From Thioalkalivibrio sp. ALJ7 (lineage in GTDB: Bacteria; Pseudomonadota; Gammaproteobacteria; Ectothiorhodospirales; Ectothiorhodospiraceae), in contig NZ_AQXQ01000012.1 in the NCBI RefSeq assembly GCF_000376865.1, positions 186,001-250,000 on the forward strand: DNA of 64,000 nt, in the 5' to 3' direction. Positions 1 through 64,000 of this stretch are shown one piece after another. Each line of letters begins with the position of its first letter. Position 1 is the stretch's first letter. The notes beneath the pieces are model-generated. The model searched no databases, had not been told where the DNA came from, and saw only the letters and a program-made list of their open reading frames with translations. A program made the translations under genes and the position numbers.

Positions 1-4
1 GGAC

Positions 5-421
5 TTAGTTGCCCTGACCCTGTTGCTGCTGCGGCATCTGACCCTGCGGGCCCCAGCCCTGCTGCGGACCATAGCCGTAACCCGGACCATAGCCGTAACC
101 CGGATGGCCATAACCGTGGCCATAGCCGCGACCGTAGCCGTCACCATAGCCATGGCCATAGCCGTGGCCATGGCCGCGACCGCGGGCGGAGAAGTCAAAA
201 TCACCGCCGCCCATCATGTCGCTCATCATGTCGCCCATGCCGTGACCACGGCCGTAACCGGGGCCGCCAAAGAACGGCATGCTCGGGCCGTAGCCGTAAC
301 CCGGGCCATAGTAGCCAGGACCACCGTAACCGGGACCGCCCCACTGGCCAGAGGCCATCATCGGGGCGGCCAGGCCACCCAGGGAAACGGCGAGAACTGC
401 TGCTTTAACGAACTTATTCAT
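5..421 (-). CDS. Sulfur-globule-protein-like secreted Gly/Tyr/His-rich protein
   Basis: 138 residues from the ATG at 421, which has AGGAGGT 6 nt upstream; a start 8 codons earlier lacks this. A signal peptide (MNKFVKAAVLAVSLGG, cleavage near residue 25-30) is followed by low-complexity GPGYGYG-type repeats, an internal GGDFDFSARGRGHGHGYG stretch, then a Gln-rich C-terminus. The (G)DF-F-aromatic plus RG/YG repeat pattern is what I recall from sulfur globule proteins, the small periplasmic envelope proteins of sulfur inclusions in purple and colourless sulfur bacteria. It is the last gene of a three-gene set downstream of an RND permease. The family assignment rests on composition and motif, so any secreted Gly-rich structural protein remains possible. 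Confidence 0.6.
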   Translation of the reverse strand: MNKFVKAAVLAVSLGGLAAPMMASGQWGGPGYGGPGYYGPGYGYGPSMPFFGGPGYGRGHGMGDMMSDMMGGGDFDFSARGRGHGHGYGHGYGDGYGRGYGHGYGHPGYGYGPGYGYGPQQGWGPQGQMPQQQQGQGN

Positions 422-501
422 GGTGCTACCTCCTGAAGGAGTCATGCCCTCAAATTGAATGCGTGCACGCGGGGAGGGCTTCTCGAATGCACGCTTAACC
501 G

Positions 502-945
502 TCAGGGAAACGGAAAACCGCCCATTCCCCAGGGGAAGGCCGAGAACGGCCCGCCCATTCCCGGGTAACCGGATTGGCCCGGATACCCGTATGGATAACC
601 CCCCGGCATCCCGCCGGGGGCGTGGAAAGGCACAGAGCCCATCCCGCCCTGAGACCCGTAAGGCCCATAGGCCCCAGGGCCAAAGCCGGGCGGGTAACCC
701 CCGGTCGGCGCCTCGCGTGATTCCGCCCGTCGGGACGGGTCGTAATCACGGTCGGGAAAACGCCCATGCGAGCGTTCCGGCGCCGAGCGTTGAACCTCCG
801 GCGCTGCGGAGGCCCAGGGGTTCTGGCGATCACTCGCCATCAGGTCGGCGGTCGGCAAGAGGCAGCCAGCAGCCAGCACAACCCCGAAAATCGGGGCGAT
901 CCTGCGCCGCTGGTGTTCCTGTTGACCGCACTGCCTGCCTTGCAT
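502..945 (-). CDS. Secreted Pro/Gly-rich protein, middle gene of the trio
   Basis: 147 residues from the ATG at 945, preceded by GGAGG 8 nt upstream. A basic N-terminus (QEHQRRR) leads into a hydrophobic segment, IAPIFGVVLAAGCLLPTADL. The Cys there could be a lipobox-type residue, although the surrounding AAGC/LP context is not ideal. The mature part has a charged middle (DRDYDPSRRAESRE) and a Gly/Pro/Tyr-rich C-terminus (GGYPYGYPGQSGYPGMGG). It lacks the GDF-F core of its two neighbours. Its position and composition suggest a co-secreted partner of the sulfur-globule-like proteins. The function is unknown. Confidence 0.55.
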   Translation of the reverse strand: MQGRQCGQQEHQRRRIAPIFGVVLAAGCLLPTADLMASDRQNPWASAAPEVQRSAPERSHGRFPDRDYDPSRRAESREAPTGGYPPGFGPGAYGPYGSQGGMGSVPFHAPGGMPGGYPYGYPGQSGYPGMGGPFSAFPWGMGGFPFP

Positions 946-1018
946 GGCGAACCGCCTCCATCTGGTTTCCACGCCGGCCGACAACCGCGTCGGCCGGGAA
1001 TCAATTACCGATCCAGGA

Positions 1019-1699
1019 TCAGTAATCACCACCTTCCTGCATGGACTCACGACGCTCCTGCATCATCTCCATGCGCTGCTCACGCTGGCGCTCCATCTCT
1101 TCCTCGTACGCCTTGCGCCCGGCCTCCATGGCTTTCTGTCGCGCCTCACGCATGGCTTCCATCTCTTCCATGCGCTCCTGGCGCTCGGCGTGCTGGGCCT
1201 TGATGCGCTCACGCATCTCTTCCGGCATGTCTTCCGGCAGGTTGTCCGGATCAAACGCCGGCATCTGGCCGTAACCCGGTCCCGGGCGCTGCTGCATGCC
1301 GTAGCCCGGCTGCATCATCCCCGGATGACCGAAACCACCCTGCTGGGGACCGGGGCCATAGCCCTGATGACCGCGGCCATAACCCTGGCCGTACCCATCA
1401 CCGTGGCCACGACCATAGCCTTGCCCATGGCCGCGCCCGGACATGCCGAAACTAAAGTCACCGGAGCCTTCGCGCTGCTGCATCATCCCGCCACCGGGAT
1501 GCGCACCCATACCCTGCTGGCCATACGGGCCATGCCCGTACGGACCCGGCACCGGACCCTGCTGGCCCATCGCCGGACCCTGGCCGTAACCCTGAGCCTG
1601 CTGTTCATCGGCCTGGGCCACACCCAACGCCAGAACCGAGACCACAGCGGCACTCGCCAGCGTCGTACCGATCGCTCGTGTATTGAATCGCTTCTTCAT
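1019..1699 (-). CDS. Sulfur-globule-protein-like protein with charged helical tail
   Basis: 226 residues; ATG at 1699 with AGGAGG 7 nt upstream. The signal peptide is about residues 1-31 (ends LGVAQADEQ). The central Gly/Tyr/His/Gln-rich region holds EGSGDFSFGMSGRGHGQGYG, clearly related to the core of the gene ending at 5. Unlike that gene, residues ~145-226 are Glu/Arg/Met-rich (EEMRERIKAQHAERQERMEE) and look like a long charged helix or coiled coil. It begins 31 nt after the RND stop, and that gap is filled by the ribosome site, so it is probably co-transcribed with the RND gene. Coating or nucleating periplasmic sulfur is an inference from family resemblance. Confidence 0.62.
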   Translation of the reverse strand: MKKRFNTRAIGTTLASAAVVSVLALGVAQADEQQAQGYGQGPAMGQQGPVPGPYGHGPYGQQGMGAHPGGGMMQQREGSGDFSFGMSGRGHGQGYGRGHGDGYGQGYGRGHQGYGPGPQQGGFGHPGMMQPGYGMQQRPGPGYGQMPAFDPDNLPEDMPEEMRERIKAQHAERQERMEEMEAMREARQKAMEAGRKAYEEEMERQREQRMEMMQERRESMQEGGDY

Positions 1700-1730
1700 T
1701 ACGAACCTCCTTGAGGTCTTGCTTGCATGT

Positions 1731-4700
1731 TCATTTAAGTCGAATACCGCGCCGGGCGCGGCCCTTGCCGGGCGTCCCCGACTTTCCTCCCCTCTTGGGG
1801 GAACTACCGCTGTCCTTGCGGTCGGTCTTGCTGCTCGTGGTGGCGGGCTTGGTGGTTCCGCCGGTCTTCTTGTTGGATGCTGTGGAAGTGCGCTTGTTCA
1901 CTGCCCCGGCACTCGTTTGGGTCGCGCTCTTGGAGCCGGCTGCGCGCCGCGAACCACTACCGGAAGTCGTAGACTTCGGACTCGCATCCTTGCCCGCCGC
2001 CTTGGTGTTGGTAGCGCTCGTCTTCCTGGCGGTCGCCCCGGAGGAGCGACCCGCGGGCTTTTTCGCAGTCGAGGGCTTGTCCTGACCCGTAGCCTTGGGT
2101 GGAGCGCTAGAGGCGGTACCTGTTCCGGAGCCCGTGTGGCCAGCGTCCGATTTCGTCGCAGCGGCCGTTTTTTTGGGGGGGCTCTTCCGGGTCGCCGTCT
2201 TCGCCTTTGCGGGCGCCTTCCCAGACTCACGGTTTGGTTTCGGTTTGGGGGCGGAGGTGGCGGTGCGGACACCACTACTCTCCGCAGCCGCCGGGGCCGA
2301 AGCGCGGTTCTGGGCGGAGGCCGAACTCGCGGATTCAGCGCTGGCGTCACGTGGCGATGCCGGTTTCGGATCCTGCTTCGGTGCTGGGTCTGCCGAGCGC
2401 TCGGTCGCCACCACATCGGAGCCGGAGCCCGATCCCGCCGCGGGTGGCGAACCATTGCCACCACCGGCCGGACTGCTTGGGCCTCCGGTGGACGTCGGAC
2501 CGGCCGGGGGCGGGCCGCCGCCATCTCGGTTGCGCCGACGCTCGATAAACGAACGGATTAGGCGCCACACCGCCAGGGCCAGGTCGCGCAGTCCCTCCAG
2601 GAAGGCCAGGGCCAGGCATTTCAGGTACAAGCCGCCATATTGCACGGCCTGAGTCACTGGGCCGCCTTCACGGGGGCCGAAAATGTCCTTGCCTTCGGTT
2701 GCAGCGCCCGGGCCGGATGCGGCCGCCATGCCCGCACCTCCATGGCCGTTACCGTTACCGTTGCCATTACCTGGCGCACATCCCACTGCCGCCTCGCCGT
2801 TTTCATCCAGGCTGGTCGGGCAGAAGGCACGACGTCCGGAGATGCAGCCCAGCGGGATCACCACCAGGGTCAGCAGCGTGGCCACCACCGTCCCGAACAT
2901 CAGCGAGATAGCCATGCCCTGGAAGATGGGGTCAAACAGGATCACGCTGGAGCCGGCCAGCAGGGCCAGCGCGGTGATAATGATCGGACGGGTGCGGGCC
3001 TGGCAGGCCATGATCATCGCGTCGCGTACGTCATGGCCCTCGTCCACCGCCTGGCGACCGAAGTCCACCAGCAGGATCGAGTTCCTGACAATAATCCCCG
3101 CAAGGGCTATGAAGCCGATCATCGAGGTCGCGGTGAACTCGGCGTTCATCAGCCAGTGGCCGGGAATGATGCCGATCAGGGTCAGCGGGATGGGCGCCAT
3201 GATGATGCCCGGCAACACGAAGTTCCCGAACTCCCAGACCACCAGCATGTAGATCAGGATCAATGCGATGGCGAAGGCGATGCCCATGTCGCGGAAGGTC
3301 TCGTAGGTCACCGTCCACTCGCCGCCCCACTCGAACGCAGTGGAGCCATCATTGGGCGGCGGCCCCAGCCAATGGGGTTGCACCTGGCTTCCATCCGGCA
3401 AGCGGTAATCCGCCAGCTGCTCCTGGATTTCGAGCTGACCGTACACCGGTGCGGCCAGGCGACCGACCACCTCGCCGGTCACATATTCCACCGGCCGCAG
3501 ATTCTTGTGATAAATCGGCTCGTCCTGCGGGCGCTGGACAAATTCGCCCAATTCGGCCAGAGGGATCGATCCGCCCTGTTGGGTGAACACCGGCAGCATC
3601 TCCAGCTGCCGGACGTCATTGCGCGTAGCCATTGGCAGGCGCATCTCGATCAGATGCGGTTCGACCAGGGATTGCGCCTTCACGTCACCCAGGATCTGCC
3701 CGCCAATCGCAGTCTCGAGGGTGCGGTTAATGGTCTCTACAGTCACACCGCGCCGCAGGGCCTTGTCGCGATCCACGTCGAAATGCCAGACCTCGTGCGG
3801 CGCTTGCAGGAAGCTGTCCACATCCGCCACGTGCTCAGCACCGGCGAACATGCCCTCAAGGTCGCGAGCCACAGCCCGTCGGGTCTGGGCATCGGGGCCG
3901 TATACCTCGGCGACCACCGATTGCAGAACCGGCGGGCCCGGCGGCATCTCGACCACCTGAATGCGGGCACCAGCAGCCTGCGCCATCGGTGTGAGCAGCT
4001 TGCGCGCCTCGGTAGCAATCTCGTGCGAGGTTCGGCGGCGGTCACCCTTGTCCACCAGCTGCACCTGGATATCGCCCTGCCAGGGCTTGTCGCGCAGGTA
4101 GTAGTGGCGCACCAGGCCGTTGAAATTGAACGGCGAAGCGGTGCCGACATAGGACTGCAGCCCCACGACCTCGTCCATCTCGCGCAGGACGCTGGCCATG
4201 TCATGGCTCAGGGTCGCGGTCTCGGTCAGGGCCGTGCCTTCGGGGAAATTCACCATCACCTGAAATTCGGGCTTGTTGTCCAGCGGCAACATCTTCACGC
4301 GGACATCGGTCGTCATGAACAGGCTGGCCGTCAGGAAGAAGACGACGATGACTCCGATCAGAAAGGCGTAGCCCCGAACCTTGTTGTCCGCCAGCCCCGG
4401 GATCACCGTGCGGTAAAAACGGCCGAGCTTCTCGGCCTGACGGTGCTCCTTGTCCGTGGCCTTTTCCAGATACGCCATGCTCGGGCGCAGGCGCTGGGTC
4501 AGCCACGGGGTGAACACGAAGGCCGCGACCAGCGAGAACAACATGGCGACCGACCCGAGCACCGGAATCGGCTGCATGTACGGACCCATCATCCCGGAGA
4601 CAAAGCCCATCGGCAGCAGGGCTGCGATGACCGTAAACGTGGCGAGGATGGTCGGGTTACCGACCTCGCGCACCGCATCCACCGAGGTCTCGGTATCAAT

Positions 4701-6053
4701 ACCGCGCTTCATTAACCAGCGTCGGTAGATGTTCTCGACCACCACGATGGCGTCGTCGACCAGAATGCCGATGGAGAAGATCAACGCGAACAAGCTGACG
4801 CGATCAATGGTATAGCCCAGCACCCAGGCACTGAACACCGTGAACAGGATCACCACCGGGATCACGATGAGCACCACCAGCGCGGCGCGAATCCCCAGGA
4901 ACAGTCCAACCAGGATGGTCACCGCGAAGGTGGCGATGAACAGCTTGAAGATCAACTCGTTGACCTTCTCGTTGGCGGTCTTGCCATAGTCCCGTGAAAC
5001 CGCTACCTCGACGTTATCCGGGATGACGCTCCCTTTCAGGCGTTCCAGCCGATCGAGAATGTCGTTCGCAACCGTCACGCCGTTACTGCCGGGCTTCTTG
5101 GCGATGGCCAACGTGACCGCCGCCGCACCCTCCGGCGCTGCGTCCGCATCGACGGCCGCGGGACCGGAATAATGCCGCACGAAGCGTTCCAGCTCGCCCG
5201 GGCCATAGGTGACCTCGGCCACATCGCGCAGATAGACCGGTTGCCCGTCACTGACGGAAATCAATAGCTGCTCGAGGTCCGTCGCCCCGGTGAAGAAGCG
5301 CCCGGTGTACACAGCGGTACTCAGTCCATCGCTTTCGATGCGCCCGGCAGACCCCTCGACATTTGCGGACTGCACGGCCTGGGCGATCTGATCCAGGCTG
5401 ACGTCATACCCCGCGAGCCGTTCGGGCAACACTTCAATGCGAAGGCGCTCCTCGCGCCCGCTGACCACGAAGCTCTGGTTGGTATCCGGGACCTCGTTCA
5501 GTTGCTGCTGAGCATCAAGTGCGATCTGCCGGAGAAGGGCATCGTCCACCTCATGCGACCAGAACGTCAGGTTGACCACCGGCACGTCGTCGGCGCCCTT
5601 GGCCTTGACCAGGGGCTCGCTGACGCCCGGTGGCATCAAGTCACGATTGGCGAACAGCTTGTCGTGCACCTTGACTATGGAGGACTCCATCTCCTCGCCG
5701 ACGTCGAACTGCACGGTCACCATCGCCTCGCCGCGATGCGACACGGAGTAGACGTTGTCCACCCCGGAGAGCTCGCTCATCAAGCGCTCCAGTGGTCGCG
5801 CGGCAAGACTGGCCACCTGCTCCGAGGGAACACCCGGATAGGACACCATGATGTCCACCATGGGCACAGAGATCTGCGGGTCCTCCTGGCGCGGAGTGAC
5901 CATCAGCCCAAGGATGCCAATCGCGATACTGGCAAGGAGCAGCAACGGCGACAGCGGCGAGTGGATGAAGGCCGCCGCCATACGCCCGGCGATGCCAGGA
6001 TCGCCGTGCTTCTCCCGGAAACCGGTATTGGATTGTCTGTCGTCTTCGGCCAT
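1731..6053 (-). CDS. RND efflux permease with long histone-H1-like C-terminal extension
   Basis: 1440 residues; a typical RND permease has about 1030-1050. Residues 1-~1070 carry the RND core: TM1 after IHSPLSPLLLLASIAIG, two large periplasmic loops, TM4 with SIGILVDDAIVVVEN (the proton-relay Asp pair near residue 428), and a C-terminal TM bundle ending FGTVVATLLTLVVIPLG. From ~1071 to the stop an extra ~370 residues follow: a GN-repeat linker, an amphipathic helix (YLKCLALAFLEGLRDLALAV), then a Lys/Ala/Ser/Thr/Pro-rich tail with PPKK and SPKR-like motifs. RND C-termini are cytoplasmic, so the tail should face the cytoplasm. No outer-membrane channel gene is adjacent. The substrate is unknown. 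Confidence 0.9.
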   Translation of the reverse strand: MAEDDRQSNTGFREKHGDPGIAGRMAAAFIHSPLSPLLLLASIAIGILGLMVTPRQEDPQISVPMVDIMVSYPGVPSEQVASLAARPLERLMSELSGVDNVYSVSHRGEAMVTVQFDVGEEMESSIVKVHDKLFANRDLMPPGVSEPLVKAKGADDVPVVNLTFWSHEVDDALLRQIALDAQQQLNEVPDTNQSFVVSGREERLRIEVLPERLAGYDVSLDQIAQAVQSANVEGSAGRIESDGLSTAVYTGRFFTGATDLEQLLISVSDGQPVYLRDVAEVTYGPGELERFVRHYSGPAAVDADAAPEGAAAVTLAIAKKPGSNGVTVANDILDRLERLKGSVIPDNVEVAVSRDYGKTANEKVNELIFKLFIATFAVTILVGLFLGIRAALVVLIVIPVVILFTVFSAWVLGYTIDRVSLFALIFSIGILVDDAIVVVENIYRRWLMKRGIDTETSVDAVREVGNPTILATFTVIAALLPMGFVSGMMGPYMQPIPVLGSVAMLFSLVAAFVFTPWLTQRLRPSMAYLEKATDKEHRQAEKLGRFYRTVIPGLADNKVRGYAFLIGVIVVFFLTASLFMTTDVRVKMLPLDNKPEFQVMVNFPEGTALTETATLSHDMASVLREMDEVVGLQSYVGTASPFNFNGLVRHYYLRDKPWQGDIQVQLVDKGDRRRTSHEIATEARKLLTPMAQAAGARIQVVEMPPGPPVLQSVVAEVYGPDAQTRRAVARDLEGMFAGAEHVADVDSFLQAPHEVWHFDVDRDKALRRGVTVETINRTLETAIGGQILGDVKAQSLVEPHLIEMRLPMATRNDVRQLEMLPVFTQQGGSIPLAELGEFVQRPQDEPIYHKNLRPVEYVTGEVVGRLAAPVYGQLEIQEQLADYRLPDGSQVQPHWLGPPPNDGSTAFEWGGEWTVTYETFRDMGIAFAIALILIYMLVVWEFGNFVLPGIIMAPIPLTLIGIIPGHWLMNAEFTATSMIGFIALAGIIVRNSILLVDFGRQAVDEGHDVRDAMIMACQARTRPIIITALALLAGSSVILFDPIFQGMAISLMFGTVVATLLTLVVIPLGCISGRRAFCPTSLDENGEAAVGCAPGNGNGNGNGHGGAGMAAASGPGAATEGKDIFGPREGGPVTQAVQYGGLYLKCLALAFLEGLRDLALAVWRLIRSFIERRRNRDGGGPPPAGPTSTGGPSSPAGGGNGSPPAAGSGSGSDVVATERSADPAPKQDPKPASPRDASAESASSASAQNRASAPAAAESSGVRTATSAPKPKPNRESGKAPAKAKTATRKSPPKKTAAATKSDAGHTGSGTGTASSAPPKATGQDKPSTAKKPAGRSSGATARKTSATNTKAAGKDASPKSTTSGSGSRRAAGSKSATQTSAGAVNKRTSTASNKKTGGTTKPATTSSKTDRKDSGSSPKRGGKSGTPGKGRARRGIRLK

Positions 6054-6153
6054 CGAGCTTGAACAGTCCTGTTGTTAGTCTGGCGTCCCAAACGCCGGGT
6101 TTCCGGCGTGGAGCACCGGCTCGCCTGCCAGGGGCGTGGCCGGGGCCTTTATC

Positions 6154-6170
6154 CCCGGCGCACCGCCGGG
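6154..6170 (-). promoter_or_regulatory. Intercistronic GC hairpin between MFP and RND genes
   Basis: CCCGGCG-CAC-CGCCGGG forms a perfect 7-bp stem with a 3-nt loop in the 126-nt gap between the adaptor stop (6180) and the permease start (6053). There is no T-run, so it is more likely an RNA-stability or attenuation structure than a terminator. Confidence 0.35.
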
Positions 6171-6179
6171 TGTGATGTC

Positions 6180-7373
6180 CTACATGCGACTCCAGGGGTC
6201 GGCGCTACCCCCCGAATCCGGCGCTCGGCTCCCGACCGGTTGCCCGGAGCGCACACCTGCACCTGGCCGCGCCAGGATCTGCATCCCGGGCTCCAGACCG
6301 GAGGTCACCACCACCTGATCTCCGCGAGACCCGCCCAGACGGACCATGCGCACACGCACGTGGCCCTCGCCGTCGAGCACGGCCACGCGTGGCAGCGCCC
6401 CACCGGGGATCAAGGCCGAGCGCGGAATCACCACCCGGTTGCCCGAGGCCTCGCCCTGCGGCAGATGTACGGCCGCATGCATACCCGGACCGCCTCGCAC
6501 ACCCTGGGGTAGATCAAACTTGACCGTCACGGTATGACGTTGCGGATCGGCCAGCGGAAAGATCTGGGCAACCCGGGCCTCAACCTCATCACCGGTATCC
6601 AGGCGCACGTGCACGTAGTCGTCTTCCTGCAGGCCGGCGACCAGCCTCACCGGCACCTGGGCCTCGACGCGGAGGTATTCGACATGACCGAAGGTCAACA
6701 GGGGCTGGCCCGGCTGGACCGTATCGCCCTCTTCCACATGCTTGTGCATCACCAGCCCGTCGAACGGGGCCTCGGAGCGGGTATCGCGGATCGCGGCATC
6801 GAGTTCAGCCACCCGGGCGCGCGCCTGCTCCCAACGCGCCTGGGCCTGGTCCACGCCGATGTAGCGGGAATAGAGGTCCGTACGCCGGTCCAGTGCGGGG
6901 TCGCCCATGCCCATCATCTGTCCCGCCGGCTGGGTGAACATCTGGTCGAACATCGACGGAATCCCCATGCCCGGCATTTGGCCAATGCTCCGCGACTGCG
7001 GTGAGACCACCTCGCGGCCGTACTGCATCTGCGCCTCGCGAATCGCAGCCTCGGTAGTGCGCATCTCGGCCTGGGCGGCCTGGCGCTGAGCCCGCAACCG
7101 GTCATCACTGATCGAGACCAGCACCGAGTCTTGCTCGAAGCGATCACCCTCGGCGCCAGCTACCTGCACCACCCGCCCGGCAGACTGGGCGGTCAGGGTC
7201 ACCTCGCGGTAGGGCACCACGGTCCCGCTTACGGTGCGGGTCGCGGCCTTGTCCGGCTCCACCGTGAGGACGGGCCCGGAGGCATGGGCCATCCCCACCC
7301 CCCCTGAACCCAGACTGATCAGCGGCAGGGTGAGCAAGGCACTCAGGAAGAGTCGAGAGAATCGCTTAACCAT
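6180..7373 (-). CDS. RND periplasmic adaptor (membrane fusion protein)
   Basis: 397 residues from the ATG at 7373 (MVKRFSRLFLSALL..., signal peptide ending near GMAHASG). The order is MFP-typical: a beta-barrel/lipoyl half-motif (SGTVVPYREVTLTAQSAGRV), a helical hairpin around residues 70-185, the second lipoyl half (EAPFDGLVMHKHVEEGD), then beta-barrel and membrane-proximal domains (RVVIPRSALI). A Met/Pro/Gly-rich insert (QMPGMGIPSMFDQMF...QMMGMGDP) in the hairpin is unusual and could bind metal or thiophilic cargo. It is first in the minus-strand unit with the RND permease. A sigma-54 promoter lies about 230 nt upstream, giving a long leader of ~215 nt. The SD is weak (GAGGT, 11 nt from the ATG). 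Confidence 0.88.
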   Translation of the reverse strand: MVKRFSRLFLSALLTLPLISLGSGGVGMAHASGPVLTVEPDKAATRTVSGTVVPYREVTLTAQSAGRVVQVAGAEGDRFEQDSVLVSISDDRLRAQRQAAQAEMRTTEAAIREAQMQYGREVVSPQSRSIGQMPGMGIPSMFDQMFTQPAGQMMGMGDPALDRRTDLYSRYIGVDQAQARWEQARARVAELDAAIRDTRSEAPFDGLVMHKHVEEGDTVQPGQPLLTFGHVEYLRVEAQVPVRLVAGLQEDDYVHVRLDTGDEVEARVAQIFPLADPQRHTVTVKFDLPQGVRGGPGMHAAVHLPQGEASGNRVVIPRSALIPGGALPRVAVLDGEGHVRVRMVRLGGSRGDQVVVTSGLEPGMQILARPGAGVRSGQPVGSRAPDSGGSADPWSRM

Positions 7374-7600
7374 GATCGTCAGCACCTCGCGTCGAAAGCC
7401 GCGATGAGAGAGGTGATCCCACACATACATTCGGGTCGCTGCGCGAGACGGGACGAACCCGCCAGCAGCGACCGGACCGCACACATCCCGGGACCGGGGT
7501 GTACGGCGCTGAAACCCTTTCGGCAGGGGACAGATGCCGGGTGACAACCGAGATGGGTATTCATTACCCCATTTGTAGAAGAACTCATGCCGAACTACAA

Positions 7601-7615
7601 GCAACGTATATGCCA
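7601..7615 (-). promoter_or_regulatory. Sigma-54 (-24/-12) promoter for the MFP-RND unit
   Basis: The minus strand reads TGGCATATACGTTGC, followed by T. This is TGGCA at -24 and TTGC at -12 with exactly 7 nt between TGGC and TTGC, matching the RpoN consensus TGGCAc-N5-TTGC(A/T). It points at the adaptor gene and lies beside a divergently encoded sigma-54 activator. The predicted transcription start is near 7590. Confidence 0.8.
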
Positions 7616-7677
7616 GTATTGTGACATTCTTATTTTTCAATCATTTAATTGTGATGTACTGATATTTAATAGATGAC

Positions 7678-7770
7678 TGTTGCAACACCCCCGTTTCGCG
7701 CTATAACCAAGACAAGGGTTGGCGAAACGGGCAATTCCGAGGTGTTGCAGATGAGCGCGGCGTTGCAACA
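7678..7770. promoter_or_regulatory. Upstream activator sites: TGTTGCAACA palindromes and an inverted repeat
   Basis: There are three related sites: TGTTGCAACA (7678-7687, perfect palindrome), TGTTGCAGAT (7743-7752) and CGTTGCAACA (7761-7770). Between them, CCCGTTTCGC (7690-7699) and GCGAAACGGG (7722-7731) form a perfect 10-bp inverted repeat. They sit 63-170 bp upstream of the sigma-54 promoter, the usual distance for enhancer-binding-protein sites, and also just upstream of the activator gene at 7815, so autoregulation is plausible. Confidence 0.65.
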
Positions 7771-7814
7771 CCACACCGCCTTCGCTGCCCTCCAGATCAC
7801 CACGAGGAGGCAGG

Positions 7815-9170
7815 ATGACCACGACCGAGCTGGCCGAGATCTGCATCCGACACAGTCGGGACCCACACCTCATCAGCGACACCCAGGGCCGCGTCCTGTT
7901 TGCCAACCCGGCCTTACACCAAACCCTGCAGATCCCCCCGGAAACCCACCTCACCCTGGCGCGACTCGGGCCGCTGAACCTGGCGGAGCACCTGCGCGAG
8001 GCCGCGATCGCGGCCGGCGAAGACGACGCCGATGCCGGCAACACCCGACACGCCCTGCACTTTTCGCTGATGGCGGAGCTGGAGGACGAAACGCTGCCAC
8101 TGGAGGTCATCAGCCAACCGCTGCGTCTGAAAGACGACGACCGGGGCCTGCGCCTGATCACCCTGCAGCCACAGCGCCGTCGCATTGCCGCGGTGGAGAC
8201 CATCAGCGAAGATGGACGCGACGGCCTCGACGACAGCCACTTCCATTCCCACGATGCCCCCTGCAGGACCACGCTGCAGTTCGCCCGGCGCGTCGCCACC
8301 AGCGAAGTCCGCGTGATGCTTCTGGGCGAGTCCGGCACCGGCAAGACCCGCCTGGCACGGGCCATCCACCAGTCCAGCCGGCGGGCCAGTGCCCCGTTTG
8401 TCGAGATCAACTGCGCCGCAATCCCCGAAGAACTCCTCGAATCCGAACTCTTCGGCCACACGCGAGGAGCCTTCTCCGGCGCGGTTAGCGATCGCGTGGG
8501 GCGTTTCGAATCGGCCGACGGCGGCACGCTGTTTCTGGACGAGATTGGCGAGATGAGCCAGCGCCTGCAGGCCAAACTGCTGCGCGCGGTGCAGGATGGT
8601 GCCTTCGAGCGTGTCGGGGAGAACACCACCCGGCAGGTCGATGTCCGGGTGCTTGCGGCCTCCAACCAGGATCTGCGCAGCCGTGTGGAGGCCGGTGAAT
8701 TCCGGGCCGACCTGTTCTATCGGCTTGCGGTCGCGACGGTCGAGATCCCGCCACTGCGCGAGCGTCCTCGGGATCTCTCCGCCACGCTGCAAAGCTATGA
8801 GGTGCGCCATGGCATCCGCATTGCCCCGCACCTGAAACAACGCCTTCAGGACCATCCCTGGCCGGGTAACTTCCGTGAGCTGGAGAACGTCTTCGAATGC
8901 CTGACGCTTCATGCTCGCAATGGCCAGGTAGACGACTTCCCTCTGCCCCAGCCAATCCGGGTGGATACCGAGGCCGCTGACCATATCCAGTCGGGGGAGC
9001 CCAACGGGCATGACTCGGGTACTAATGGGTCGCCTGGCGAGCACCCCGAGGCCCGGCGTCTGCGGCAGGCACTGATCGAGAACGCCGGCAACCGCTCGCA
9101 AACCGCACGGGCTCTTGGAATGGACCGCACCACGCTGTGGCGCAAGCTGCATCGCTTCCAGCTGGTGTAG
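7815..9170 (+). CDS. Sigma-54-dependent transcriptional activator (PAS-AAA+-Fis HTH)
   Basis: 451 residues; ATG at 7815 with AGGAGG upstream. The N-terminal ~130 residues look like a PAS sensor ([16 protein letters not shown]). The AAA+ domain has Walker A GESGTGKT (~171), the sigma-54 contact loop as GAFSGA (~217; Ser replaces the Thr of GAFTGA) and Walker [10 protein letters not shown] (~239). The Fis-type HTH is at ~420-450 ([20 protein letters not shown]). There is no receiver domain, so the signal is probably sensed directly by the PAS domain. It is divergent from the MFP/RND unit, whose promoter is sigma-54 type, and is therefore its likely activator. Confidence 0.92.
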
Positions 9171-9191
9171 CGCAGCCTACGTCCCACCAAG

Positions 9192-9230
9192 ACAAAGGCC
9201 CCGGAGGTTACTCACCTCCGGGGCCTTTGT
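9192..9230. terminator. Rho-independent, probably bidirectional terminator
   Basis: A 17-bp perfect stem (ACAAAGGCCCCGGAGGT / ACCTCCGGGGCCTTTGT) encloses a 5-nt loop, with A- and T-rich flanks. It lies between the activator gene and the convergent gene ending at 9288. Confidence 0.85.
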
Positions 9231-9287
9231 TGTGCGGCTTCACACGACCCGCCTCATACCGCTCGACCGGACCGTAACCGTGGCGTC

Positions 9288-9929
9288 CTAGCGGTACTGC
9301 CGCAGATGCCCCGCGCCCTCGGCATGATGACGTTCATACAACGGCGTCAGGCGCTCGATCATCCTGCGCCGTTCACTCGACGGCAGCAGCCCCAGAGCGC
9401 TATCCCAGGCCTGCATCGCACCCTCGGCGTCACCCGTGGCGTACAGGGCATTCCCCAGTTCGCCGTAGAGATCCGCCTGTTGCGCCGAGGTCGCATCGAT
9501 CTCGTCCAGCGCCTTGCGCAGGACCTCCACGGCGGCCCCCGGCCCATCACGCCAGTACGTGGTCCGCCCGGCATCAAGCGCCTCCTGCACCTGCCCCGCG
9601 ACCTGTTCTTCGCTCGACCGTTCTTCGGGCGCACGAGCGTCGGCCGGCTCCTGCGAGTCTGGGGTCGCGCGGTGCATTCCAGTCTCGTCATCACGCTCGT
9701 AGGCCTCGCCGGTCATTGGGTCCATATCACCTTCCGACAAGCGACCCTCAGCCGTCTCCGGGGTCTCGTCCTTAACCGCCGCCGCATCGGCCTGCTCTTC
9801 CTGCGGCGCCTCATCGACACCGGGTTGCAGGAGATCGCGCGCGGACCACGCGACCAGCCAGAGCACGATGACGATCAAGATCCAGTAACGACTCACAAAG
9901 CTTCTCTGCCGGCTATCTGACTGTGCCAT
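9288..9929 (-). CDS. Single-pass membrane protein with C-terminal TPR-like repeats
   Basis: 213 residues; ATG at 9929 preceded by AAGGGGGAG. One transmembrane helix lies near the N-terminus (SRYWILIVIVLWLVAWSA, ~12-30). An acidic, low-complexity linker rich in Glu/Asp/Ala follows (to ~115), then helical TPR-like motifs: AAVEVLRKALDEIDATSAQQ, ADLYGELGNALYATGDAEGA, MQAWDSALGLLP. It is probably an envelope-anchored scaffold. The acidic linker is typical of halophilic or alkaliphilic lineages. It is monocistronic and convergent with the sigma-54 activator. No specific function can be assigned. Confidence 0.75.
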   Translation of the reverse strand: MAQSDSRQRSFVSRYWILIVIVLWLVAWSARDLLQPGVDEAPQEEQADAAAVKDETPETAEGRLSEGDMDPMTGEAYERDDETGMHRATPDSQEPADARAPEERSSEEQVAGQVQEALDAGRTTYWRDGPGAAVEVLRKALDEIDATSAQQADLYGELGNALYATGDAEGAMQAWDSALGLLPSSERRRMIERLTPLYERHHAEGAGHLRQYR

Positions 9930-10078
9930 GACTCCCCCTTTTTGTTGGTTCTGCGACCGGCCCCAGAGCTACCACCGGTACATCCCTTACCGTGGCCCGT
10001 CGCCTCCTTTGCCTTCATCCTCGAATGCTATCGTGCACCGATTCGTCGCTCTTGCGAAGCGCCAATGCAATTACAGCT

Positions 10079-10882
10079 TCACGGATACCCCAACACATCC
10101 TGGTGCCCGACGGTCAGCTCGACATCCCCGGCGGTCAGCGCGACCGTGCGCCTTGCGCCCCACTCGCGCAGGGCCTGCGCGCGTTTCGGGGCCATCTCCG
10201 TGGCGGCCACCACCCAGCCCTCAATCAAGGCACGACCGAGTGACGCCTGGGTCGAACCAACGTGCCAGTCACTCGCACACTGACGAACCCGGTACCCAAG
10301 GGCCTCGAGCCGTACCGCACAGCAGGTCGCCGCCGCAGGTCCCAGGGCACGGCCAAACCCCTTGTCGGATTGCTGATGCCGATTCACTAGCTGTTCGACT
10401 TCTTCATCCAGCGGGTCAGTTTTCGACCAGCGGATACGGCCGTCGTAGCTAAGGGCAAAAAGCACCGCGGCGCCCTGCTGGACACAGGACTCGAGTAATG
10501 GCCTGAGCCACGCCTCCGATACCAGGTCCAGCAGCGCCGAACCGGTTACCAACGCTTCGGTGCCATCCAGCATCCGCGCTGGCTTGTCCCCAAAATCGAC
10601 CGTGCAGGTTTCGACCACCACATCGGGGCGCGGCGCCTGTGCCCGTTCGAGCAATGCCGCATCATGATCCAGCAGGCGCCAGTGCTGGACATTTGCGAGC
10701 CTCAGGGCCAGATAGCGTAAGTTCGAGCCGGTGCCGCTGCCGAGGTCCGTGATCCTCAGTGGCGCGTCCAGACGCTGCCCGGCAAACACCTCACACAGGT
10801 CCGCCACCAAGGCCTGCGGACGGGCGGCGTGATCGGCCGGTTCGCGCAGATCCAGCCAGTCGCGATCGAAGGATTCCGTCAT
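10079..10882 (-). CDS. Class I SAM-dependent methyltransferase
   Basis: 267 residues from the ATG at 10882, which overlaps the stop of the upstream glycosyltransferase as ATGA (translational coupling). SAM-binding motif I is ITDLGSGTGSNLRYLALRL (~42-60), motif II LLDHDAALLERA, and a motif-IV-like VTGSALLDLVSEAWL. The C-terminus carries no recognisable accessory domain. It is last in the MDR / PTPS-like / GT4 / methyltransferase operon, which suggests methylation of a glycosylated small molecule. The substrate is unknown. Confidence 0.82.
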   Translation of the reverse strand: MTESFDRDWLDLREPADHAARPQALVADLCEVFAGQRLDAPLRITDLGSGTGSNLRYLALRLANVQHWRLLDHDAALLERAQAPRPDVVVETCTVDFGDKPARMLDGTEALVTGSALLDLVSEAWLRPLLESCVQQGAAVLFALSYDGRIRWSKTDPLDEEVEQLVNRHQQSDKGFGRALGPAAATCCAVRLEALGYRVRQCASDWHVGSTQASLGRALIEGWVVAATEMAPKRAQALREWGARRTVALTAGDVELTVGHQDVLGYP

Positions 10883-11931
10883 GGTCGCCAGCCGAGCAAT
10901 GCCTGCTCCAGACTCGCTACCGCCTGCTGCCAGTCCGGACAGGCGGCCATCGATGCGCGGCCGGCCTGGCCCATACGGCACCGGGCATCCGGGTCTGCCA
11001 GCAACTGCGAGATAGCCGCGGCCAGGGCCTGGACATCGCCCGGTGGCACCAGCACGCCGGCTTGCTCCGGCACGGTCGTCGGGATGGCTCCACCGTGGGT
11101 ACCGATCACCGGGAGACCACGCGCCATGGCCTCGGTATAGGCGATCCCAAAACCTTCGTAGGCGCTGGCCAGCACAAATAGCGAGGCCCGCTCATACCAT
11201 CCATCCAGCGTGGCATCGTCGCACTCGCCGCCCCACTCGATACGATCTCCCAACCCGGCCCCGAGGACCGCATCCTCCACGCGTTGTACATAACCCGGAT
11301 CGCGGCTGCGCGACCCCACCAGGACCGCGCGCCAGTCGTCCGCCTGTAGCTGGGCGAGTGCCTGCACCAGTTCCAGCTGACCCTTGCGGGGCACGACGGA
11401 GCCGACGCAAAGGATCCGCGGGGGTTCGTCCGGGTCGGGGCCCTTGGCCGGCGGCCGTGACTCCACCCCGGGCGGCACCGCTCGCCGCCGCTCAGCTGAA
11501 ACACCCCAGTCCACCAACTGTCCGGCGGTAAAGGTGCTGGTGGCCACAACCCCGAGGACCTCCTGCACCGCCCGGCGCTCGCTCTCGATCAGCTCCGCCG
11601 CCCGCGCAGGTTCCAGCCCGGTCTCCAACCCTAAAGGGTGATGCAACAGATAGATCAGGCGCAGGCGCGATGCATGACGGGCCAGAACGTCCGGGAAGCC
11701 CCCTGCAGCCAGGCCATCCAACAGGACTGTACGACCGTCGAGAATTCCCGCCAGCGCGGCCTCCAGCACCCGTTCGGCGGCGGCGTTGGGGCCCGGAAAA
11801 TCGCCATCGAGCTCGCAAACCTGCACCACCCAGCCGCGGTTCCGCAGGCCCGCGACCATACGCGCATCGTAGCGATACCCGCCGGTGCGTTGCTCCAGCG
11901 AACCCGGCACTACCAGGAACAGTTCGCGCAT
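10879..11931 (-). CDS. Glycosyltransferase family 4 (GT-B)
   Basis: 350 residues; ATG at 11931, only 5 nt after the PTPS-like stop, without a clear SD, so coupled translation is likely. The N-terminal acceptor domain has GGYRYDARMVAGLRNRGW. The C-terminal nucleotide-sugar domain has LCVGSVVPRKGQLELVQALA and the GT4 E-x7-E motif in EGFGIAYTEAMARGLPVIGT (~270). The ATGA overlap with the methyltransferase gene and the tight spacing make it part of one pathway with its neighbours. It could glycosylate the product of the PTPS-like/MDR pair. Neither donor nor acceptor is known. Confidence 0.88.
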   Translation of the reverse strand: MRELFLVVPGSLEQRTGGYRYDARMVAGLRNRGWVVQVCELDGDFPGPNAAAERVLEAALAGILDGRTVLLDGLAAGGFPDVLARHASRLRLIYLLHHPLGLETGLEPARAAELIESERRAVQEVLGVVATSTFTAGQLVDWGVSAERRRAVPPGVESRPPAKGPDPDEPPRILCVGSVVPRKGQLELVQALAQLQADDWRAVLVGSRSRDPGYVQRVEDAVLGAGLGDRIEWGGECDDATLDGWYERASLFVLASAYEGFGIAYTEAMARGLPVIGTHGGAIPTTVPEQAGVLVPPGDVQALAAAISQLLADPDARCRMGQAGRASMAACPDWQQAVASLEQALLGWRP

Positions 11932-11936
11932 CGCGA

Positions 11937-12335
11937 CTACGGGGCCGCATCGTAGCTGGCCCAGGCGACATGCGACTCATTGAGGGTCACGCACACGGCG
12001 TCCAGATCACGGGCCGAATCGCCCAGCTCACCGGCATGAATAGACCGCGACACCCGCTGGTGCAGTTCGTGGGCCAAGAACTCGGTGGTCGTGTTCTGGC
12101 CGCGGAATTCATCGCGCTCGTCCAGGTTCTGGTAGTTCAGGTCGGCCAGGATCGCCTTGACCACCTCGCTGGCGCGGCCGATATCCACCACCAGCCCGTC
12201 GGCGTCCAGGGCCTGGCGGCGGAAGGTCACATCGACGACATAGGTCGCGCCGTGCAGCTTCTGCGCCGGGCCGAAGGTCTCGCCCTGAAAGCTGTGGGCA
12301 ATCATGAAGTGGTCGCGAACATTCAGGCTGTACAT
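11937..12335 (-). CDS. 6-pyruvoyl/6-carboxy-tetrahydropterin synthase-like protein with altered active site
   Basis: 132 residues; ATG at 12335 with AAGGA 6-7 nt upstream. The fold signature of COG0720 (PTPS/QueD) runs throughout: FMIAHSF, KLHGATYVVDVTF, GLVVDI, LADLNYQNLDE, QNTTTEFLAHEL, and a C-terminal V-E-x-x-x-x-A-x-Y. Key catalytic positions are changed against E. coli QueD: the Cys of CxxxHGH is Ala24, the second zinc His of HGH is Ala30, and the His of the LDH motif is Leu. One zinc His (14) and His28 remain. Canonical PTPS or QueD chemistry is therefore unlikely; a related but different pterin or sugar-like substrate reaction is inferred. It is in an operon with MDR, GT4 and methyltransferase genes. 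Confidence 0.82.
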   Translation of the reverse strand: MYSLNVRDHFMIAHSFQGETFGPAQKLHGATYVVDVTFRRQALDADGLVVDIGRASEVVKAILADLNYQNLDERDEFRGQNTTTEFLAHELHQRVSRSIHAGELGDSARDLDAVCVTLNESHVAWASYDAAP

Positions 12336-12380
12336 CGGGTGTCCTTGAGGGTTGCTGTGGAAGGGGTGGAGCGACGGACG

Positions 12381-13382
12381 TCAGTAACGGATGCGATGGC
12401 ACAGTGTACGCGCGGCCTCAGGACCAGAGACGCGGGCCATCACCTCGGGCAGATCGGTAAACGCATCGTCCCCGGTGATCAGGGCATCCAGGGCCGGGTC
12501 CGATAACAGCGAGAGGGCCAGCGTCAGGCGGCGGCGATAGTCCCAACGCGGGGCGCGTTCCGGCGGGATGCGACCCACCTGCGCACTGCGCAGGGTGAGG
12601 CGGCGCGAGTGGAAGGCTTCCCCCAGTGGCGCGGGTACCTGCTGATCGCCATACCAGCTCATCTCCACCACGCGTGCCTCGACCCCGGCCAGGGCCAGGG
12701 CCTGGACGAGCCCGTCCGGATGGCCGCTGGCATGCAGCACGATATCCAGGTCTTGCCGGGCCGGCTCGACAGCGGCCGCTTCGGGCGTGACCCATGCGAG
12801 CCCAAGCGCACCCGCCACGGCCTCACGCTCGGGATTCGGGTCGATGACCACCACTTCGGTTCCGGGAATCGAACGGAGAAGCCACGCGGCCAAGAGACCC
12901 ACCACCCCGGCTCCGACCACCGCGATCCGGTCCCCGGGGCCCGGCTGGGCATCCCAGACCGCATTGATCGCGGTCTCCATGTTCGCCGCGAGCACCGCGC
13001 GTTCCGAGGGGACCGACTCCGGGATCGGAACGGCCGCCGTGACCGGAACGACATAGGTACTTTGATGCGGATGCAGGCAGAAGACCCGCTGCCCAGGTAC
13101 CCGATCCGGCGCGCCCCCCGCCTCGACCTCGCCTACGCTGATATAGCCGTACTTCACCGGCCAGGGGAAATCACCCGCCTGGAAGGGTGCCCGCATCGCC
13201 TGATACTGGCTCTCGGGCACGCGACCGCGGAACACCAAAGACTCAGTCCCGCGGCTAATCGCCGAGAAGTGGGTGCGCACCCGCAACTCGCCATCCCTCG
13301 GTTCCGCGAGCGGCTCCGAACGCAGTTCGCCACGACCTGGACCCGTGACCCAGAAGGCCTGTTCGGCATCGGGCCGGCTCAC
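12381..13382 (-). CDS. Medium-chain (MDR) oxidoreductase without the catalytic-zinc Cys
   Basis: 333 residues from a GTG at 13382 with GGAG 9 nt upstream; the longer frame lacks another plausible start. The N-terminal GroES-like half contains SAISRGTESLVFRGRVP, where alcohol dehydrogenases have a Cys before GT(D/E); here it is Arg, so the catalytic zinc site is absent. The Rossmann half has RIAVVGAGVVGLLAAWLL and the acidic VVVIDPNPER, suggesting NAD preference. The style resembles BchC-like dehydrogenases. It is first in the operon with the PTPS-like, GT4 and MT genes, 45 nt upstream of the PTPS-like start. It probably reduces or oxidises a hydroxylated side chain of the shared metabolite. 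Confidence 0.82.
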   Translation of the reverse strand: MSRPDAEQAFWVTGPGRGELRSEPLAEPRDGELRVRTHFSAISRGTESLVFRGRVPESQYQAMRAPFQAGDFPWPVKYGYISVGEVEAGGAPDRVPGQRVFCLHPHQSTYVVPVTAAVPIPESVPSERAVLAANMETAINAVWDAQPGPGDRIAVVGAGVVGLLAAWLLRSIPGTEVVVIDPNPEREAVAGALGLAWVTPEAAAVEPARQDLDIVLHASGHPDGLVQALALAGVEARVVEMSWYGDQQVPAPLGEAFHSRRLTLRSAQVGRIPPERAPRWDYRRRLTLALSLLSDPALDALITGDDAFTDLPEVMARVSGPEAARTLCHRIRY

Positions 13383-13521
13383 CGGAAACGCTCCAGCGTG
13401 GCGGGACAGAGCGAGATCATCATCCGCGCAGTGTGGGCGAAGCGCACAATCGGCGGCAACTCTAGCCGGGCGGCGCGGTCGCAAACCCGAGATGCCAACA
13501 CCAGAAGGCTACAATCGCAAC

Positions 13522-14301
13522 ATGGAGTCCTCCTCCGCCAAATCGTGCCAACCTCCAGAGGTCCTGCGGGCAACCCGTGTCTGGGGCGGCGACTGGCTGC
13601 TGTCGGGCCTGATCGGCATCGGCGTCACGGTGGCGCTGATGCTGCACGCCGGGCTGGGAGCCTTGCTACTCATCGGCTATGCCGCGATCTGGGCCGCATT
13701 GGGCGCAGCACTTGTTATCACGACGCGCCCCGAGGCCCTCGCCCCCGGACACCGCGGTCCCGGTCCGGCCAACCGAGTCACCCTGTTGCGCGCTGCGTTC
13801 ACTGCCCCGCTGGGCTCACTGGCATTCGTAGCCCCCGGCACCGGCGAGCCGCTGCTGGCGTTCTGGGTGATCGGCCTTGCGGGCCTGGCGCTGTTGCTGG
13901 ACGGTGTCGACGGTGCCATCGCTCGAAGCACCGGCAACACGACCGCCTTTGGTGCCCGGTTCGACATGGAGCTGGACGCGGCCATGATCCTCGCCCTGTC
14001 GGTGCTGACCTGGCAGATGACCGTAGTCGGCCCCTGGGTGATCCTGATCGGGCTGATGCGCTATGCCTTCATGCTCGCCGCGTGCCCCTGGGCCTGGCTG
14101 GCCGGCGACCTGCCGCCCAGCCGGCGGCGCCAGACCGTCTGCGTAGTACAGACCGTCGTCCTGCTGCTGGTGCTGATACCCGGCCTGCCCGCGTTCGCCG
14201 CAATCACCATCGCCCTGGCCGGACTGCTGGCCCTGAGTCTTTCCTTTGCCGTGGATATCCACTGGCTTTATCGCCACCGACCGGAGGTGTGTCATGACTG
14301 A
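13522..14301 (+). CDS. CDP-alcohol phosphatidyltransferase family membrane protein
   Basis: 259 residues from the ATG at 13522. About six to seven TM helices. The CDP-alcohol phosphotransferase signature is complete: DGVDGAIARSTGNTTAFGAR followed by FDMELDA (D-x2-DG-x2-AR-x8-G-x3-D-x3-D, ~residues 129-155). The enzyme transfers a phospho-alcohol from a CDP-alcohol at the membrane. It is divergent from the MDR/PTPS-like operon and overlaps the start of the YceI gene by 8 nt. The alcohol acceptor is unknown, and phosphatidylglycerol or inositol-type products are both possible. Confidence 0.85.
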   Translation: MESSSAKSCQPPEVLRATRVWGGDWLLSGLIGIGVTVALMLHAGLGALLLIGYAAIWAALGAALVITTRPEALAPGHRGPGPANRVTLLRAAFTAPLGSLAFVAPGTGEPLLAFWVIGLAGLALLLDGVDGAIARSTGNTTAFGARFDMELDAAMILALSVLTWQMTVVGPWVILIGLMRYAFMLAACPWAWLAGDLPPSRRRQTVCVVQTVVLLLVLIPGLPAFAAITIALAGLLALSLSFAVDIHWLYRHRPEVCHD

Positions 14302-14935
14302 CGCCCGCTACACCCGCCCCACCATTTACCTGCACCAGGCGTTTCTGGCCTTTCTGCTCGCAGGCGCCCTCGCCTTGTCGGGCACCGCCGCCCAAGCCAA
14401 CGCCGATCGCTGGGTGATCGACCCCGACCATTTCGCGGTCGGCTTCCTGGTCGATCACGCCGGCTACGCCAAGGTCATGGGGATGTTCCTGGAGGCCGAG
14501 GGCGAGTTCCAGTTCGACCCGGAATCCGGCGAGTTGGGCGACGGCTATTTCGTCATCCAGACCGACAGTGTGTTCACCAACCACGAGGAACGCGACGATC
14601 ACCTGCGTAACGAGGACTTCCTGAACGTGGAGGAGTACCCGGAGATGCGCTTTACCGCCACCCGCTACGAGCCCACCGGGGAAAACACCGGGCGCCTGAG
14701 TGGTGGCCTGGAGCTGCTGGGCGAGACCCGCACCATCCATCTCGACGTGACCATCAACAAGGTCGGGCGCTACCCGTTCCCGCTCGGCGGGCTGTTTGGA
14801 CGTCCCTACGTGCTGGGCGCCTCCATGCGCGGCAGCTTCAATCGCTCGGACTTCGGCATGACCTACGGGCTGACCCGCGACATCGTGGGGGACGAGGTTG
14901 AACTGATCATCGAGTTCGAGGCCCAGCGGCAATAG
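14294..14935 (+). CDS. YceI family periplasmic lipid-binding-like protein
   Basis: 213 residues; ATG at 14294 with GGAGG upstream, overlapping the preceding gene. The signal peptide ends near TAAQANA (~37). The mature domain is the YceI lipocalin-like barrel (WVIDPDHFAVGFLVDHAGYA, FLNVEEYPEMRFTATRYE, GGLELLGETRTIHLDVTI, GSFNRSDFGMTYGL). Family members bind polyisoprenoids or amphiphiles in the periplasm. Coupling to the phosphatidyltransferase suggests carriage of an isoprenoid or lipid product. Confidence 0.9.
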   Translation: MTDARYTRPTIYLHQAFLAFLLAGALALSGTAAQANADRWVIDPDHFAVGFLVDHAGYAKVMGMFLEAEGEFQFDPESGELGDGYFVIQTDSVFTNHEERDDHLRNEDFLNVEEYPEMRFTATRYEPTGENTGRLSGGLELLGETRTIHLDVTINKVGRYPFPLGGLFGRPYVLGASMRGSFNRSDFGMTYGLTRDIVGDEVELIIEFEAQRQ

Positions 14936-14940
14936 CAGGA

Positions 14941-15018
14941 TTCACCACGAAGCGCACGAAGGCACGAAGAAGGTCAAAGGGCTTGTTACCACAGAGAGCA
15001 CGGAGGACACAGAGGAAG
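14941..15018. repeat. CACGAAG-type dispersed repeat, left arm
   Basis: TTCACCACGAAGCGCACGAA...GAAGAAG is followed by ACCACAGAGAGCACGGAGGA. A partially complementary copy lies at 15661-15735 and a second pair at 38357-38640. Apart from this repeat I see no gene or site in 14936-15204. Confidence 0.7.
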
Positions 15019-15204
15019 GAAGGGGCGGGTCACCGGAAGATGGAAGGGCGTGAAGGCTCTTGATGGAATGGCCTGGGACAGGGCCCGGTACGTGCCATCC
15101 TGAGCGCATCGCGACTCCGTCGTCATCCGGGCCATAGCGGCGCGGAGAGCTGGGGTGACATGGGTAGGGGTTTTCCACGGCCGCTGTGGGCGGCGGGAAA
15201 CGAA

Positions 15205-15236
15205 AAGGCCCCGGTGCGTTCGCGCGCCGGGGCCTT
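15205..15236 (-). terminator. Rho-independent terminator of the yjfB-like gene
   Basis: The minus strand reads AAGGCCCCGG, a 12-nt GC-rich loop, then CCGGGGCCTT followed by TTCGTTT. It is placed just downstream of the small gene ending at 15259. Confidence 0.75.
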
Positions 15237-15258
15237 GTGGGGCTAAAGGCTGTGGACA

Positions 15259-15471
15259 TCAGGCCGTGGTGTTGATGTTGGTACCCACGTTTTCCGGCAG
15301 ACCCTGTGTGGCGGCCTGCATCTCGCCGATGTCGGGCATCGCCTGCAGCAGGGACTGGGCGGCCATTTCCTGCGATTCCATCGCCTTCTTCTGAACGGCC
15401 ACATCCTTTTGCATCGCCAGCTGCTGCTGGCTGTTCTGCGTGGCCATTGCGGCAATCGCGCTTGCATCCAT
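15259..15471 (-). CDS. YjfB family putative motility protein
   Basis: 70 residues; ATG at 15471 with AGGAG 7-8 nt upstream (a GTG one codon earlier is possible). MDASAIAAMATQNSQQQLAM, KKAMESQEMAAQSLLQAMP and the C-terminal NVGTNINTTA match the small YjfB family, as I recall it. The protein is all-helical and cytoplasmic, with no signal peptide. It stands alone between two CACGAAG repeat arms with its own terminator. Its role is unproven; the family is annotated as a putative motility protein. Confidence 0.8.
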   Translation of the reverse strand: MDASAIAAMATQNSQQQLAMQKDVAVQKKAMESQEMAAQSLLQAMPDIGEMQAATQGLPENVGTNINTTA

Positions 15472-15660
15472 CACGGTACTCCTCGAACGCTGAATGTTCA
15501 GGCCCGTGGACGTTCAACGCGCAAACGGGCCTGTCCCCGCTGACGGCTTCTACCGACAAGACTTGAGCCCTCGAACAAAACTTTTTTCACTTTGCCCGGA
15601 TTGCCTTCACAAAACGCTGCACACGCCGATCAAAACTCCCACGACCCCTCCAAATCCACA

Positions 15661-15735
15661 TTTCCTGCTCTGTGTCCTCCTTAGTGCAATCCGCCCTGGC
15701 CCTTCTTCGTGCCCTTCGTGCGCATCGTGGTCAAT
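15661..15735. repeat. CACGAAG-type dispersed repeat, right arm
   Basis: CTCTGTGTCCTCC ... CTTCTTCGTGCCCTTCGTGC is the reverse complement, with mismatches, of 14941-15018. The two arms bracket the yjfB-like gene. Confidence 0.65.
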
Positions 15736-16360
15736 CACGCCCTTGACCTTCAGCGCCCCGAGGCCTCTCTGCTGCATCACAGACCCGCGCCGCAAAGCGT
15801 CGCATCACACCGCGCGACACGCGATCGTCCGGCTCGATGCAGAACCCGGCCTGTTCCACCTCGGCCTCGGTATCGCGATTCGGATGACAGCCCCCGGTCA
15901 CACAGGTCCAGGCCGGCTGCACACGATCCTGCAGGTAGGCGAAGACTGGCCGCGCGTGACGCACATGCTCCAGCATTCGCAGCTGGCCGCCGGTTTCCAG
16001 CACCCGGCGCACTTCGCCCAGGGCCCGCGGCGGATCCTGCACGCTGCAGAACACCAGCCCGGAAACCACGGTATCGAAGGCATTGTCGGCAAACGGAAGC
16101 GCCTCGGCCCGCGCAACCACCAGGGGCACCCCCGGAGCCCGCTGGCGAGCGCGGCGCAACGCCGCTAGGTCGGGGTCCATGCCGATCACCCTGGAAGCGT
16201 CGTCATACAGGGGCAAGTCGCGTCCCGTCCCACAACCCACCTCCAACACCCGGCCCGTCGCGCCCGCAACCAGGCGGCGCCGCCAGCGGCGAAAGCCCAG
16301 CCACTCCGCACTGGCCATCAGGGCGTCGTATAACCAGGGGATCTGTTCAAGACCGCGCAT
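15731..16360 (-). CDS. UbiE/COQ5-type class I SAM methyltransferase
   Basis: 209 residues from the ATG at 16360 with GGAGG 5 nt upstream (a GTG one codon before is less favoured). Motif I is RVLEVGCGTGRDLPLY (~38-53), motif II VIGMDPDLAALRRA, post-I ARAEALPFADNAFDTVVSGL, and motif VI GEVRRVLETGGQLRMLEHVR. The length and motif order fit small phospholipid or quinone methyltransferases. The C-terminus contains a Cys/His cluster (CVTGGCHPNRD). The gene is monocistronic and its substrate is unknown. Confidence 0.85.
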   Translation of the reverse strand: MRGLEQIPWLYDALMASAEWLGFRRWRRRLVAGATGRVLEVGCGTGRDLPLYDDASRVIGMDPDLAALRRARQRAPGVPLVVARAEALPFADNAFDTVVSGLVFCSVQDPPRALGEVRRVLETGGQLRMLEHVRHARPVFAYLQDRVQPAWTCVTGGCHPNRDTEAEVEQAGFCIEPDDRVSRGVMRRFAARVCDAAERPRGAEGQGRD

Positions 16361-16494
16361 CACGCCTCCACAAGGAACCCGAAAAATAAATAAACCTCGG
16401 CGGGATCGCCGTGCTCATCTGAAAATGTGACCACCACCACACTCTTTCAGCCACTGGCAGGAACCTGTTTCCACACCGCCTGTCCACTTATACA

Positions 16495-16615
16495 AGTTGC
16501 GGAAATCATCGGCTCGTGGCAACGGCAGCCGGTGACCCGCCGTTCAGATCACAACCCTCCATCACACGGGTGTCTGGACGATCTTCGACCCGGTCATTGA
16601 ACCGGGTCTTTTTTT
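16495..16615 (+). ncRNA. Candidate small RNA ending in a strong terminator
   Basis: GACCCGGT-CATTGA-ACCGGGTC followed by seven Ts (16587-16615) is a textbook intrinsic terminator, but no plus-strand gene lies upstream of it; the nearest gene on the left is on the minus strand. About 90 nt before it contain possible stems (CGGCT...AGCCG, ACCC...GGGT) and a TATACA-like -10 near 16490. This fits an unannotated sRNA, or a leader attenuator for the NCS2 gene at 16732. The ends are approximate. No other feature is seen in 16361-16731. Confidence 0.4.
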
Positions 16616-16731
16616 GCCTGGTTGTCCGTCCCCAACGACTCACGGGCAGCGCCCAACCAACACGTCCTGGGCTCCCGACAGCACGTGGCTGTTATGATTG
16701 CGCGCTTTCGCCAACCGCGCACAGGGGCACC

Positions 16732-18468
16732 GTGGCCGAAGCTTCCCAGTCGAAGATCCTCTATGAGGTGGACGATCACCCGCCTCCGGTCAAATGCACC
16801 ATCAGTGCGCTGCAGAGCCTGTTGTTGGTCGCACCGACCATCATCATCGCCCCCCTGATCCTGGCCCGCGCCATCGGTCTCGATCTGGCCGCGACCCAGT
16901 GGACCGTATTCGCCGCCCTGATCGGCAGCGCACTTGCCACACTGATTCAGGTCCGCCGCGTCGGCCCGATCGGATCGGGCTACCTGATCTTCATGGGGAC
17001 TTCGACCGCCTACCTGGCCGTGGGCATCGAGGCCGCCCTGGTCGGCGGCATGGCGCTGGTCGGCACACTTGCCGTGCTATCGGCCCCGGTACAATTTCTG
17101 TTCGCGCGCTATCTCGGGTTATTCCGCCGCATCATCACGCCCACGGTCAGTGGGGTGGTGATCATGCTGGTGGTGCTCGGCGTGATCCCCACCACAGCCG
17201 ACATGATGCAGGGTGAAGGAGACTACGAGGGGACCTGGCGGGCGCTGGTGGTGGCCCTGTTCACCCTCGGGTTCACCATTCTCGTTGCGGTCTTCGGCGG
17301 CCGCCTGCTGCGGCTGTGGGCGCCCATCATGGGACTGGGCTCGGGCATCGTGGTCGCGATGATCTTCGGCGTCACGGATTTCTCGGAGGTCACCGAGGCC
17401 GCCTGGTTTGGCCTGCCGCCGCTGGAATGGCCCGGCTTTTATTTCGAGTTCTCACCCACCTGGTTCACGCTGCTTCTGACCTTCGCGATCGTGACCCTGG
17501 TCGGAGCGGTAGAGTCCATTGGCGATACCCAGGTCGCGCAGCGCAACTCCTACCGCACCCCGCGCAAGATCGACCACGACCGCGTGCGCGGCGGGCTGTA
17601 TGCGGACGGCCTGGGCAACATGATCGCCGGCAGCCTGGGCACACTGCCCAACACGACCTATGGCATTGGCGTCTCCTCGATCGAACTGACCGGCATGGCC
17701 GCCCGCCGGGTCGGCTACTACTTCGCCGCCTTTCTCGCGCTGATCGCGCTGATTCCCAAGCTCAACATGCTGATGATCTCGCTGCCGGGCCCCGTCTTCG
17801 GCGCGTTCCTACTCATTTTGCTGGCCCTGTTGTTCGTCGCGGGGATACGCCTGTGCGCCCAGGACGGCCTCAACTACCAGAGCGGCCTGATCATCGGTGT
17901 CGCCTTCTCGACGGGTTTCATCTTCCAGAACGAACTGTTTTTCCACCACCTGATCCCGGAGGCGCTGAGCCCGTTTCTGAATAACGGCGTCTCCACCGGC
18001 GGCACGGTGGCGGTGGCACTCAGCATGATCTTCAACCTGCGGCCTCGCCCGCATCGACGCGCGACCTTCGAGCCCGAGGCGGATTCCCTGCCACAGGTCC
18101 ATGCCATGGCGCAGGAATTCGGCGAAAGCCTGAGCCTGCCGGAAAAGCAATCGGTCAAACTGCAGATCGCCCTGGAAGAGGTCTTCATGCATCTGTCCGA
18201 GCAGGCAGCCCGCGAGCCGGGACGCAGCCGGCCGGTCGATGTACGTCTGGAACGCGAGGGCGAGACGCTGGCGGTGGAATTGATCGATCGCACCGCCGCG
18301 GCCGAGGTCGACGAGGCCGCACTGCGCGAGGCACGCCAGTGGACGGCCAGCGACGAACAATCGCTGCGCGAGCTGGGCCTTTACCTGCTGAACAGCCTGG
18401 CGCAGGACGTTCGCCACATGCGCATGGCCGGGGTCAACTACATCTCGTTCAGCATCCCGCTGCGCTGA
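16732..18468 (+). CDS. NCS2 (xanthine/uracil-type) permease fused to a degenerate HATPase/anti-sigma-like domain
   Basis: 578 residues from a GTG at 16732; the upstream part of the frame runs through a terminator and is excluded. Residues ~20-435 form the NCS2 permease with ~14 TM segments (SLLLVAPTIIIAPLILARA, FMGTSTAYLAVG, TVSGVVIMLVVLGVIP, GAVESIGDTQVAQRN). Residues ~445-578 are soluble and resemble the RsbW/HATPase_c_2 fold: VKLQIALEEVFMHLSEQA at the N-box, then ELGLYLLNSLAQDVRHMRMA. The catalytic Asn and the DxGxG glycines are missing, so ATP binding is doubtful. The substrate is probably a nucleobase or other small anion. The fused domain may regulate transport or bind a partner. Confidence 0.85.
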   Translation: MAEASQSKILYEVDDHPPPVKCTISALQSLLLVAPTIIIAPLILARAIGLDLAATQWTVFAALIGSALATLIQVRRVGPIGSGYLIFMGTSTAYLAVGIEAALVGGMALVGTLAVLSAPVQFLFARYLGLFRRIITPTVSGVVIMLVVLGVIPTTADMMQGEGDYEGTWRALVVALFTLGFTILVAVFGGRLLRLWAPIMGLGSGIVVAMIFGVTDFSEVTEAAWFGLPPLEWPGFYFEFSPTWFTLLLTFAIVTLVGAVESIGDTQVAQRNSYRTPRKIDHDRVRGGLYADGLGNMIAGSLGTLPNTTYGIGVSSIELTGMAARRVGYYFAAFLALIALIPKLNMLMISLPGPVFGAFLLILLALLFVAGIRLCAQDGLNYQSGLIIGVAFSTGFIFQNELFFHHLIPEALSPFLNNGVSTGGTVAVALSMIFNLRPRPHRRATFEPEADSLPQVHAMAQEFGESLSLPEKQSVKLQIALEEVFMHLSEQAAREPGRSRPVDVRLEREGETLAVELIDRTAAAEVDEAALREARQWTASDEQSLRELGLYLLNSLAQDVRHMRMAGVNYISFSIPLR

Positions 18469-18472
18469 ACAC

Positions 18473-18494
18473 CCCCGACGCCGCCCGGTCGGGG
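18473..18494. terminator. Convergent-gene hairpin
   Basis: CCCCGAC (18473-18479) and GTCGGGG (18488-18494) pair around an 8-nt loop between two convergent stop codons. There is no T-run on either side, so it is a weak terminator candidate. Confidence 0.4.
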
Positions 18495-18495
18495 T

Positions 18496-19149
18496 TCAGT
18501 CGCGGCTACCGCGGATGAGGTTCAGGAACTCGCGGCGGGTGCGGCCATCCTCGCGGAAGGCGCCCAGCATCACCGAGGTCGCCATGGACGAATGCTGCTT
18601 CTCCACCCCGCGCATGGTCATGCACATGTGCTTGGCATCCACCACCACACCAACGCCCTTGGCGTGGGTCACCTGCATCAGGGCCTCGGCGATCTCGCGG
18701 GTCAGGCTTTCCTGGATCTGCAGGCGTGCGGCGAACATGTCCACGATACGGGCGATCTTCGACAGGCCGATTACCTTGCCATCCGGCAGGTAGGCGACAT
18801 GCACCTTGCCAATAATCGGCAACAGGTGGTGCTCGCACAGGGAATACAACTCAATATCGCGAAGCAGCACCATCTCGTCGTTGTCGGAGGAGAACAACGC
18901 CCCGTTCACGATCGAATCGAGGTCCTGGTGGTAGCCGCGCGTCAGGTACTGCATCGCCTTGGCGGCGCGCATCGGCGTATCCAGCAAACCCTCGCGTTGC
19001 GGATTCTCACCCAGTCCCGCGAGAACGGCGCGGTAGTGCTCGGCGAGCTGTTCCGGCGCGGCCAGCGGCGGGTCCGCGGCGTCCCGTGTCGTCGGCTCAT
19101 CAGCCGTACGGGCGTCTACATCCATGGTCAGGTCTTTGTGTTCACTCAT
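18496..19149 (-). CDS. folE: GTP cyclohydrolase I
   Basis: 217 residues from the ATG at 19149; an alternative ATG at 19164 overlaps the upstream stop as ATGA, and neither has a strong SD. It converts GTP to 7,8-dihydroneopterin triphosphate, the first step of folate and pterin synthesis, in the cytoplasm. Zinc ligands are present in [11 protein letters not shown] and [11 protein letters not shown]; the core GVVVDAKH and [13 protein letters not shown] are typical. The first ~35 residues are a non-conserved acidic extension. It follows a DUF3429 gene in the same direction and is divergent from a fatty-acid modification operon. That arrangement parallels light-regulated gene sets that include folE in other gammaproteobacteria. 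Confidence 0.96.
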
Positions 19150-19160
19150 TCTTGCGCTCG

Positions 19161-19919
19161 TCATCGTGAAGCTACCAGCGTAACCGCAAGCCCGGAGGCC
19201 AGGGCCAGAATCGCCCCCACGGTCAGCACCAGGCGCAGGCCTAGATATCCCCACGGCAGTGCCAGGCGCGACAGACTCAGCCGGTCGACCCAAAGTACCC
19301 CGAGGAATAACGCCGCCAGGGTCATCAGGGCCTCCGGCAACGGCTGCAGCACTGCCAGCCACGCCAGAATCGACGGCACCACCGCCCAGACCGGGGCGGC
19401 CAGCGGGCCTACCCGGTGCTGCCGATCCGCCAGGTAGATCCCCCAGTGGATCGCCCCCAGGAACGACAGGATCACCGCACCATAGAGCGCCAGGGCCTCC
19501 AGCGCGAAAGCCTGCCATTCCGGCTGGGCCATCCAGACGCCTGCGCCGAAGAAGGCGAAGGGTATCAGGCCCCCGTATCCGAGCACCTGTAAAACGGATG
19601 CCGGCGCATCCGGCCGCAGACGTTCACCGCGCGCCTTGAGCGCCTGACCACCAAGGTACTCGCGCAACTCCGGAAGCCCCCCGATCACCCCGTCACGCGC
19701 GATGAAGAACGGCAGCACCGAGGCGCCGGTGGCCTGCTGCAGGGCATGGAACTGCTCGCGATTGTGGGCCGAACCCATCCCCCACTCCAGCCGGACCCAT
19801 CGGCCCCGGCTCGTGGCCTCCAGCAACGCCTCGGCATCACGAAAGTCCGACAGTCCGGAGGTAATGCCAACGATATCGTGGTTCTCCAGTGCCGCGCGTA
19901 CTTCTTCCGGCCATTCCAT
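19161..19919 (-). CDS. DUF3429 membrane protein fused to a cysteine-less glutaredoxin-like domain
   Basis: 252 residues from the ATG at 19919, chosen because AGGAGGG lies 5-6 nt upstream; a start at 19949 has none. Residues ~12-90 follow the glutaredoxin pattern ([19 protein letters not shown] ... [20 protein letters not shown]), but the redox CxxC is replaced by SGLS, so it cannot act as a thiol oxidoreductase. Residues ~105-250 contain about five TM helices of the DUF3429 family ([35 protein letters not shown]). It is translationally close to folE (10-nt gap). A role in membrane or redox-stress physiology is inferred from context only. Confidence 0.78.
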
Positions 19920-19936
19920 TCCCGGCCCTCCTGTAC

Positions 19937-19948
19937 TGGAACGTTCCA
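19937..19948. promoter_or_regulatory. 12-bp perfect palindrome in the DUF3429 leader
   Basis: TGGAACGTTCCA lies 18-29 nt upstream of the DUF3429 start codon, between the divergent operator and the gene. It may be an additional operator; no regulator is assigned. Confidence 0.35.
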
Positions 19949-20035
19949 TTACTCATCGCCCCTATCTTCGTCGGTTACCTGCCATTGTCACTGGACTTTG
20001 CCCATTGCCGGGCACGGAACTTTTCGCCGCCAGCA

Positions 20036-20072
20036 TTTACAAATATTGTACAGCTATTGTATAAGATGTACA
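20036..20072 (+). promoter_or_regulatory. CarH/LitR-like operator overlapping a promoter
   Basis: Direct repeats TTTACA (20036), TGTACA (20047) and TGTATA (20058) are spaced exactly 11 bp apart, and a further TGTACA (20067) follows 9 bp on. CarH, the B12-dependent MerR-family photoreceptor, binds 11-bp direct repeats of the form TnTACA around a -35 box. Here TTTACA (20036-20041) and TATAAG (20060-20065) make a -35/-10 pair with an 18-bp spacer, so the repeats cover the promoter of the operon at 20102. No MerR-family regulator gene is in the window. Confidence 0.65.
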
Positions 20073-20101
20073 TCGCCTCTTAGGTTCGGAGAACCACCGC
20101 C

Positions 20102-21475
20102 ATGAATCGCTCGCGTATCGCCATTATTGGCGGAGGTATTTCTGGTCTATCCGCCGCCTGGATCCTCCAATCCCGACACCAGGTCCAGCTGTTTGAATCG
20201 GAACCCGAACTCGGTGGCCACGCCCACACCGTCGAGGTTACGGACCCGCAGGGCCCGGTCGCCATTGACACCGGTTTCGTCGTGTACAACGAGCGTAACT
20301 ATCCGCTGCTAACCCGCCTGTTCGCAGAGCTTGGCGTCGACACCCAGGACACGGACATGTCCTTCGCCTACTCACGCCAGCCGCAAGGCGTGGAGTACGC
20401 GGGTTCCGACCTGAACACCCTGTTTGCCCAGCGCCGCAATCTGGTGCGCCCAAGCTTCCTGCGCATGGCCGGCGACATCCTGCGCTTCAACCGGCTGGGC
20501 AAAGGTCTGTTCGAACGTGGCGAAACCCCGGACGGCACCCTGGGCGCCTTCCTCGATCGACACCGTCTGGGGCGGCGCTTCTCCGAGGACTACCTCCTGC
20601 CCATGGCGGCCGCGATCTGGTCCTGCCCACCCGAAGAGATTCGCGAATTTCCGGCCGCAAGCTTCCTGCAGTTCTTCCAGAACCACGGCCTGCTGGACCT
20701 GCGCGACCGCCCGCAATGGCGCACCGTGGTCGGTGGCAGCCGCGAATACGTGCGGCGCCTGGCGCGCCGACTTGAGCCGGATACGGTGGCTCATCAACCG
20801 GTGCGAGCCGTGCTGCCGGAAGAAGGGCAATGGCGTGTGCTAACCGATGAACAGGCGGCCGGGTTCGATGCCGTGGTCTTTGCCTGCCACGCCGACACGG
20901 CCCGCTGGCTGCTCAACGGGGCCGATGCCCAGCGCGACCGGCTACTCGGCGACTGCCGCTTCCAGCCCAACCACGCCGTCCTGCACACCGACCCCCAACT
21001 GATGCCCCGCTCGCGCCGCGTATGGTCCTCGTGGAACTATCTTAGCGGTCGCACCACCCAGGCCGAAGACCGCGTGTCCGTGTCCTACTGGATGAACCGC
21101 CTGCATCGCCTGGATCGACGCCAGGACTACATCATCAGCCTGAATCCCTGGCGCGAACCACGCCCGACCACCGTGCTCGGCGAACAGCACTGGAAGCACC
21201 CGGTCATGGACGCCGCCGCCGAGCGCGCCCGCCAGCGCCTGGTCACCACTCAGGGCGAAAACAACCTCTACTTTGCCGGCGCCTGGATGGGCTACGGGTT
21301 TCACGAAGACGGGCTGCGCTCGGCGGTGGCCGTCGGGCAATCCATGGGCATCGAACCCCCCTGGTCGCACCCGGCACACACCCCGGCCCATCCCGAACGC
21401 ATTCCGGAACCGGGCATCCACGGCGGGGGCCGCACGCCGGTCAGCGCGCCCGCCGCGCAGTCCCGGAGCGCTTAA
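20102..21475 (+). CDS. FAD-dependent amine-oxidase-like protein of the cyclopropane/furan fatty acid cluster
   Basis: 457 residues; ATG at 20102. The FAD Rossmann motif is IAIIGGGISGLSAAWIL (6-22), followed by FESEPELGGHAHTVEV and a C-terminal FAD contact NNLYFAGAWMGYGFHEDGL. This family of NAD/FAD-binding oxidoreductases is always found beside DUF1365 and Cfa-like genes. It is first of five genes with overlapping ends: its TAA shares an A with the next ATG (TAATG). It probably oxidises a modified acyl chain. Transcription most likely starts from the operator-covered promoter just upstream. Confidence 0.9.
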   Translation: MNRSRIAIIGGGISGLSAAWILQSRHQVQLFESEPELGGHAHTVEVTDPQGPVAIDTGFVVYNERNYPLLTRLFAELGVDTQDTDMSFAYSRQPQGVEYAGSDLNTLFAQRRNLVRPSFLRMAGDILRFNRLGKGLFERGETPDGTLGAFLDRHRLGRRFSEDYLLPMAAAIWSCPPEEIREFPAASFLQFFQNHGLLDLRDRPQWRTVVGGSREYVRRLARRLEPDTVAHQPVRAVLPEEGQWRVLTDEQAAGFDAVVFACHADTARWLLNGADAQRDRLLGDCRFQPNHAVLHTDPQLMPRSRRVWSSWNYLSGRTTQAEDRVSVSYWMNRLHRLDRRQDYIISLNPWREPRPTTVLGEQHWKHPVMDAAAERARQRLVTTQGENNLYFAGAWMGYGFHEDGLRSAVAVGQSMGIEPPWSHPAHTPAHPERIPEPGIHGGGRTPVSAPAAQSRSA

Positions 21476-22245
21476 TGGACGCCGCACTGGTCCATAGCCA
21501 GGTAATGCACCAGCGGTTCTTCCCGCAGCAATACCGCTTTCGCTACCCGGTCATCAGCGCTCTGTTCGACATCGACAGCCTGGCCGAAACGGCGCGGCGC
21601 TGCCGACTGTTCTCGCTGGATCGCTTCAACCTGTTCAGCCTGCGCACCCGTGACCATGGCCCTCGCGACGGCCGTCCCTGGCGCCCGTGGATCGAGACGC
21701 ACCTGGCCGAGCATGGCGTTGACCTGGCCGGTGGTGCCATCCACCTGCTGGCCATGCCCCGCATTCTGGGACACGCTTTCAACCCGCTCAGCATCTGGTA
21801 CGCCTGGCATGCCGATGGCGAACTGCGCGCGATCCTGCTGGAGGTGCGCAACACCTTCGGCGAGCACCACCACTACCTGCTACACCAGGGTGGCGCTCGC
21901 ATGGAGCTGCCGGTCCGCCAGGAGAAAGACAAGGCCTTCCACGTCTCACCCTTCATCGACATGGACGCGCGCTACGCCTTCACCCTGACGCCGCCGCGTC
22001 TGGAACCCGGCGCGACTCTGCGCATCGCGATCAACGAATACCAGGACCAGGACCCGATGCTGGTGGCCACGCAACACGGCCGCCTCCAGGCCTTCACCGA
22101 CCGCACGCTGCTGGGCGCCTTCCTGCGCCAGCCCTGGATGACCCTCAAGGTCCTGCCCCTGATCCACTGGCAGGCCGTGAAGATCTGGTGGCGTGGCGGG
22201 CGTTACCACCCCCGCCCGGCGCCACCGGCACAGGAGATCGACTAA
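21475..22245 (+). CDS. DUF1365 protein of the cyclopropane/furan fatty acid cluster
   Basis: 256 residues. DUF1365 is recognised from MDAALVHSQVMHQRFFPQQY RFRY at the start, NLFSLRTRDHGPRDG, LAMPRILGHAFNPLSIWY and KAFHVSPFIDMDARYAF. Its start and stop both overlap its neighbours as TAATG, so all three products are made in fixed ratio. The biochemical role is not established to my knowledge; co-occurrence with the FAD enzyme and a Cfa-like methyltransferase ties it to fatty-acid modification. No TM segment or signal peptide is seen. Confidence 0.9.
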   Translation: MDAALVHSQVMHQRFFPQQYRFRYPVISALFDIDSLAETARRCRLFSLDRFNLFSLRTRDHGPRDGRPWRPWIETHLAEHGVDLAGGAIHLLAMPRILGHAFNPLSIWYAWHADGELRAILLEVRNTFGEHHHYLLHQGGARMELPVRQEKDKAFHVSPFIDMDARYAFTLTPPRLEPGATLRIAINEYQDQDPMLVATQHGRLQAFTDRTLLGAFLRQPWMTLKVLPLIHWQAVKIWWRGGRYHPRPAPPAQEID

Positions 22246-23519
22246 TGGCCCTCGACCACCTCGACACCCCACAGGAAAGCACCGCGCGACCGGACTGGGC
22301 CCTGCGCCTGATCGCCCGTGCCCTGAAGGACATCGAATACGGGCAGATCACGCTGATTGGACCCTCCGGCCAACGCGTGGTCGTTGCGGGCCGCCAGCCC
22401 GGCGTGGAGGCTATATGGCACTTCCGCCGCCCGTGGCGAGCCATCCTGCGCCTGTTGCGCCATGGCGATATCGGCTTCGCCGAGGGCTTCATCAGCGGCG
22501 ACTGGAATACCCCCGACCTGCAGGCCCTGCTGCGCCTGGCCACCGATAACGAGCAGGCCCTCACTGCCCTGGCGCAACGTCCGGCCTGGCAGCGCGCAGT
22601 CGATCGCATGCGCCACTGGATGCATCGCAACAGCCGACGCGGCAGCCGCGCCAACATCCGCTTCCACTACGATCTGGGCAACGACTTCTACGACCTGTGG
22701 CTGGACCACACCATGAGCTACTCGTCGGCGCTGTTTACCCGAGGCGACGAGGCCCTGGAGCAGGCCCAGGCGCAGAAATATGCGCGCCTGCTGGATCAAC
22801 TGAACCCCGAACCCGGCGCACACATCCTGGAGATCGGCTGCGGCTGGGGCGGCTTCGCGGAGATGGCCGCCCAACGAGGCTACCGCGTCACCGGCGTGAC
22901 ACTGTCCCAGGAGCAGCTCGACTACGCCCGCGCGCGCATTGAACGCGCCGGCCTGTCCGACCGCGTCGAGCTACGCCTGCAGGACTACCGCGACCTGCAG
23001 GGGACCTACGACCACGTGGTCTCCATCGAGATGTTCGAAGCAGTCGGCGAACACTGGTGGCCGACCTTTTTCGACAAGGTACGCGACTGCTTGCGCCCGG
23101 GCGGCCGGGCGGCGCTGCAGGTCATCACCATCGCCGAGCAGGCCTTCGACTACTACCGTCGCAATGCCGACTTCATCCAGCTCTACATCTTCCCCGGCGG
23201 CATGCTGCCCTCGGTGCCGCGCTTCAACAAAGAGGCCGAACGCGCCGGGTTGGCGATCGAGGACCAGGCCTTCTTCGGCGAGGACTACGCCCGCACCCTG
23301 CGCCACTGGCACCGCGAGGTCCGCCAGGCAGAGCCTGTGATCGAGGCCCTGGGCTACTCGCAATCCTTCCTGCGCATGTGGCGCTACTACCTCGCCTACT
23401 GCGAGGTCGGCTTCGATACCGCGCGGGTCAACCTGATGCAGGCCGTACTGCAAAGCCCGCAACCTGCAGAAGGGCTGGGCGCGGCCGATGCCCCCGCCCA
23501 TACGCACGAGTCTCTATGA
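22245..23519 (+). CDS. Cyclopropane-fatty-acid-synthase family methyltransferase
   Basis: 424 residues from the ATG at 22245 (TAATG overlap). The N-terminal CFAS domain (FRRPWRAILRLLRHGDIGFA, EGFISGDWNTPDLQALL) precedes the SAM-binding domain with HILEIGCGWGGFAEMAA (~194-210) and IEMFEAVGEHWW. ANIRFHYDLGNDFYDLWLD is the conserved lipid/SAM loop. It methylenates or methylates unsaturated phospholipid acyl chains at the membrane. In this FAD-oxidase/DUF1365/MFS context the member may serve furan (UfaM-type) rather than cyclopropane fatty acid formation. Confidence 0.93.
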   Translation: MALDHLDTPQESTARPDWALRLIARALKDIEYGQITLIGPSGQRVVVAGRQPGVEAIWHFRRPWRAILRLLRHGDIGFAEGFISGDWNTPDLQALLRLATDNEQALTALAQRPAWQRAVDRMRHWMHRNSRRGSRANIRFHYDLGNDFYDLWLDHTMSYSSALFTRGDEALEQAQAQKYARLLDQLNPEPGAHILEIGCGWGGFAEMAAQRGYRVTGVTLSQEQLDYARARIERAGLSDRVELRLQDYRDLQGTYDHVVSIEMFEAVGEHWWPTFFDKVRDCLRPGGRAALQVITIAEQAFDYYRRNADFIQLYIFPGGMLPSVPRFNKEAERAGLAIEDQAFFGEDYARTLRHWHREVRQAEPVIEALGYSQSFLRMWRYYLAYCEVGFDTARVNLMQAVLQSPQPAEGLGAADAPAHTHESL

Positions 23520-24864
23520 GGTGATCGCCCTCCCGCGCACGCAGCTGTTCGCCTACGGCGGGCTGGGCCTCCCGCTGGCCATTCTCGGCCTGCCGCTGTA
23601 CGTCTTCCTGCCCGCGCACTATGCCGAGCACACCGGTCTGAGTGTCACCCTGGTGGGCGTTCTCCTGCTGCTGGCTCGGCTGCTGGACGTGATCACCGAC
23701 CCACTGGTCGGGTATTTGTCCGACCGCATCCCCGGGGCCTGGCGTCGACGCGCCGTGCTACTGGCAGGGGTGCCGGTCCTGCTCGTCTCGGCGCCCCTCC
23801 TGTTCCGCCCGCCCGCGGAGGCCGGTGCCCTCTACCTGCTCGGCTTTGCCAGCCTGGTCTACCTCGGCTGGACGTTGTTCACGCTGCCCTATACCGCCTG
23901 GGGGGCCGAACTCTCCGGCGACTACCACCAGCGGTCCCGCGTCACCGCCGCCCGCGAAGGCTTCGTGGTGCTGGGCACCGTAATCGCCGCCGCATTGCCA
24001 GCGGTACTGGGGCTGGAGGACGACGCCGGCGCAGCCCTGGCCGCCCTCGCCGTACTGCTGTGGGTGTTGATGCCACCGGCACTGTTCGTTCTGCTCTGGC
24101 GCGTCCCCGAGCGGGCGGGCCGCCTGGCCCCGGTGCCCTGGCGCGCCGGCTGGGCGCTGCTGGCAAACAACCGACCGTTCCGTCGTCTGGTCCTCGCCTG
24201 GGTGTTCAACGGGACCGCGAATGCGATCCCCGCGACCCTGTTCCTGCTGTTCATCACCCATGTGCTGGAAGCGCCGGAACACGCCGGTCCGCTGCTGCTG
24301 GTGTACTTCGCTACCGGCATCCTGGCTTTGCCTCTTTGGCTGCGGCTGGCCCGCCATCTGCCGAAGCACCGCGTTTGGACGCTGTCCATGCTACTGGCCT
24401 CGGCGTTCTTCATCTGGGTGCCGTTCCTGGGCGCCGGCGACATCCTGGCCTTCTATGCCATCACCGTGCTGACCGGCCTCAGCCTCGGGGTCGATCTCGC
24501 GCTGCCCGCTGCGATGCAGGCCGACGTGATCGACCAGGACACGGCCGACGGCGGCGGCGAACGCGCCGGACTGTTCTTCGGGCTATGGGGAATGGCGACG
24601 AAACTGGCGCTCGCCCTGGCCGTCGGGATCAGCTTCCCGCTACTGGGCCTGGCCGGGTTTTCCACCGACGGCGGCAACGGTTCGACCGCTCTGCTCGCCC
24701 TGGGCCTGGCTTACGCCGGTCTCCCGGTGCTGTTCAAGCTGGCCGCGATGGCCCTGGTCTGGCGCTTCCCGATCGACGCCGCCACACAACACCACCTGCG
24801 CGAGCGCATCCAAGCGCGCGAGCATGCCCGCCCCTCACCGGCCCCCGGAGGTCCTGCATCATGA
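23488..24864 (+). CDS. MFS transporter, GPH-like, of the lipid modification cluster
   Basis: 458 residues from the ATG at 23488, which overlaps the Cfa gene by 32 nt; a GTG at 23521, just after the Cfa stop, is an equally possible start. Twelve hydrophobic segments and an MFS loop motif (DPLVGYLSDRIPGAWRRR) are visible, resembling sugar:cation GPH symporters. A similar transporter lies in the Rhodobacter RpoE/ChrR singlet-oxygen locus near cfaA. The substrate is unknown. It may move a lipid or osmolyte rather than sugar. Confidence 0.85.
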   Translation: MPPPIRTSLYEVIALPRTQLFAYGGLGLPLAILGLPLYVFLPAHYAEHTGLSVTLVGVLLLLARLLDVITDPLVGYLSDRIPGAWRRRAVLLAGVPVLLVSAPLLFRPPAEAGALYLLGFASLVYLGWTLFTLPYTAWGAELSGDYHQRSRVTAAREGFVVLGTVIAAALPAVLGLEDDAGAALAALAVLLWVLMPPALFVLLWRVPERAGRLAPVPWRAGWALLANNRPFRRLVLAWVFNGTANAIPATLFLLFITHVLEAPEHAGPLLLVYFATGILALPLWLRLARHLPKHRVWTLSMLLASAFFIWVPFLGAGDILAFYAITVLTGLSLGVDLALPAAMQADVIDQDTADGGGERAGLFFGLWGMATKLALALAVGISFPLLGLAGFSTDGGNGSTALLALGLAYAGLPVLFKLAAMALVWRFPIDAATQHHLRERIQAREHARPSPAPGGPAS

Positions 24865-25451
24865 GCCGTTTGATCCCTTCGTCACGTTCCGCTGCCACGT
24901 TCGCATTCGTACTGGCACTATTCGCCGCCCTGATGCCGGCGCAAGCCGATACCGAGATCAACGGCGTGCGCTTTGCCGACACCATCACGATCGACGAGAC
25001 CCCGGTGCCGCTGCGCGGCGGGCGGCTTTATCGCTACACCGTGTTCCGCGTCTATGTCGGCGCGCTATATGTCCCAGAAGACGTCGCGCCCCAGGATGTG
25101 CTGACCGCGGACGTCCCCAAGCGGCTTGAGCTGGAATACCTGCGCTCCATCAGCGCCGAGGACTTCCGCAAGAGCGGCAATACCTTGCTCGAGGATCAGC
25201 AAAGCGGCGACACGCTCGCGGCCCTGGCCGATCGCCTGGAGACCTTCAACGCCGCCTACCGCGATATGGAGGCGGGTGATCGCTACGCCCTGGAGTATCG
25301 TCCTGGACGTGGCACGCGCCTGCTGCAAAATGGCACCGAACTGGTGGAAGTCCCCGGCGCGGACTTTGCCGAGGCCTACTTCGGCATCTGGCTGCACCCC
25401 GACAACCCGCTGTCCACCCGCGTCCGTGACGCCCTGATCGGCGCTAGCTAA
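24861..25451 (+). CDS. Chalcone-isomerase-like periplasmic protein
   Basis: 196 residues; ATG at 24861 with GGAGG upstream, overlapping the MFS stop as ATGA. The signal peptide (FVLALFAALMPAQA, cleavage ~30) is followed by a chalcone-isomerase-like fold: NGVRFADTITIDETPVPL, YRYTVFRVYVGALYVP, KRLELEYLRSISAEDFRKS, AEAYFGIWLHPDNPLSTRVR. Bacterial members of this fold are usually not flavonoid enzymes and are thought to bind fatty acids. It is the last gene of the five-gene operon, which fits handling of modified fatty acids in the periplasm. Confidence 0.85.
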   Translation: MSRLIPSSRSAATFAFVLALFAALMPAQADTEINGVRFADTITIDETPVPLRGGRLYRYTVFRVYVGALYVPEDVAPQDVLTADVPKRLELEYLRSISAEDFRKSGNTLLEDQQSGDTLAALADRLETFNAAYRDMEAGDRYALEYRPGRGTRLLQNGTELVEVPGADFAEAYFGIWLHPDNPLSTRVRDALIGAS

Positions 25452-25525
25452 CGCCTCCGCGCATAACTCGCTGACACGGCTGCACCGAGGCGAGCGCCGG
25501 AGACGCCTCATAGCCTAGCCTAAAC

Positions 25526-25617
25526 CGTCATCGCGAGGCCCGCAGCGCCGTGGCGATCGCCAAGGGCCTACCCCCTCCGCTCGCCCATGGACTGCCGCGC
25601 TGCGCTCGCAATGACGG
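25526..25617. repeat. CGTCATTGCGAGG-type dispersed repeat
   Basis: It is bounded by CCGTCATCGCGAGG and CGCTCGCAATGACGG in inverted orientation. Related copies lie at 32119-32235, 57676-57880 and 58429-58468. The rest of 25452-25755 shows only the ribosome site of the GNAT gene. Confidence 0.75.
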
Positions 25618-25755
25618 AAGACCCTTCCGAACCGGGACACTCGAGTCGCCCGATCCGCGAAACGCCGCACAGGAAGAATGCCCCAACCTGGGCTAGACTT
25701 AATCGTCCGGGGCCGAAGCCAGGACAGCTTAAGCGCGTTCCGGAGGAGGCCACTC

Positions 25756-26253
25756 ATGCAACGTCGTATTACCTTTCGGGAGGCCACCTGGCCCGCCGAT
25801 GCCACCGCGCTGTCCCTGATCCGCCGCGAGGTCTTCATCGAGGAGCAAGGGGTACCCGAGCCACTGGAATTCGATGGTCTGGACCCGGCCGCCCTGCACT
25901 GGCTGGCTACCGGGCCCGACCGCGAACCGATCGCAACCCTGCGCATGCTTCCCTCCGGCCAGATCGGTCGCATGGCCGTGCGCAAACCCTGGCGCGGCCA
26001 CGGCATCGGCTCCCGCCTGCTGGACTGCGCCATGGAGGCCGCCCGGCGCCACGGCTGGCGGGAAGTCTGGCTGAACGCACAGGACACCCGCATTGGCTTC
26101 TACGCCCGCCATGATTTCTTTGTGATCTCGGACACCTTTGAGGACGCCGGCATACCCCATCGCCGCATGCTCCACCGGATCCATCATCCAGGCCCTGCCT
26201 ATCGCCCGTCATGCATCGCAACTAAAGCTCATCAGGGAATCCCGGCGCCATAG
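25756..26253 (+). CDS. GNAT family N-acetyltransferase
   Basis: 165 residues from the ATG at 25756 (GGAGGAGG upstream). The acetyl-CoA binding region is QIGRMAVRKPWRGHGIGSRL (motif A, R-x-x-x-G-x-G/A), followed by WLNAQDTRIGFYARHDF. It is ElaA/YjdJ-like in its N-terminus (LIRREVFIEEQGVPEPLEFD). The stop codon TAG is the first three bases of a MITE terminal repeat, so the last ~12 codons may be recent or altered. It precedes a DUF7931-like gene and a secretin-N-like gene, a linkage I recall from Pseudomonas. Confidence 0.9.
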   Translation: MQRRITFREATWPADATALSLIRREVFIEEQGVPEPLEFDGLDPAALHWLATGPDREPIATLRMLPSGQIGRMAVRKPWRGHGIGSRLLDCAMEAARRHGWREVWLNAQDTRIGFYARHDFFVISDTFEDAGIPHRRMLHRIHHPGPAYRPSCIATKAHQGIPAP

Positions 26254-26274
26254 GGAAACACTGATTGAATCACG
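26251..26274 (+). repeat. Solo terminal repeat of the MITE-like element
   Basis: TAGGGAAACACTGATTGAAT then CACG matches the ends of the complete elements at 35753-36085 and 40962-41279. No partner end is found within the next ~350 nt. The initial TAG is the stop codon of the GNAT gene. Confidence 0.7.
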
Positions 26275-26366
26275 GGTTCGCACCATCTTCCCGCCGCAGA
26301 ACGGCGCAGGGTGCGGGCGCGACGCCCTTGCCCTATGCTGGGAACAGGCCCCCGAACAAAGGTCGC

Positions 26367-26855
26367 ATGCCCATGACCGCTCCCGAGAGGGATCCCACCC
26401 TCATTGATGCCGAGGCCCTGATGGCCGATCTTGTCGACGCCACCCGCAGACGTTTCTGGCTGCATGCGCGGGTGGCCCTCCTGGCCGAGATCGTCGGGGA
26501 CGACCTCGGCTCGCTCTTGGCCAATATCGCGCGACGGCATCGGCATACCGATATCCGCCTCCTGGTAGATGATGACCTCGCCCTCAAGGAGCGCCTGCCC
26601 GGACTGGTCGAGAGCATCAAGCGCCTGCCCACGGCGGTAACGGTCCGGCGCCTGGACGCCTCCGAGGAAAGCCCCCTGACCCTGACGGTCATCGCCGACC
26701 ACAGTGGCTGGATGCAGCTGACCCAGGCCGGTGCGCGCCGCGTCCTGCGCGGCGATCCGGACGATCGCCCCGGCACCCATCGCGCCGCCCAGGACTTCGA
26801 AGCCAACTGGAGCCTCAGCGATGAAGCCGTCGAAATCCGCCGCCTCCACGTCTGA
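26367..26855 (+). CDS. DUF7931-like cytoplasmic protein
   Basis: 162 residues from the ATG at 26367 (AAAGG upstream; a second ATG at 26373 is possible). Features are helical segments and a PLD-like alpha/beta pattern: ALMADLVDATRRRFWLHARV, DIRLLVDDDLALKERLPGLV, PTAVTVRRLDASEESPLTLT. No catalytic HKD motif is present, so if related to phospholipase D it is inactive. It is sandwiched between a GNAT gene and a secretin-N-like gene that it overlaps by 35 nt. The function is unknown. Confidence 0.65.
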   Translation: MPMTAPERDPTLIDAEALMADLVDATRRRFWLHARVALLAEIVGDDLGSLLANIARRHRHTDIRLLVDDDLALKERLPGLVESIKRLPTAVTVRRLDASEESPLTLTVIADHSGWMQLTQAGARRVLRGDPDDRPGTHRAAQDFEANWSLSDEAVEIRRLHV

Positions 26856-27663
26856 ACGCCGCCGGTTGCTCCGCACGATCGGAGGCCTGGCTTGTGGGCT
26901 GCTACTACCCGCCGGCGCAACGTCCGCGCGCGACGCCCACGACGAAGTGGCCGTGCTCCCACTCAACAACCGGCCCGCCCGCGAGGTCCTGTCCGAACTC
27001 CAGGGCCTGTTCGGCGAGGCCGCCACCCTGCGCGCCGATGGCTTCCGGCTGCTGGTGCGCGCCGACGCCCGCACCCTGCAACAGATTCGCGAAGTCGTCG
27101 CCGAACTCGACCAACCCGCCCGTGAGTTGACGCTCTACGTACGTCGCGCCGCTGACGCACCGCGCAGCGAGCGCGGCGCCGGCATCGACTTCGAAACCGG
27201 CCCGGACGGCACCCGCGGGCGCGGCACCGTGACCCGCCGCACCACCACCCGCCGCGACGACCGCACCCAGCAGGTACGTCTGCGCGAAGGCACCGAAGCC
27301 ACGATTCTTGTCGGCGAGACCGAGGCCCAGGGCCTGCGCGTCTTCGTCGGGCCGGCGGGTTTCGGCACCGAACCCATCTTCCGCGACACCGCCCGCGGTT
27401 TCCGCGTACGCCCGCAAGTCCAGCCGGACGGACGCATCCGCGTCGCCATCGAACACCTGCACGAACAGCCCGCCGGCGCCTACCGCGGCCACATCCACCG
27501 CGAGACGGTGACGACCGCCCTCACCCTCGAACCCGACCAGTGGCACGATCTAGCCGGCAGCGCACAGACCACCACCCACGACGAACGTGGTCTCGCTTCC
27601 CGCCGCAGCACCCGAGACCGCGACGCCATGACCCTCCAAATCCGCGTAGAAGCCCTCGACTAA
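26821..27663 (+). CDS. Secretin N-domain-like exported protein, possible Tat substrate
   Basis: 280 residues from the ATG at 26821, overlapping the previous gene. The N-terminus SERRRLLRTIGGLACGLLLP has a twin-Arg-like pattern before a hydrophobic stretch; cleavage is near TSARDA. Residues ~42-100 match secretin short/NolW-type N domains (VAVLPLNNRPAREVLSELQG, LLVRADARTLQQIREVVAEL). The rest resembles the start of a secretin module (QQVRLREGTEATILVGETE) but lacks the TM barrel. It is too short for a pore-forming secretin, so it is perhaps a pilotin-like or accessory piece. Confidence 0.65.
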   Translation: MKPSKSAASTSERRRLLRTIGGLACGLLLPAGATSARDAHDEVAVLPLNNRPAREVLSELQGLFGEAATLRADGFRLLVRADARTLQQIREVVAELDQPARELTLYVRRAADAPRSERGAGIDFETGPDGTRGRGTVTRRTTTRRDDRTQQVRLREGTEATILVGETEAQGLRVFVGPAGFGTEPIFRDTARGFRVRPQVQPDGRIRVAIEHLHEQPAGAYRGHIHRETVTTALTLEPDQWHDLAGSAQTTTHDERGLASRRSTRDRDAMTLQIRVEALD

Positions 27664-27920
27664 TCCGCCGGCGTTGATTACCAGCCCCTTGCCCCCAAAC
27701 ACCGCAATCGTCGCCAGCGCGAGACGCACGGCGCCGTAGCGATCTCCAGGGCCTACAACCCGGCCGTAGATTGGCGCGTTGCGCTCGAAATAAGAGTGCG
27801 GACGTAATTAGTGCTTGCCGGACTCGCCACCGACGCGATGCCGTACCGGTTCGGCAACCAGTACTCGCCCTAACGGTCCCCCAAACGCAAAAAGGCCCCA
27901 AAACGGGCCCCCCCACAAAC
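27664..27920. other. Intergenic region without recognisable gene
   Basis: It contains a faint CGCCAGCGCGAGACGC...GTAGCGATC stretch that may be a decayed CGTCATTGCGAGG repeat, and homopolymer-rich sequence leading to the porin terminator. No coding sequence is supported. Confidence 0.5.
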
Positions 27921-27946
27921 AAAAAACGGGGCCCCTGGGGGCCCCG
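27921..27946 (-). terminator. Intrinsic terminator of the porin gene
   Basis: On the minus strand CGGGGCCCC pairs with GGGGCCCCG around a very short loop and is followed by TTTTTTG, 52 nt after the porin stop. Confidence 0.8.
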
Positions 27947-27997
27947 CAAAACAAGCTTGATGCTTGTTGTTATACCGCTTGCAATAAGCGTTCGAGC

Positions 27998-29059
27998 TTA
28001 GAAGGACACCCGCATGCCGGCACCGACGCCGGTGAAGCGCAGGTCGCTGCTACCGTCGTAGGACTCTCCATCGAAGTTGCCGCCAGCATCATCGGTGCTG
28101 TTGTAGGCAACGCCAGCATAGGCCATCACACGGTTGCTGAAGCTGTGCTTGATGGCCAGCGCGGCGAAGTCGCTGTTGTTGGCATCGTCAAGACGGGTGT
28201 GACCCAGGCTCAGCACGAAGTCGTTGCGGCCCATGGAGTAGGTACCGGCGGCCCAGTAGGTGTTGCCTTCAGCCTCAGGACCGGCAATTCCGGCGTCGCG
28301 CTTGAAGTCTTCGATTTCAGCATTCAGGCGGAACGGACCGGCAGACCAGTCGGCACCGATCTTGGTGGTGCGCCAGGTGTCAGCGTCGCTATTCTCGTAA
28401 CGGCGAGCATCTACATGAGCCACGTAGACTTCGACCGGATCCAGGTCGAAGTTCAAGCGGCCGGACCAGGCCGCACGGCCATCCTGGCTGTTGTCGAGGA
28501 ACATGCCGACGTCCATGCTCACGATGCCGAAGCTGTTGCTGTAACGAACACCACGGTCGACGTAGCCGCCGTTACCGAAGCCACCCAGGCCGCCCTGGCG
28601 ACCGCCCTGGACACGCGCCTGCATGAAGGTGCCGTTCAGCGGGTCCTTGCCGGCGGTGTTGTAGGAGGAGGTCATGCGACCGGCGATGATCTGGCCGAAG
28701 TCGCCACGCAGACCGACGTAGATGTCGCGCTGCGGGCCGTTGAAGCCAGAGGCGGCGCTGCCGTCAGAACCGGTGGTGAAGTCATTTTCAAACTTGGCCA
28801 GCGCGGTCATGCCGTTGCCCAGGTCGTGGTTGACCATCACGCCGATGCGGTTCGGGCCCTGACCGTCGGTCGGGCTACCGGCCTGACCGGCGTCGTGCTG
28901 ACGGAAACCGCTGTCGAACTCACCATCATCGCCGGAGGCGCTGTGGTGGACGATCTGCGTCTGCAGCTGACCGAACAGGGTGACGCTGGAGTCGGCGGCG
29001 GCAAAGGCCGGGATTGCGAAGGCGCCGGCAACGGCGACTGCGAGAATCTGTTTTTTCAT
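27998..29059 (-). CDS. Gram-negative general porin
   Basis: 353 residues; ATG at 29059 with GGGAG 9-10 nt upstream. The signal peptide is MKKQILAVAVAGAFAIPAFA (20). The barrel begins DSSVTLFGQLQTQIVHH, includes RDIYVGLRGDFGQIIAGRMT with the loop 3 region after it, and ends in the outer-membrane terminal Phe (GVGAGMRVSF). The size and pattern fit a 16-strand trimeric porin (Gram_neg porin_4 type). Loops are rich in Asp/Gly/Asn, consistent with a saline habitat. It is monocistronic with an AT-rich upstream region and a strong terminator. Confidence 0.92.
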   Translation of the reverse strand: MKKQILAVAVAGAFAIPAFAAADSSVTLFGQLQTQIVHHSASGDDGEFDSGFRQHDAGQAGSPTDGQGPNRIGVMVNHDLGNGMTALAKFENDFTTGSDGSAASGFNGPQRDIYVGLRGDFGQIIAGRMTSSYNTAGKDPLNGTFMQARVQGGRQGGLGGFGNGGYVDRGVRYSNSFGIVSMDVGMFLDNSQDGRAAWSGRLNFDLDPVEVYVAHVDARRYENSDADTWRTTKIGADWSAGPFRLNAEIEDFKRDAGIAGPEAEGNTYWAAGTYSMGRNDFVLSLGHTRLDDANNSDFAALAIKHSFSNRVMAYAGVAYNSTDDAGGNFDGESYDGSSDLRFTGVGAGMRVSF

Positions 29060-29658
29060 GTTGCGTGTCTCCCAGGAGAGGTGTTTTGGATGTTTCTACG
29101 CCAGCATCCACGGTCGATGCCGCGAATGACAGGTGTTTTATATACACCACGGTGTCGCGTTTCAACCCCCAAGCGGGAAAAATTTGCCACAGTCGCCCCG
29201 GTTCTGGCCCCAATACCCCCGTTTGAAGGATCAAGCACTTGCGTGCAGACGCTCGAGGAATGCCCGAATAAACCTTCAACTCACTGAAAATATGGGCCAA
29301 TAAGATTTCTCTGATGTGCTCGTGCCCATTGAAATCGAGGAATTCATCAGATTTCACTTATTTTTTCTGCGTTGGGAAAAATTATCGGTTCTCGGGCTCC
29401 ATGAGACGTGATGATCGCCGCACACGGGCGTTGCGTTTTTGCAACGAAGGGCGATCTGGACCGATCCCGCACGCGAGATGTTGCGAAAAGGCGACGCATG
29501 CCCCCGTGGGATCCTGCTTGCAGGCGAAGCGTCTGCCGGCGCCCGAACAGCAAGGGGCCTGCTGCAGGAGCCGCTTCGGCGGGGAAGCCGCGCCAGGAGT
29601 GGATGCGGGCAGGGGCTTCGCCTGCAAGCAGGCTCCTACAGGGGGGTTCGGTGGGTGG
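29060..29658. other. 599-bp intergenic: porin promoter region plus REP-like pair
   Basis: 29060-29400 is comparatively AT-rich and should hold the porin promoter; no motif can be fixed by eye. 29513-29632 carries a REP-like inverted pair, listed separately. No gene is supported on either strand. Confidence 0.5.
29513..29632. repeat. REP-like inverted pair
   Basis: CCTGCTTGCAGGCGAAGC (29513-29530) and GCTTCGCCTGCAAGCAGG (29615-29632) are perfect 18-bp inverted repeats, and each is internally palindromic (CCTGCTTGCAGG). A third copy is at 32451-32480. The flank GGCTCCTACAGG is typical of REP sequences. Confidence 0.75.
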
Positions 29659-30846
29659 TTAGTCGAGGCCGAAGGCGCGTAGGGCGAGGCGGCGTTTGAT
29701 GGGGGCAACCTGGTCGACCAGGCGGATGCCGAGGCCGCGTAGCTCGGGGAGGCCGGCGGCATGGGTGGCGAAGATCAGGCGGAAGCCATCCATCGCGCGT
29801 TGCATGAAGGCGTTTTCGGCGCGGCGGTCGCGGGTGTAGGCGCGCAGAACCGTCTCGGCGCCGGGGTCGCGGCGGGCGGGGCCGTACAGGCGTTCCACCA
29901 GGGCGCGGGCGTCGGCCAGGCCGAGGTTCAGGCCCTGGCCGGCCAGTGGGTGGATGGTGTGGGCGGCATCGCCCGCGAGGGCGACGCGGCCAGCGTGGTA
30001 GTACTGGGCATGGCGGGCCACCAGCGGGAAGCTCGCGCGCCTGGATGTGGCGGTGATCGCCCCAAGTCGATGGTCGATCACGGTACCCAGCGCCTCGCAG
30101 AACGCGGCATCGTCCAGCGCCAGCGTGTCCTCGGCCTGCAGTTCAGGCTGCGACCAGACAATGGAGCTGCGCCCGTCCGCCAGCGGCAGGAAGGCGATGA
30201 TCTGGTCGTCGACGAAACGCTGCCAGGCGGTGTCCTCGTGCGGGCGCTCGGTGGTCACGGTCGCGACTACGCCGCGGGCGTGGTAGTCCTGCTCGTGCAC
30301 CGGAATGCCCATACGGGTGCGCAATGAGGACTGCGCCCCGTCGGCCGCGACTACCAGCCGTGCAGAAGCAAGCAACGCATGGCCGTTGCCATAGACGTCG
30401 ACCCGATCCGGGCCGGTGTCTACGGTCTTCCACTCGGTCTCGGGCCACAGGGCGACCCCCGCAGCCTCCATCTCGTCCCACAGAACCGCCTCCAGTGCGG
30501 CGTGCTCGACGGTCCAGCCCAGGGCCGGAACACCCAGTTCGTCGGCATCGAAACGGATATGGCCGGGGCCATGGGCATCCCAGACGCTCATGCCGGAGAA
30601 GGCGTGAGCACGGCGGGCCTCCAGGGCGTCTTGCACTCCAAGCCTGGCGAAAAACTCCATGGAGGCGATATTGAGCGTCGCGACGCGGGTAACCGGCATG
30701 ACCTCATGGAAGGTGGGAGCCGTGTTGCGTTCCAGCAGGCCGACACGCAGGCCCTGACGGGCCGCACCCAGGGCAATCGCTCCGCCCACGGCACCGGCCC
30801 CGACGACCAGGACGTCCAGCACGTCTTTGGATGGGTGTTGGCTCAT
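29659..30846 (-). CDS. FAD-dependent ubiquinone biosynthesis hydroxylase (UbiI/VisC-like)
   Basis: 395 residues; ATG at 30846 overlapping the ubiH stop as ATGA. FAD motif VLVVGAGAVGGAIALGAARQ (12-31), the DG motif LVVAADGAQSSLRTRMGI (~165) and the second FAD motif GRVALAGDAAHTIHPLAGQG LNLGL (~285) are those of the UbiH/UbiF/UbiI group. It hydroxylates the quinone ring during ubiquinone synthesis, probably on the membrane-associated Ubi complex. The gene order ygfB-pepP-ubiH-ubiI favours C5 hydroxylase (UbiI); UbiF or UbiM activity cannot be excluded. Confidence 0.9.
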   Translation of the reverse strand: MSQHPSKDVLDVLVVGAGAVGGAIALGAARQGLRVGLLERNTAPTFHEVMPVTRVATLNIASMEFFARLGVQDALEARRAHAFSGMSVWDAHGPGHIRFDADELGVPALGWTVEHAALEAVLWDEMEAAGVALWPETEWKTVDTGPDRVDVYGNGHALLASARLVVAADGAQSSLRTRMGIPVHEQDYHARGVVATVTTERPHEDTAWQRFVDDQIIAFLPLADGRSSIVWSQPELQAEDTLALDDAAFCEALGTVIDHRLGAITATSRRASFPLVARHAQYYHAGRVALAGDAAHTIHPLAGQGLNLGLADARALVERLYGPARRDPGAETVLRAYTRDRRAENAFMQRAMDGFRLIFATHAAGLPELRGLGIRLVDQVAPIKRRLALRAFGLD

Positions 30847-32105
30847 GCTTTGCTCCCGACATCCGGGCGCGTGAGCTGCCGCGCGGTATGTCGCGGCAAT
30901 GCCCCCAGCCCCATCGCCGCGCGCGCCAGACGATCGCGCGCGGGGCGCAGGCGGTCTACGGCCATCATCCCGCTGCCCAGGGCATGCCCGCGAAGCCCAG
31001 CGGCATGCAGCATGCCGCGCGCAAGGAAGTCGGTGGCCGCAACGACGCCGTTAACGTCATTGCGTCGGGCCTGGGCATAGGCCGCGAGGGTATCGGACGC
31101 GCCGGGATCGGCCACAAAACGCGGCGCCCCGCCCTGCCCGTGACGTTCACGGAGTGCACCCAGCAATGTCGCCACGTCGCGCAGAGACAGGTTAAGCCCC
31201 TGCCCCGCCACCGGGTGCACCGAGTGCGCGGCGTTGCCGAGAAGCAGCGCGCGTTCCGCAACCGGCTCCGGGGCATGCACACGCTCCAGTGGGAAGCGCA
31301 CCACGCGACCCGCCGGCTGCAGCCGCCCCAGGGTCCAGCCAAAGCGGGCCTGCAACTCCTGCAGTCGTTCCGCTCCGTTCAGTTCCAATCGCCGCTCGCA
31401 GGCCTCCGGTGGCGCAACCCATACGACGTTCATGCGTCCATCCGCCTGCGGCAGAAGCGCCAGCGGGCCCTCATCGGTGAAACGCTCGAAGGCCTGGCCA
31501 TTGTGCGGCCGGGCGGGCTGGACATCGAACACCAGGGCATCCGCCGCGTAGCGATGCCGGTTGACCGGAAGCCCCAGGGCCTTGCGCGTGGGCGAGCCGA
31601 TGCCATCGGCGGCCAGAATAAGGCGTGCCGACCAGGCACCTTCGCCTTCCGTGCCGTGGATACAGAGTTCGCGGCGGCCGTCCGTGACCTCGCCAACCCC
31701 CGCCAGCGTCGATTCGTAGCGCACGTCCACGCCGGCTTCGCGGCAGGCGGCGTCCAGCATCGGTTCCAGCGCGACGGCCGGCACCACCTGCCCGAGCGCG
31801 TGGCGCCCGTGATCGGCCGCGTTCAAGTGGACGCGCCCGAGGCCCCCGCGGCGGCTGACGACGATGGAGCGGATCGCGGTGGCCCGTTCCGCCAGCGGCG
31901 CCCAGTACCCGAGGTCGTCCAGAAACTGCACAGTGCCAGCGGCCAGGGCATAGCCACGGGTGTCGTTGGCGTGTGCATTCGGCACCGGGGATACACCCCG
32001 CTCGAACAGCGTGACCGCGTAGCCCGCCCGCGCCAGAGTGCAAGCGGCGAGGCCACCTACCGGCCCGCCGCCGACGATGGCGATGTCGGATCGCTGTTCG
32101 GTCAT
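30843..32105 (-). CDS. ubiH: 2-octaprenyl-6-methoxyphenol hydroxylase-type FAD monooxygenase
   Basis: 420 residues from the ATG at 32105 (weak SD). The N-terminal FAD motif is DIAIVGGGPVGGLAACTLAR (7-26), the DG motif LILAADGIGSPTRKALGL (~170), and ERALLLGNAAHSVHPVAGQG with LNLSL (~295). It belongs to the UbiH family, introducing a ring hydroxyl in ubiquinone biosynthesis. It is directly coupled to the UbiI-like gene. It is separated from pepP by 474 bp of repeats, although these genes form one operon in relatives. Confidence 0.9.
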   Translation of the reverse strand: MTEQRSDIAIVGGGPVGGLAACTLARAGYAVTLFERGVSPVPNAHANDTRGYALAAGTVQFLDDLGYWAPLAERATAIRSIVVSRRGGLGRVHLNAADHGRHALGQVVPAVALEPMLDAACREAGVDVRYESTLAGVGEVTDGRRELCIHGTEGEGAWSARLILAADGIGSPTRKALGLPVNRHRYAADALVFDVQPARPHNGQAFERFTDEGPLALLPQADGRMNVVWVAPPEACERRLELNGAERLQELQARFGWTLGRLQPAGRVVRFPLERVHAPEPVAERALLLGNAAHSVHPVAGQGLNLSLRDVATLLGALRERHGQGGAPRFVADPGASDTLAAYAQARRNDVNGVVAATDFLARGMLHAAGLRGHALGSGMMAVDRLRPARDRLARAAMGLGALPRHTARQLTRPDVGSKA

Positions 32106-32118
32106 GTCAGCCAGATAT

Positions 32119-32235
32119 CCCGTCGTTGCGAGGCCCCGCAGGGGCCGTGGCAACCTCTGGATGCCTGTACATTGGCGGGACCGGATGGTAACGGCAGGCG
32201 ATCGCCACGGCGCTGTGCGCCTCGCGATGACGGGA
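32119..32235. repeat. CGTCATTGCGAGG-type dispersed repeat
   Basis: Ends CCCGTCGTTGCGAGG and CCTCGCGATGACGGG are inverted, as in 25526-25617. It lies 14 nt upstream of ubiH on the minus strand. Confidence 0.75.
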
Positions 32236-32450
32236 GTGGTGGGTTCCCGTCCATTGGTAGCCATGGCCATGCCGACCCCAAAACACGCAGGCTCCTGATG
32301 GACCGTTGGCAAAATACCGCTGAGCAGGATGCGGATGAGCGCAGCGAATGGCAGCACGGGGCGCGTGGCTCCGGGGTGAGCGGTACGTTTCGCGGAGCTC
32401 AACGCACCCTGCGGTTCCTGACGGGCGGAGCGGGATTGTCGCTCCCCCAT

Positions 32451-32480
32451 TCGCCTGCAAGCAGGCTCCCACGGAGGATC
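32451..32480. repeat. REP-like element, single copy
   Basis: TTCGCCTGCAAGCAGGCTCC matches 29615-29634. The rest of the 32106-32579 gap shows no gene. Confidence 0.65.
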
Positions 32481-32579
32481 GTGCATGCTGCCCACTACAA
32501 GAGGCTGCTTGCACGCAAAAGGCGCCGAACCGAATCCTCGGCCTTTGATCGCAATGGACAGCGCGGCGGGCGGGCATGG

Positions 32580-33944
32580 TTAGTCCCAACCCGGAAGGTC
32601 ACCGGCCATGCAGGCCTCGATGTCGGCGACGCTCTTGGGACAATCGGCGCTCAGGACCTCGTGGCCGTCGCGGGTGACGGCCACGTCGTCCTCGATGCGG
32701 ATGCCGATACCCCGCAACTCCTTGGGTGCCTCGCTGTAGGGCCCGAAGTACAGACCCGGCTCCACGGTCATCACCATGCCCGACTCGAGCTGGCGCCAGG
32801 CGTCGCCGACGCGGTAGTCGCCAACGTCATGCACATCCAGCCCCAGCCAGTGGCCAGTGCGGTGCATATAGAACGGTCGAAAGGCCTGATCGCGGATCAG
32901 CTTGTCGAGACGGCCCTTGAGCACGCCCATGTCCTTGAGCCCACGGGTCAGTTCGCGCACGGCTGTGCTATGTGGCGTATCCCAGTCATTGCCGGGGCGC
33001 ACCTCTTTGATCGCCGCGAGCTGCGCGGCCAGTACGCATTCGTAGACCTCGCGCTGACGCTCGCCAAAGCGCCCGGAGACCGGGAAGGTTCGGGTAATGT
33101 CGGAGGCATAACCCTGCACCTCGCAGCCGGCGTCGATCAGCAGCAGGTCGCCGTCGTTCAACTCAGCCTGGTTCTCGATGTAGTGCAGGATGCAACCGTT
33201 TTCGCCGCCACCGACAATGGAGGGGTACGCGGTCTCGGTGCCAAAGCGGTGAAACTCGTGCAGCAGCTCGGCCTCCACCGCGAACTCGGTCAGGCCCGGA
33301 CGGCAGGCCTGCATCGCGCGCACATGCGCCTGGGTGGAGATGGCTGCGGCGTGGCGCATCAGTTTCAGCTCCGGCGCCTTCTTGAACAGCCGTTGTTCAT
33401 GCAGGTGATGCTCGACCGCGACGAATTCGTGCGGCGCACGCACGCCGTTACGCGCCTTGGCCCGCACCTGGTTGACCCAGCCGAACAGGCGCTGGTCCAG
33501 CGGCTCGTCGCGCCCGAACGGCGCGGCCATCACACCGCGGTTCTCCATCAGCCCCGGCAGGATCTCGTCGATGTCCTCGATGGGGAAGGCACACTCGGCG
33601 CCATAGGTCTCCATCGCGCCATCCGGCCCGGCGCGGCGGCCCTGCCAGGTTTCCAGGGTGGGATCGCGATCACGGCAGAACAGGATGTATTCACCCGCCG
33701 GTCGCCCCGGCACCAGCACGGCGACCGCATCCGGCTCCGGGAACCCGGTCAGGTAGAGGAAGTCGCTGTCCTGGCGGAACGGGTATTCGACGTCCCGGTT
33801 GCGGGTGCGCTCATGCGCAGCGGGGACGACGATTATCGAGTCCTGGCCAAGCGCCCGCATCAGTCGCTGGCGGCGCCGGGCGAACTCGCCCTGGGGGATC
33901 TCGGGCATCCGGCCCGGCCGGGGGGCTTGTCGCGTTCGCGTCAT
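32580..33944 (-). CDS. pepP: Xaa-Pro aminopeptidase
   Basis: 454 residues from the ATG at 33944, overlapping the ygfB-like stop as ATGA. It releases N-terminal residues next to proline in the cytoplasm. The creatinase N-domain (RRQRLMRALGQDSIIVVPAA, YPFRQDSDFLYLTGFPEPDA) is followed by the metal-binding pita-bread domain: LLLIDAGCEVQGYASDITRT (both Asp), MHRTGHWLGLDVHDVGDYR (His), MVMTVEPGLYFG (Glu) and GIGIRIEDDVAVT (Glu). All five ligands are present, and the length matches the family. It lies in a three-gene overlap with ygfB and a small hypothetical. Confidence 0.95.
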   Translation of the reverse strand: MTRTRQAPRPGRMPEIPQGEFARRRQRLMRALGQDSIIVVPAAHERTRNRDVEYPFRQDSDFLYLTGFPEPDAVAVLVPGRPAGEYILFCRDRDPTLETWQGRRAGPDGAMETYGAECAFPIEDIDEILPGLMENRGVMAAPFGRDEPLDQRLFGWVNQVRAKARNGVRAPHEFVAVEHHLHEQRLFKKAPELKLMRHAAAISTQAHVRAMQACRPGLTEFAVEAELLHEFHRFGTETAYPSIVGGGENGCILHYIENQAELNDGDLLLIDAGCEVQGYASDITRTFPVSGRFGERQREVYECVLAAQLAAIKEVRPGNDWDTPHSTAVRELTRGLKDMGVLKGRLDKLIRDQAFRPFYMHRTGHWLGLDVHDVGDYRVGDAWRQLESGMVMTVEPGLYFGPYSEAPKELRGIGIRIEDDVAVTRDGHEVLSADCPKSVADIEACMAGDLPGWD

Positions 33945-34546
33945 TGCATTGGGATCCGTTTCGGGTCGTCCGGGGCCAACTCGTCGGCGATCAGCAGCAC
34001 GCCCACGCGCACGTATTCGTTCAGCTCTTCGAAGGCCGCCAGGTTTTCCTCGTCGTCGTCGGGTTCCAGCTCGATGCGGGCAATCTCGGCGAAATCGCGC
34101 AGGATCTCGCTGGCCTCGGCCGAGGGCTTGAGCTGGCCCACCCGCGGTGTCTGCCCCAGCCCGGCGATGAAGCCGTCCACCCATTCGGACAGCGCCTGGG
34201 CCTGGGCCTCGATGGCCTCGTCGTCCGGCAACAGCGGGCCAAACCCCAGCTCCACGTCGTATAACTGGGCCAGCAACGCCCGGCGAATCGCCTCGACCGT
34301 CTTGCCGAACGCATCGCCCGCCCCTTCAGTTAGCGGGAACGCATCACCCAGGCTGCGCTCCAGGGCGTCGACATTGGCGCCCGGGTCCGCCACCAGGCAG
34401 CCGGTAAACAAACCATGTGCCGACGCCGGCGTCTGCGCATACCCCATGCTGCGCAGGCCATGCTCCAGCTGCTCTCGCAGAGCGTCGGGGTCGCGCTCCA
34501 GACCGTCCAGCGATTTCGTATTGCCGGCATGTGATTCCCGCGCCAT
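33941..34546 (-). CDS. UPF0149 family protein (YgfB-like)
   Basis: 201 residues from the ATG at 34546, overlapping the previous TGA. The YgfB/YecA all-helical domain is recognised from SAHGLFTGCLVADP, ALSEWVDGFIAGLG and DFAEIARIELEPDDDEENLA AFEELNEYVRVGVLLI. It has no SEC-C zinc motif, so it is the YgfB rather than the YecA type. In E. coli and Pseudomonas this gene precedes pepP and ubiH as here. YgfB has been linked to gene regulation in Pseudomonas; its molecular role here is unproven. Confidence 0.88.
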   Translation of the reverse strand: MARESHAGNTKSLDGLERDPDALREQLEHGLRSMGYAQTPASAHGLFTGCLVADPGANVDALERSLGDAFPLTEGAGDAFGKTVEAIRRALLAQLYDVELGFGPLLPDDEAIEAQAQALSEWVDGFIAGLGQTPRVGQLKPSAEASEILRDFAEIARIELEPDDDEENLAAFEELNEYVRVGVLLIADELAPDDPKRIPMQ

Positions 34547-34833
34547 CAAAACGACTCCAGGCGGGCTTCATAGGGGAACAGCAGAAAGCGGTAAAGCTCG
34601 TCCCCCACCTGCAGGTGCGTGAACTGCGGCTCGCCCAGTTTGATCGCGCTGGAACCCGTGGAGGACAGCATGTTGAGACCGAAGCGCTTGTCCTCGATCA
34701 AGGCGTTCAACAACCGCTCCAATTCCGGGTGCGGCACGGTGCCCGTATTGTCGACAATCCGGCACGGCTTTCCATTATGGGCCGTACCCTCGATTACGGT
34801 GGCCTCGGGGCCGGGTTCGGGCGGCTGGGTCAT
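34546..34833 (-). CDS. Small conserved-looking protein upstream of ygfB
   Basis: 95 residues from the ATG at 34833; no strong SD. The sequence is mixed alpha/beta with no signal or TM (AHNGKPCRIVDNTGTVPHPE, LERLLNALIEDKRFGLNMLS). Its stop overlaps the ygfB-like start, so it is co-translated. It is divergent from the zapA pair. I do not recognise the family. Confidence 0.55.
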   Translation of the reverse strand: MTQPPEPGPEATVIEGTAHNGKPCRIVDNTGTVPHPELERLLNALIEDKRFGLNMLSSTGSSAIKLGEPQFTHLQVGDELYRFLLFPYEARLESF

Positions 34834-34966
34834 GGGCGGCAGATACTCAATCAGGGGAAATCGACCTATTGTGGCCAGCCTGAGCCGCAGGCCGCAACAA
34901 ACCCCGCTGCGAGGGTTTGCTACCGGCCCATACAGTGAAGGTGTTCCCGCAAGAAGATCACGCAAG

Positions 34967-34996
34967 TTGACGCTTTGCGCGGACGGCTCCTAGACT
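34967..34996 (+). promoter_or_regulatory. Sigma-70-type promoter for the TIGR02449-zapA pair
   Basis: TTGACG (34967-34972) and TAGACT (34991-34996) are 18 bp apart and about 55 nt upstream of the ATG at 35052. Confidence 0.55.
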
Positions 34997-35051
34997 CCAG
35001 TAGTGAATGACCTGCGGCGGACGCCGCCCTTGCCAACCGGGACTCAAGGCC

Positions 35052-35279
35052 ATGCAGCCAAACGACGATTCCGCACCTGACCCGACCGAGCGCCTTGAGG
35101 CCGCGATCACGCGCCTCCTGGAAGAGCATGCGGCCCTGCGTGAGGAGCATCATTTGCTGCAGGAACAGGTCCGTCAGCTCAAAAGCGAACGCGCCTCCTT
35201 CAAGGAACGCAACGAACAAGCCCGCCACCGGGTCGAGAACATGATCGCGCGCCTGAGATCGATGGAGCACAGCGAATGA
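35052..35279 (+). CDS. TIGR02449 family coiled-coil protein (ZapB-like)
   Basis: 75 residues from the ATG at 35052; an in-frame ATG at 35007 would add 15 unconserved residues. It is almost entirely coiled coil (LEAAITRLLEEHAALREEHH LLQEQVRQLK, RARFKERNEQARHRVENMIA-like heptads), ending ARLRSMEHSE. Members of this small family precede zapA. The stop overlaps the zapA ATG (ATGA). A division-associated role at the Z-ring is inferred from the linkage. Confidence 0.82.
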   Translation: MQPNDDSAPDPTERLEAAITRLLEEHAALREEHHLLQEQVRQLKSERASFKERNEQARHRVENMIARLRSMEHSE

Positions 35280-35566
35280 GCCAGTCCGAACCCGTTCGCA
35301 TCTCCATCATGGGCAAGGAGTACCAGATTGCCTGCCCACCGGAGGAACGCGCCGATCTGTTTGCTTCGGCAACCCTGGTGGACGAACGCATGCGCGAGTT
35401 GCGCGATGGAGGCCGCATCGTGGGCGCGGAGCGCATCGCGGTGATGGTCGCGCTCAACCTGGCGCACGAGATGCTGGAGTGCCAGCAGCAGAAGTCCGGC
35501 GCCAGCTCGGCGCGCCTGATCGATCTGGCCGACCGCATCGAAAAAGGCCTCGGCTCACCGCGCTAA
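35276..35566 (+). CDS. zapA: Cell division protein ZapA
   Basis: 96 residues. The ZapA domain (VRISIMGKEYQIACPPEERA DLFASATLVDERMRELR) is followed by a dimerising helix (ERIAVMVALNLAHEMLECQQ). ZapA cross-links FtsZ protofilaments at the division site. It is co-translated with the upstream coiled-coil gene. In many gammaproteobacteria the 6S RNA and a 5-formyl-THF cyclo-ligase gene follow; here no such ORF follows, and a MITE-like element fills the space. Confidence 0.93.
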   Translation: MSQSEPVRISIMGKEYQIACPPEERADLFASATLVDERMRELRDGGRIVGAERIAVMVALNLAHEMLECQQQKSGASSARLIDLADRIEKGLGSPR

Positions 35567-35589
35567 CGCGTTTGGCGGCCGCACGCCCT

Positions 35590-35750
35590 CCGCTCTTCAG
35601 TCCTTGCCTCAGTCTCCGGGCACACCCAACCGCCCCGAGGCCGGCCACCATTACATCGCCCGGTATCCCACCTGCCACCATTGTCTAGACCTGATTGGCG
35701 GGCGACCTGAGGAAGGCGCCGGACACTCCGAGAACCAAACGATCGCTGCG
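35590..35750 (+). ncRNA. Weak candidate for 6S RNA (ssrS)
   Basis: The position directly after zapA is where ssrS lies in many gammaproteobacteria. CCTTGCCTCAG near 35614 can pair with CTGAGGAAGG near 35708, leaving a large internal region, as in 6S RNA, and the 3' part (GGCGCCGGACACTCCGAGA) faintly resembles 6S 3' ends. Conserved 6S sequence motifs are not clear. The ends are nominal. Confidence 0.22.
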
Positions 35751-35752
35751 GT

Positions 35753-36085
35753 TAGGGAGACGCTGATTGAATCGCACGACCGCGTTGGCGCCCCCCAGTT
35801 TTTCGAGTCAAAGCGTTCCGAGACAAGGCGCGTCGTGCAGCAGGTAGTGGTTCTACCCGCCCGTTTCTGATGGGTTCGGGGCGCAACGCAGGATCGGGGA
35901 ACAGGGGGCACCAACCCGACACGTGATTGAAAGAGCGGGCTCGGCCGCCCGTTGTTGATCAAAAACGGGCGCGGGAACGGCGTTGCGGTTCCCTTGTGCA
36001 GAGTGACTGCACGGCAGTCACCGCGCCTTGTTCGCACGCAAAAGCAACTCGAGCGCGGACGTGCGATTCAATCAGCGTCTCCCTA
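35753..36085. mobile_element. MITE-like element, complete copy 1 (333 bp)
   Basis: Perfect 26-bp terminal inverted repeats start TAGGGAGACGCTGATTGAAT (35753-35778 and 36060-36085). The interior is closely similar, in inverted orientation, to the element at 40962-41279, including CCGTTTCTGATGGGTT, AACGGGCGCGGGAACGGCGT and TTCGCACGCAAAAGCAACTC. It has no ORF. The right terminal TAG, read on the minus strand, is the stop codon of orn. TA at both extreme ends suggests a TA target (IS630/Tc1-type), which is an inference. Confidence 0.85.
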
Positions 36086-36649
36086 GTCGTGCGATGCCGC
36101 AGGCGGCAGCTTGATGAACTTCTCGCGGTACAGGCGTAGCTCGTCGATCGAGTCCCGGATATCCTGCAGGGCCTGGTGCGACGCATTCTTGCGCAACTGC
36201 GCGATCACATCCGGCGCCCAGCGCCGCGCCAGTTCTTTCAGCGTGGAGACGTCAAGGTTGCGGTAGTGGAAATACTGCTCCAGCTCCGGCATCAGGCGCG
36301 CCATGAACCGCCGGTCCTGGCAGATGGAATTCCCGCACATCGGCGAGGCCCCCTTCGGCACATACTGCGCCAGAAACTCCAGCGTGACCTGCTCGGCATC
36401 CGCCGCATCCGACGAGCTGGTGCGAACCCGTTCGATGAGCCCCGAATTTCCGTGGGTACGCTGGTTCCACTCATCCATCGCCCCCAGCACCTCGGACGGC
36501 TGATAGACCGCAATTACGGGTCCTTCGGCAAGCACATTCAGTTCCTTGTCGGTGACGATCGTCGCCACCTCCAGGATACGATCTGTCTGCGGCTCGAGAC
36601 CGGTCATCTCGAGATCGATCCAGATCAGGTTTTCGGCGTTCACGGCCAT
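36083..36649 (-). CDS. orn: Oligoribonuclease
   Basis: 188 residues; ATG at 36649 with AAGGAG upstream. A 3'-5' DEDDh exoribonuclease degrading 2-5-mer RNA and pGpG in the cytoplasm. Exo motifs: [20 protein letters not shown] (Asp/Glu), [19 protein letters not shown] (Asp), and [20 protein letters not shown] (His, Asp). The length is as expected (~180). The stop codon is contributed by the terminal repeat of the adjoining MITE, so the last few residues (PPAASHD) may differ from relatives. It is divergent from the cytochrome c gene. Confidence 0.96.
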
Positions 36650-36774
36650 ATTGCGTACTCCTTCGCGGGCAGGCCATCGGTCACGGCCGGGACCCTTTCA
36701 TCTGGCGCAGGAGTCTATCATCATGGTTGCGGGGTCTGTGGCCCCGCTACAACTCCCGATGACAGGAGGGATTC

Positions 36775-37095
36775 ATGCGATTCAACAACGCACACATTGC
36801 CGCCGGCACCGCGGTGCTGGCCCTGAGCCTGGGTGGCGCAAGCACCGCGCTGGCCGACGACATCCGCAAGGGGCAGGAACTGCACAGCGATAATTGCATT
36901 AGCTGTCACGCCGACATGGTCGGAGGTGATGGTTCTGAGCTGTACACCCGTGAGAACCGCATGGTCGGCTCGCACGACGACTTGGTGGCCCAGGTCAACA
37001 ACTGCAACGCGAACCTCGGCACCAACTGGTTCGACGACGAGGTTGATGCCGTAGTCGCCTACCTCAACGCGGAGTACTACCAGTTCGATGAGTGA
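36775..37095 (+). CDS. Periplasmic monohaem cytochrome c
   Basis: 106 residues; ATG at 36775 with AGGAGG upstream. The signal peptide ends ASTALA (~26). A single haem motif, CISCH, at ~40-44 sits in RKGQELHSDNCISCHADMVG; the C-terminal half has Met residues (ENRMVGSH) as likely sixth ligand, then a helix FDDEVDAVVAYLNAEYYQFD. An extra Cys (NNCNANLG) lies after the haem site. Small, c5/c551-like electron carrier. It overlaps the pterin dehydratase start by 8 nt, an unusual pairing. Confidence 0.9.
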   Translation: MRFNNAHIAAGTAVLALSLGGASTALADDIRKGQELHSDNCISCHADMVGGDGSELYTRENRMVGSHDDLVAQVNNCNANLGTNWFDDEVDAVVAYLNAEYYQFDE

Positions 37096-37423
37096 TCTGA
37101 AGACCCGGCATTGCCAATCCTGCGAGGGCATGACCGCCCCGATGCCCCGCGCGGACGCGGAGGGGGCGCTGGGACAACTGCAAGAAGCCTGGGGCATCGA
37201 CAAAGCCGGAAAGAGCATCCAACGAAGTTTCAAATTCAAGAATTATCACGAAACCATGGCCTTCGTGAATGCAGTCGCCTGGATCGCGCACGTCGAGGAT
37301 CATCATCCCGACATGGCGGTCGGGTTCAATCGCTGCGCGGTGGAGTTCTCCACCCATGCCATCGGCGGCCTGAGCGAAAACGACTTCATTTGTGCCGCGC
37401 GTATTGATGCCCTTTTCGAATAA
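37088..37423 (+). CDS. 4a-hydroxytetrahydrobiopterin dehydratase (PCD/DCoH)
   Basis: 111 residues; ATG at 37088 inside the cytochrome gene's end. The PCD active-site pattern is present: AWIAHVEDHHPDMAVGFN, then CAVEFSTHAIGGLSENDF (His-His-Pro, aromatic, His and Asp). It dehydrates 4a-carbinolamine pterins after aromatic amino acid hydroxylation. No phenylalanine hydroxylase gene is nearby, so it may serve another pterin cofactor, such as molybdopterin-related or that of the PTPS-like cluster. An N-terminal HCQSCEGMTAPMP segment adds two Cys and is common in proteobacterial members. Confidence 0.93.
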   Translation: MSDLKTRHCQSCEGMTAPMPRADAEGALGQLQEAWGIDKAGKSIQRSFKFKNYHETMAFVNAVAWIAHVEDHHPDMAVGFNRCAVEFSTHAIGGLSENDFICAARIDALFE

Positions 37424-37450
37424 TCGACCTGGACGGACGGAGGCTCGGGC

Positions 37451-38347
37451 TTGACCCCATTCGCCCGGGTCTTCGCTCGCCACAACCAGATGGCCGACAT
37501 CGCGCGGGACGATGAACCCCCGCGCCGCTTGCGCCTGCACAGGCGCTTCCGCGATCTCGCCTGCGGCGACCGCGTTGAGCTGGACACCACCGGCGAGCAG
37601 GTGGACCTCCTGCTTGAGCGCGACAATGTACTGGTGCGCCGGGACGGCTTCGGGCGGCGCAAAGTGATCGCGGCCAATATCGATTGCGTGTGGATCGTGA
37701 TTGCCCCGGAACCGGCGCCTTCGCGCAACCTGATCGACCGCTTCCTCGTGGCAGTGCTAAACCTACCAGCTCGACCCCGCCTGCTCATCAACAAACAGGA
37801 TACGGGCCCCGCGGCCCCACCCGAATGGCTGAATGCCTACCGCCAGCTGGACCTGGAGCCGCTGTACGTCAGTGCCAAGACGGGCTATGGGCTCGATGAC
37901 CTGGCAACGGCAGCCGCCGGCCAGACCAATATCCTGGTGGGGCAATCCGGTGTCGGGAAATCTTCGCTGGTCGCCGCGCTGCTGGATCAGTACGGGTTGA
38001 CGGACGCCACCGCACCCGCCACCGGCGAGCTTGCCGCTTCTGGGGAAGGCCGTCATACCACGGTCACGGCCCAGTGGTTCCCGCTGGCCAATGGCGGCGC
38101 CTGGATCGACTCCCCGGGGGTACGCGATTTCACACCCGAAATCCCGTCACTGGACACGCTGGAACGGGGCTTTCCCGATATCGCGGAATGCGCCGATCAC
38201 TGCCGTTTCCGCGATTGCCGCCATCAACGCGAGCCCGGCTGCGCGGTACTGGCCGCAATCGACTCAGGCGAACTGCCCGCAGCCCGCCTCCAGGCCTGGC
38301 ATGACCTTGCTGCCGAAATCCCCGCCCAAACCCGCGCCCGCGGGTAA
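37451..38347 (+). CDS. rsgA: Ribosome small-subunit-dependent GTPase RsgA
   Basis: 298 residues from a TTG at 37451 with GGAGG 8 nt upstream. Circularly permuted GTPase that proofreads 30S assembly. An N-terminal OB fold (RLHRRFRDLACGDRVEL) is followed by G4 LLINKQD, G5 SAKTGYG, G1 NILVGQSGVGKSSLVAALL, G3 WIDSPGVRDF and the zinc knuckle CADHCRFRDCRHQREPGCAV. All motifs are intact. It is usually linked with orn, as here, but with the cytochrome and PCD genes inserted between. Confidence 0.95.
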   Translation: MTPFARVFARHNQMADIARDDEPPRRLRLHRRFRDLACGDRVELDTTGEQVDLLLERDNVLVRRDGFGRRKVIAANIDCVWIVIAPEPAPSRNLIDRFLVAVLNLPARPRLLINKQDTGPAAPPEWLNAYRQLDLEPLYVSAKTGYGLDDLATAAAGQTNILVGQSGVGKSSLVAALLDQYGLTDATAPATGELAASGEGRHTTVTAQWFPLANGGAWIDSPGVRDFTPEIPSLDTLERGFPDIAECADHCRFRDCRHQREPGCAVLAAIDSGELPAARLQAWHDLAAEIPAQTRARG

Positions 38348-38356
38348 GGGCCGTTT

Positions 38357-38640
38357 GTTTTCACCACGAAGCGCACGAAGGCACGAAGAAGGGCAAGGGC
38401 AAGGGCAAGGGCAAGGGCAAGGGCGTTCTACCACGGAGGGCACAGAGTGGGCCTTGGGGACGGTAACAGCGAAAACCTGATGTCCAGGTTTCTGGGGCGT
38501 TTCACCCGCGCTTCGAGCATTCCGGCAATTGTCTGGCCATTCTCCGTGTCCTCTGTGATCTCTGTGGTCACACGGTTTCGATCTTCTTCGTGCCTTCGTG
38601 CGCTTCGTGGTGACAATAGTTCGTGCGCTTCGTGGTGAAA
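38357..38640. repeat. Long inverted CACGAAG repeat locus with an AAGGGC microsatellite
   Basis: The left arm TTCACCACGAAGCGCACGAA...GAAG (38360-38391) is matched by its reverse complement at 38583-38613, a near-perfect ~31-bp inverted repeat, and a further partial copy sits at 38620-38640. Inside are tandem AAGGGC units (about six, 38387-38424) and complementary ACCACGGAGGGCACAGAG / CTCTGTGATCTCTGTGGT tracts. No gene is supported in 38348-38745. Confidence 0.75.
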
Positions 38641-38745
38641 ATCAGACGCGCGCAGGGAGGCCGCACCGTGGATAGCGTGCAGTGAGAGTCACAAGGGAAT
38701 GGCTGGCGGGCACCGCGGTGGGGGGAATAGCGGTGGGGGCCGGGA

Positions 38746-39522
38746 TCAGAAGGTCAGGCCCATTTCGAGGCCGATGACCGAGGAGGTCGGCTCGCGGCTT
38801 GCGCCTTCGAATTCGAGGCGGTCGGCCAGCCAGTTGTCGGCAGAGTTCAGCGAATAGTCGTCGTAATACAAGCTCAGGGACAGCTCGGACTGGTTCTGCA
38901 GACGCATACGCCCGTCCAGGCTCAGGTAACCCGCGGTACGGCCCGTATCGCGATAGCGGTCGCCATAACCGAAGCCGAGGCCGCGATCGTCGCTGGACAG
39001 GGGCTGACGCACCCCCACGCGGAACTGGCTATCAAATCGGCCAGAGGCGAAGGTCGGCCCAAAGCTGAAGTCGGTAAAGTAGGCGGTGGTTTCACTCGCC
39101 GGCCCGAGATCGTTCCAGTCCGGACGGGTTTCCATGCCCAGGCCTAGATTCAGGCCGTAACCGAAGCCAGCACCCAGGTCTTGGTGATAGGCACCCACCG
39201 CCTCGAACAGGCGCGCTCCACTGAACGCATTGTCCGCTTCATCAAGGGCCGCGGCATCTCCAGTGCTGCGCACCGACAAGCGGTAGCGAGACTCGGCATC
39301 GCGGGCCGCATCCGGATTCTCTTGCGGCATCACGCCTGACGAGGACGCCTCAAGCAGCGAGAAACGGTCATCGGCACTGGCCGTGCCCGCGCCCAGCGCA
39401 AGCCCAGCCACCGCCAGGACAACAAACATCAGCGACGAACGTGAGGCACAAACAGGCAGAGACCGCGGGCTTTGCGCCTGCGGCCGCTTCAAGGCTGCAC
39501 CGTTCAATCCGTGTCGCGTCAC
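38746..39522 (-). CDS. Predicted outer-membrane beta-barrel protein
   Basis: 258 residues from a GTG at 39522; an ATG at 39429 would shorten it to 227 and start right at the signal peptide. The signal segment is SSLMFVVLAVAGLALGAGTASA. The mature protein alternates short amphipathic strands (YGLNLGLGMETRP, DSQFRVGVRQPLSS, RMRLQNQSELSLSLYYDDYS) and ends in Phe (SSVIGLEMGLTF), as BAM substrates do. About 8-10 strands are expected. The barrel family is not recognised. Confidence 0.75.
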   Translation of the reverse strand: MTRHGLNGAALKRPQAQSPRSLPVCASRSSLMFVVLAVAGLALGAGTASADDRFSLLEASSSGVMPQENPDAARDAESRYRLSVRSTGDAAALDEADNAFSGARLFEAVGAYHQDLGAGFGYGLNLGLGMETRPDWNDLGPASETTAYFTDFSFGPTFASGRFDSQFRVGVRQPLSSDDRGLGFGYGDRYRDTGRTAGYLSLDGRMRLQNQSELSLSLYYDDYSLNSADNWLADRLEFEGASREPTSSVIGLEMGLTF

Positions 39523-39549
39523 ACCGATAATCCGTGTTGTCGGTCCTGG

Positions 39550-39894
39550 CTAGCCTGGTGGCCAGCTCAGTGCACGTCCGGCAAGGACATGCATATGTAT
39601 ATGGTAGACCGTTTGCCCACCGTGTTCGTTGCAATTCATCACGGTTCGATAACCGATTTCAGCAAAACCGCGATCGTGTGCGATCCGGGCCGCCGCGCGG
39701 GTCATCGCGCCGATCACCGGGGCATCTTCGGCCGACAAATCGTTCAACGTGGCGATGTGCTTTTTCGGGATGACCAGCACATGCTCCGGGGCCTGCGGGT
39801 TGAGGTCTTCAAAGGCCAGCACGGCCTCGTCCTCGAACACCACCTGCGCCGGGATCTCGCCCGCGACGATCTTGCAAAAGATGCAGTCGGCCAT
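39550..39894 (-). CDS. HIT family (HinT-like) purine nucleoside phosphoramidase
   Basis: 114 residues from the ATG at 39894 (GGGAG upstream); a longer start at 39909 is less likely. It hydrolyses AMP-lysine and adenosine phosphoramidates. CIFCKIVAGEIPAQVVFEDE at the start, EHVLVIPKKHIATLNDLSAE in the middle, and the histidine triad TVYHIHMHVLAGR near the end are typical. Cytoplasmic homodimer. It is followed in the same direction by nothing coupled, and lies downstream of recR with a 78-nt gap. Confidence 0.94.
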   Translation of the reverse strand: MADCIFCKIVAGEIPAQVVFEDEAVLAFEDLNPQAPEHVLVIPKKHIATLNDLSAEDAPVIGAMTRAAARIAHDRGFAEIGYRTVMNCNEHGGQTVYHIHMHVLAGRALSWPPG

Positions 39895-39971
39895 TGTCGT
39901 CTCCCGCATGAACGGAGCGGATTTATATCAGGGAACGGTAATGGATTCAATGCGCCACTGGCGCAGGCCGC

Positions 39972-40562
39972 TCAATAGTCCCGACGACCCGATAACGCGT
40001 GCGCCAGGGTCCCCGCATCGATGTATTCCAGCTCCCCGCCACTGGGGATGCCTTGAGCGATGCGCGTGGTGCGGACCCCGTGACGCGCCGCCATCTCCGC
40101 CAGGTAATGGGCGGTCACCTCGCCTTCGACGGAGGTGTTGGTGGCCAGGATCAATTCCTCGACGCCCTCGGATTGCAGCCGCGCCTCCAGACGGTCCAGC
40201 CCCAACTCCTCTGGACCGATGCCATCCAGCGGTGACAGACGACCCAGCAGCACATGAAAGCGCCCCCCAAAGTCGGTCGCCGACTCGATGGCCATCACAT
40301 CGCCGGGGCTTTCCACCACACAGACCACCCGCGAATCCCGCTCCGGGTCCGCGCAACGGCTGCAGGTCTCGGCCGCGGTCAGCGTCCGGCAGACCGAACA
40401 GTGGCCAATACGGGCCACGGCTTCGTCCATTGCCCGCGAGAGGCGCCGCGCACCCTCGCGGTCACGCTCCAGCAGGTGCAGCGCCATGCGCCGTGCCGAT
40501 TTGGCCCCGACACCGGGGAGGCAACGTAGCGCCTGGACCAGCTCGTCCAGTTCCGCATCCAT
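39972..40562 (-). CDS. recR: Recombination mediator RecR
   Basis: 196 residues; ATG at 40562, 22 nt after ybaB. It loads RecA with RecO/RecF at gaps. Helix-hairpin-helix (ALRCLPGVGAKSARRMALHL), a Cys4 zinc finger (HCSVCRTLTAAETCSRCADP) and the Toprim domain (VCVVESPGDVMAIE ... EELILATNTSVEGEVTAHYL) occur in that order. The length matches the family. Operon dnaX-ybaB-recR as in most gammaproteobacteria. Confidence 0.96.
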   Translation of the reverse strand: MDAELDELVQALRCLPGVGAKSARRMALHLLERDREGARRLSRAMDEAVARIGHCSVCRTLTAAETCSRCADPERDSRVVCVVESPGDVMAIESATDFGGRFHVLLGRLSPLDGIGPEELGLDRLEARLQSEGVEELILATNTSVEGEVTAHYLAEMAARHGVRTTRIAQGIPSGGELEYIDAGTLAHALSGRRDY

Positions 40563-40584
40563 CAGGCGCGCCCGATCCGCTGCG

Positions 40585-40911
40585 TCAGAACGGCAGCTTC
40601 ATGCCCGCCGGCAGGCCCATACCTTCGGTCAGGCTGCCCATGCGTTCCTGGGTCGTGGATTCGACCTTTTGCACGGCATCGTTGACGGCCGCAGCGACCA
40701 GGTCCTCGATCATGTCGCGGTCGTCATCGAACAGGCTCGGGTCAATCTTCACGCGGCGCACGGCGTGCTTGCCGGTCATGACCACGCTGACCAGCCCACC
40801 GCCGGCCTGGCCCTCGATCTCCATCTCGGCCAGTTCGGCCTGCACCTTCTGCATGTCTTCCTGCATCTTCTGGGCCTGCTTCATCAGGCCACCCATGCCA
40901 CCTTTCATCAT
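40585..40911 (-). CDS. ybaB: YbaB/EbfC nucleoid-associated protein
   Basis: 108 residues; ATG at 40911 with GGAG 9-10 nt upstream. A small DNA-binding 'tweezer' dimer: [20 protein letters not shown], then [20 protein letters not shown] and [20 protein letters not shown]. It sits between dnaX and recR. The MITE-like element separates its start from the dnaX stop by 364 nt, where relatives usually have a short gap, so co-transcription must pass through the element. Confidence 0.94.
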
Positions 40912-40961
40912 AATTTCGATCTCCTGTCCCGCGCGTCGCGCGAGATCTCACTATGTAACGT

Positions 40962-41279
40962 TTAAGGAAACACTGATTAATGTACACGCTCGCGCTCGAG
41001 TTGCTTTTGCGTGCGAACAAGGGGCGGTGACTGCCGTGCAGTCATTCTGCACAAGGGAGCCGCAACGCGGTTCCCGCGCCCGTTGTTATCAAAAACGGGC
41101 GGCCGAGCCCCTGCATTCAATCGCTTGTGGGGTTGGCACCCCAGGTTCCCCGATCCTGCGTTGCGCCCCAAATCCATCAGAAACGGGCGGGTAGAACCAC
41201 TACCCGCTACGCGACGCGCCTTGTCTCGGAAAACCTGGGGTACCAACGCGAGTGTGTACATTAATCAGTGTTTCCTTAA
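40962..41279. mobile_element. MITE-like element, complete copy 2 (318 bp)
   Basis: Perfect 26-bp terminal repeats start TTAAGGAAACACTGATTAAT (40962-40987 and 41254-41279). The interior matches copy 1 in inverted orientation (GAGTTGCTTTTGCGTGCGAA, TCTGCACAAGGGAGCCGCAA, ACGGGCGGGTAGAACCACTA). It has no ORF. The right end supplies the dnaX stop codon (TAA). It lies inside the dnaX-ybaB-recR transcription unit, so the transcript can fold into a long hairpin. Confidence 0.85.
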
Positions 41280-43057
41280 CGCGGTGTCGACGATGCGTCG
41301 TCCACCGTGGTTCCCGAATGGTGATCGCGAATACGAACGGTGCCCAGTTCCGCACCGAACTCCTGACCCAAGGCCTGCACCACTGGGTCCTCGCGCATCG
41401 TCGTCTCGGCGCTAGCCTGACGTTCTGCCGAGGCGGCCGCAAGCCGCGCCGCCGGGGTCGTATCCAGGGGCTCGGACTGACTGACAATCTCCAGGCGCAG
41501 GGACTGGCCCAGGGCCTTTTCCAGTGCATCCTTCAGCCGCGTCTTGGCACGGTCCGTACAGAGCGTGCCCGGAGCCACCGCGATCACGACACGCTCGTTG
41601 TCATGCTTGCGGAGCTCGGCGTGCAGGGCGAGTTCGCGCACCGTGCCCATGGGCAGAGCCTCGGCAAACCGATGCCAGTCGAACATGCCGTCCGCCGCCA
41701 TTTCCGGCGCCGGTGCATCGGGCGCTTTCGCCACAGGAGCGACCGGCGCCGCTTGGGCCTGAGCGCCATCCTCGGGCCGGGTCGCGTTGGGGCGCGGCTT
41801 CGATGGAGAAGTCTCTGGCTCGGGCTCTCTGACCTGCTCACGGGGTGGCGGCGCGGCAGCCTCATTCGAGGGTGCAGCCGAGGACGCGGCATGACTCGGG
41901 CTCGATGCGGCCCTACCAGCCGCCGCCGGATCCCGACCCGTCTGGTGGCCGCCTTCCCCTGCGGCCGGGGCAGGCTCCGGGCGGAACGCCAGCAAGCGCA
42001 GCAGCGTCATCTCAACACCCATGCGCGCATCCGGCGCATAGGGCAGATCGCGGACGCCGTGGATCAGGATCTGATAGGCCAGCTGAATCGTCTCCGGATC
42101 CACCCGGCCGGCGGCCTCATGCGCCCAGACCTGCGCCTCCTCGCCCGCCGCTGGTGGGGCTCCTGCAACCTGCTGCACTGCGACCTGATGCGCCAGCGCG
42201 GCCAACTCGTCCAGTAGACGCGACCAGTCGGGTCCCAGCGTATCCAACTCGGCTAGCCCCGCCAGCAGCGCCGATCCATCCCCAGCAAACACCGCATCGA
42301 GTAGCCCCGCCAGGCGCGTGCGCGGTAGTAACCCGAGCATGTCGCAGGCGTCGGACTCGCTCAGGCGATCGCCGCCGTAGGCAATGGCCTGGTCAGTCAG
42401 GCTCAGCGCATCACGCATCGAGCCCTCGGCCGCCTCGCCCAGACGCAGCAGTGCACCCGGCTCCGCCTCTACGCCTTCGGCGGCGAGGATCTGGGTCAGG
42501 TGTTCGGCGATCATCGCCGGCGGCATCGGCTTCAGGTTGAACTGCAGACAGCGCGACAAGACGGTGACCGGCAGCTTTTGCGGGTCGGTAGTCGCCAGCA
42601 GGAACTTCACGTGTTCCGGCGGCTCCTCCAGCGTCTTCAACAAGGCGTTGAAGCTCTTCTCCGACAACATGTGCACCTCGTCGATCAGGTACACCTTGAA
42701 GCGCCCGGTCGTCGGGGCGTAGGAGACGTTGTCCAGGAGTTCGCGGGTGTCATCCACCCGGGTGCGCGAGGCAGCATCCACCTCGATCAGGTCCAGGTGG
42801 CGACCCTCGGCAATCTCGATGCAGGAACGGCACTCCCCGCAGGGTGTAGCGGTCACACCCGTCTCGCAGTTGAGGCAGCGGGCAAGGATACGGGCAATAG
42901 TGGTCTTGCCCACGCCACGAGTACCGGCAAACAGGTAGGCGTGATGCAGGCGATCGCCGCTCAGGGCATTGGCCAGGGCGCGCACCACGTGCGGCTGCCC
43001 GACCAGGTCCTCGAAGCGCGAGGGACGCCACTTGCGGGCCAGAACCTGGTGACTCAT
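41276..43057 (-). CDS. dnaX: DNA polymerase III subunits gamma/tau
   Basis: 593 residues from the ATG at 43057 (GGGGGAGG upstream). AAA+ clamp-loader ATPase: Walker A FAGTRGVGKTTIARIL, the zinc module CLNCETGVTATPCGECRSC, Walker B VYLIDEVHMLS, and sensor/SRC motif TVLSRCLQFNLKP. A Pro/Ala/Glu-rich linker (~370-460) leads to tau domain V (FDWHRFAEALPMG, LKDALEKALGQSLRLEIVS). No obvious A-rich frameshift site was seen, so separate gamma production is uncertain. The stop codon derives from the MITE end. Confidence 0.96.
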   Translation of the reverse strand: MSHQVLARKWRPSRFEDLVGQPHVVRALANALSGDRLHHAYLFAGTRGVGKTTIARILARCLNCETGVTATPCGECRSCIEIAEGRHLDLIEVDAASRTRVDDTRELLDNVSYAPTTGRFKVYLIDEVHMLSEKSFNALLKTLEEPPEHVKFLLATTDPQKLPVTVLSRCLQFNLKPMPPAMIAEHLTQILAAEGVEAEPGALLRLGEAAEGSMRDALSLTDQAIAYGGDRLSESDACDMLGLLPRTRLAGLLDAVFAGDGSALLAGLAELDTLGPDWSRLLDELAALAHQVAVQQVAGAPPAAGEEAQVWAHEAAGRVDPETIQLAYQILIHGVRDLPYAPDARMGVEMTLLRLLAFRPEPAPAAGEGGHQTGRDPAAAGRAASSPSHAASSAAPSNEAAAPPPREQVREPEPETSPSKPRPNATRPEDGAQAQAAPVAPVAKAPDAPAPEMAADGMFDWHRFAEALPMGTVRELALHAELRKHDNERVVIAVAPGTLCTDRAKTRLKDALEKALGQSLRLEIVSQSEPLDTTPAARLAAASAERQASAETTMREDPVVQALGQEFGAELGTVRIRDHHSGTTVDDASSTPR

Positions 43058-43145
43058 GCCTCCCCCGTCAGTGGAGTCTGTCGCGAACCGGGAAGCGGGG
43101 CCATCACCGCAGGAATCCGATCCGCTAGGAATAAGGTGGTGGCCC

Positions 43146-43240
<95 letters not shown>

Positions 43241-43528
43241 CGGACCACCATAACGCGGTCCACGATTCGGAGTTTCCGAATCCGGGCGGCAAGCTTCCGC
43301 ATTTCCGGCGAACGCGTCAACCTTGGAGGCCTGCATTGAAGGACAATCGCGACGATGAAGGCGGCCACCACCGTGATAGCCGTAGCCTAACAAGAGAATA
43401 GAAAACAAAAACTGGATCAATCATAAGCCAACCCTTATCTTGAGTCTCGTAGTCGGGCATCGGCCTGGCTGAACAACAATCTTCTCTCTGGTTTACTGCA
43501 ATCAACACTCGACTAAGGAGTACGACAA

Positions 43529-44278
43529 ATGGAACTCGAAAATCGCGAAGGTCAGCGCATCCCGGACGTCACCTTCCGCTGCCGCAAGGACAACGACTGG
43601 AACGACGTGCACAGCAACGACCTGTTCAAGGGTCGCAACGTGGTCGTTTTCGCCCTGCCGGGCGCGTTCACCCCGACCTGCTCCTCGGCCCACGTGCCGC
43701 GCTACAACGAGCTGGCCCCGGTGTTCAAGAAGCACGGCATCGACGAGATCGTCTGCATCTCGGTCAATGACGGATTCGTGATGGAGGCCTGGCAGGCCGA
43801 CCAGCAGGCCGAGCGTGTGACCTTCATCGCCGATGGCAATGGCGAGTTCACCGAGCAGATGGGCATGCTGGTCGACAAGAGCGACCTCGGCTTCGGCCAC
43901 CGCTCCTGGCGCTATTCCATGCTGGTGCGCGACGGCGTGATCGAGAAGCAGTTCATCGAACCGGACGAACCGGGCGACCCCTTCGTGGTCTCCGACGCCG
44001 ACACCATGCTCGCCCACGTCGCGCCGGATGCGGCCTGCCCTGAAGACGTCGTCGTCTTCACCAAGCCGGGCTGCCCGTACTGCGCCAGCGCCAAGGAGAT
44101 GCTGGAGAACGCCGGTCTCGACTACGAGGAGATCGTGCTGGGCCGCGACGCCAGCCTGCGCAGCCTGCGCGCCGCCACCGGCGCGATGACCGTCCCACAG
44201 GTGTTCGTGGGCGGCCACCGCATCGGCGGCTCGGACGATCTGCAGGAGTGGATCTCCCGCGAGAAGAAGGCGGCGTAA
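43529..44278 (+). CDS. Peroxiredoxin-glutaredoxin fusion (glutathione-amide-dependent peroxidase type)
   Basis: 249 residues; ATG at 43529 with AAGGAG upstream. Residues 1-~165 are a Prx5-type peroxiredoxin with [18 protein letters not shown] (peroxidatic Cys ~51). Residues ~172-245 are a glutaredoxin with [32 protein letters not shown]. The fusion reduces peroxides using glutathione directly. In Chromatium the same fusion (garB) is encoded with glutathione amide reductase (garA), matching the gene that follows here. The 43258-43528 region upstream holds only its promoter area; no motif was fixed. Confidence 0.94.
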
Positions 44279-44290
44279 ACCCTGCCTGCC

Positions 44291-44382
44291 GGGACGGGTC
44301 CTCGTGACCCGTCCCCGGTGGTCACCCGGATGGGTGGCCATCCGTGTCCGGATCCCGCAAATCGGACGTCCGGACACGGATG
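44291..44382 (+). promoter_or_regulatory. Two strong hairpins between the peroxiredoxin and reductase genes
   Basis: Hairpin 1: GGGACGGGTC-CTCGT-GACCCGTCCC (44291-44315). Hairpin 2: CATCCGTGTCCGGA (44339-44352) with TCCGGACACGGATG (44369-44382), a 14-bp perfect stem. Neither has a T-run. They may set the relative expression of the two genes or stabilise the upstream mRNA. Confidence 0.55.
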
Positions 44383-44452
44383 GCAGACCCCGGCGACCGC
44401 AACGAGTGCGTTCGCTATGCAACACTTTCACCGAACCCTTCGAGGAACCGAC

Positions 44453-45847
44453 ATGGAACACTACGACATCATCGTGATTGGCGGCGGCAGCGGCGGCCTG
44501 GCCGTGGCGGAACGTGCCGCCCCGCACGGCGCCCGCGTCGCCGTGTTCGATCCCAAGCCGCTGGGCGGCACCTGTGTGAACGAGGGTTGCGTGCCCAAGA
44601 AACTCACCTGGTACTCCGCCGAGCACATGTCACATGCCCGCGAGGCGGGCGAGTTCGGCGTGGATGTCGAGATCAAGGGCATCCGCTACGCCGACCTGGC
44701 CAACAAGCGCCAGTCCATGCTGAAGGATCTGAACCAGTTCTGGTCCGGGCACCTGGAAAAGCTGGACGTCACGCACATCCCGGAACGTGCGCGTCTGACG
44801 GACAAGAACAAGGTCGTCAGCGAGAGCGGCACCGAATACACCGCCGAACGCATCGTGCTGGCCATGGGCGGCGCGCCGATCGTACCGCCTCTGGAAGGCG
44901 CCGAGCTGGGCGCCACCTCCGACGACTTCTTTGAGTGGACCGAACTGCCGGGGTCCATCGCCGTGATCGGTGCCGGCTATATCGGCCTGGAGATGGCCGG
45001 AATGCTGCGCTCCTTGGGTGTGAAGACCGACGTAGTCGCAATGGAAGACCGTGTTCTGGAGATGTTCGACCCGATGATCTCGCAGGCGCTGGACCAGCAC
45101 ATGGAATACCAGGGCATCGACCGCCATCTGGGCGTGAAAGTCGCCGGCCTTGGCGGCAAGCCCGGCGCCGTGACCATCAAGCTCGAAGGCGGCCAGGAGC
45201 TGGGCCCCTATGAGAAGGTCCTGTGGGCCGTCGGCCGCAAGCCGGCCACCGCCAACATGGGCCTGGAAGAGGTCGGCGTCGAGATCGCCCGCGGGGGCAT
45301 CATCCCGGTCGACGAGTGGCAGGCGACCAATGTCGAGGGCATCTATGCCCTTGGCGACATCATCGGCAAGGGCCCGCTAACGCCGGTGGCAATCGCGGCC
45401 GGCCGCCGTCTGGCCGACCACTGGTACGCGCCGGAGTCCAACCCGGTGCCGGTCGACTACGATCAGATCCCGACGGTCACCTTTACCCACCCGACCGCGG
45501 GCATGGTCGGACTGACCGAACCGCAGGCCGTGGACAAGCACGGGGACAGCGTGCGCATCTACGAAACGCAGTTCGGCGGCCTCAACCGCGCCTTCGCGGA
45601 GGGCGAGGTACCGCCGGTCGCGATGAAGCTGGTCTGCGCCGGAGACGACGAAAAGGTGGTCGGCATCCACATGATCGGCGCGAACGTCGACGAGATGCTG
45701 CAAGGCTTCGCGGTGGCGGTGCGCATGGGCGCCACCAAGCGCGACCTGGACCTGACCATCCCGCTGCACCCCACCAGCGCCGAGGAACTGGTCACCCTCA
45801 AGGAAGGCCGTCCAGGCCGCCAGAAAGGGCTGTCGAAGGCCGCCTGA
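44453..45847 (+). CDS. Glutathione(-amide) reductase, predicted NADH-preferring
   Basis: 464 residues from the ATG at 44453 (GAGGA upstream). Flavoprotein disulfide reductase: FAD site [19 protein letters not shown], redox-active [14 protein letters not shown], nucleotide site [20 protein letters not shown] and the interface catalytic motif [14 protein letters not shown], all in glutathione-reductase style. Where E. coli GR has Arg198 and Arg204 to bind the NADPH phosphate, this protein has Glu198 in [13 protein letters not shown] and no Arg204, pointing to NADH, as reported for Chromatium glutathione amide reductase. It is paired with the Prx-Grx peroxidase gene upstream. Confidence 0.92.
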
Positions 45848-45871
45848 GGCCCACACCACCACCCCTGAAAC

Positions 45872-45914
45872 AAAACGCCGCCCCGGTGCAACGACCGGGG
45901 CGGCGTCGTTTTGT
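45872..45914 (+). terminator. Intrinsic terminator after the reductase gene
   Basis: ACGCCGCCCCGGT-GCAACG-ACCGGGGCGGCGT is followed by CGTTTTGT, starting 28 nt after the stop codon. Confidence 0.85.
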
Positions 45915-45987
45915 GCGGTCGATCAGGTCCTTACCCATAAATCTGGCCTACACTTGCAGATTCAAACAATCCGCAAGGAGAGAAAGC

Positions 45988-46152
45988 ATGCTGGGATGGG
46001 CACTACTATTTCTGATCGTCGCGATTGTCGCAGGCGCCCTCGGACTGAGCGGTATTGCCGGGGCCGCGACGCAAATCGCGTGGATCCTGTTCATCGTAGG
46101 GCTGATCCTGGCGGTCGTCTTCTTCATCACCGGCAGGCGCCCCCCGCTGTAG
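45988..46152 (+). CDS. DUF1328 small membrane protein
   Basis: 54 residues; ATG at 45988 with AAGGAG upstream. Two transmembrane helices ([34 protein letters not shown]) with the DUF1328/YtjA hallmark [14 protein letters not shown] between them. Such proteins are often stress-induced. It stands alone after a terminator and is followed by a decayed MITE copy. Confidence 0.92.
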
Positions 46153-46179
46153 CCGACCCCCAGACAGGCCAGGCGACCG

Positions 46180-46445
46180 CGCACGCAATCGCACGCTCTT
46201 GCTCAATGTGCTTTTGCGCGCGCCAACCGCCGAACATGGACGTTGCACTACGGAACCGCCCCATGCGGGCGGCCGCTCACTATATGCAGGAGCACCACCG
46301 CCCCTGCATCCCACCGCTCGGAGCTTCGCTCCCCATCGTCTCTGATCCCGCGTTGCGGCCTTGCCCGTAGACCTACCCCCAATTACGTACTGGTTTCGGA
46401 GCAATCGGGAATACCAACGCAGCCCGACCGATTGATCTGCGCCCA
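46180..46445. mobile_element. Decayed copy of the MITE-like element
   Basis: Order-conserved matches to the complete copies: AATCGCACGCTC, GTGCTTTTGCGCGCG, CATGCGGGCGGCCG, CCCCTGCATC, CCCGCGTTGCGG, TTTCGGAGCAATCGGGAATACCAACGC (only partly matching), and CCGATTGATCTGCGC near the right end. The ends are degenerate. It accounts for most of the 46153-46561 gap. Confidence 0.6.
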
Positions 46446-46561
46446 CTGTGAAGGCCCAAACTTGAACACAAAAAACACGCCGCCCAAGCAAAGTGCCGGG
46501 GCGACGCACCCGATGAGCCTGGGGGCAACACGCAGGTTTCCCCCTTCGGCATCATGGATCG

Positions 46562-47194
46562 CTAGAATCTCCAGCCGACTGACGCCGTGAAGGCATCGAT
46601 CTTGTAGTCACTGTCGAAATCGTAGCGTTCGTATTCGGCACGGATCAGGAACGCATTCAAGTTCACCTGCATCCCAACCCCGTAGACCGGATCGAAGCCG
46701 TCCTGGCTACGCAATGTACGGCCCTCATCTCCGAGGTTCCCACGTACGTCCGCGTCCCATTTCGCGGCCCCGACCTTCGCGAAGGCCTCTACGTAAGGCC
46801 CGATCGGCAACTTACCCAGCACACTGGCACCATAGGCGCTGGAACGAATACTCGAGTTCGCTCCATCTTCATTCCCTCGCAGCGTCACCTCACCTAGATC
46901 CGAATAGAACCCCTCGACCGCCAAGTACTGATTGAAGTTGTAGCCCACAAAACCACGCCAGACATTGTCGTCATCATCAATACTGAAGTCCGACGCGCCT
47001 GAGCCAATAAAATCAGACACCTCGTCACGGTCATTCTCCAACGATCCAAAACCTGTACCCAAGCCCATATAAAAACCGGACGTCCGATCCCGATCTTGCT
47101 GAGCTCGATCCCGATCCTGCTGAGCCAGAACAGCCTGAGATCCGAAAAGAAAAAGTGTCGACACCGCAACACTGGCAAACATATTTCGCTTCAT
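46562..47194 (-). CDS. OmpA/OmpW-like 8-stranded outer-membrane protein
   Basis: 210 residues; ATG at 47194 with AGGAG upstream. The signal peptide ends GSQAVLA (~24). A short QQDRDRAQQDRDR duplication follows, then barrel strands (TSGFYMGLGTGFGSL, VWRGFVGYNFNQYLAVEGFY, YGASVLGKLPIGPYVEAFAK, FLIRAEYERYDFDSDYKIDA) ending FTASVGWRF with terminal Phe. The pattern is that of the OmpA-like transmembrane/OMP_b-brl family. Acidic loops fit a saline environment. It is monocistronic. Confidence 0.85.
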   Translation of the reverse strand: MKRNMFASVAVSTLFLFGSQAVLAQQDRDRAQQDRDRTSGFYMGLGTGFGSLENDRDEVSDFIGSGASDFSIDDDDNVWRGFVGYNFNQYLAVEGFYSDLGEVTLRGNEDGANSSIRSSAYGASVLGKLPIGPYVEAFAKVGAAKWDADVRGNLGDEGRTLRSQDGFDPVYGVGMQVNLNAFLIRAEYERYDFDSDYKIDAFTASVGWRF

Positions 47195-47433
47195 TTATGT
47201 CTCCTGAAAAACGGGCGGTTTAATAAAATGAATGGAGCAACCACGCGCACGGTTATTCTTCACGAATAACCCATAATGGGGAAGACCTAATTATTGAACC
47301 GAATCATAAAACTTCATGGCCCTTACGACATGAATTTCAATTGTTGATCAGGCGCACATCGCCCTTAACCTAAGTTGTTCTGGAGACCCCCGCCCATAGA
47401 GGTAGCTCAACACATCGATCAGTATTTCGCTAA
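47195..47433. other. AT-rich intergenic region
   Basis: It holds the upstream region of the OMP gene (minus strand), with A/T-rich stretches suited to a promoter. No gene or definite motif is seen. Confidence 0.4.
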
Positions 47434-47491
47434 AACAAAAAGGCTGAGGCGCAAGTCACCATCCGCTCATGGCCACCCGCGCCCCAGCCTT
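47434..47491 (-). terminator. Intrinsic terminator after the lipoprotein gene
   Basis: On the minus strand AAGGCTGGGGCGC and GCGCCTCAGCCTT pair (one mismatch) around a ~25-nt loop, followed by TTTGTTTTA, 34 nt beyond the lipoprotein stop. Confidence 0.7.
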
Positions 47492-47525
47492 GTCCTTCAG
47501 CCCTCAGGCAAACCCTGACTACCGA

Positions 47526-47816
47526 TTAATCCATACGAACCGGGTTTCCATCCCGATACTCGTCGTAAGCTTCCTCCTCGTACTGCTCCTCGTTCTCTTC
47601 CTCTTCGCGTTGGATCTCGTCCTCCTCACGGAGATCCTCGATCCATCCGCGCGCCTCATCGCCTGACTCGTCCACTGCATCGACAGCCTCTTCGAACGCA
47701 TCATCCGCCTGTTCGCCCGTATCCGTATCGGAACAACCCACCATCACCACGAGACCCACTGCGGCAACACACGCCACCACCGCTCGCGCTCCGTAGGTCT
47801 TAGGACTTTTCTTCAT
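47526..47816 (-). CDS. Small acidic lipoprotein
   Basis: 96 residues; ATG at 47816 with GAGGT upstream, overlapping the csbD-like gene by 17 nt. The signal peptide has a lipobox-like VVMVGCSD with Cys28. The mature part is extremely acidic and low-complexity (EEDEIQREEEENEEQYEEEA). It is co-translated with a CsbD-like stress protein. No family is recognised; it is probably an envelope stress lipoprotein. Confidence 0.72.
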   Translation of the reverse strand: MKKSPKTYGARAVVACVAAVGLVVMVGCSDTDTGEQADDAFEEAVDAVDESGDEARGWIEDLREEDEIQREEEENEEQYEEEAYDEYRDGNPVRMD

Positions 47817-48015
47817 GGCGAACCTCTTCCATTAGTTCGTTGATCCTGGATGCCACCTTCTCTCGGCTTTCCCCGTACTTCTCGCGAATTCGGGCTGCCA
47901 ACTCGTCGATATTCCCTTCGGCCTCCATCAACTCATCATCATTCAGACGCGCCCATTCCTGCTTCAGCCTGGCCTGGAGACGCTGGCTCCGACCCTTGAT
48001 CTGATCTTTGTTCAT
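47800..48015 (-). CDS. CsbD family stress-response protein
   Basis: 71 residues; ATG at 48015 with AAGGA upstream. The family signature MNKDQIKGRSQRLQARLKQEWARL is recognisable in MNKDQIKGRSQRLQ and LNDDELMEAEGNIDELAARI, with a C-terminal helix (REKYGESREKVASRINELME). A cytoplasmic helical protein of the general stress class (YjbJ-like). It is first of a two-gene unit with the acidic lipoprotein. Confidence 0.9.
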   Translation of the reverse strand: MNKDQIKGRSQRLQARLKQEWARLNDDELMEAEGNIDELAARIREKYGESREKVASRINELMEEVRHEEKS

Positions 48016-48317
48016 TTTTCATTCCTTTCGTATTCAAATGCATTAAAGAATTTATAAATTTCCATCCTGCGGCCTACTGGAGATAGACTTCAGCCGGGAC
48101 TCAATGCGCCGTTAAAAAGGACAGAACTGAGAACTGAAACACGCTGCACGCCTAAAACCGTGCCCAACATCAAACAATCAAACGATCCATGTCATCGATC
48201 TGGATCGTTCCATCTTTCCAATGGGCCAGGCCCGCTTGCGCTATGGACTGAAGGAACGGCTCACACGCACGGCGGAGATCCGGAGTGCACCCCAAGCACA
48301 GGTTGATTCGTAGGGAA

Positions 48318-48458
48318 ATGCAGCTCATCGGATGGATGCTGCAACCGCGCCCGGATCTCGAGGAGGAAGTGCGCCAGGCGAGCGCATTGATCAACCCGCC
48401 CGAGGATGCAACGGTCCGGTGTTGGTACCAGGATCTCCTTGAGTTCGGGTTACGCTAG
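48318..48458 (+). pseudogene. 46-codon coding remnant of unknown family, ending at a MITE-like scar
   Basis: An open stretch (RPDLEEEVRQASALINPPED, then RCWYQDLLEFGLR) looks like real protein rather than noise. It has no good start: upstream the frame is open only to 48252, and a different frame (GLKERLTRTAEIR) is also plausible, suggesting a frameshifted gene. The stop TAG begins TAGGGAGACG, identical to the first 10 bases of the MITE terminal repeat. There is faint similarity to the start of sigma-54 region I, not convincing. No other gene is supported in 48016-48623. Confidence 0.35.
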
Positions 48459-48623
48459 GGAGACGTGTCACGCATCGAAACACTGGGTGTTACGGTACGT
48501 AACGTCTATCAGGAAGGTCTCTCAGGCAAGCGACTGATTCCCAAACTTGAAGATTGATGGCGTGCTTTTTGCATCGGGCGAACAAGTTTCTTGAACCCGT
48601 TCACCTTGGGATGCCGCACCGCC

Positions 48624-50498
48624 ATGGCCGACGCGCTCGACAGCACCCGGGAATTCCTCGGCGCTCATGCTCCGTTCGACCAGCTCGAAGCGGACGCGCT
48701 GGAGTTCCTGCTCCCACGCCTGGAGAGCCGCTTTTACGCGCGCGGCGCACGTATTACCGATCCCGAGGGCGGTCCGGCCCAACGCTTCCATATCATTCGC
48801 CAGGGCCGCATCCGGGGCGAATCGCCCAGTGAGGACGAACAGCTTTCCGGCAAGGCCTGGGAGTTGATCCCTGGCGAGTGCTTCCCGATCGGCGCTCTGC
48901 TGGGCCGCCGGGCGGTACACACCGTTCATCGGGCGGCGGAAGACACCGTCTGCCTGGAGCTGAGCCTGGAGGATTTCGACCGTCTGCGCGGGCGTTCCCG
49001 GGTGTTCAATGACTTCTGCACCCGACGCCTCGCGAACCTGCTGGATCGCCTGCAACAGGGCATGGACACACTGTCGGCTCGCGACAGCGGTGCCGGCCAG
49101 CTGAACACACCGCTCGCGTTGCGCATTGCGCGAGGCCCCGTGGTCTGCCGCCCGGACACCCATCTGCGGGATGTTCTGACGCAGATGCGCGACGAGCGCG
49201 TCGGCTCCGTGGTCGCAACCGACGACCAGCAACGTCCGGTCGGCATCTTCACCCTGCACGACCTGCTCTCTCGGGTCGCACTGGCCGATGTCGACCTGGA
49301 TACGCCCGTGCAGGCGGTCATGACCCCCGACCCGGTGGCACTGGAGGAAAGCACACCCGGCTTCGAAGGCATCGAGGCGATGACCGAACACGGGATGACG
49401 CACCTGTGCGTAGTGCGCGACGGGCGGTTGGTCGGCGTGCTGGGCGAACGCGACCTGTTGACCAGCCAACCACTGACGCTGGACGGGCTGGTGCGCGAGA
49501 TCCGCCGAGCGGACAGCGTCGCCGCGATTGCCGAACGCCTGCGCCAAGTGCCACGGCTGATCGAATCCATCGTCGGGCAGGGGGCCGAGGCCGATCAGGT
49601 CCTGCGTCTGATCACGCGTCTGAACGAGCACGCGACTCGCCGCGTGCTGGCCCTGCTGCGCCCCGAGCATGAGGCCATCGAAGGCATCGAGTTCACCTGG
49701 CTGGCCTTCGGCTCTCAGGCCCGTGAGGAACAGGCCCTGGTGACCGACCAGGACAACGGCATCCTGTTCGACGCCGAAGCCGATGACGCCGACGCCATCC
49801 GCGAGCGGCTGCTGCCCTACGCCAAGGCGGTGAATCAGGCGCTGGCCGAATGCGGCTTCACGCGATGCCCGGGCAACATCATGGCGGGCAACCCGGAATG
49901 TTGCCTGAGCGGCGAGGAGTGGGACCAGCGCTTCACCCGCTGGATCGAGCAAGGCACCCCGGAGCATCTGCTGAAGAGCAGCATCTTCTTCGATCTGCGC
50001 GCGGTAGACGGCAACACGGGACCGGTCGAGGCCCTGCGCACCCGCCTGCTGCAAAAGACTGCCTTCAACAGTCGCTTCCGCCGCCAGATGGCGGCCAATC
50101 AACAGATGTTCCGCCCACCCCTGGGGCTGTTCGGAGAGATCAAGAGCGGCGCCAAGGGTATCGACATCAAGAAACAGGGCCTGACGCCGTTCGTGGATGG
50201 TGCGCGGGTCATCGCACTGGCCGCCGAGCTGCCGGCCACCCGCACCCACGACCGCCTGGACCAGGCAGTCACTGCCGAGGTCATGCGCGAGGGCGACGCA
50301 CGCGACTACCACGCCGCCCTGCGCTATCTGCAGATGTTGCGCCTGCGGGCCCAGCAGAAGGCCATGCGCGAAGGGCGCGACGACGACAACCGAATCCGGC
50401 CGGAGGAACTGGGCACTCTTGAGGGACGCATCCTCAAGGAGTCCTTCCGGCAGGCTCGCAAGCTGCAAGGCCAGCTTGAAGTGCAGTACCAGCTGTGA
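48624..50498 (+). CDS. cNMP-binding/CBS/DUF294 putative nucleotidyltransferase (copy 1)
   Basis: 624 residues from the ATG at 48624; a TTG at 48591 is possible, and neither has a good SD. Order: cyclic-nucleotide-binding fold (~15-125, RFHIIRQGRIRGES), paired CBS domains (~155-285, VVCRPDTHLRDVLTQM, HGMTHLCVVRDGRLVGVLGE), a GlnD-like nucleotidyltransferase motif WLAFGSQAREEQALVTDQDN (~359-378), and the DUF294 C-terminal helical domain. It lies directly upstream of the DUF4212/SSS symporter pair and close to acs, a linkage seen for acetate uptake loci, so it probably senses adenylates and controls acetate metabolism. Confidence 0.9.
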   Translation: MADALDSTREFLGAHAPFDQLEADALEFLLPRLESRFYARGARITDPEGGPAQRFHIIRQGRIRGESPSEDEQLSGKAWELIPGECFPIGALLGRRAVHTVHRAAEDTVCLELSLEDFDRLRGRSRVFNDFCTRRLANLLDRLQQGMDTLSARDSGAGQLNTPLALRIARGPVVCRPDTHLRDVLTQMRDERVGSVVATDDQQRPVGIFTLHDLLSRVALADVDLDTPVQAVMTPDPVALEESTPGFEGIEAMTEHGMTHLCVVRDGRLVGVLGERDLLTSQPLTLDGLVREIRRADSVAAIAERLRQVPRLIESIVGQGAEADQVLRLITRLNEHATRRVLALLRPEHEAIEGIEFTWLAFGSQAREEQALVTDQDNGILFDAEADDADAIRERLLPYAKAVNQALAECGFTRCPGNIMAGNPECCLSGEEWDQRFTRWIEQGTPEHLLKSSIFFDLRAVDGNTGPVEALRTRLLQKTAFNSRFRRQMAANQQMFRPPLGLFGEIKSGAKGIDIKKQGLTPFVDGARVIALAAELPATRTHDRLDQAVTAEVMREGDARDYHAALRYLQMLRLRAQQKAMREGRDDDNRIRPEELGTLEGRILKESFRQARKLQGQLEVQYQL

Positions 50499-50553
50499 CG
50501 AATCGCATAGACGAGTCACGGCGAACAATAAAACCTATGAGAGGAGCAACGTC

Positions 50554-50817
50554 ATGTCACAAGAAGACCTGAGCCGGCAGGCCTACTGGCGCGCGCACCT
50601 GCGCCTGTTGGCAATCTGCCTCGCCGTCTGGTTTCTCGTGTCCTTTGGGCTGGGGATCATTCTGGCCGCGCCGCTGAACGCATTCTCAATCGGCGGCTAC
50701 CCACTGGGCTTCTGGTTCGCTCAGCAGGGCGCGATCTACACCTTCATCGCCGTGATCTTCGTTTATGCCTGGCGCATGAACGTCCTGGATCGCAAGTTCA
50801 ACGTCCACGAGGAGTAA
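50554..50817 (+). CDS. DUF4212 small symporter subunit
   Basis: 87 residues; ATG at 50554 with GAGGAG upstream. Two TM helices (LLAICLAVWFLVSFGLGIIL, AIYTFIAVIFVYAWRM) after the family start LSRQAYWRAHLRL. Always found immediately before VC_2705-type sodium:solute symporters, of which it is thought to be the small subunit. A 7-nt gap separates it from the symporter gene. Confidence 0.93.
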   Translation: MSQEDLSRQAYWRAHLRLLAICLAVWFLVSFGLGIILAAPLNAFSIGGYPLGFWFAQQGAIYTFIAVIFVYAWRMNVLDRKFNVHEE

Positions 50818-50824
50818 GACTGTC

Positions 50825-52597
50825 ATGGATCAACAGCTTCTAAGTCTGCTCGTGGTCGGGGCGACATTCGCCCTGTACATCGGCATCGCCATCTGGGCGC
50901 GGGCCGGATCGACGAGCGAGTTCTACGTTGCCGGACGCGGCATCAACCCAGTCGCAAACGGCATGGCCACGGCCGCGGACTGGATGTCCGCTGCTTCGTT
51001 CATTTCCATGGCCGGCCTGATCGCCTTCCTCGGTTTCACCGGGGGTGCCTACCTGATGGGCTGGACTGGCGGTTACGTGCTGATGGCCCTGCTGCTGGCG
51101 CCGTACCTGCGCAAGTTCGGGAAGTTCACGGTGCCGGAGTTTATCGGTGATCGGTTCTACTCGAAGGTCGCGCGTGTGGTCGCGGTGATCTCGCTGCTGG
51201 CCATGTCCATCACGTACGTGATCGGGCAGATGCGCGGTGTGGGGATCGCGTTCTCCAACATCCTCGAAGTGCCGCTGGCCATCGGTCTGATGTCGGGTAT
51301 GGCGGTGGTGTTCATCTACGCGGTGCTCGGCGGGATGAAGGGGATTACCTACACCCAGATCGCGCAGTACGTGATCATGATCTTCGCCTACACGGTGCCG
51401 GCGGTCTTCATCTCGCTGACGCTCACCGGCCAGGTGTTCCCGCAGATCGGCCTGGGTTCCACCCTGCAGGGTCAGGACACCTACCTGCTGGAGGCCCTGG
51501 ACCAGACCATGGTGGATCTTGGCTTCACCATGTACTCGGCCACCGAGGGCGGCATGAGCATGCTCAACATGTTCCTGCTGACGATGGCGCTGATGATCGG
51601 TACCGCCGGTCTGCCGCACGTGATCATCCGGTTCTTTACCGTGCCGCGTGTGCGCGATGCGCGTAAGTCCGCCGGCTGGGCGCTGGTCTTCATCGGCATC
51701 CTCTACACCACCGCCCCGGCGGTCGGTGCGATGGCGATCTGGAACCTGGTGAACACCGTGCATCCGGGCGAGATCGGCACCGAGGAAGGCCACCTGGCCT
51801 ACGAGGACAAGCCGGCCTGGATGGAGCGCTGGGAACAGACCGGTCTGCTCGCGTTCGAGGACAAGAACGAAGACGGTGTCATCCAGTACTACAACGACGC
51901 CAACGAAGAGTTCGCCGCGATGGCGGAAGAGGAATACGGCTGGGCCGGTTCCGAGATCGTGACCCTCGACCGCGACATCATGGTGCTGGCCAACCCCGAG
52001 ATCGCCGGGCTTCCGGGCTGGGTGATCGCGCTGGTTGCAGCCGGTGGTATCGCGGCGGCCCTGTCGACCGCGGCCGGGTTGTTGTTGGCGATCTCGTCAT
52101 CCATCTCGCATGACTTGCTGAAGGGGGTCTTCATGCCCCGAATCAGTGAGAAAAACGAGTTGCTGGCGGGACGTATATCGATGGCAGGCGCCATCCTGTT
52201 CGCTGGCTACCTGGGGTTGAATCCACCAGGCTTCGCAGCGGAGGTGGTTGCACTCGCCTTCGGTCTCGCCGCGGCGTCGCTCTTCCCGACCCTGATGATG
52301 GGCATCTTCATGAAGAAGATGAACAAGGAAGGCGCGATCGCCGGCATGCTGGTCGGTCTGGGTACCACCCTGCTGTACATCTTCACGTACAAGGGTTGGT
52401 TCTTCTTCTCCGGCACCGCCATGCTCCCGGATAACCCGGACGGCTGGCTGCTGGGTGTGAACCCGACCGGCTTCGGCGCCATCGGCGCGGTGTTTAACTT
52501 CGTCACGGCCTACATTGTGATGAAGCTGACCAAGGAGCCGCCGCAGGACATCCAGGATCTGGTGGAAAGCGTGCGCGTACCGCGTACCGAGAGCTGA
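50825..52597 (+). CDS. Sodium:solute symporter, VC_2705/ActP-like (probable acetate uptake)
   Basis: 590 residues; ATG at 50825. About 13 TM segments of the SSS family: STSEFYVAGRGINPVANGMA, AADWMSAASFISMAGLIAFL, GLPHVIIRFFTVPRVRDARK, STAAGLLLAISSSISHDLLK. An acidic periplasmic/loop insert (residues ~320-385: GTEEGHLAYEDKPAWMERWE...) is typical of the VC_2705 subgroup. The DUF4212 partner and acs nearby point to a small monocarboxylate, most likely acetate, driven by Na+. It is followed by two terminators. Confidence 0.93.
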   Translation: MDQQLLSLLVVGATFALYIGIAIWARAGSTSEFYVAGRGINPVANGMATAADWMSAASFISMAGLIAFLGFTGGAYLMGWTGGYVLMALLLAPYLRKFGKFTVPEFIGDRFYSKVARVVAVISLLAMSITYVIGQMRGVGIAFSNILEVPLAIGLMSGMAVVFIYAVLGGMKGITYTQIAQYVIMIFAYTVPAVFISLTLTGQVFPQIGLGSTLQGQDTYLLEALDQTMVDLGFTMYSATEGGMSMLNMFLLTMALMIGTAGLPHVIIRFFTVPRVRDARKSAGWALVFIGILYTTAPAVGAMAIWNLVNTVHPGEIGTEEGHLAYEDKPAWMERWEQTGLLAFEDKNEDGVIQYYNDANEEFAAMAEEEYGWAGSEIVTLDRDIMVLANPEIAGLPGWVIALVAAGGIAAALSTAAGLLLAISSSISHDLLKGVFMPRISEKNELLAGRISMAGAILFAGYLGLNPPGFAAEVVALAFGLAAASLFPTLMMGIFMKKMNKEGAIAGMLVGLGTTLLYIFTYKGWFFFSGTAMLPDNPDGWLLGVNPTGFGAIGAVFNFVTAYIVMKLTKEPPQDIQDLVESVRVPRTES

Positions 52598-52602
52598 TGG
52601 AC

Positions 52603-52717
52603 GACCCCTTCATGCCAGGCTTCAACGGCATGAAGGGGTCCCCACCACCATGACTGGATGGACATTCAGTTGTACTAACGACGGGGTCGGCTCGGGATTT
52701 CCTAGCCGACCCTTTTT
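52603..52717 (+). terminator. Tandem terminators after the symporter gene
   Basis: Stem 1: GACCCCTTCATGCC / GGCATGAAGGGGTC (52603-52640), no T-run. Stem 2: GGGTCGGCT / AGCCGACCC (52684-52712) followed by TTTTTG, a standard intrinsic terminator. Confidence 0.8.
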
Positions 52718-52742
52718 GTCTCCGAGGCTTCTAACCGTCTCG

Positions 52743-52789
52743 GGGACAACCGGCAATCGATCACGCTATGGTCGGTTGCCGGTTGTCCC
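52743..52789 (+). promoter_or_regulatory. Leader hairpin upstream of the second DUF294 gene
   Basis: GGGACAACCGGCAA (52743-52756) and TTGCCGGTTGTCCC (52776-52789) form a 14-bp perfect stem with a 19-nt loop, ending 29 nt before the ATG. The arms are too perfect for chance. It could be an operator dyad or an attenuator. Confidence 0.5.
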
Positions 52790-52818
52790 GACCCTCAACC
52801 CTCCCATACGGACCTCGC

Positions 52819-54669
52819 ATGAACGGTGAACTCGAAGAGATCCGCGAGTTTCTCGATCGCTGCCCGGACCTGGCCACCTTGCCGGAGGCCAGCCGGGGCG
52901 CACTGGTGCGTCGGCTCGTCCTGCGCTACCTGCGCCAAGGCAGCGACTTTCCGCCGGAGGCCGAGCCGGGGCTGTGGATCGTACGCACCGGCACGGTGGA
53001 GATCCGTGACGAGCGCGACACCCTGCGCGACCGCCTCGGCGAGGGCGATGCCGCCCACATCCCCGATGCCCCGAACAACGCCGTGGGCACGGTCACCGAG
53101 GACGCACTGATCTATCACCTGCCGCGTGATCGCGCTCGTGAACTGGCCGCGCAGGATGGTGCCATCGCGGAATATCTCGCCGACGATGCGCCACGCCCCC
53201 TCAACGCGCGCCGCGATACGGCAGGGACCGCCGGCGACCGCAGCCTGCTCACCACTCCAGTGCGTGCGCTGATGAGCGCGGATCCGGTACTGGGTGTCAC
53301 CACCCTTAGCCTGCGCGACGCCGCGCGCCTGATGGACCGCGCCGACATCTCGGCCCTGCTGCTGCACACCCCGGACCGCCCGCGCGAGCCTTGCGGCATC
53401 CTCACGGACACCGACCTGCGCCGCGCACTCGCCCGAGGCGAAGATCCGCAACGGCCCGCGGGCGAATGCATGGCCTCTCCGCTGACCACCGTGACTCGCG
53501 GCACCCCGGCGTTCGAGGCCTTGCTGCTGATGGCCCGGCATGACATCCACCATCTACCGGTGGTCGACGACCAGGGCTCGGCACTGGCCGGCATCCTCTC
53601 CAGTACGGACCTGATCCGCCACCAGGGCACCAGTGCCGTCTACCTGGTCCGCGACCTGCGCCGGGCCGATAACCTTGCCGCCCTCAAGAACGTCATGCAG
53701 GCCCTGCCCCAGCTCCAGGTCCAGCTCGTAGAGGCCGGTGCGGATGCCACCCAGATCACCCAGACCATCACCACGGTGATCGACACCCTGACTCAGCGCC
53801 TGATTGAGCTGTTTGAGCGCGATCACGGCTCTGCCCCCTGCGGCTACGCCTGGCTCGCCAGCGGCAGCCAGGGGCGTCTGGAACAGACGGTTTTCACCGA
53901 CCAGGACACCGCTCTCATCATCGCCGACGATGCGCCCTCTGGGGCCGACAACTGGTTCGCCCAGCTCGCCGGGCACGTCACCTCGGGTCTGGACGCCTGC
54001 GGCATTCGGGCCTGCCCCGGTGATGTCGACCCGACTCACCCGGACTGGCGCCGCCCGGCCGCCGACTGGGCGCGGGAGATGGAGCGCGTCCTGCACCACC
54101 CGGCTCCACGCGACGCCATGCTCGCGACCCATTACCTTGATATGCGCGTAATCCACGGCGAGACGGACCTGTACGAACCCCTGCGTCGGCGCGCCCTGGA
54201 GGCAGGTCAACGTCACGAAGCCCTGCTGACCGCCCTGGCCGATCAGGCCCGCGACCTCCCCACCCCACTTGGCTTCTTCCGCCAGTTCGTACTGGAAGAC
54301 AGCGGCGAACACGCCGACACCCTGGACCTGAAGATGCGTGGCCTGCTTCCGATCGTCGCCATGGCCCGGGTATTCGCCCTGAACGCCGGCAGCCGGGCGC
54401 ACGGCACGGTGGATCGCCTGCGCGCAGCGACCCGCGCCGGGGTCATCGGCGAGGCCACCACCGACAACCTGATCGACGCCTGGCACTACATCGCGGGGCT
54501 GCGGGCGCGCCACCAGGCCGCCCAGATCCGCAGCGGCATGGCACCGGACAACGCGCTGGACCCGACACAACTGTCCTCCCTGGAACGCAGCCATCTAAAG
54601 ACCGCCTTCCGTCTGGTAAGCGATGCGCGCAAGACGACGCTGGCCAACGCCGAACGGGTCCACGGCTAA
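52819..54669 (+). CDS. cNMP-binding/CBS/DUF294 putative nucleotidyltransferase (copy 2)
   Basis: 616 residues from the ATG at 52819. The same architecture as the copy at 48624: a shortened cNMP-like domain (~20-115), two CBS domains (~150-275, SADPVLGVTTLSLRDAARLM, MARHDIHHLPVVDDQGSALA), the nucleotidyltransferase motif ASGSQGRLEQTVFTDQD (~347-363) and the DUF294_C domain with DLKMRGLLPIVAMARVFAL. The cNMP part is poorly conserved and may not bind ligand. It lies between the symporter and an exonuclease gene, followed by acs. Paralogous regulators on both sides of one transporter are unusual. Confidence 0.9.
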   Translation: MNGELEEIREFLDRCPDLATLPEASRGALVRRLVLRYLRQGSDFPPEAEPGLWIVRTGTVEIRDERDTLRDRLGEGDAAHIPDAPNNAVGTVTEDALIYHLPRDRARELAAQDGAIAEYLADDAPRPLNARRDTAGTAGDRSLLTTPVRALMSADPVLGVTTLSLRDAARLMDRADISALLLHTPDRPREPCGILTDTDLRRALARGEDPQRPAGECMASPLTTVTRGTPAFEALLLMARHDIHHLPVVDDQGSALAGILSSTDLIRHQGTSAVYLVRDLRRADNLAALKNVMQALPQLQVQLVEAGADATQITQTITTVIDTLTQRLIELFERDHGSAPCGYAWLASGSQGRLEQTVFTDQDTALIIADDAPSGADNWFAQLAGHVTSGLDACGIRACPGDVDPTHPDWRRPAADWAREMERVLHHPAPRDAMLATHYLDMRVIHGETDLYEPLRRRALEAGQRHEALLTALADQARDLPTPLGFFRQFVLEDSGEHADTLDLKMRGLLPIVAMARVFALNAGSRAHGTVDRLRAATRAGVIGEATTDNLIDAWHYIAGLRARHQAAQIRSGMAPDNALDPTQLSSLERSHLKTAFRLVSDARKTTLANAERVHG

Positions 54670-54685
54670 TGCATCCGCCCATCTG

Positions 54686-55423
54686 ATGGAATGCCACCTG
54701 CACAACAACGACTGGCTGCGTCCACCCGGTCACTGGCGCTTCTGCCACAAGCGCCGCCAAGCGGCCCGCCAAACGCCACCCGGCGCACTGCGCGATTGCA
54801 TGGAGACCCCGCTACCCAATGCCCGGCAGCCGGTCGCGACCGCGCGCTTCCTGGCGGTGGACCTGGAAACGACCGGTCTGGATCCAGAGCGCGACCGCAT
54901 CCTCAGCCTCGGCTGGGTGGCGCTGGAGGGCCCACGCATTGATCTGGCGACCGCCGACCAGCGGCTGGTGCGCGCCGAGGGCCTGGTACCCGAGGCCAGC
55001 GCGGTCATCCACCGCATCACTGATCAACAGGCGGCCGGGGGCGTGGCACTGGACGAGGCCCTGGAGGCCCTGTTCCAGGCGCTCGCGGGCCGCATCATGG
55101 TGGCGCATCACGCGGCCCTGGAAATCGGCTTCCTGGAACAGGCCTGCCAGCGTCTGTACGGCGTGCGCCCGCCGCTCGCCATCGTGGATACGCTGCGCCT
55201 GGCAGAGACGGCCCTGCGTCGCGCCGGACAGCCCATCCCGGCGCACGGGCTGCGGCTGCACACCCTGCGGGCACGCTACAACCTTCCGGCCTACCGGGCC
55301 CACGACGCGCTGTTCGACGCGATCGCTGCGGGCGAGCTATTCGCCGCGCTGCTGAGTCGCCAATCACCGGACGGAGACCTGCCACTCGGGCGCGTCCTGT
55401 TCCGTCCTGCGTGGCTCTGGTGA
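54686..55423 (+). CDS. DnaQ-like 3'-5' exonuclease
   Basis: 245 residues from the ATG at 54686, 16 nt after the DUF294 stop; no clear SD. DEDDh exonuclease fold: ARFLAVDLETTGLDPERDRI (Asp/Glu, ~53-72), GRIMVAHHAALEIGFLEQAC (Asp position occupied in a HHAALE context rather than HNAxFD; note) and YRAHDALFDAIAAGELFAAL (His/Asp). In motif II the usual Asp is replaced by Glu (ALEIGF), a known variation in this subfamily linked with DUF294 genes. It may act on nucleic acids or nucleotides produced in acetate/adenylate signalling. Confidence 0.85.
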   Translation: MECHLHNNDWLRPPGHWRFCHKRRQAARQTPPGALRDCMETPLPNARQPVATARFLAVDLETTGLDPERDRILSLGWVALEGPRIDLATADQRLVRAEGLVPEASAVIHRITDQQAAGGVALDEALEALFQALAGRIMVAHHAALEIGFLEQACQRLYGVRPPLAIVDTLRLAETALRRAGQPIPAHGLRLHTLRARYNLPAYRAHDALFDAIAAGELFAALLSRQSPDGDLPLGRVLFRPAWLW

Positions 55424-55525
55424 GCGCGGCCAATCGCCCGCTCGCATGCTATCCTCGCACCCACCAACGGAGGTGCCCATCCGGCATCCCGCCAACGAAT
55501 ACAAAAAACCGTTCTGGAGGCCCTG

Positions 55526-57484
<1,959 letters not shown>

Positions 57485-57489
57485 GCCTC

Positions 57490-57514
57490 GGGCCGGGGCC
57501 CCACGCCCCGGCCC
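57490..57514 (+). terminator. GC-rich terminator of acs
   Basis: GGGCCGGGGC-(CCCAC)-GCCCCGGCCC followed by TGTTGTT, 6 nt after the acs stop. Confidence 0.75.
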
Positions 57515-57524
57515 TGTTGTTCCC

Positions 57525-57595
57525 GTAGGAGGCCAGCCCTCTGGCCGATAGAGCGCCGGATCGGCCCTCAATCGGCCAGAGGGCTGGCCTCCTAC
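57525..57595. repeat. 25-bp perfect inverted repeat (REP/BIME-like)
   Basis: The left arm starts GTAGGAGGCCAGCCCTCTGG (57525-57549), and the right arm is its exact reverse complement (57571-57595), with a 21-nt spacer. The GTAGGAGGC start resembles the ends of the REP at 29615-29640 (CTCCTAC). Confidence 0.8.
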
Positions 57596-57675
57596 CATTC
57601 CGGGGTATCATTCGTCATCACAAGCCCTTACCCATATCGACACACCCCAGGCCGCCCTACCCATGAGCCCCCCTC

Positions 57676-57880
57676 CCCGTCATTGCAGGGAGCGCCGCGA
57701 CACGGCAACCACCCCCTCCCCGTCATTGCGAGGAGGCGAAGCCGACGTGGCAATCTTCACCCGAAACCACCGGGGGTGAAAATGCCGCCGTGCCAGCGTT
57801 CAGAGGTTGCTTCGTCGCTGCGCTGCTCGCAATGACGGGGAGGAGGGTTCCGCCTCCTCGCAATGACAGGAAGGAGGGGT
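57676..57880. repeat. Cluster of CGTCATTGCGAGG-type repeats
   Basis: At least four truncated units: CCCCGTCATTGCAGGG, CCCCGTCATTGCGAGG with AGGCGAAGCC, GCTCGCAATGACGGGG and CTCCTCGCAATGACAGG, in both orientations. They fill the acs-modE gap; no gene is supported. Confidence 0.75.
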
Positions 57881-57939
57881 ATCATTTGTTAATACGCCCT
57901 TCCCGTACCCGTATCGGCAAACCCCAGGCCAGCCCCCGC

Positions 57940-58326
57940 ATGAGCACCCACCACTCCGACGACCACAAGGACCACCCCCAAGCCCCGCGCCTGCGTGTGC
58001 TGCTGGGCGAGGTCACGGCAATGGGCCCAGGCAAGGCGATGCTGCTGGAGGCGATCCGCGACAAGGGCTCGATCTCCGCCGCCGCGCGCAGTGTGGGCAT
58101 GTCCTACCGCCGCGCCTGGGACCTGGTCGAGACCATGAACCAGAGCTTCCGGGAGCCCGTCGTGGCCACCGCCAAGGGCGGCGCTGGGGGTGGCGGGGCT
58201 CAGGTCACCGACTTTGGCGAGACGGTGCTTGGGCGCTATCGCGACATGGAACGCCAAGCCTGCGAGGCACTGCGCGACGAGCTGCACGCCTTCGCCGACT
58301 TCCTCGCCGACGACCACAAGCCGTAA
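57940..58326 (+). CDS. ModE-type N-terminal HTH regulator (single domain)
   Basis: 128 residues from the ATG at 57940. The winged-HTH of ModE is clear: MLLEAIRDKGSISAAARSVG, MSYRRAWDLVETMNQSFREP, GGGAQVTDFGETVLGRYRDM. Full-length ModE has ~260 residues with C-terminal molybdate-binding (TOBE/Mop) domains; these are absent, so molybdate sensing would need another partner. It precedes modABC by 196 nt and probably regulates it. Confidence 0.88.
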   Translation: MSTHHSDDHKDHPQAPRLRVLLGEVTAMGPGKAMLLEAIRDKGSISAAARSVGMSYRRAWDLVETMNQSFREPVVATAKGGAGGGGAQVTDFGETVLGRYRDMERQACEALRDELHAFADFLADDHKP

Positions 58327-58428
58327 CCCCGACCCCAGCCTTGACGGCCCTCCCCCCGCCCCGCATCATTGCCCCAATCGATATGCAAACTGAAATATAA
58401 CGAACCGGGCACCCATCCTGACCAGAAG

Positions 58429-58468
58429 GCCGTCACTGCGAGGAACCACGCGACGAAGCAGTCTCCCA
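58429..58468. repeat. CGTCATTGCGAGG-type repeat, fragment
   Basis: CCGTCACTGCGAGGAACCAC then GCGACGAAGCAGTCTCCC matches the consensus of this family. It lies between the modE-like gene and modA. Confidence 0.6.
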
Positions 58469-58522
58469 ACGGAACCACCCGAACCCTCTACAACCCGCAC
58501 CCACAGGGAACAAACCCACAGC

Positions 58523-59323
58523 ATGCACCTGCGCGCCCTCCTCCTGACGCTGCTCCTCCTGCTACCGGGCCTTTCCAGCGCCAACGGGCCGCTCACCATC
58601 GCCGCCGCCTCCGACCTGCGCTTCGCCCTGGACGAGATCCTGGACGCCTACCGCGAGGCCCATCCGGAAGACGCGGTACGCGTCACCTACGGCTCCTCCG
58701 GCCGCATGACGACGCAGATCCTGAACGGCGCGCCTTACGACATCTTCTTCTCCGCCGATATCGCCTACCCGGAGCGGCTCTACGCGGAGGGTGCCGCCGT
58801 CACCGAGCCGTCCGTCTATGCGATCGGCCGCATCGTGCTGTGGAGTAACCGCATGGACACCTCAGAGATGATGCTGGAAGACCTGCTAGGCGACGACATC
58901 CGCCGCGTCGCCATCGCATCGCCCAGCCACGCGCCCTACGGCGTGCGCGCGATGGAGGCACTCAAGTCCGTTGGCGTCTGGGACGACCTGCAGCCGAAGA
59001 TCGTCAATGGCGACAACATCGCCCAGACCGCGCGCATGGTGCAGGCCGGCGGCGCGGACATCGGGATCATCGCCTTGTCGCTCGCCAAGTTCCCCGATCT
59101 GGCCGAGCACCCGCACCACCTGATAGACGACGCCCTGCACGAACCACTGACCCAGGGCTTCGTGATTACCCGCCGCGGCAAGGACAAGGACTCGGCCCAC
59201 CGCTTCGCCGAGTACATGAATCGCGACACCGCACGGGACATCATGCGCCGCTACGGCTTTGTCATGCCCGACGATGAAGCCGCCGAGAACGCCTCCAAAG
59301 GCGCCGACCGCGAGGCTATGTAG
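58523..59323 (+). CDS. modA: Molybdate ABC transporter substrate-binding protein
   Basis: 266 residues; ATG at 58523. The signal peptide is ~1-20 (LRALLLTLLLLLPGLSSA). ModA pattern: LTIAAASDLRFALDEI, VTYGSSGRMTTQILNGAPYD IFFSAD, and ADIGIIALSLAKFP; the Ser residues of SDL and GSSG line the oxyanion site. It binds molybdate or tungstate in the periplasm. 6 nt before modB. Confidence 0.93.
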   Translation: MHLRALLLTLLLLLPGLSSANGPLTIAAASDLRFALDEILDAYREAHPEDAVRVTYGSSGRMTTQILNGAPYDIFFSADIAYPERLYAEGAAVTEPSVYAIGRIVLWSNRMDTSEMMLEDLLGDDIRRVAIASPSHAPYGVRAMEALKSVGVWDDLQPKIVNGDNIAQTARMVQAGGADIGIIALSLAKFPDLAEHPHHLIDDALHEPLTQGFVITRRGKDKDSAHRFAEYMNRDTARDIMRRYGFVMPDDEAAENASKGADREAM

Positions 59324-59329
59324 AGCTGT

Positions 59330-60022
59330 ATGTTCGACCTGAGCCCCACGGACTGGATGGCGATCGAGGTCACCCTCAAGCTCGCGCTCTACACCACGCT
59401 GATCCTGCTGGTGATCGCCACGCCGATCGCCTGGTGGTTGGCCAACGGGCGCGGCTCGCCCGGCGTGCGCACCGCGGTGCAGGCCCTCGTCGCCCTGCCG
59501 CTGGTGCTGCCGCCCACCGTGCTCGGCTTCTACCTGCTGGTGCTGCTCGGCCCGGCCGGGCCGGTCGGCAGCACGCTGGAGAGCTGGGGTCTGAACCACC
59601 TGGCCTTTACCTTTCAGGGCATCCTGATCGGCTCGGTGATCTACTCCCTGCCGTTCGCCGTGCAGCCGCTGCAGCAGGCCTTCGCCAACCTCGGCCGCCG
59701 CCCGGTGGAGATCGCCGGCTCGCTGGGCGCCGGGCGCATCGACCGCTTCGTGACCGTGATCCTGCCGATGACCCGCGGCGGCTTCATCGTCGCCGCCACG
59801 CTCGCCTTCGCCCACACCCTCGGCGAGTTCGGCGTGATCCTGATGCTGGGCGGCGCGATCCCCGGCGAGACCCAGGTGCTGTCCATCCTGATCTACGACC
59901 ACGCCGAGGCGATGGACTTCGACTCCGCCCACCGCCTGTCCTTCGGGCTGCTGGTGTTCGCCTTCGCCGTGCTGTTCATCGTCTACGCAATCAACCGCCG
60001 CTTCGACACGGTGCGCCTGTGA
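59330..60022 (+). CDS. modB: Molybdate ABC transporter permease
   Basis: 230 residues; ATG at 59330. About five TM helices of the binding-protein-dependent permease family, with the EAA loop as PVEIAGSLGAGRIDRFVTVI LPMTRGG. ALPLVLPPTVLGFYLLVLLG at the start is ModB-typical. It forms the channel with ModC. The stop overlaps the modC GTG (GTGA). Confidence 0.94.
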   Translation: MFDLSPTDWMAIEVTLKLALYTTLILLVIATPIAWWLANGRGSPGVRTAVQALVALPLVLPPTVLGFYLLVLLGPAGPVGSTLESWGLNHLAFTFQGILIGSVIYSLPFAVQPLQQAFANLGRRPVEIAGSLGAGRIDRFVTVILPMTRGGFIVAATLAFAHTLGEFGVILMLGGAIPGETQVLSILIYDHAEAMDFDSAHRLSFGLLVFAFAVLFIVYAINRRFDTVRL

Positions 60023-61125
60023 CCCGGCCCCAGCCCGACACACTGCGTATCCAGGCCCGGCTGGAACGCCCCGGCTTCGCACTGGACGTCGACACCGCCT
60101 TCCCGCTGGAGGGCGTGACCGCCCTGTTCGGCCGCTCCGGCTGCGGCAAGACCACGCTGTTGCGCATCATCGCCGGGCTGGAACACCCGCCCGGCGGCGA
60201 GGTGCACTTTCGCGATACCGCCTGGCAGTCCGGCAAGACCTTCGTCCCGCTGCACCGCCGCCGCGTCGGCCTCGTGTTCCAGGAATCCACCCTGCTCCCG
60301 CACCTGTCCGTGCGCGGCAACCTGCTCTACGGCTACAAGCGCACGCCGGAGCCCCTGCGCCGCCTGCACCTGGACGAGGTCGCCCGCCTGCTCGGCATCG
60401 ACGACCTGCTGGAGCGCCGCGCCGACCAGCTCTCCGGCGGCCAGCGCCAGCGCGTCGCCCTCGGCCGCGCCCTGCTCACCAGCCCCGACCTGCTGCTGCT
60501 CGACGAACCTCTAAACGCCCTGGACACCCAGACCAAGCGCGAGATCATGCCCTTCCTCGCCCGCCTGTCCGAGGAGACCGGCATCCCCAGCCTGCTCGTC
60601 ACCCACGCCCCCGACGAGGTCGAACGCCTCGCCACCCGCGTTGCCTTCATGCACGACGGCCAGCTTGAACGCCTGGAACCCCTGCGCGACGCGCTGGCCC
60701 GCGCCGACTCCCCCCTGTTCCGCGACGAAGGCGCCGTCTCCGTCCTGCAAGGCGAACTGGGACCGGCCGACGAACACGGACTGCACCCCTTCGGCCCTCC
60801 CGAGGCCCGTTACCGCGTACCGTCCACCCCCGGCGCCACCAACGGCGCCGGGAGACAGGCACGTCTGCGCATCGACGCCCGCGACGTCTCCATCGCCCTG
60901 TCGCCGCCCCAGGACGTCTCTATCCTCAACATCATCCCCGTAACCATCGAGTCGCTGGATGAGGCGCCTGGGCACCACGGGCCCGCCCGCGTGCTTGCCG
61001 TGTGTCGGCAGGATGATGGGCAGACTTTGATGGCGGAGTTGACGCAGTTATCTACCGAACGGCTTGGTCTCCAGCCCGGCACTCGCGCACACGCACTCGT
61101 CAAGGCTGTCGCCTTTCTCGACTGA
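60019..61125 (+). CDS. modC: Molybdate ABC transporter ATP-binding protein
   Basis: 368 residues from a GTG at 60019, overlapping the modB stop. Walker A FGRSGCGKTTLLRIIAG (~38), the signature QLSGGQRQRVALGRALL, Walker B DLLLLDEPLNALD, and switch His in LLVTHAPDEVER. The C-terminal Mop/TOBE domain (~295-368: RQARLRIDARDVSIALSPPQ, GTRAHALVKAVAFLD) is complete and may sense molybdate for inhibition. It ends the mod operon. Confidence 0.95.
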   Translation: MTRPQPDTLRIQARLERPGFALDVDTAFPLEGVTALFGRSGCGKTTLLRIIAGLEHPPGGEVHFRDTAWQSGKTFVPLHRRRVGLVFQESTLLPHLSVRGNLLYGYKRTPEPLRRLHLDEVARLLGIDDLLERRADQLSGGQRQRVALGRALLTSPDLLLLDEPLNALDTQTKREIMPFLARLSEETGIPSLLVTHAPDEVERLATRVAFMHDGQLERLEPLRDALARADSPLFRDEGAVSVLQGELGPADEHGLHPFGPPEARYRVPSTPGATNGAGRQARLRIDARDVSIALSPPQDVSILNIIPVTIESLDEAPGHHGPARVLAVCRQDDGQTLMAELTQLSTERLGLQPGTRAHALVKAVAFLD

Positions 61126-61424
61126 ATGGCCCTCGCGTCCGCCGCGAATCGCACCATGCACCGACCAGCTCGCAAAACCACAACGCCCGTGCCAGAATCC
61201 AGCTAACTGTCATGCAAGACGGCGCAGCCCCAGCCTACCGCCTCCCGCAACCTGTCCACGCCGCAACATATCCAGGATCCATCTTCGCGAGCACCATGGG
61301 GGTCAGGTCTTGCCTTTTGCCTCCCTGCCACGACAGCGGCGAAAGGCAAGACATGACCCAGCCATCATGGGGTCGGGCCTCGATAAGGCGCGGAATAGGC
61401 AAAAGGCAAGACCTGACCCCTTCG
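61126..61424. other. Intergenic region with an inverted repeat, start of the accessory patch
   Basis: Apart from the GGGGTCAGGTCTTGCC repeat pair (61299-61420), no gene or motif is recognised. Base composition falls to the right from here. Confidence 0.5.
61299..61420. repeat. GGGGTCAGGTCTTGCCTTTTGCC inverted pair
   Basis: The 23-bp arms 61299-61321 and 61398-61420 are perfect reverse complements; both begin or end with GGGGTCAGGTCTTGCC. Partial copies lie at 61725-61780 and 62880-62905. This sequence type commonly flanks REP-associated tyrosine transposase genes. Confidence 0.7.
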
Positions 61425-61646
61425 GTGCGTTACTTTTTTCCTGAGTATGTTGGCCCCAAACCCGAAGAGGATGGCGTCCCTGGGCATTTCTTTCGCGCGT
61501 TCTTCGTAGATACGGGTGAGTTCCGGTTACTAGATGAGGAGTTCTTGATAGAGCCTGTGGCTGATGAGATTCTCTTCGTTCACGCCCATCTCGAAAAAAT
61601 GGATACAGAAGGTGGCCGCTTTCAAGTCGCAGAACGTAATACCTAA
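61425..61646 (+). CDS. Partial or small gene of unknown function
   Basis: 73 codons beginning at an in-frame GTG at 61425, right next to the repeat, so a 5' truncation is likely. The protein (YFFPEYVGPKPEEDGVPGHF, EFRLLDEEFLIEPVADEILF, VHAHLEKMDTEGGRFQVAER) looks coding, acidic and cytoplasmic, with lower GC than the mod genes. The stop TAA lies in ACCTAAC, as in integron gene cassettes. No family is recognised. Confidence 0.45.
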   Translation: MRYFFPEYVGPKPEEDGVPGHFFRAFFVDTGEFRLLDEEFLIEPVADEILFVHAHLEKMDTEGGRFQVAERNT

Positions 61647-61724
61647 CAATCGGCTCCAAGCGACCCGCAAAAGCGGCGCTGTTTCTGCGGGTGTATCAGA
61701 CGACCGCGGGCCGCTCGGTCAGTG

Positions 61725-61780
61725 GAGGGTCAGACCTTGCCTTTTGCCTCAGTACGATGACAGGGGCGTCTGACCCATTC
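61725..61780. repeat. GGGTCAGACCTTGCCTTTTGCC repeat
   Basis: A copy of the repeat at 61299-61321 with an inverted GTCTGACCC end. It lies inside what may have been a cassette recombination site. The rest of 61647-61908 shows no gene. Confidence 0.6.
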
Positions 61781-61908
61781 GTTGGACCCCTTCGTTGACT
61801 CGGAATTCGAACCGCCCTCCGATTTGAGCACAATATAACAATGGGTTCCATTCGGCACATGTGCCCTGCGGACAAATTGACTCCTTAATGCAAGCGTTAG
61901 GAATCACA

Positions 61909-62883
61909 ATGCACGTTTTTATCGACACCAACATCTTGCTCAATTTCTTTCACTTCACGAAGGACGAGCTTGACTCACTGAATGACGTGTTCGCATCGCA
62001 CGAGCATGGATCAGCAACGGTCCATCTTACGGAACAGGTCTGTAATGAGTTTCGAAGAAATCGTGAGTCAAAAATTAAAGACGCTCTAACTAAGTTCAAG
62101 GAAACGAAGTTCTCGCCACAGTTCCCATCATTCATGAAGGGTTACGACGAGTACGGGGAGATTCGGAAACTTTGCAACCACTTGCGGAATCTTCAAAAGT
62201 CCATTCTTACGAAAGTTGAGGCCGATATATCTGTCAAAGACTTGGTGGCTGACCGATTGATCGATCAAATCTTCGAATCCTCAGAAATTGTTCCCGTTAC
62301 AACACGGGTGTACAGGGAGGGGTCGATGCGATCTGCCCTTGGGAACCCACCGGGGAAGAACGACTCGATCGGTGACGCCATCAATTGGGCCCTTCTGTTA
62401 GGATCAGTGCCAGATGGCCAAGACGTTCACATCATCAGCGAAGATGGGGATTTTTATGCAACTTTGGACGATCAGAGGGCACACCCTTTTCTAACGGAAG
62501 AATGGGAGAGAGTCAAGGGCGCACGATTGTTTGTCTATCGCACGTTATCAGGGTTTATGTCCGAGCACTTTGACGGCGTCGCGTTCTCATTCGACAAAGA
62601 CAAGGAAGCCTTAATTGAAGAGTTGTTCGATTCCGGTTCCTTTGCACAAACGCACAACATTGTTGCAAAACTCGAAAACTATCGGTACTTCTCTGCCAAG
62701 GAGGTAATCAGAATTCTCGATGCAGCTGTTGCAAACAACCAGTTCGGCGGGATCATTACAGACTACGACGTATCGGACTTCTTGAACCGCGTTGCAGTGC
62801 CCCACATGGACAATATAACATCCGCAGAGCACCGAAGGACAATCGAAATTGTCATAGAAGAGAGGCGAGAGCGAGGGTCATAG
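61909..62883 (+). CDS. PIN-domain (DUF4935-type) putative ribonuclease
   Basis: 324 residues from the ATG at 61909; an upstream ATG at 61888 is possible. The PIN fold starts VFIDTNILLNFFHF (catalytic Asp6), with further acidic residues in NDSIGDAINWALLLG (~153) and IISEDGDFYATLDD (~180), consistent with a metal-dependent nuclease. The rest is helical, without a recognised domain. GC is visibly lower than in the genes to the left, so horizontal acquisition is likely. No antitoxin-like gene is adjacent. A defence or RNA-processing role is inferred from the neighbourhood. Confidence 0.8.
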   Translation: MHVFIDTNILLNFFHFTKDELDSLNDVFASHEHGSATVHLTEQVCNEFRRNRESKIKDALTKFKETKFSPQFPSFMKGYDEYGEIRKLCNHLRNLQKSILTKVEADISVKDLVADRLIDQIFESSEIVPVTTRVYREGSMRSALGNPPGKNDSIGDAINWALLLGSVPDGQDVHIISEDGDFYATLDDQRAHPFLTEEWERVKGARLFVYRTLSGFMSEHFDGVAFSFDKDKEALIEELFDSGSFAQTHNIVAKLENYRYFSAKEVIRILDAAVANNQFGGIITDYDVSDFLNRVAVPHMDNITSAEHRRTIEIVIEERRERGS

Positions 62884-63093
62884 GGGTCAGAGCTTGCTTT
62901 TTGGCCCGATCTTGTTTGCCCCCCCGTCCGACTGCGCGACAGCAGGGCCAGAAAGGTAAGTCCCGCGCCGCTTTGGGCCCGAGTGATACCATTTGCCTAT
63001 CAGGGGGCTCCACAGCCAGGGGTCTTCCAACGTTGTAGTGCTTTAGTCGGGCTCGTGTGCCGGGATTAGGACGCTGGAAAAAGGGGAGCCAGG

Positions 63094-63867
63094 ATGCCGC
63101 TGGAAGATTTCGAGACGGAATTCGAGCGCGGGGAGTACCTTCAGAACCTACTTGTTGCCGAGGCAACCGGAGGTTCTGGCGACCAGGGCGACTACCAGAT
63201 TCTTCGAAGGCACTTCCTCGACAATCCAGACACGAGGGCACTCGTACCCCGTTTCGTTCGAACAAGCCGCGACCTGTCCCAGTTCTGGCAATTCATCAAG
63301 GGGAAGTTCGCACACTACGCTCAGCGACGTGAGTTCCTCTGGAAGGAATTCGGCCCACTTCTGGACCACTTGGAGTCAGGGACAAGTGGACCGGCCGACA
63401 AGCCAATTTCGGATGCTCTCCAGCAGTTCGATCAAGACAACGTTCATCGTGTCTGGTCCCGAGCAATTGAGCGCAAGAACCGTGATCCTGAGGGTGCAAT
63501 CACCGCAGCACGGACGCTGCTAGAGTCGGTCTGCAAGCACATCCTGGATAGGCGCCTGATTGCGTACCCGAAGAACGTCGAGTTGCACCAACTCTACTCA
63601 CTCACTGCAAGGGAACTCAATCTGTCCCCAGACCAGCACAGCGAAAAGATCTTCAAGCAGATTCTTGGTGGCTGCTCCGGGATCGTGACCGGACTCGGCT
63701 CCCTGCGGAACTCCTTGGGCGACGCCCACGGGCAGGGCAAACGCCCAGTGAAGCCAGCACCAAGACATGCCGAACTGGCCGTCAATCTCGCGGGAACTGT
63801 GTCGCTCTTCCTCGTCACAACATTCGAGGAAAGAATGGACAAAGAATTCGGGGGCGAACCTCGATAA
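63094..63867 (+). CDS. Abortive-infection (Abi_C domain) family protein
   Basis: 257 residues from the ATG at 63094 (AGCCAGG upstream). The C-terminal Abi_C-like region is recognised from ITAARTLLESVCKHILDRRL, KQILGGCSGIVTGLGSLRNS LGDAHGQGK and PRHAELAVNLAGTVSLFLVT, with the HEPN-like R-x-x-x-x-H in RNSLGDAHG. The N-terminus (residues 1-110) is helical, family unknown. Such proteins confer phage resistance or act as HEPN ribonucleases. It stands next to a PIN nuclease in an atypical-GC patch. Confidence 0.82.
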   Translation: MPLEDFETEFERGEYLQNLLVAEATGGSGDQGDYQILRRHFLDNPDTRALVPRFVRTSRDLSQFWQFIKGKFAHYAQRREFLWKEFGPLLDHLESGTSGPADKPISDALQQFDQDNVHRVWSRAIERKNRDPEGAITAARTLLESVCKHILDRRLIAYPKNVELHQLYSLTARELNLSPDQHSEKIFKQILGGCSGIVTGLGSLRNSLGDAHGQGKRPVKPAPRHAELAVNLAGTVSLFLVTTFEERMDKEFGGEPR

Positions 63868-64000
63868 GCCGCTGAAAGCAAAGGCTGCGCTTCCTCGCTT
63901 GAGGCTCCATAGGCGCTTAAACGTCCAATTTTCGGGCCGAAAAGCCCAAGCGAAGTGGAGGGAAAAAAGGGGACAGGGAAAAAAGGGGACAGATTTATTT
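63868..64000. repeat. REP/RAYT-type flank at the window edge
   Basis: Two AAAAAAGGGGACAG units (63963-63992) run into ATTTATTT at the window end. GGGGACAGATTTATTTT is a familiar flank of REP-associated tyrosine transposase genes, so one probably begins just beyond the window. The earlier part shows a GAAAAGCCC-type hairpin only. Confidence 0.5.

What the first reader, a model, noticed from the sequence alone, without database searches (positions are those of the whole stretch)
10079..14935. Uncharacterised small-molecule cluster: MDR, PTPS-like, GT4, methyltransferase, with CDP-alcohol transferase and YceI opposite
Four minus-strand genes are tightly coupled (45 nt, 5 nt, then ATGA). A pterin-fold enzyme plus glycosyl- and methyl-transferases recalls pteridine glycosides such as cyanopterin, but the PTPS-like member has lost catalytic residues. 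The opposite operon could provide a lipid carrier. The product is unknown.
Basis: partly seen in the sequence, partly recalled or inferred. Interest (0 to 1): 0.72.

Follow-up and report, generated by a model that had tools for sequence, protein, structure and literature searches.

The report
Split riboflavin-branch PTPS-IV biosynthetic cluster
These genes are half of a conserved, widespread bacterial pathway that appears to start along the vitamin B2 (riboflavin) route and then build an unknown sugar-bearing, methylated small molecule, possibly sent to or anchored in the membrane.

Summary
The minus-strand operon (MDR, PTPS-like, GT4, methyltransferase) and divergent CDP-alcohol transferase/YceI pair are real, coupled as reported. 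The PTPS-like protein is a close homologue of SCO6650 (PDB 3d7j) with the FGPAQ signature of PTPS-IV, a subfamily without a published product in my searches. The cluster is conserved: of 99 PTPS-IV loci, 97 have the MDR, 95 GT4, 87 MT, 74 CDP-alcohol transferase, 69 a RibD_C reductase, 42 a GTP cyclohydrolase II (RibA), 42 a creatininase. In this genome the second half (FkbM, creatininase, RibA, RibD_C) lies on another contig. Among 199 Pseudomonadota genomes, 14 of 15 with PTPS-IV and 0 of 184 without carry the cluster-type RibD_C.

Best reading: GTP goes through riboflavin-type first steps to a 2-amino-4-oxopyrimidine that escapes deamination; MDR and PTPS-IV reshape it, MT and GT4 decorate it, and accessory proteins (CDP-alcohol transferase, flippase-like, periplasmic) may anchor or export it. 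All reactions and the product are inferred. A FolE/cyanopterin route and an F420 role are not supported. A GCH/RibD_C neighbourhood was noted in 2017; the fuller gene set, the retained split and the RibA-Tyr/creatininase coupling appear new.

The parts
12381..13382 (-). MDR-type dehydrogenase, BchC-like, lacking the usual catalytic zinc ligands; first gene of the operon
   Evidence: start codon inferred from the sequence
11937..12335 (-). PTPS-IV protein (SCO6650/3d7j family), FGPAQ, catalytic residues lost, E120 kept
10879..11931 (-). GT4 glycosyltransferase
10079..10882 (-). class I methyltransferase, starts in an ATGA overlap with GT4
13492..14301 (+). CDP-alcohol phosphatidyltransferase with complete motif; start 13492 or 13522
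14294..14935 (+). YceI-like protein, probable periplasmic accessory, overlaps the CDP-alcohol transferase by 8 nt
13383..13491 (.). 109-nt divergent intergenic region between the two gene sets; presumed promoters, not tested

Best explanation
The operon is one half of a dispersed biosynthetic system (PTPS-IV system). A dedicated GTP cyclohydrolase II (RibA), in some lineages probably helped by a creatininase-family formamidase, opens GTP to 2,5-diamino-6-ribosylamino-4(3H)-pyrimidinone 5'-phosphate. A RibD_C-type reductase without a deaminase domain reduces it to the ribityl compound, diverting it from riboflavin while the 2-amino group is still there. PTPS-IV holds the 2-amino-4-oxopyrimidine (or pterin) ring through its invariant Glu, and with the zinc-less MDR acting on the ribityl chain it reshapes the molecule; one speculative step is oxidation of the 2'-OH and closure onto the 5-amino group to a dihydropterin. 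MT methylates, GT4 adds a sugar. Where a CDP-alcohol transferase is present, as here, the product may be joined to a lipid, and flippase-like, sulfatase-type, MdoH or YceI/cytochrome b561 proteins may handle it at or outside the membrane. SHOWN: gene content, conservation, co-occurrence, retained split, residue losses and conservation. INFERRED: every reaction and the product.
For: 99-locus survey. Profile over 199 genomes: cluster-type RibD_C in 14 of 15 PTPS-IV genomes and 0 of 184 others, score gap 229.9 vs 162.8 bits (Fisher 1.4e-20, not corrected for relatedness; only the 14 best candidates per genome were scored). The one exception, G141, runs off a contig end while another contig begins with RibA-creatininase-FkbM. 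In the genus 25 of 30 genomes have PTPS-IV and full-length RibD_C: 10 within 5 kb, 15 apart but both kept. Own genome: FkbM-creatininase-RibA-RibD_C on contig C8. RibA zinc Cys intact in 44 of 44; all 9 RibAs without Tyr105 have a creatininase in the same locus. Creatininase metal-ligand positions invariant in 11 of 11 (ligand identities recalled). Best PDB sequence match of RibD_C: a 2,5-diamino-6-ribosylamino-pyrimidinone-phosphate reductase, 6p8c. Published precedent for a creatininase-family formamidase in riboflavin synthesis (PMC9478397). E120 99/99. CDP-alcohol transferase motif 74/74.
Against: No product or activity is known. 19 of 35 Tyr105-type RibAs also have a creatininase in the locus, so its role there is unexplained. 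Creatininases occur in 30 of 184 PTPS-IV-negative genomes and the cluster ones fall in two distant clades. The CDP-alcohol transferase is missing from 7 of 15 PTPS-IV genomes and present in 2 of 184 others: no core lipid anchor. RibA is near PTPS-IV in only 42 of 99 loci. The own-genome RibA is under the TIGR00505 cut-off (190.8 vs 205.85 bits) though over NF001591, and RibD_C is under TIGR00227 and TIGR01508 cut-offs though over Pfam's. PTPS-IV lacks a known catalytic set. Two Streptomyces plasmids carry PTPS-IV without any other cluster gene.
Confidence: 0.55

Rival explanations
1. One reading: a pteridine glycoside made from FolE-derived dihydroneopterin triphosphate, with the PTPS-like protein as a changed pterin enzyme and GT4 as glycosyltransferase (cyanopterin-like).
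For: PTPS fold with the ring-binding Glu kept; a GT4 and an MT in the operon; FolE lies 4 kb away in the window.
Against: FolE is near PTPS-IV in 3 of 99 loci whereas RibD_C is in 69 and RibA in 42; RibD_C tracks PTPS-IV over genomes; catalytic residues lost.
Confidence: 0.12
2. PTPS-IV is not an enzyme but a ligand-binding or sensing protein; the cluster makes a glycolipid or other glycoconjugate whose core has nothing to do with pterins, and the riboflavin-type genes serve something else such as flavin supply for secretion.
For: Catalytic residues lost; many membrane or extracytoplasmic accessories: CDP-alcohol transferase 74, flippase-like 54, YceI 27, sulfatase-type 26, MdoH 7 of 99 loci.
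Against: PTPS-IV and the MDR are the most constant pair (97 of 99), more so than the lipid genes; the RibD_C link is close to one-to-one.
Confidence: 0.12
3. The system belongs to F420 or another deazaflavin pathway, as stated without data for PTPS-IV in PMC5041015 (passage read).
For: GCH II/RibD_C products are upstream of deazaflavins; that published remark; G228 has a CofH-like gene in pieces (208 and 106 bits).
Against: No CofH match over the cut-off in any of 15 PTPS-IV genomes, and the own genome's best is 22 bits.
Confidence: 0.05
4. A toxoflavin/pseudoiodinine-like antibiotic branching from the riboflavin precursors.
For: Shared use of GCH II and methyltransferases (PMC9911603, passages); the system is sometimes on plasmids.
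Against: Known clusters use a RibD deaminase, WD-40 and sulfatase-modifying-factor proteins and none of PTPS, MDR or GT4 is named in the passages read; the system is in all 23 good genomes of the genus, unlike a typical sporadic antibiotic.
Confidence: 0.08

Closest known systems
PTPS-IV subfamily of COG0720 (SCO6650, PDB 3d7j)
   Same: E 1.2e-47 over 131 residues; FGPAQ signature; cyclohydrolase PF00925 and RibD_C in the neighbourhood as noted in PMC5445326 (passages).
   Different: The MDR-GT4-MT-CDP-alcohol transferase-flippase-like set, its splitting across the genome and the RibA/creatininase coupling are not in the passages I read.
First steps of riboflavin synthesis, archaeal/fungal order (reduction before deamination; ArfB/BrbF formamidase)
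   Same: GCH II, a RibD_C reductase without deaminase domain, and in part a creatininase-family hydrolase.
   Different: No deaminase, lumazine or riboflavin synthase is annotated in the ten plasmid loci read (not searched by profile); MDR, PTPS-IV, MT and GT4 instead. The genome keeps separate second copies of RibA and RibD_C.
Toxoflavin / pseudoiodinine clusters
   Same: Branch from GCH II products; methyltransferases.
   Different: RibD with deaminase, WD-40 and sulfatase-modifying-factor proteins; no PTPS, MDR or GT4 named in the passages read.
Cyanopterin / biopterin glucoside synthesis (recalled)
   Same: A PTPS-fold protein and a glycosyltransferase.
   Different: Uses FolE and a catalytic PTPS-II; here PTPS-IV without catalytic residues, and RibA.
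Mycofactocin cluster (recalled)
   Same: MftE is the best-scoring NCBIfam model for the two cluster creatininases scanned; a glycosyltransferase.
   Different: Both are below the MftE cut-off (104.7 and 141 vs 172 bits); other mft genes were not searched.

Membership tests
PTPS-IV (COG0720) | FGPAQ signature | tested here: met
   Window has FGPAQ; F21 99/99, G22 99/99, P23 95/99, A24 99/99, Q25 99/99; signature from PMC5445326
PTPS-IV (COG0720) | neighbourhood with PF00925 and PF01872 | tested here: met
   RibD_C in 69 and RibA in 42 of 99 loci; in the own genome both lie together on another contig
PTPS-I / QueD | catalytic Cys in CxxxHGH, zinc His, Asp-His pair | tested here: not met
   Aligned with own QueD: Cys->A24, His->A30, Asp-His->N67-Y68; QueD model 44.6 vs cut-off 89.25 bits
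PTPS-II / cyanopterin-type route | CxxxxxHGH motif; FolE as source | tested here: not met
   Motif absent; FolE near in 3 of 99 loci
F420 biosynthesis | CofH in the same genomes | tested here: not met
   0 of 15 PTPS-IV genomes over cut-off; G228 alone has a strong match, in pieces
GTP cyclohydrolase II (RibA) | three zinc Cys; family score | tested here: met
   Cys 44/44; NF001591 cut-off passed by 2 of 2 scanned, but TIGR00505 by 1 of 2 (own-genome copy 190.8 vs 205.85 bits)
GTP cyclohydrolase II (RibA) | Tyr105 (E. coli numbering; role in releasing formate recalled) | tested here: inconclusive
   Tyr 35, Met 5, His 4 of 44; the own-genome copy has Tyr
AFRPP formamidase (ArfB/BrbF) | creatininase-family metal ligands and equivalog score | tested here: inconclusive
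   E11, H13, D22, H96, E149 invariant in 11/11; ArfB model 26.5 and 37 vs cut-off 180 bits; no assay
2,5-diamino-6-ribosylamino-pyrimidinone-phosphate reductase | RibD_C without deaminase domain; acts on the 2-amino substrate | tested here: inconclusive
   261-276 aa, only the reductase half of the bifunctional RibD model matched; rib_reduct_arch 117.4 vs 186.45 bits; best PDB match 6p8c
CDP-alcohol phosphatidyltransferase | D-x2-D-G-x2-A-R-x8-G-x3-D-x3-D | tested here: met
   All motif residues 74/74
CDP-alcohol phosphatidyltransferase | identity of the acceptor alcohol | not testable with these tools
   needs an assay
Zinc-dependent MDR alcohol dehydrogenase | catalytic zinc ligands Cys and His (positions recalled) | tested here: not met
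   S43 and Y80 in 97/97 at those positions
Mycofactocin biosynthesis | MftE equivalog score; other mft genes | tested here: not met
   MftE 104.7 and 141 vs cut-off 172 bits; other mft genes not searched

The most novel reading that the evidence does not exclude
The system makes a so far unseen class of membrane-anchored or periplasmic cofactor or lipid: a glycosylated, methylated pterin or diaminopyrimidine built from the riboflavin branch and, where the CDP-alcohol transferase is present, joined to a phospholipid, serving redox chemistry outside the cytoplasm (YceI, cytochrome b561 and flippase-like partners) in Pseudomonadota, Actinomycetota, Gemmatimonadota and Acidobacteriota.
Probability: 0.2. 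Interest if true: 0.88.

Novelty: new variant of a known kind. Interest (0 to 1): 0.63.

Why it matters
It would be a new branch off the riboflavin route, would give a function to the orphan structure 3d7j, and makes an unpublished F420 claim for PTPS-IV testable. The split in this genus names which distant genes must be deleted or expressed together.

Tried and rejected
FolE/cyanopterin as main reading: rejected; FolE near in 3 of 99 loci and catalytic residues lost. F420: disfavoured; no CofH over cut-off in 15 genomes, though G228 has one in pieces. Creatininase as a strict marker: rejected; in 30 of 184 PTPS-IV-negative genomes and in two distant clades. CDP-alcohol transferase as core: rejected, 8 of 15. 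Purine permease-HATPase neighbour (16516-18468) as a member: rejected; relatives near PTPS-IV only in the window and L033. MT fold search: many unrelated small-molecule methyltransferases, no substrate hint. MDR fold search: polyol/threonine/alcohol dehydrogenase-type matches, TM about 0.7-0.8, no substrate hint. Open clustering of neighbours gave one extra widespread family, a membrane sulfatase-like protein in 26 of 99 loci (its Pfam sulfatase score is below the cut-off); the other groups listed were mostly flanking genes shared by near relatives, or frames on the wrong strand.

Literature: ten searches found no paper naming a product for this cluster; the library holds open-licence papers only. 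Read: passages of PMC5445326, PMC5041015, PMC9911603, PMC3509567, PMC2853524; abstract and passages of PMC9478397. Spoonamore et al. 2006 on S. coelicolor GCH II proteins was seen only as a title in a reference list; that SCO6655 has Met at the Tyr position and makes the formyl compound, and that SCO6650 lacks zinc and PTPS activity, is recalled. Phillips et al. 2012 was seen only as a reference.

Caveats on counts: the 99 loci are the window, 10 plasmid loci (of 21 plasmid records hit), the 80 best of at least 592 contig matches (so biased to near relatives) and 8 genus loci. L064/L148 and L065/L147 hold identical creatininases and are probably the same loci from two collections. Many contigs are cut short, so absences are upper bounds. 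L143 and L144, fetched without PTPS, were left out of the 99 but count among the 44 RibAs. Three of the 11 creatininase-free actinobacterial RibA loci (L073, L107, L120) are on short or cut contigs. The MDR/GT4 positions use gene ends within 2 kb.
Full report
OBSERVATION. The six genes exist as described. Minus-strand gaps are 45 nt (MDR-PTPS), 5 nt (PTPS-GT4) and an ATGA overlap (GT4-MT). On the plus strand the CDP-alcohol transferase and YceI overlap by 8 nt; the divergent region to the MDR is 109 nt.

WHAT THE PTPS-LIKE PROTEIN IS. Its only PDB sequence match at E 0.001 is SCO6650 (3d7j), E 1.2e-47 over 131 residues. It carries FGPAQ, the signature given for PTPS-IV in PMC5445326 (passages). 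That paper saw a cyclohydrolase domain (PF00925) and RibD_C (PF01872) in this subfamily's neighbourhoods and assigned no product in the passages read. PMC5041015 (passages) says PTPS-IV is involved in F420, as unpublished. Aligned with the genome's own QueD, the catalytic Cys, one zinc His and the Asp-His pair are A24, A30 and N67-Y68, while the Glu that holds the pterin ring (role recalled), E120, is 99/99.

THE SYSTEM. PTPS-IV relatives were taken from plasmids (21 records; ten read with annotation) and from genome contigs (592 confirmed stretches, limit reached, best 80 kept). Profile HMMs over 99 PTPS-IV loci gave: MDR 97, GT4 95, MT 87, CDP-alcohol transferase 74, RibD_C 69, LPG_synthase_TM flippase-like 54, creatininase 42, RibA 42, FkbM 27, YceI 27, MdoH 7, cytochrome b561 5, FolE 3. 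A membrane sulfatase-like protein is in 26 of 99. MDR ends within 2 kb upstream of PTPS-IV on its strand in 97 of 99, GT4 within 2 kb downstream in 93 of 99, MT after GT4 in 84 of 99; the CDP-alcohol transferase is on the strand opposite to the MDR in 68 of the 74 loci that have it. As a check, in the whole 64-kb window no RibD_C, RibA, creatininase, FkbM, flippase-like or MdoH match was found.

THE SPLIT. Searches of the own genome gave two RibD_C and two GCH II genes. The second copies lie side by side on contig C8 with a creatininase and an FkbM methyltransferase (L143; FkbM 3642-4421, creatininase 4453-5259, RibA 5699-6844 minus, RibD_C 6994-7779; add 107999 for C8 coordinates). Relatives G010, G012, G016, G018 and G027 have RibD_C, creatininase and FkbM in one cluster with PTPS-IV. 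Of 30 genomes of the genus, PTPS-IV is in 28 and full-length cluster-type RibD_C in 26; 25 have both (in G014 the PTPS-IV gene is cut by a contig end). Of these 25, 10 have them within 5 kb and 15 on different contigs or about 500 kb apart on one contig (G001, G029); I counted these by hand. Among the 23 good-quality genomes PTPS-IV is in 23 and RibD_C in 22. Another split is seen in G072: RibD_C, FkbM, YceI, CDP-alcohol transferase and MdoH about 62 kb from MDR-PTPS-GT4-MT. In G001, RibA and RibD_C are adjacent, without creatininase or FkbM beside them. Keeping both halves after linkage is lost argues for one pathway, though the 15 genomes may go back to a single event.

PHYLOGENETIC PROFILE. 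In 199 Pseudomonadota genomes PTPS-IV is in 15. Cluster-type RibD_C, set apart from ordinary RibD by a score gap (229.9 vs 162.8 bits), is in 14, all PTPS-IV positive. The missing one, G141, has PTPS-IV near a contig end, and another contig begins with RibA-creatininase-FkbM-MdoH: an assembly gap is likely. The CDP-alcohol transferase is in 8 of 15 and 2 of 184 others. The creatininase is in 10 of 15 and 30 of 184. Fisher values ignore relatedness.

CHEMISTRY. RibA paralogues keep the three zinc Cys in 44 of 44. The residue equivalent to E. coli Tyr105 is Tyr in 35, Met in 5, His in 4. All 9 non-Tyr cases have a creatininase in the locus, against 19 of 35 Tyr cases (over all loci Fisher 0.016). 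Among actinobacterial loci alone it is 9 of 9 versus 0 of 11 (grouped by hand; Fisher 6e-6; some of the 11 are on short contigs). From recall, the Met-type S. coelicolor enzyme stops at the formyl compound; a creatininase-family formamidase for that compound is published for Rhizobiales and relatives (PMC9478397). So a formamidase role is plausible where Tyr is missing; where Tyr is kept, as in the own genome, it is open. Actinobacterial and other cluster creatininases form distant clades, so the partner may have been recruited more than once. RibD_C is a reductase without deaminase, closest by sequence in the PDB to 2,5-diamino-6-ribosylamino-pyrimidinone-phosphate reductase. The likely precursor is therefore the 2-amino ribityl pyrimidine phosphate, taken before deamination. 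The MDR model matches polyol, threonine and alcohol dehydrogenases but has S43 and Y80 in 97/97 where zinc enzymes usually have Cys and His (recalled). Its best NCBIfam model is BchC, below cut-off, which suggests oxidation of a secondary alcohol without zinc. Oxidation of the ribityl 2'-OH would let the 5-amino group close a dihydropterin ring; this is inference only. The GT4 profile best matches Tll1590 and D-inositol-3-phosphate glycosyltransferase-type chains; the MT is a class I fold. The CDP-alcohol transferase motif is complete in 74/74.

ALTERNATIVES. FolE/cyanopterin is not supported. F420 is not supported: no CofH over the cut-off in 15 genomes, one genome (G228) with CofH-like pieces. 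Toxoflavin-like antibiotics share GCH II but differ in the rest. A non-enzymatic PTPS-IV is not excluded.

NOVELTY. Known: the PTPS-IV name, the 3d7j structure, and a cyclohydrolase/RibD_C neighbourhood. Not found in ten searches of an open-licence library: a product, the fuller gene set, the retained split or the RibA-Tyr/creatininase coupling. I rate it a new variant of a known kind, with a fair chance of a new product class.

Noticed in passing
window 1731-6053 (-): RND-type transporter reading frame with a long low-complexity A/K/S/T/P-rich C-terminal tail, roughly 270 residues by eye.
   Followed up: no
window 16516-18468 (+): Xanthine/uracil permease family protein fused to a C-terminal HATPase_c_2 domain; relatives near PTPS-IV only on the Thiodictyon plasmid L033, two copies.
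   Followed up: partly
window 18496-19518 (-): GTP cyclohydrolase I (FolE) near, but not part of, the conserved cluster.
   Followed up: yes
L034 and L038 (Streptomyces plasmids): PTPS-IV genes without the rest of the cluster, with MBL-fold and cupin genes nearby.
   Followed up: no
L087:15425-17341 and 25 other PTPS-IV loci: Membrane sulfatase-like protein recurring near PTPS-IV in 26 of 99 loci, actinobacteria included.
   Followed up: partly
L160 (G233) and L161 (G218): Cluster-like CDP-alcohol transferase with flippase-like and GT4-like genes nearby but no PTPS-IV: possibly a related lipid system.
   Followed up: no
G228:C156:8308-9319: CofH-like F420 gene in several pieces in a PTPS-IV genome.
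   Followed up: no
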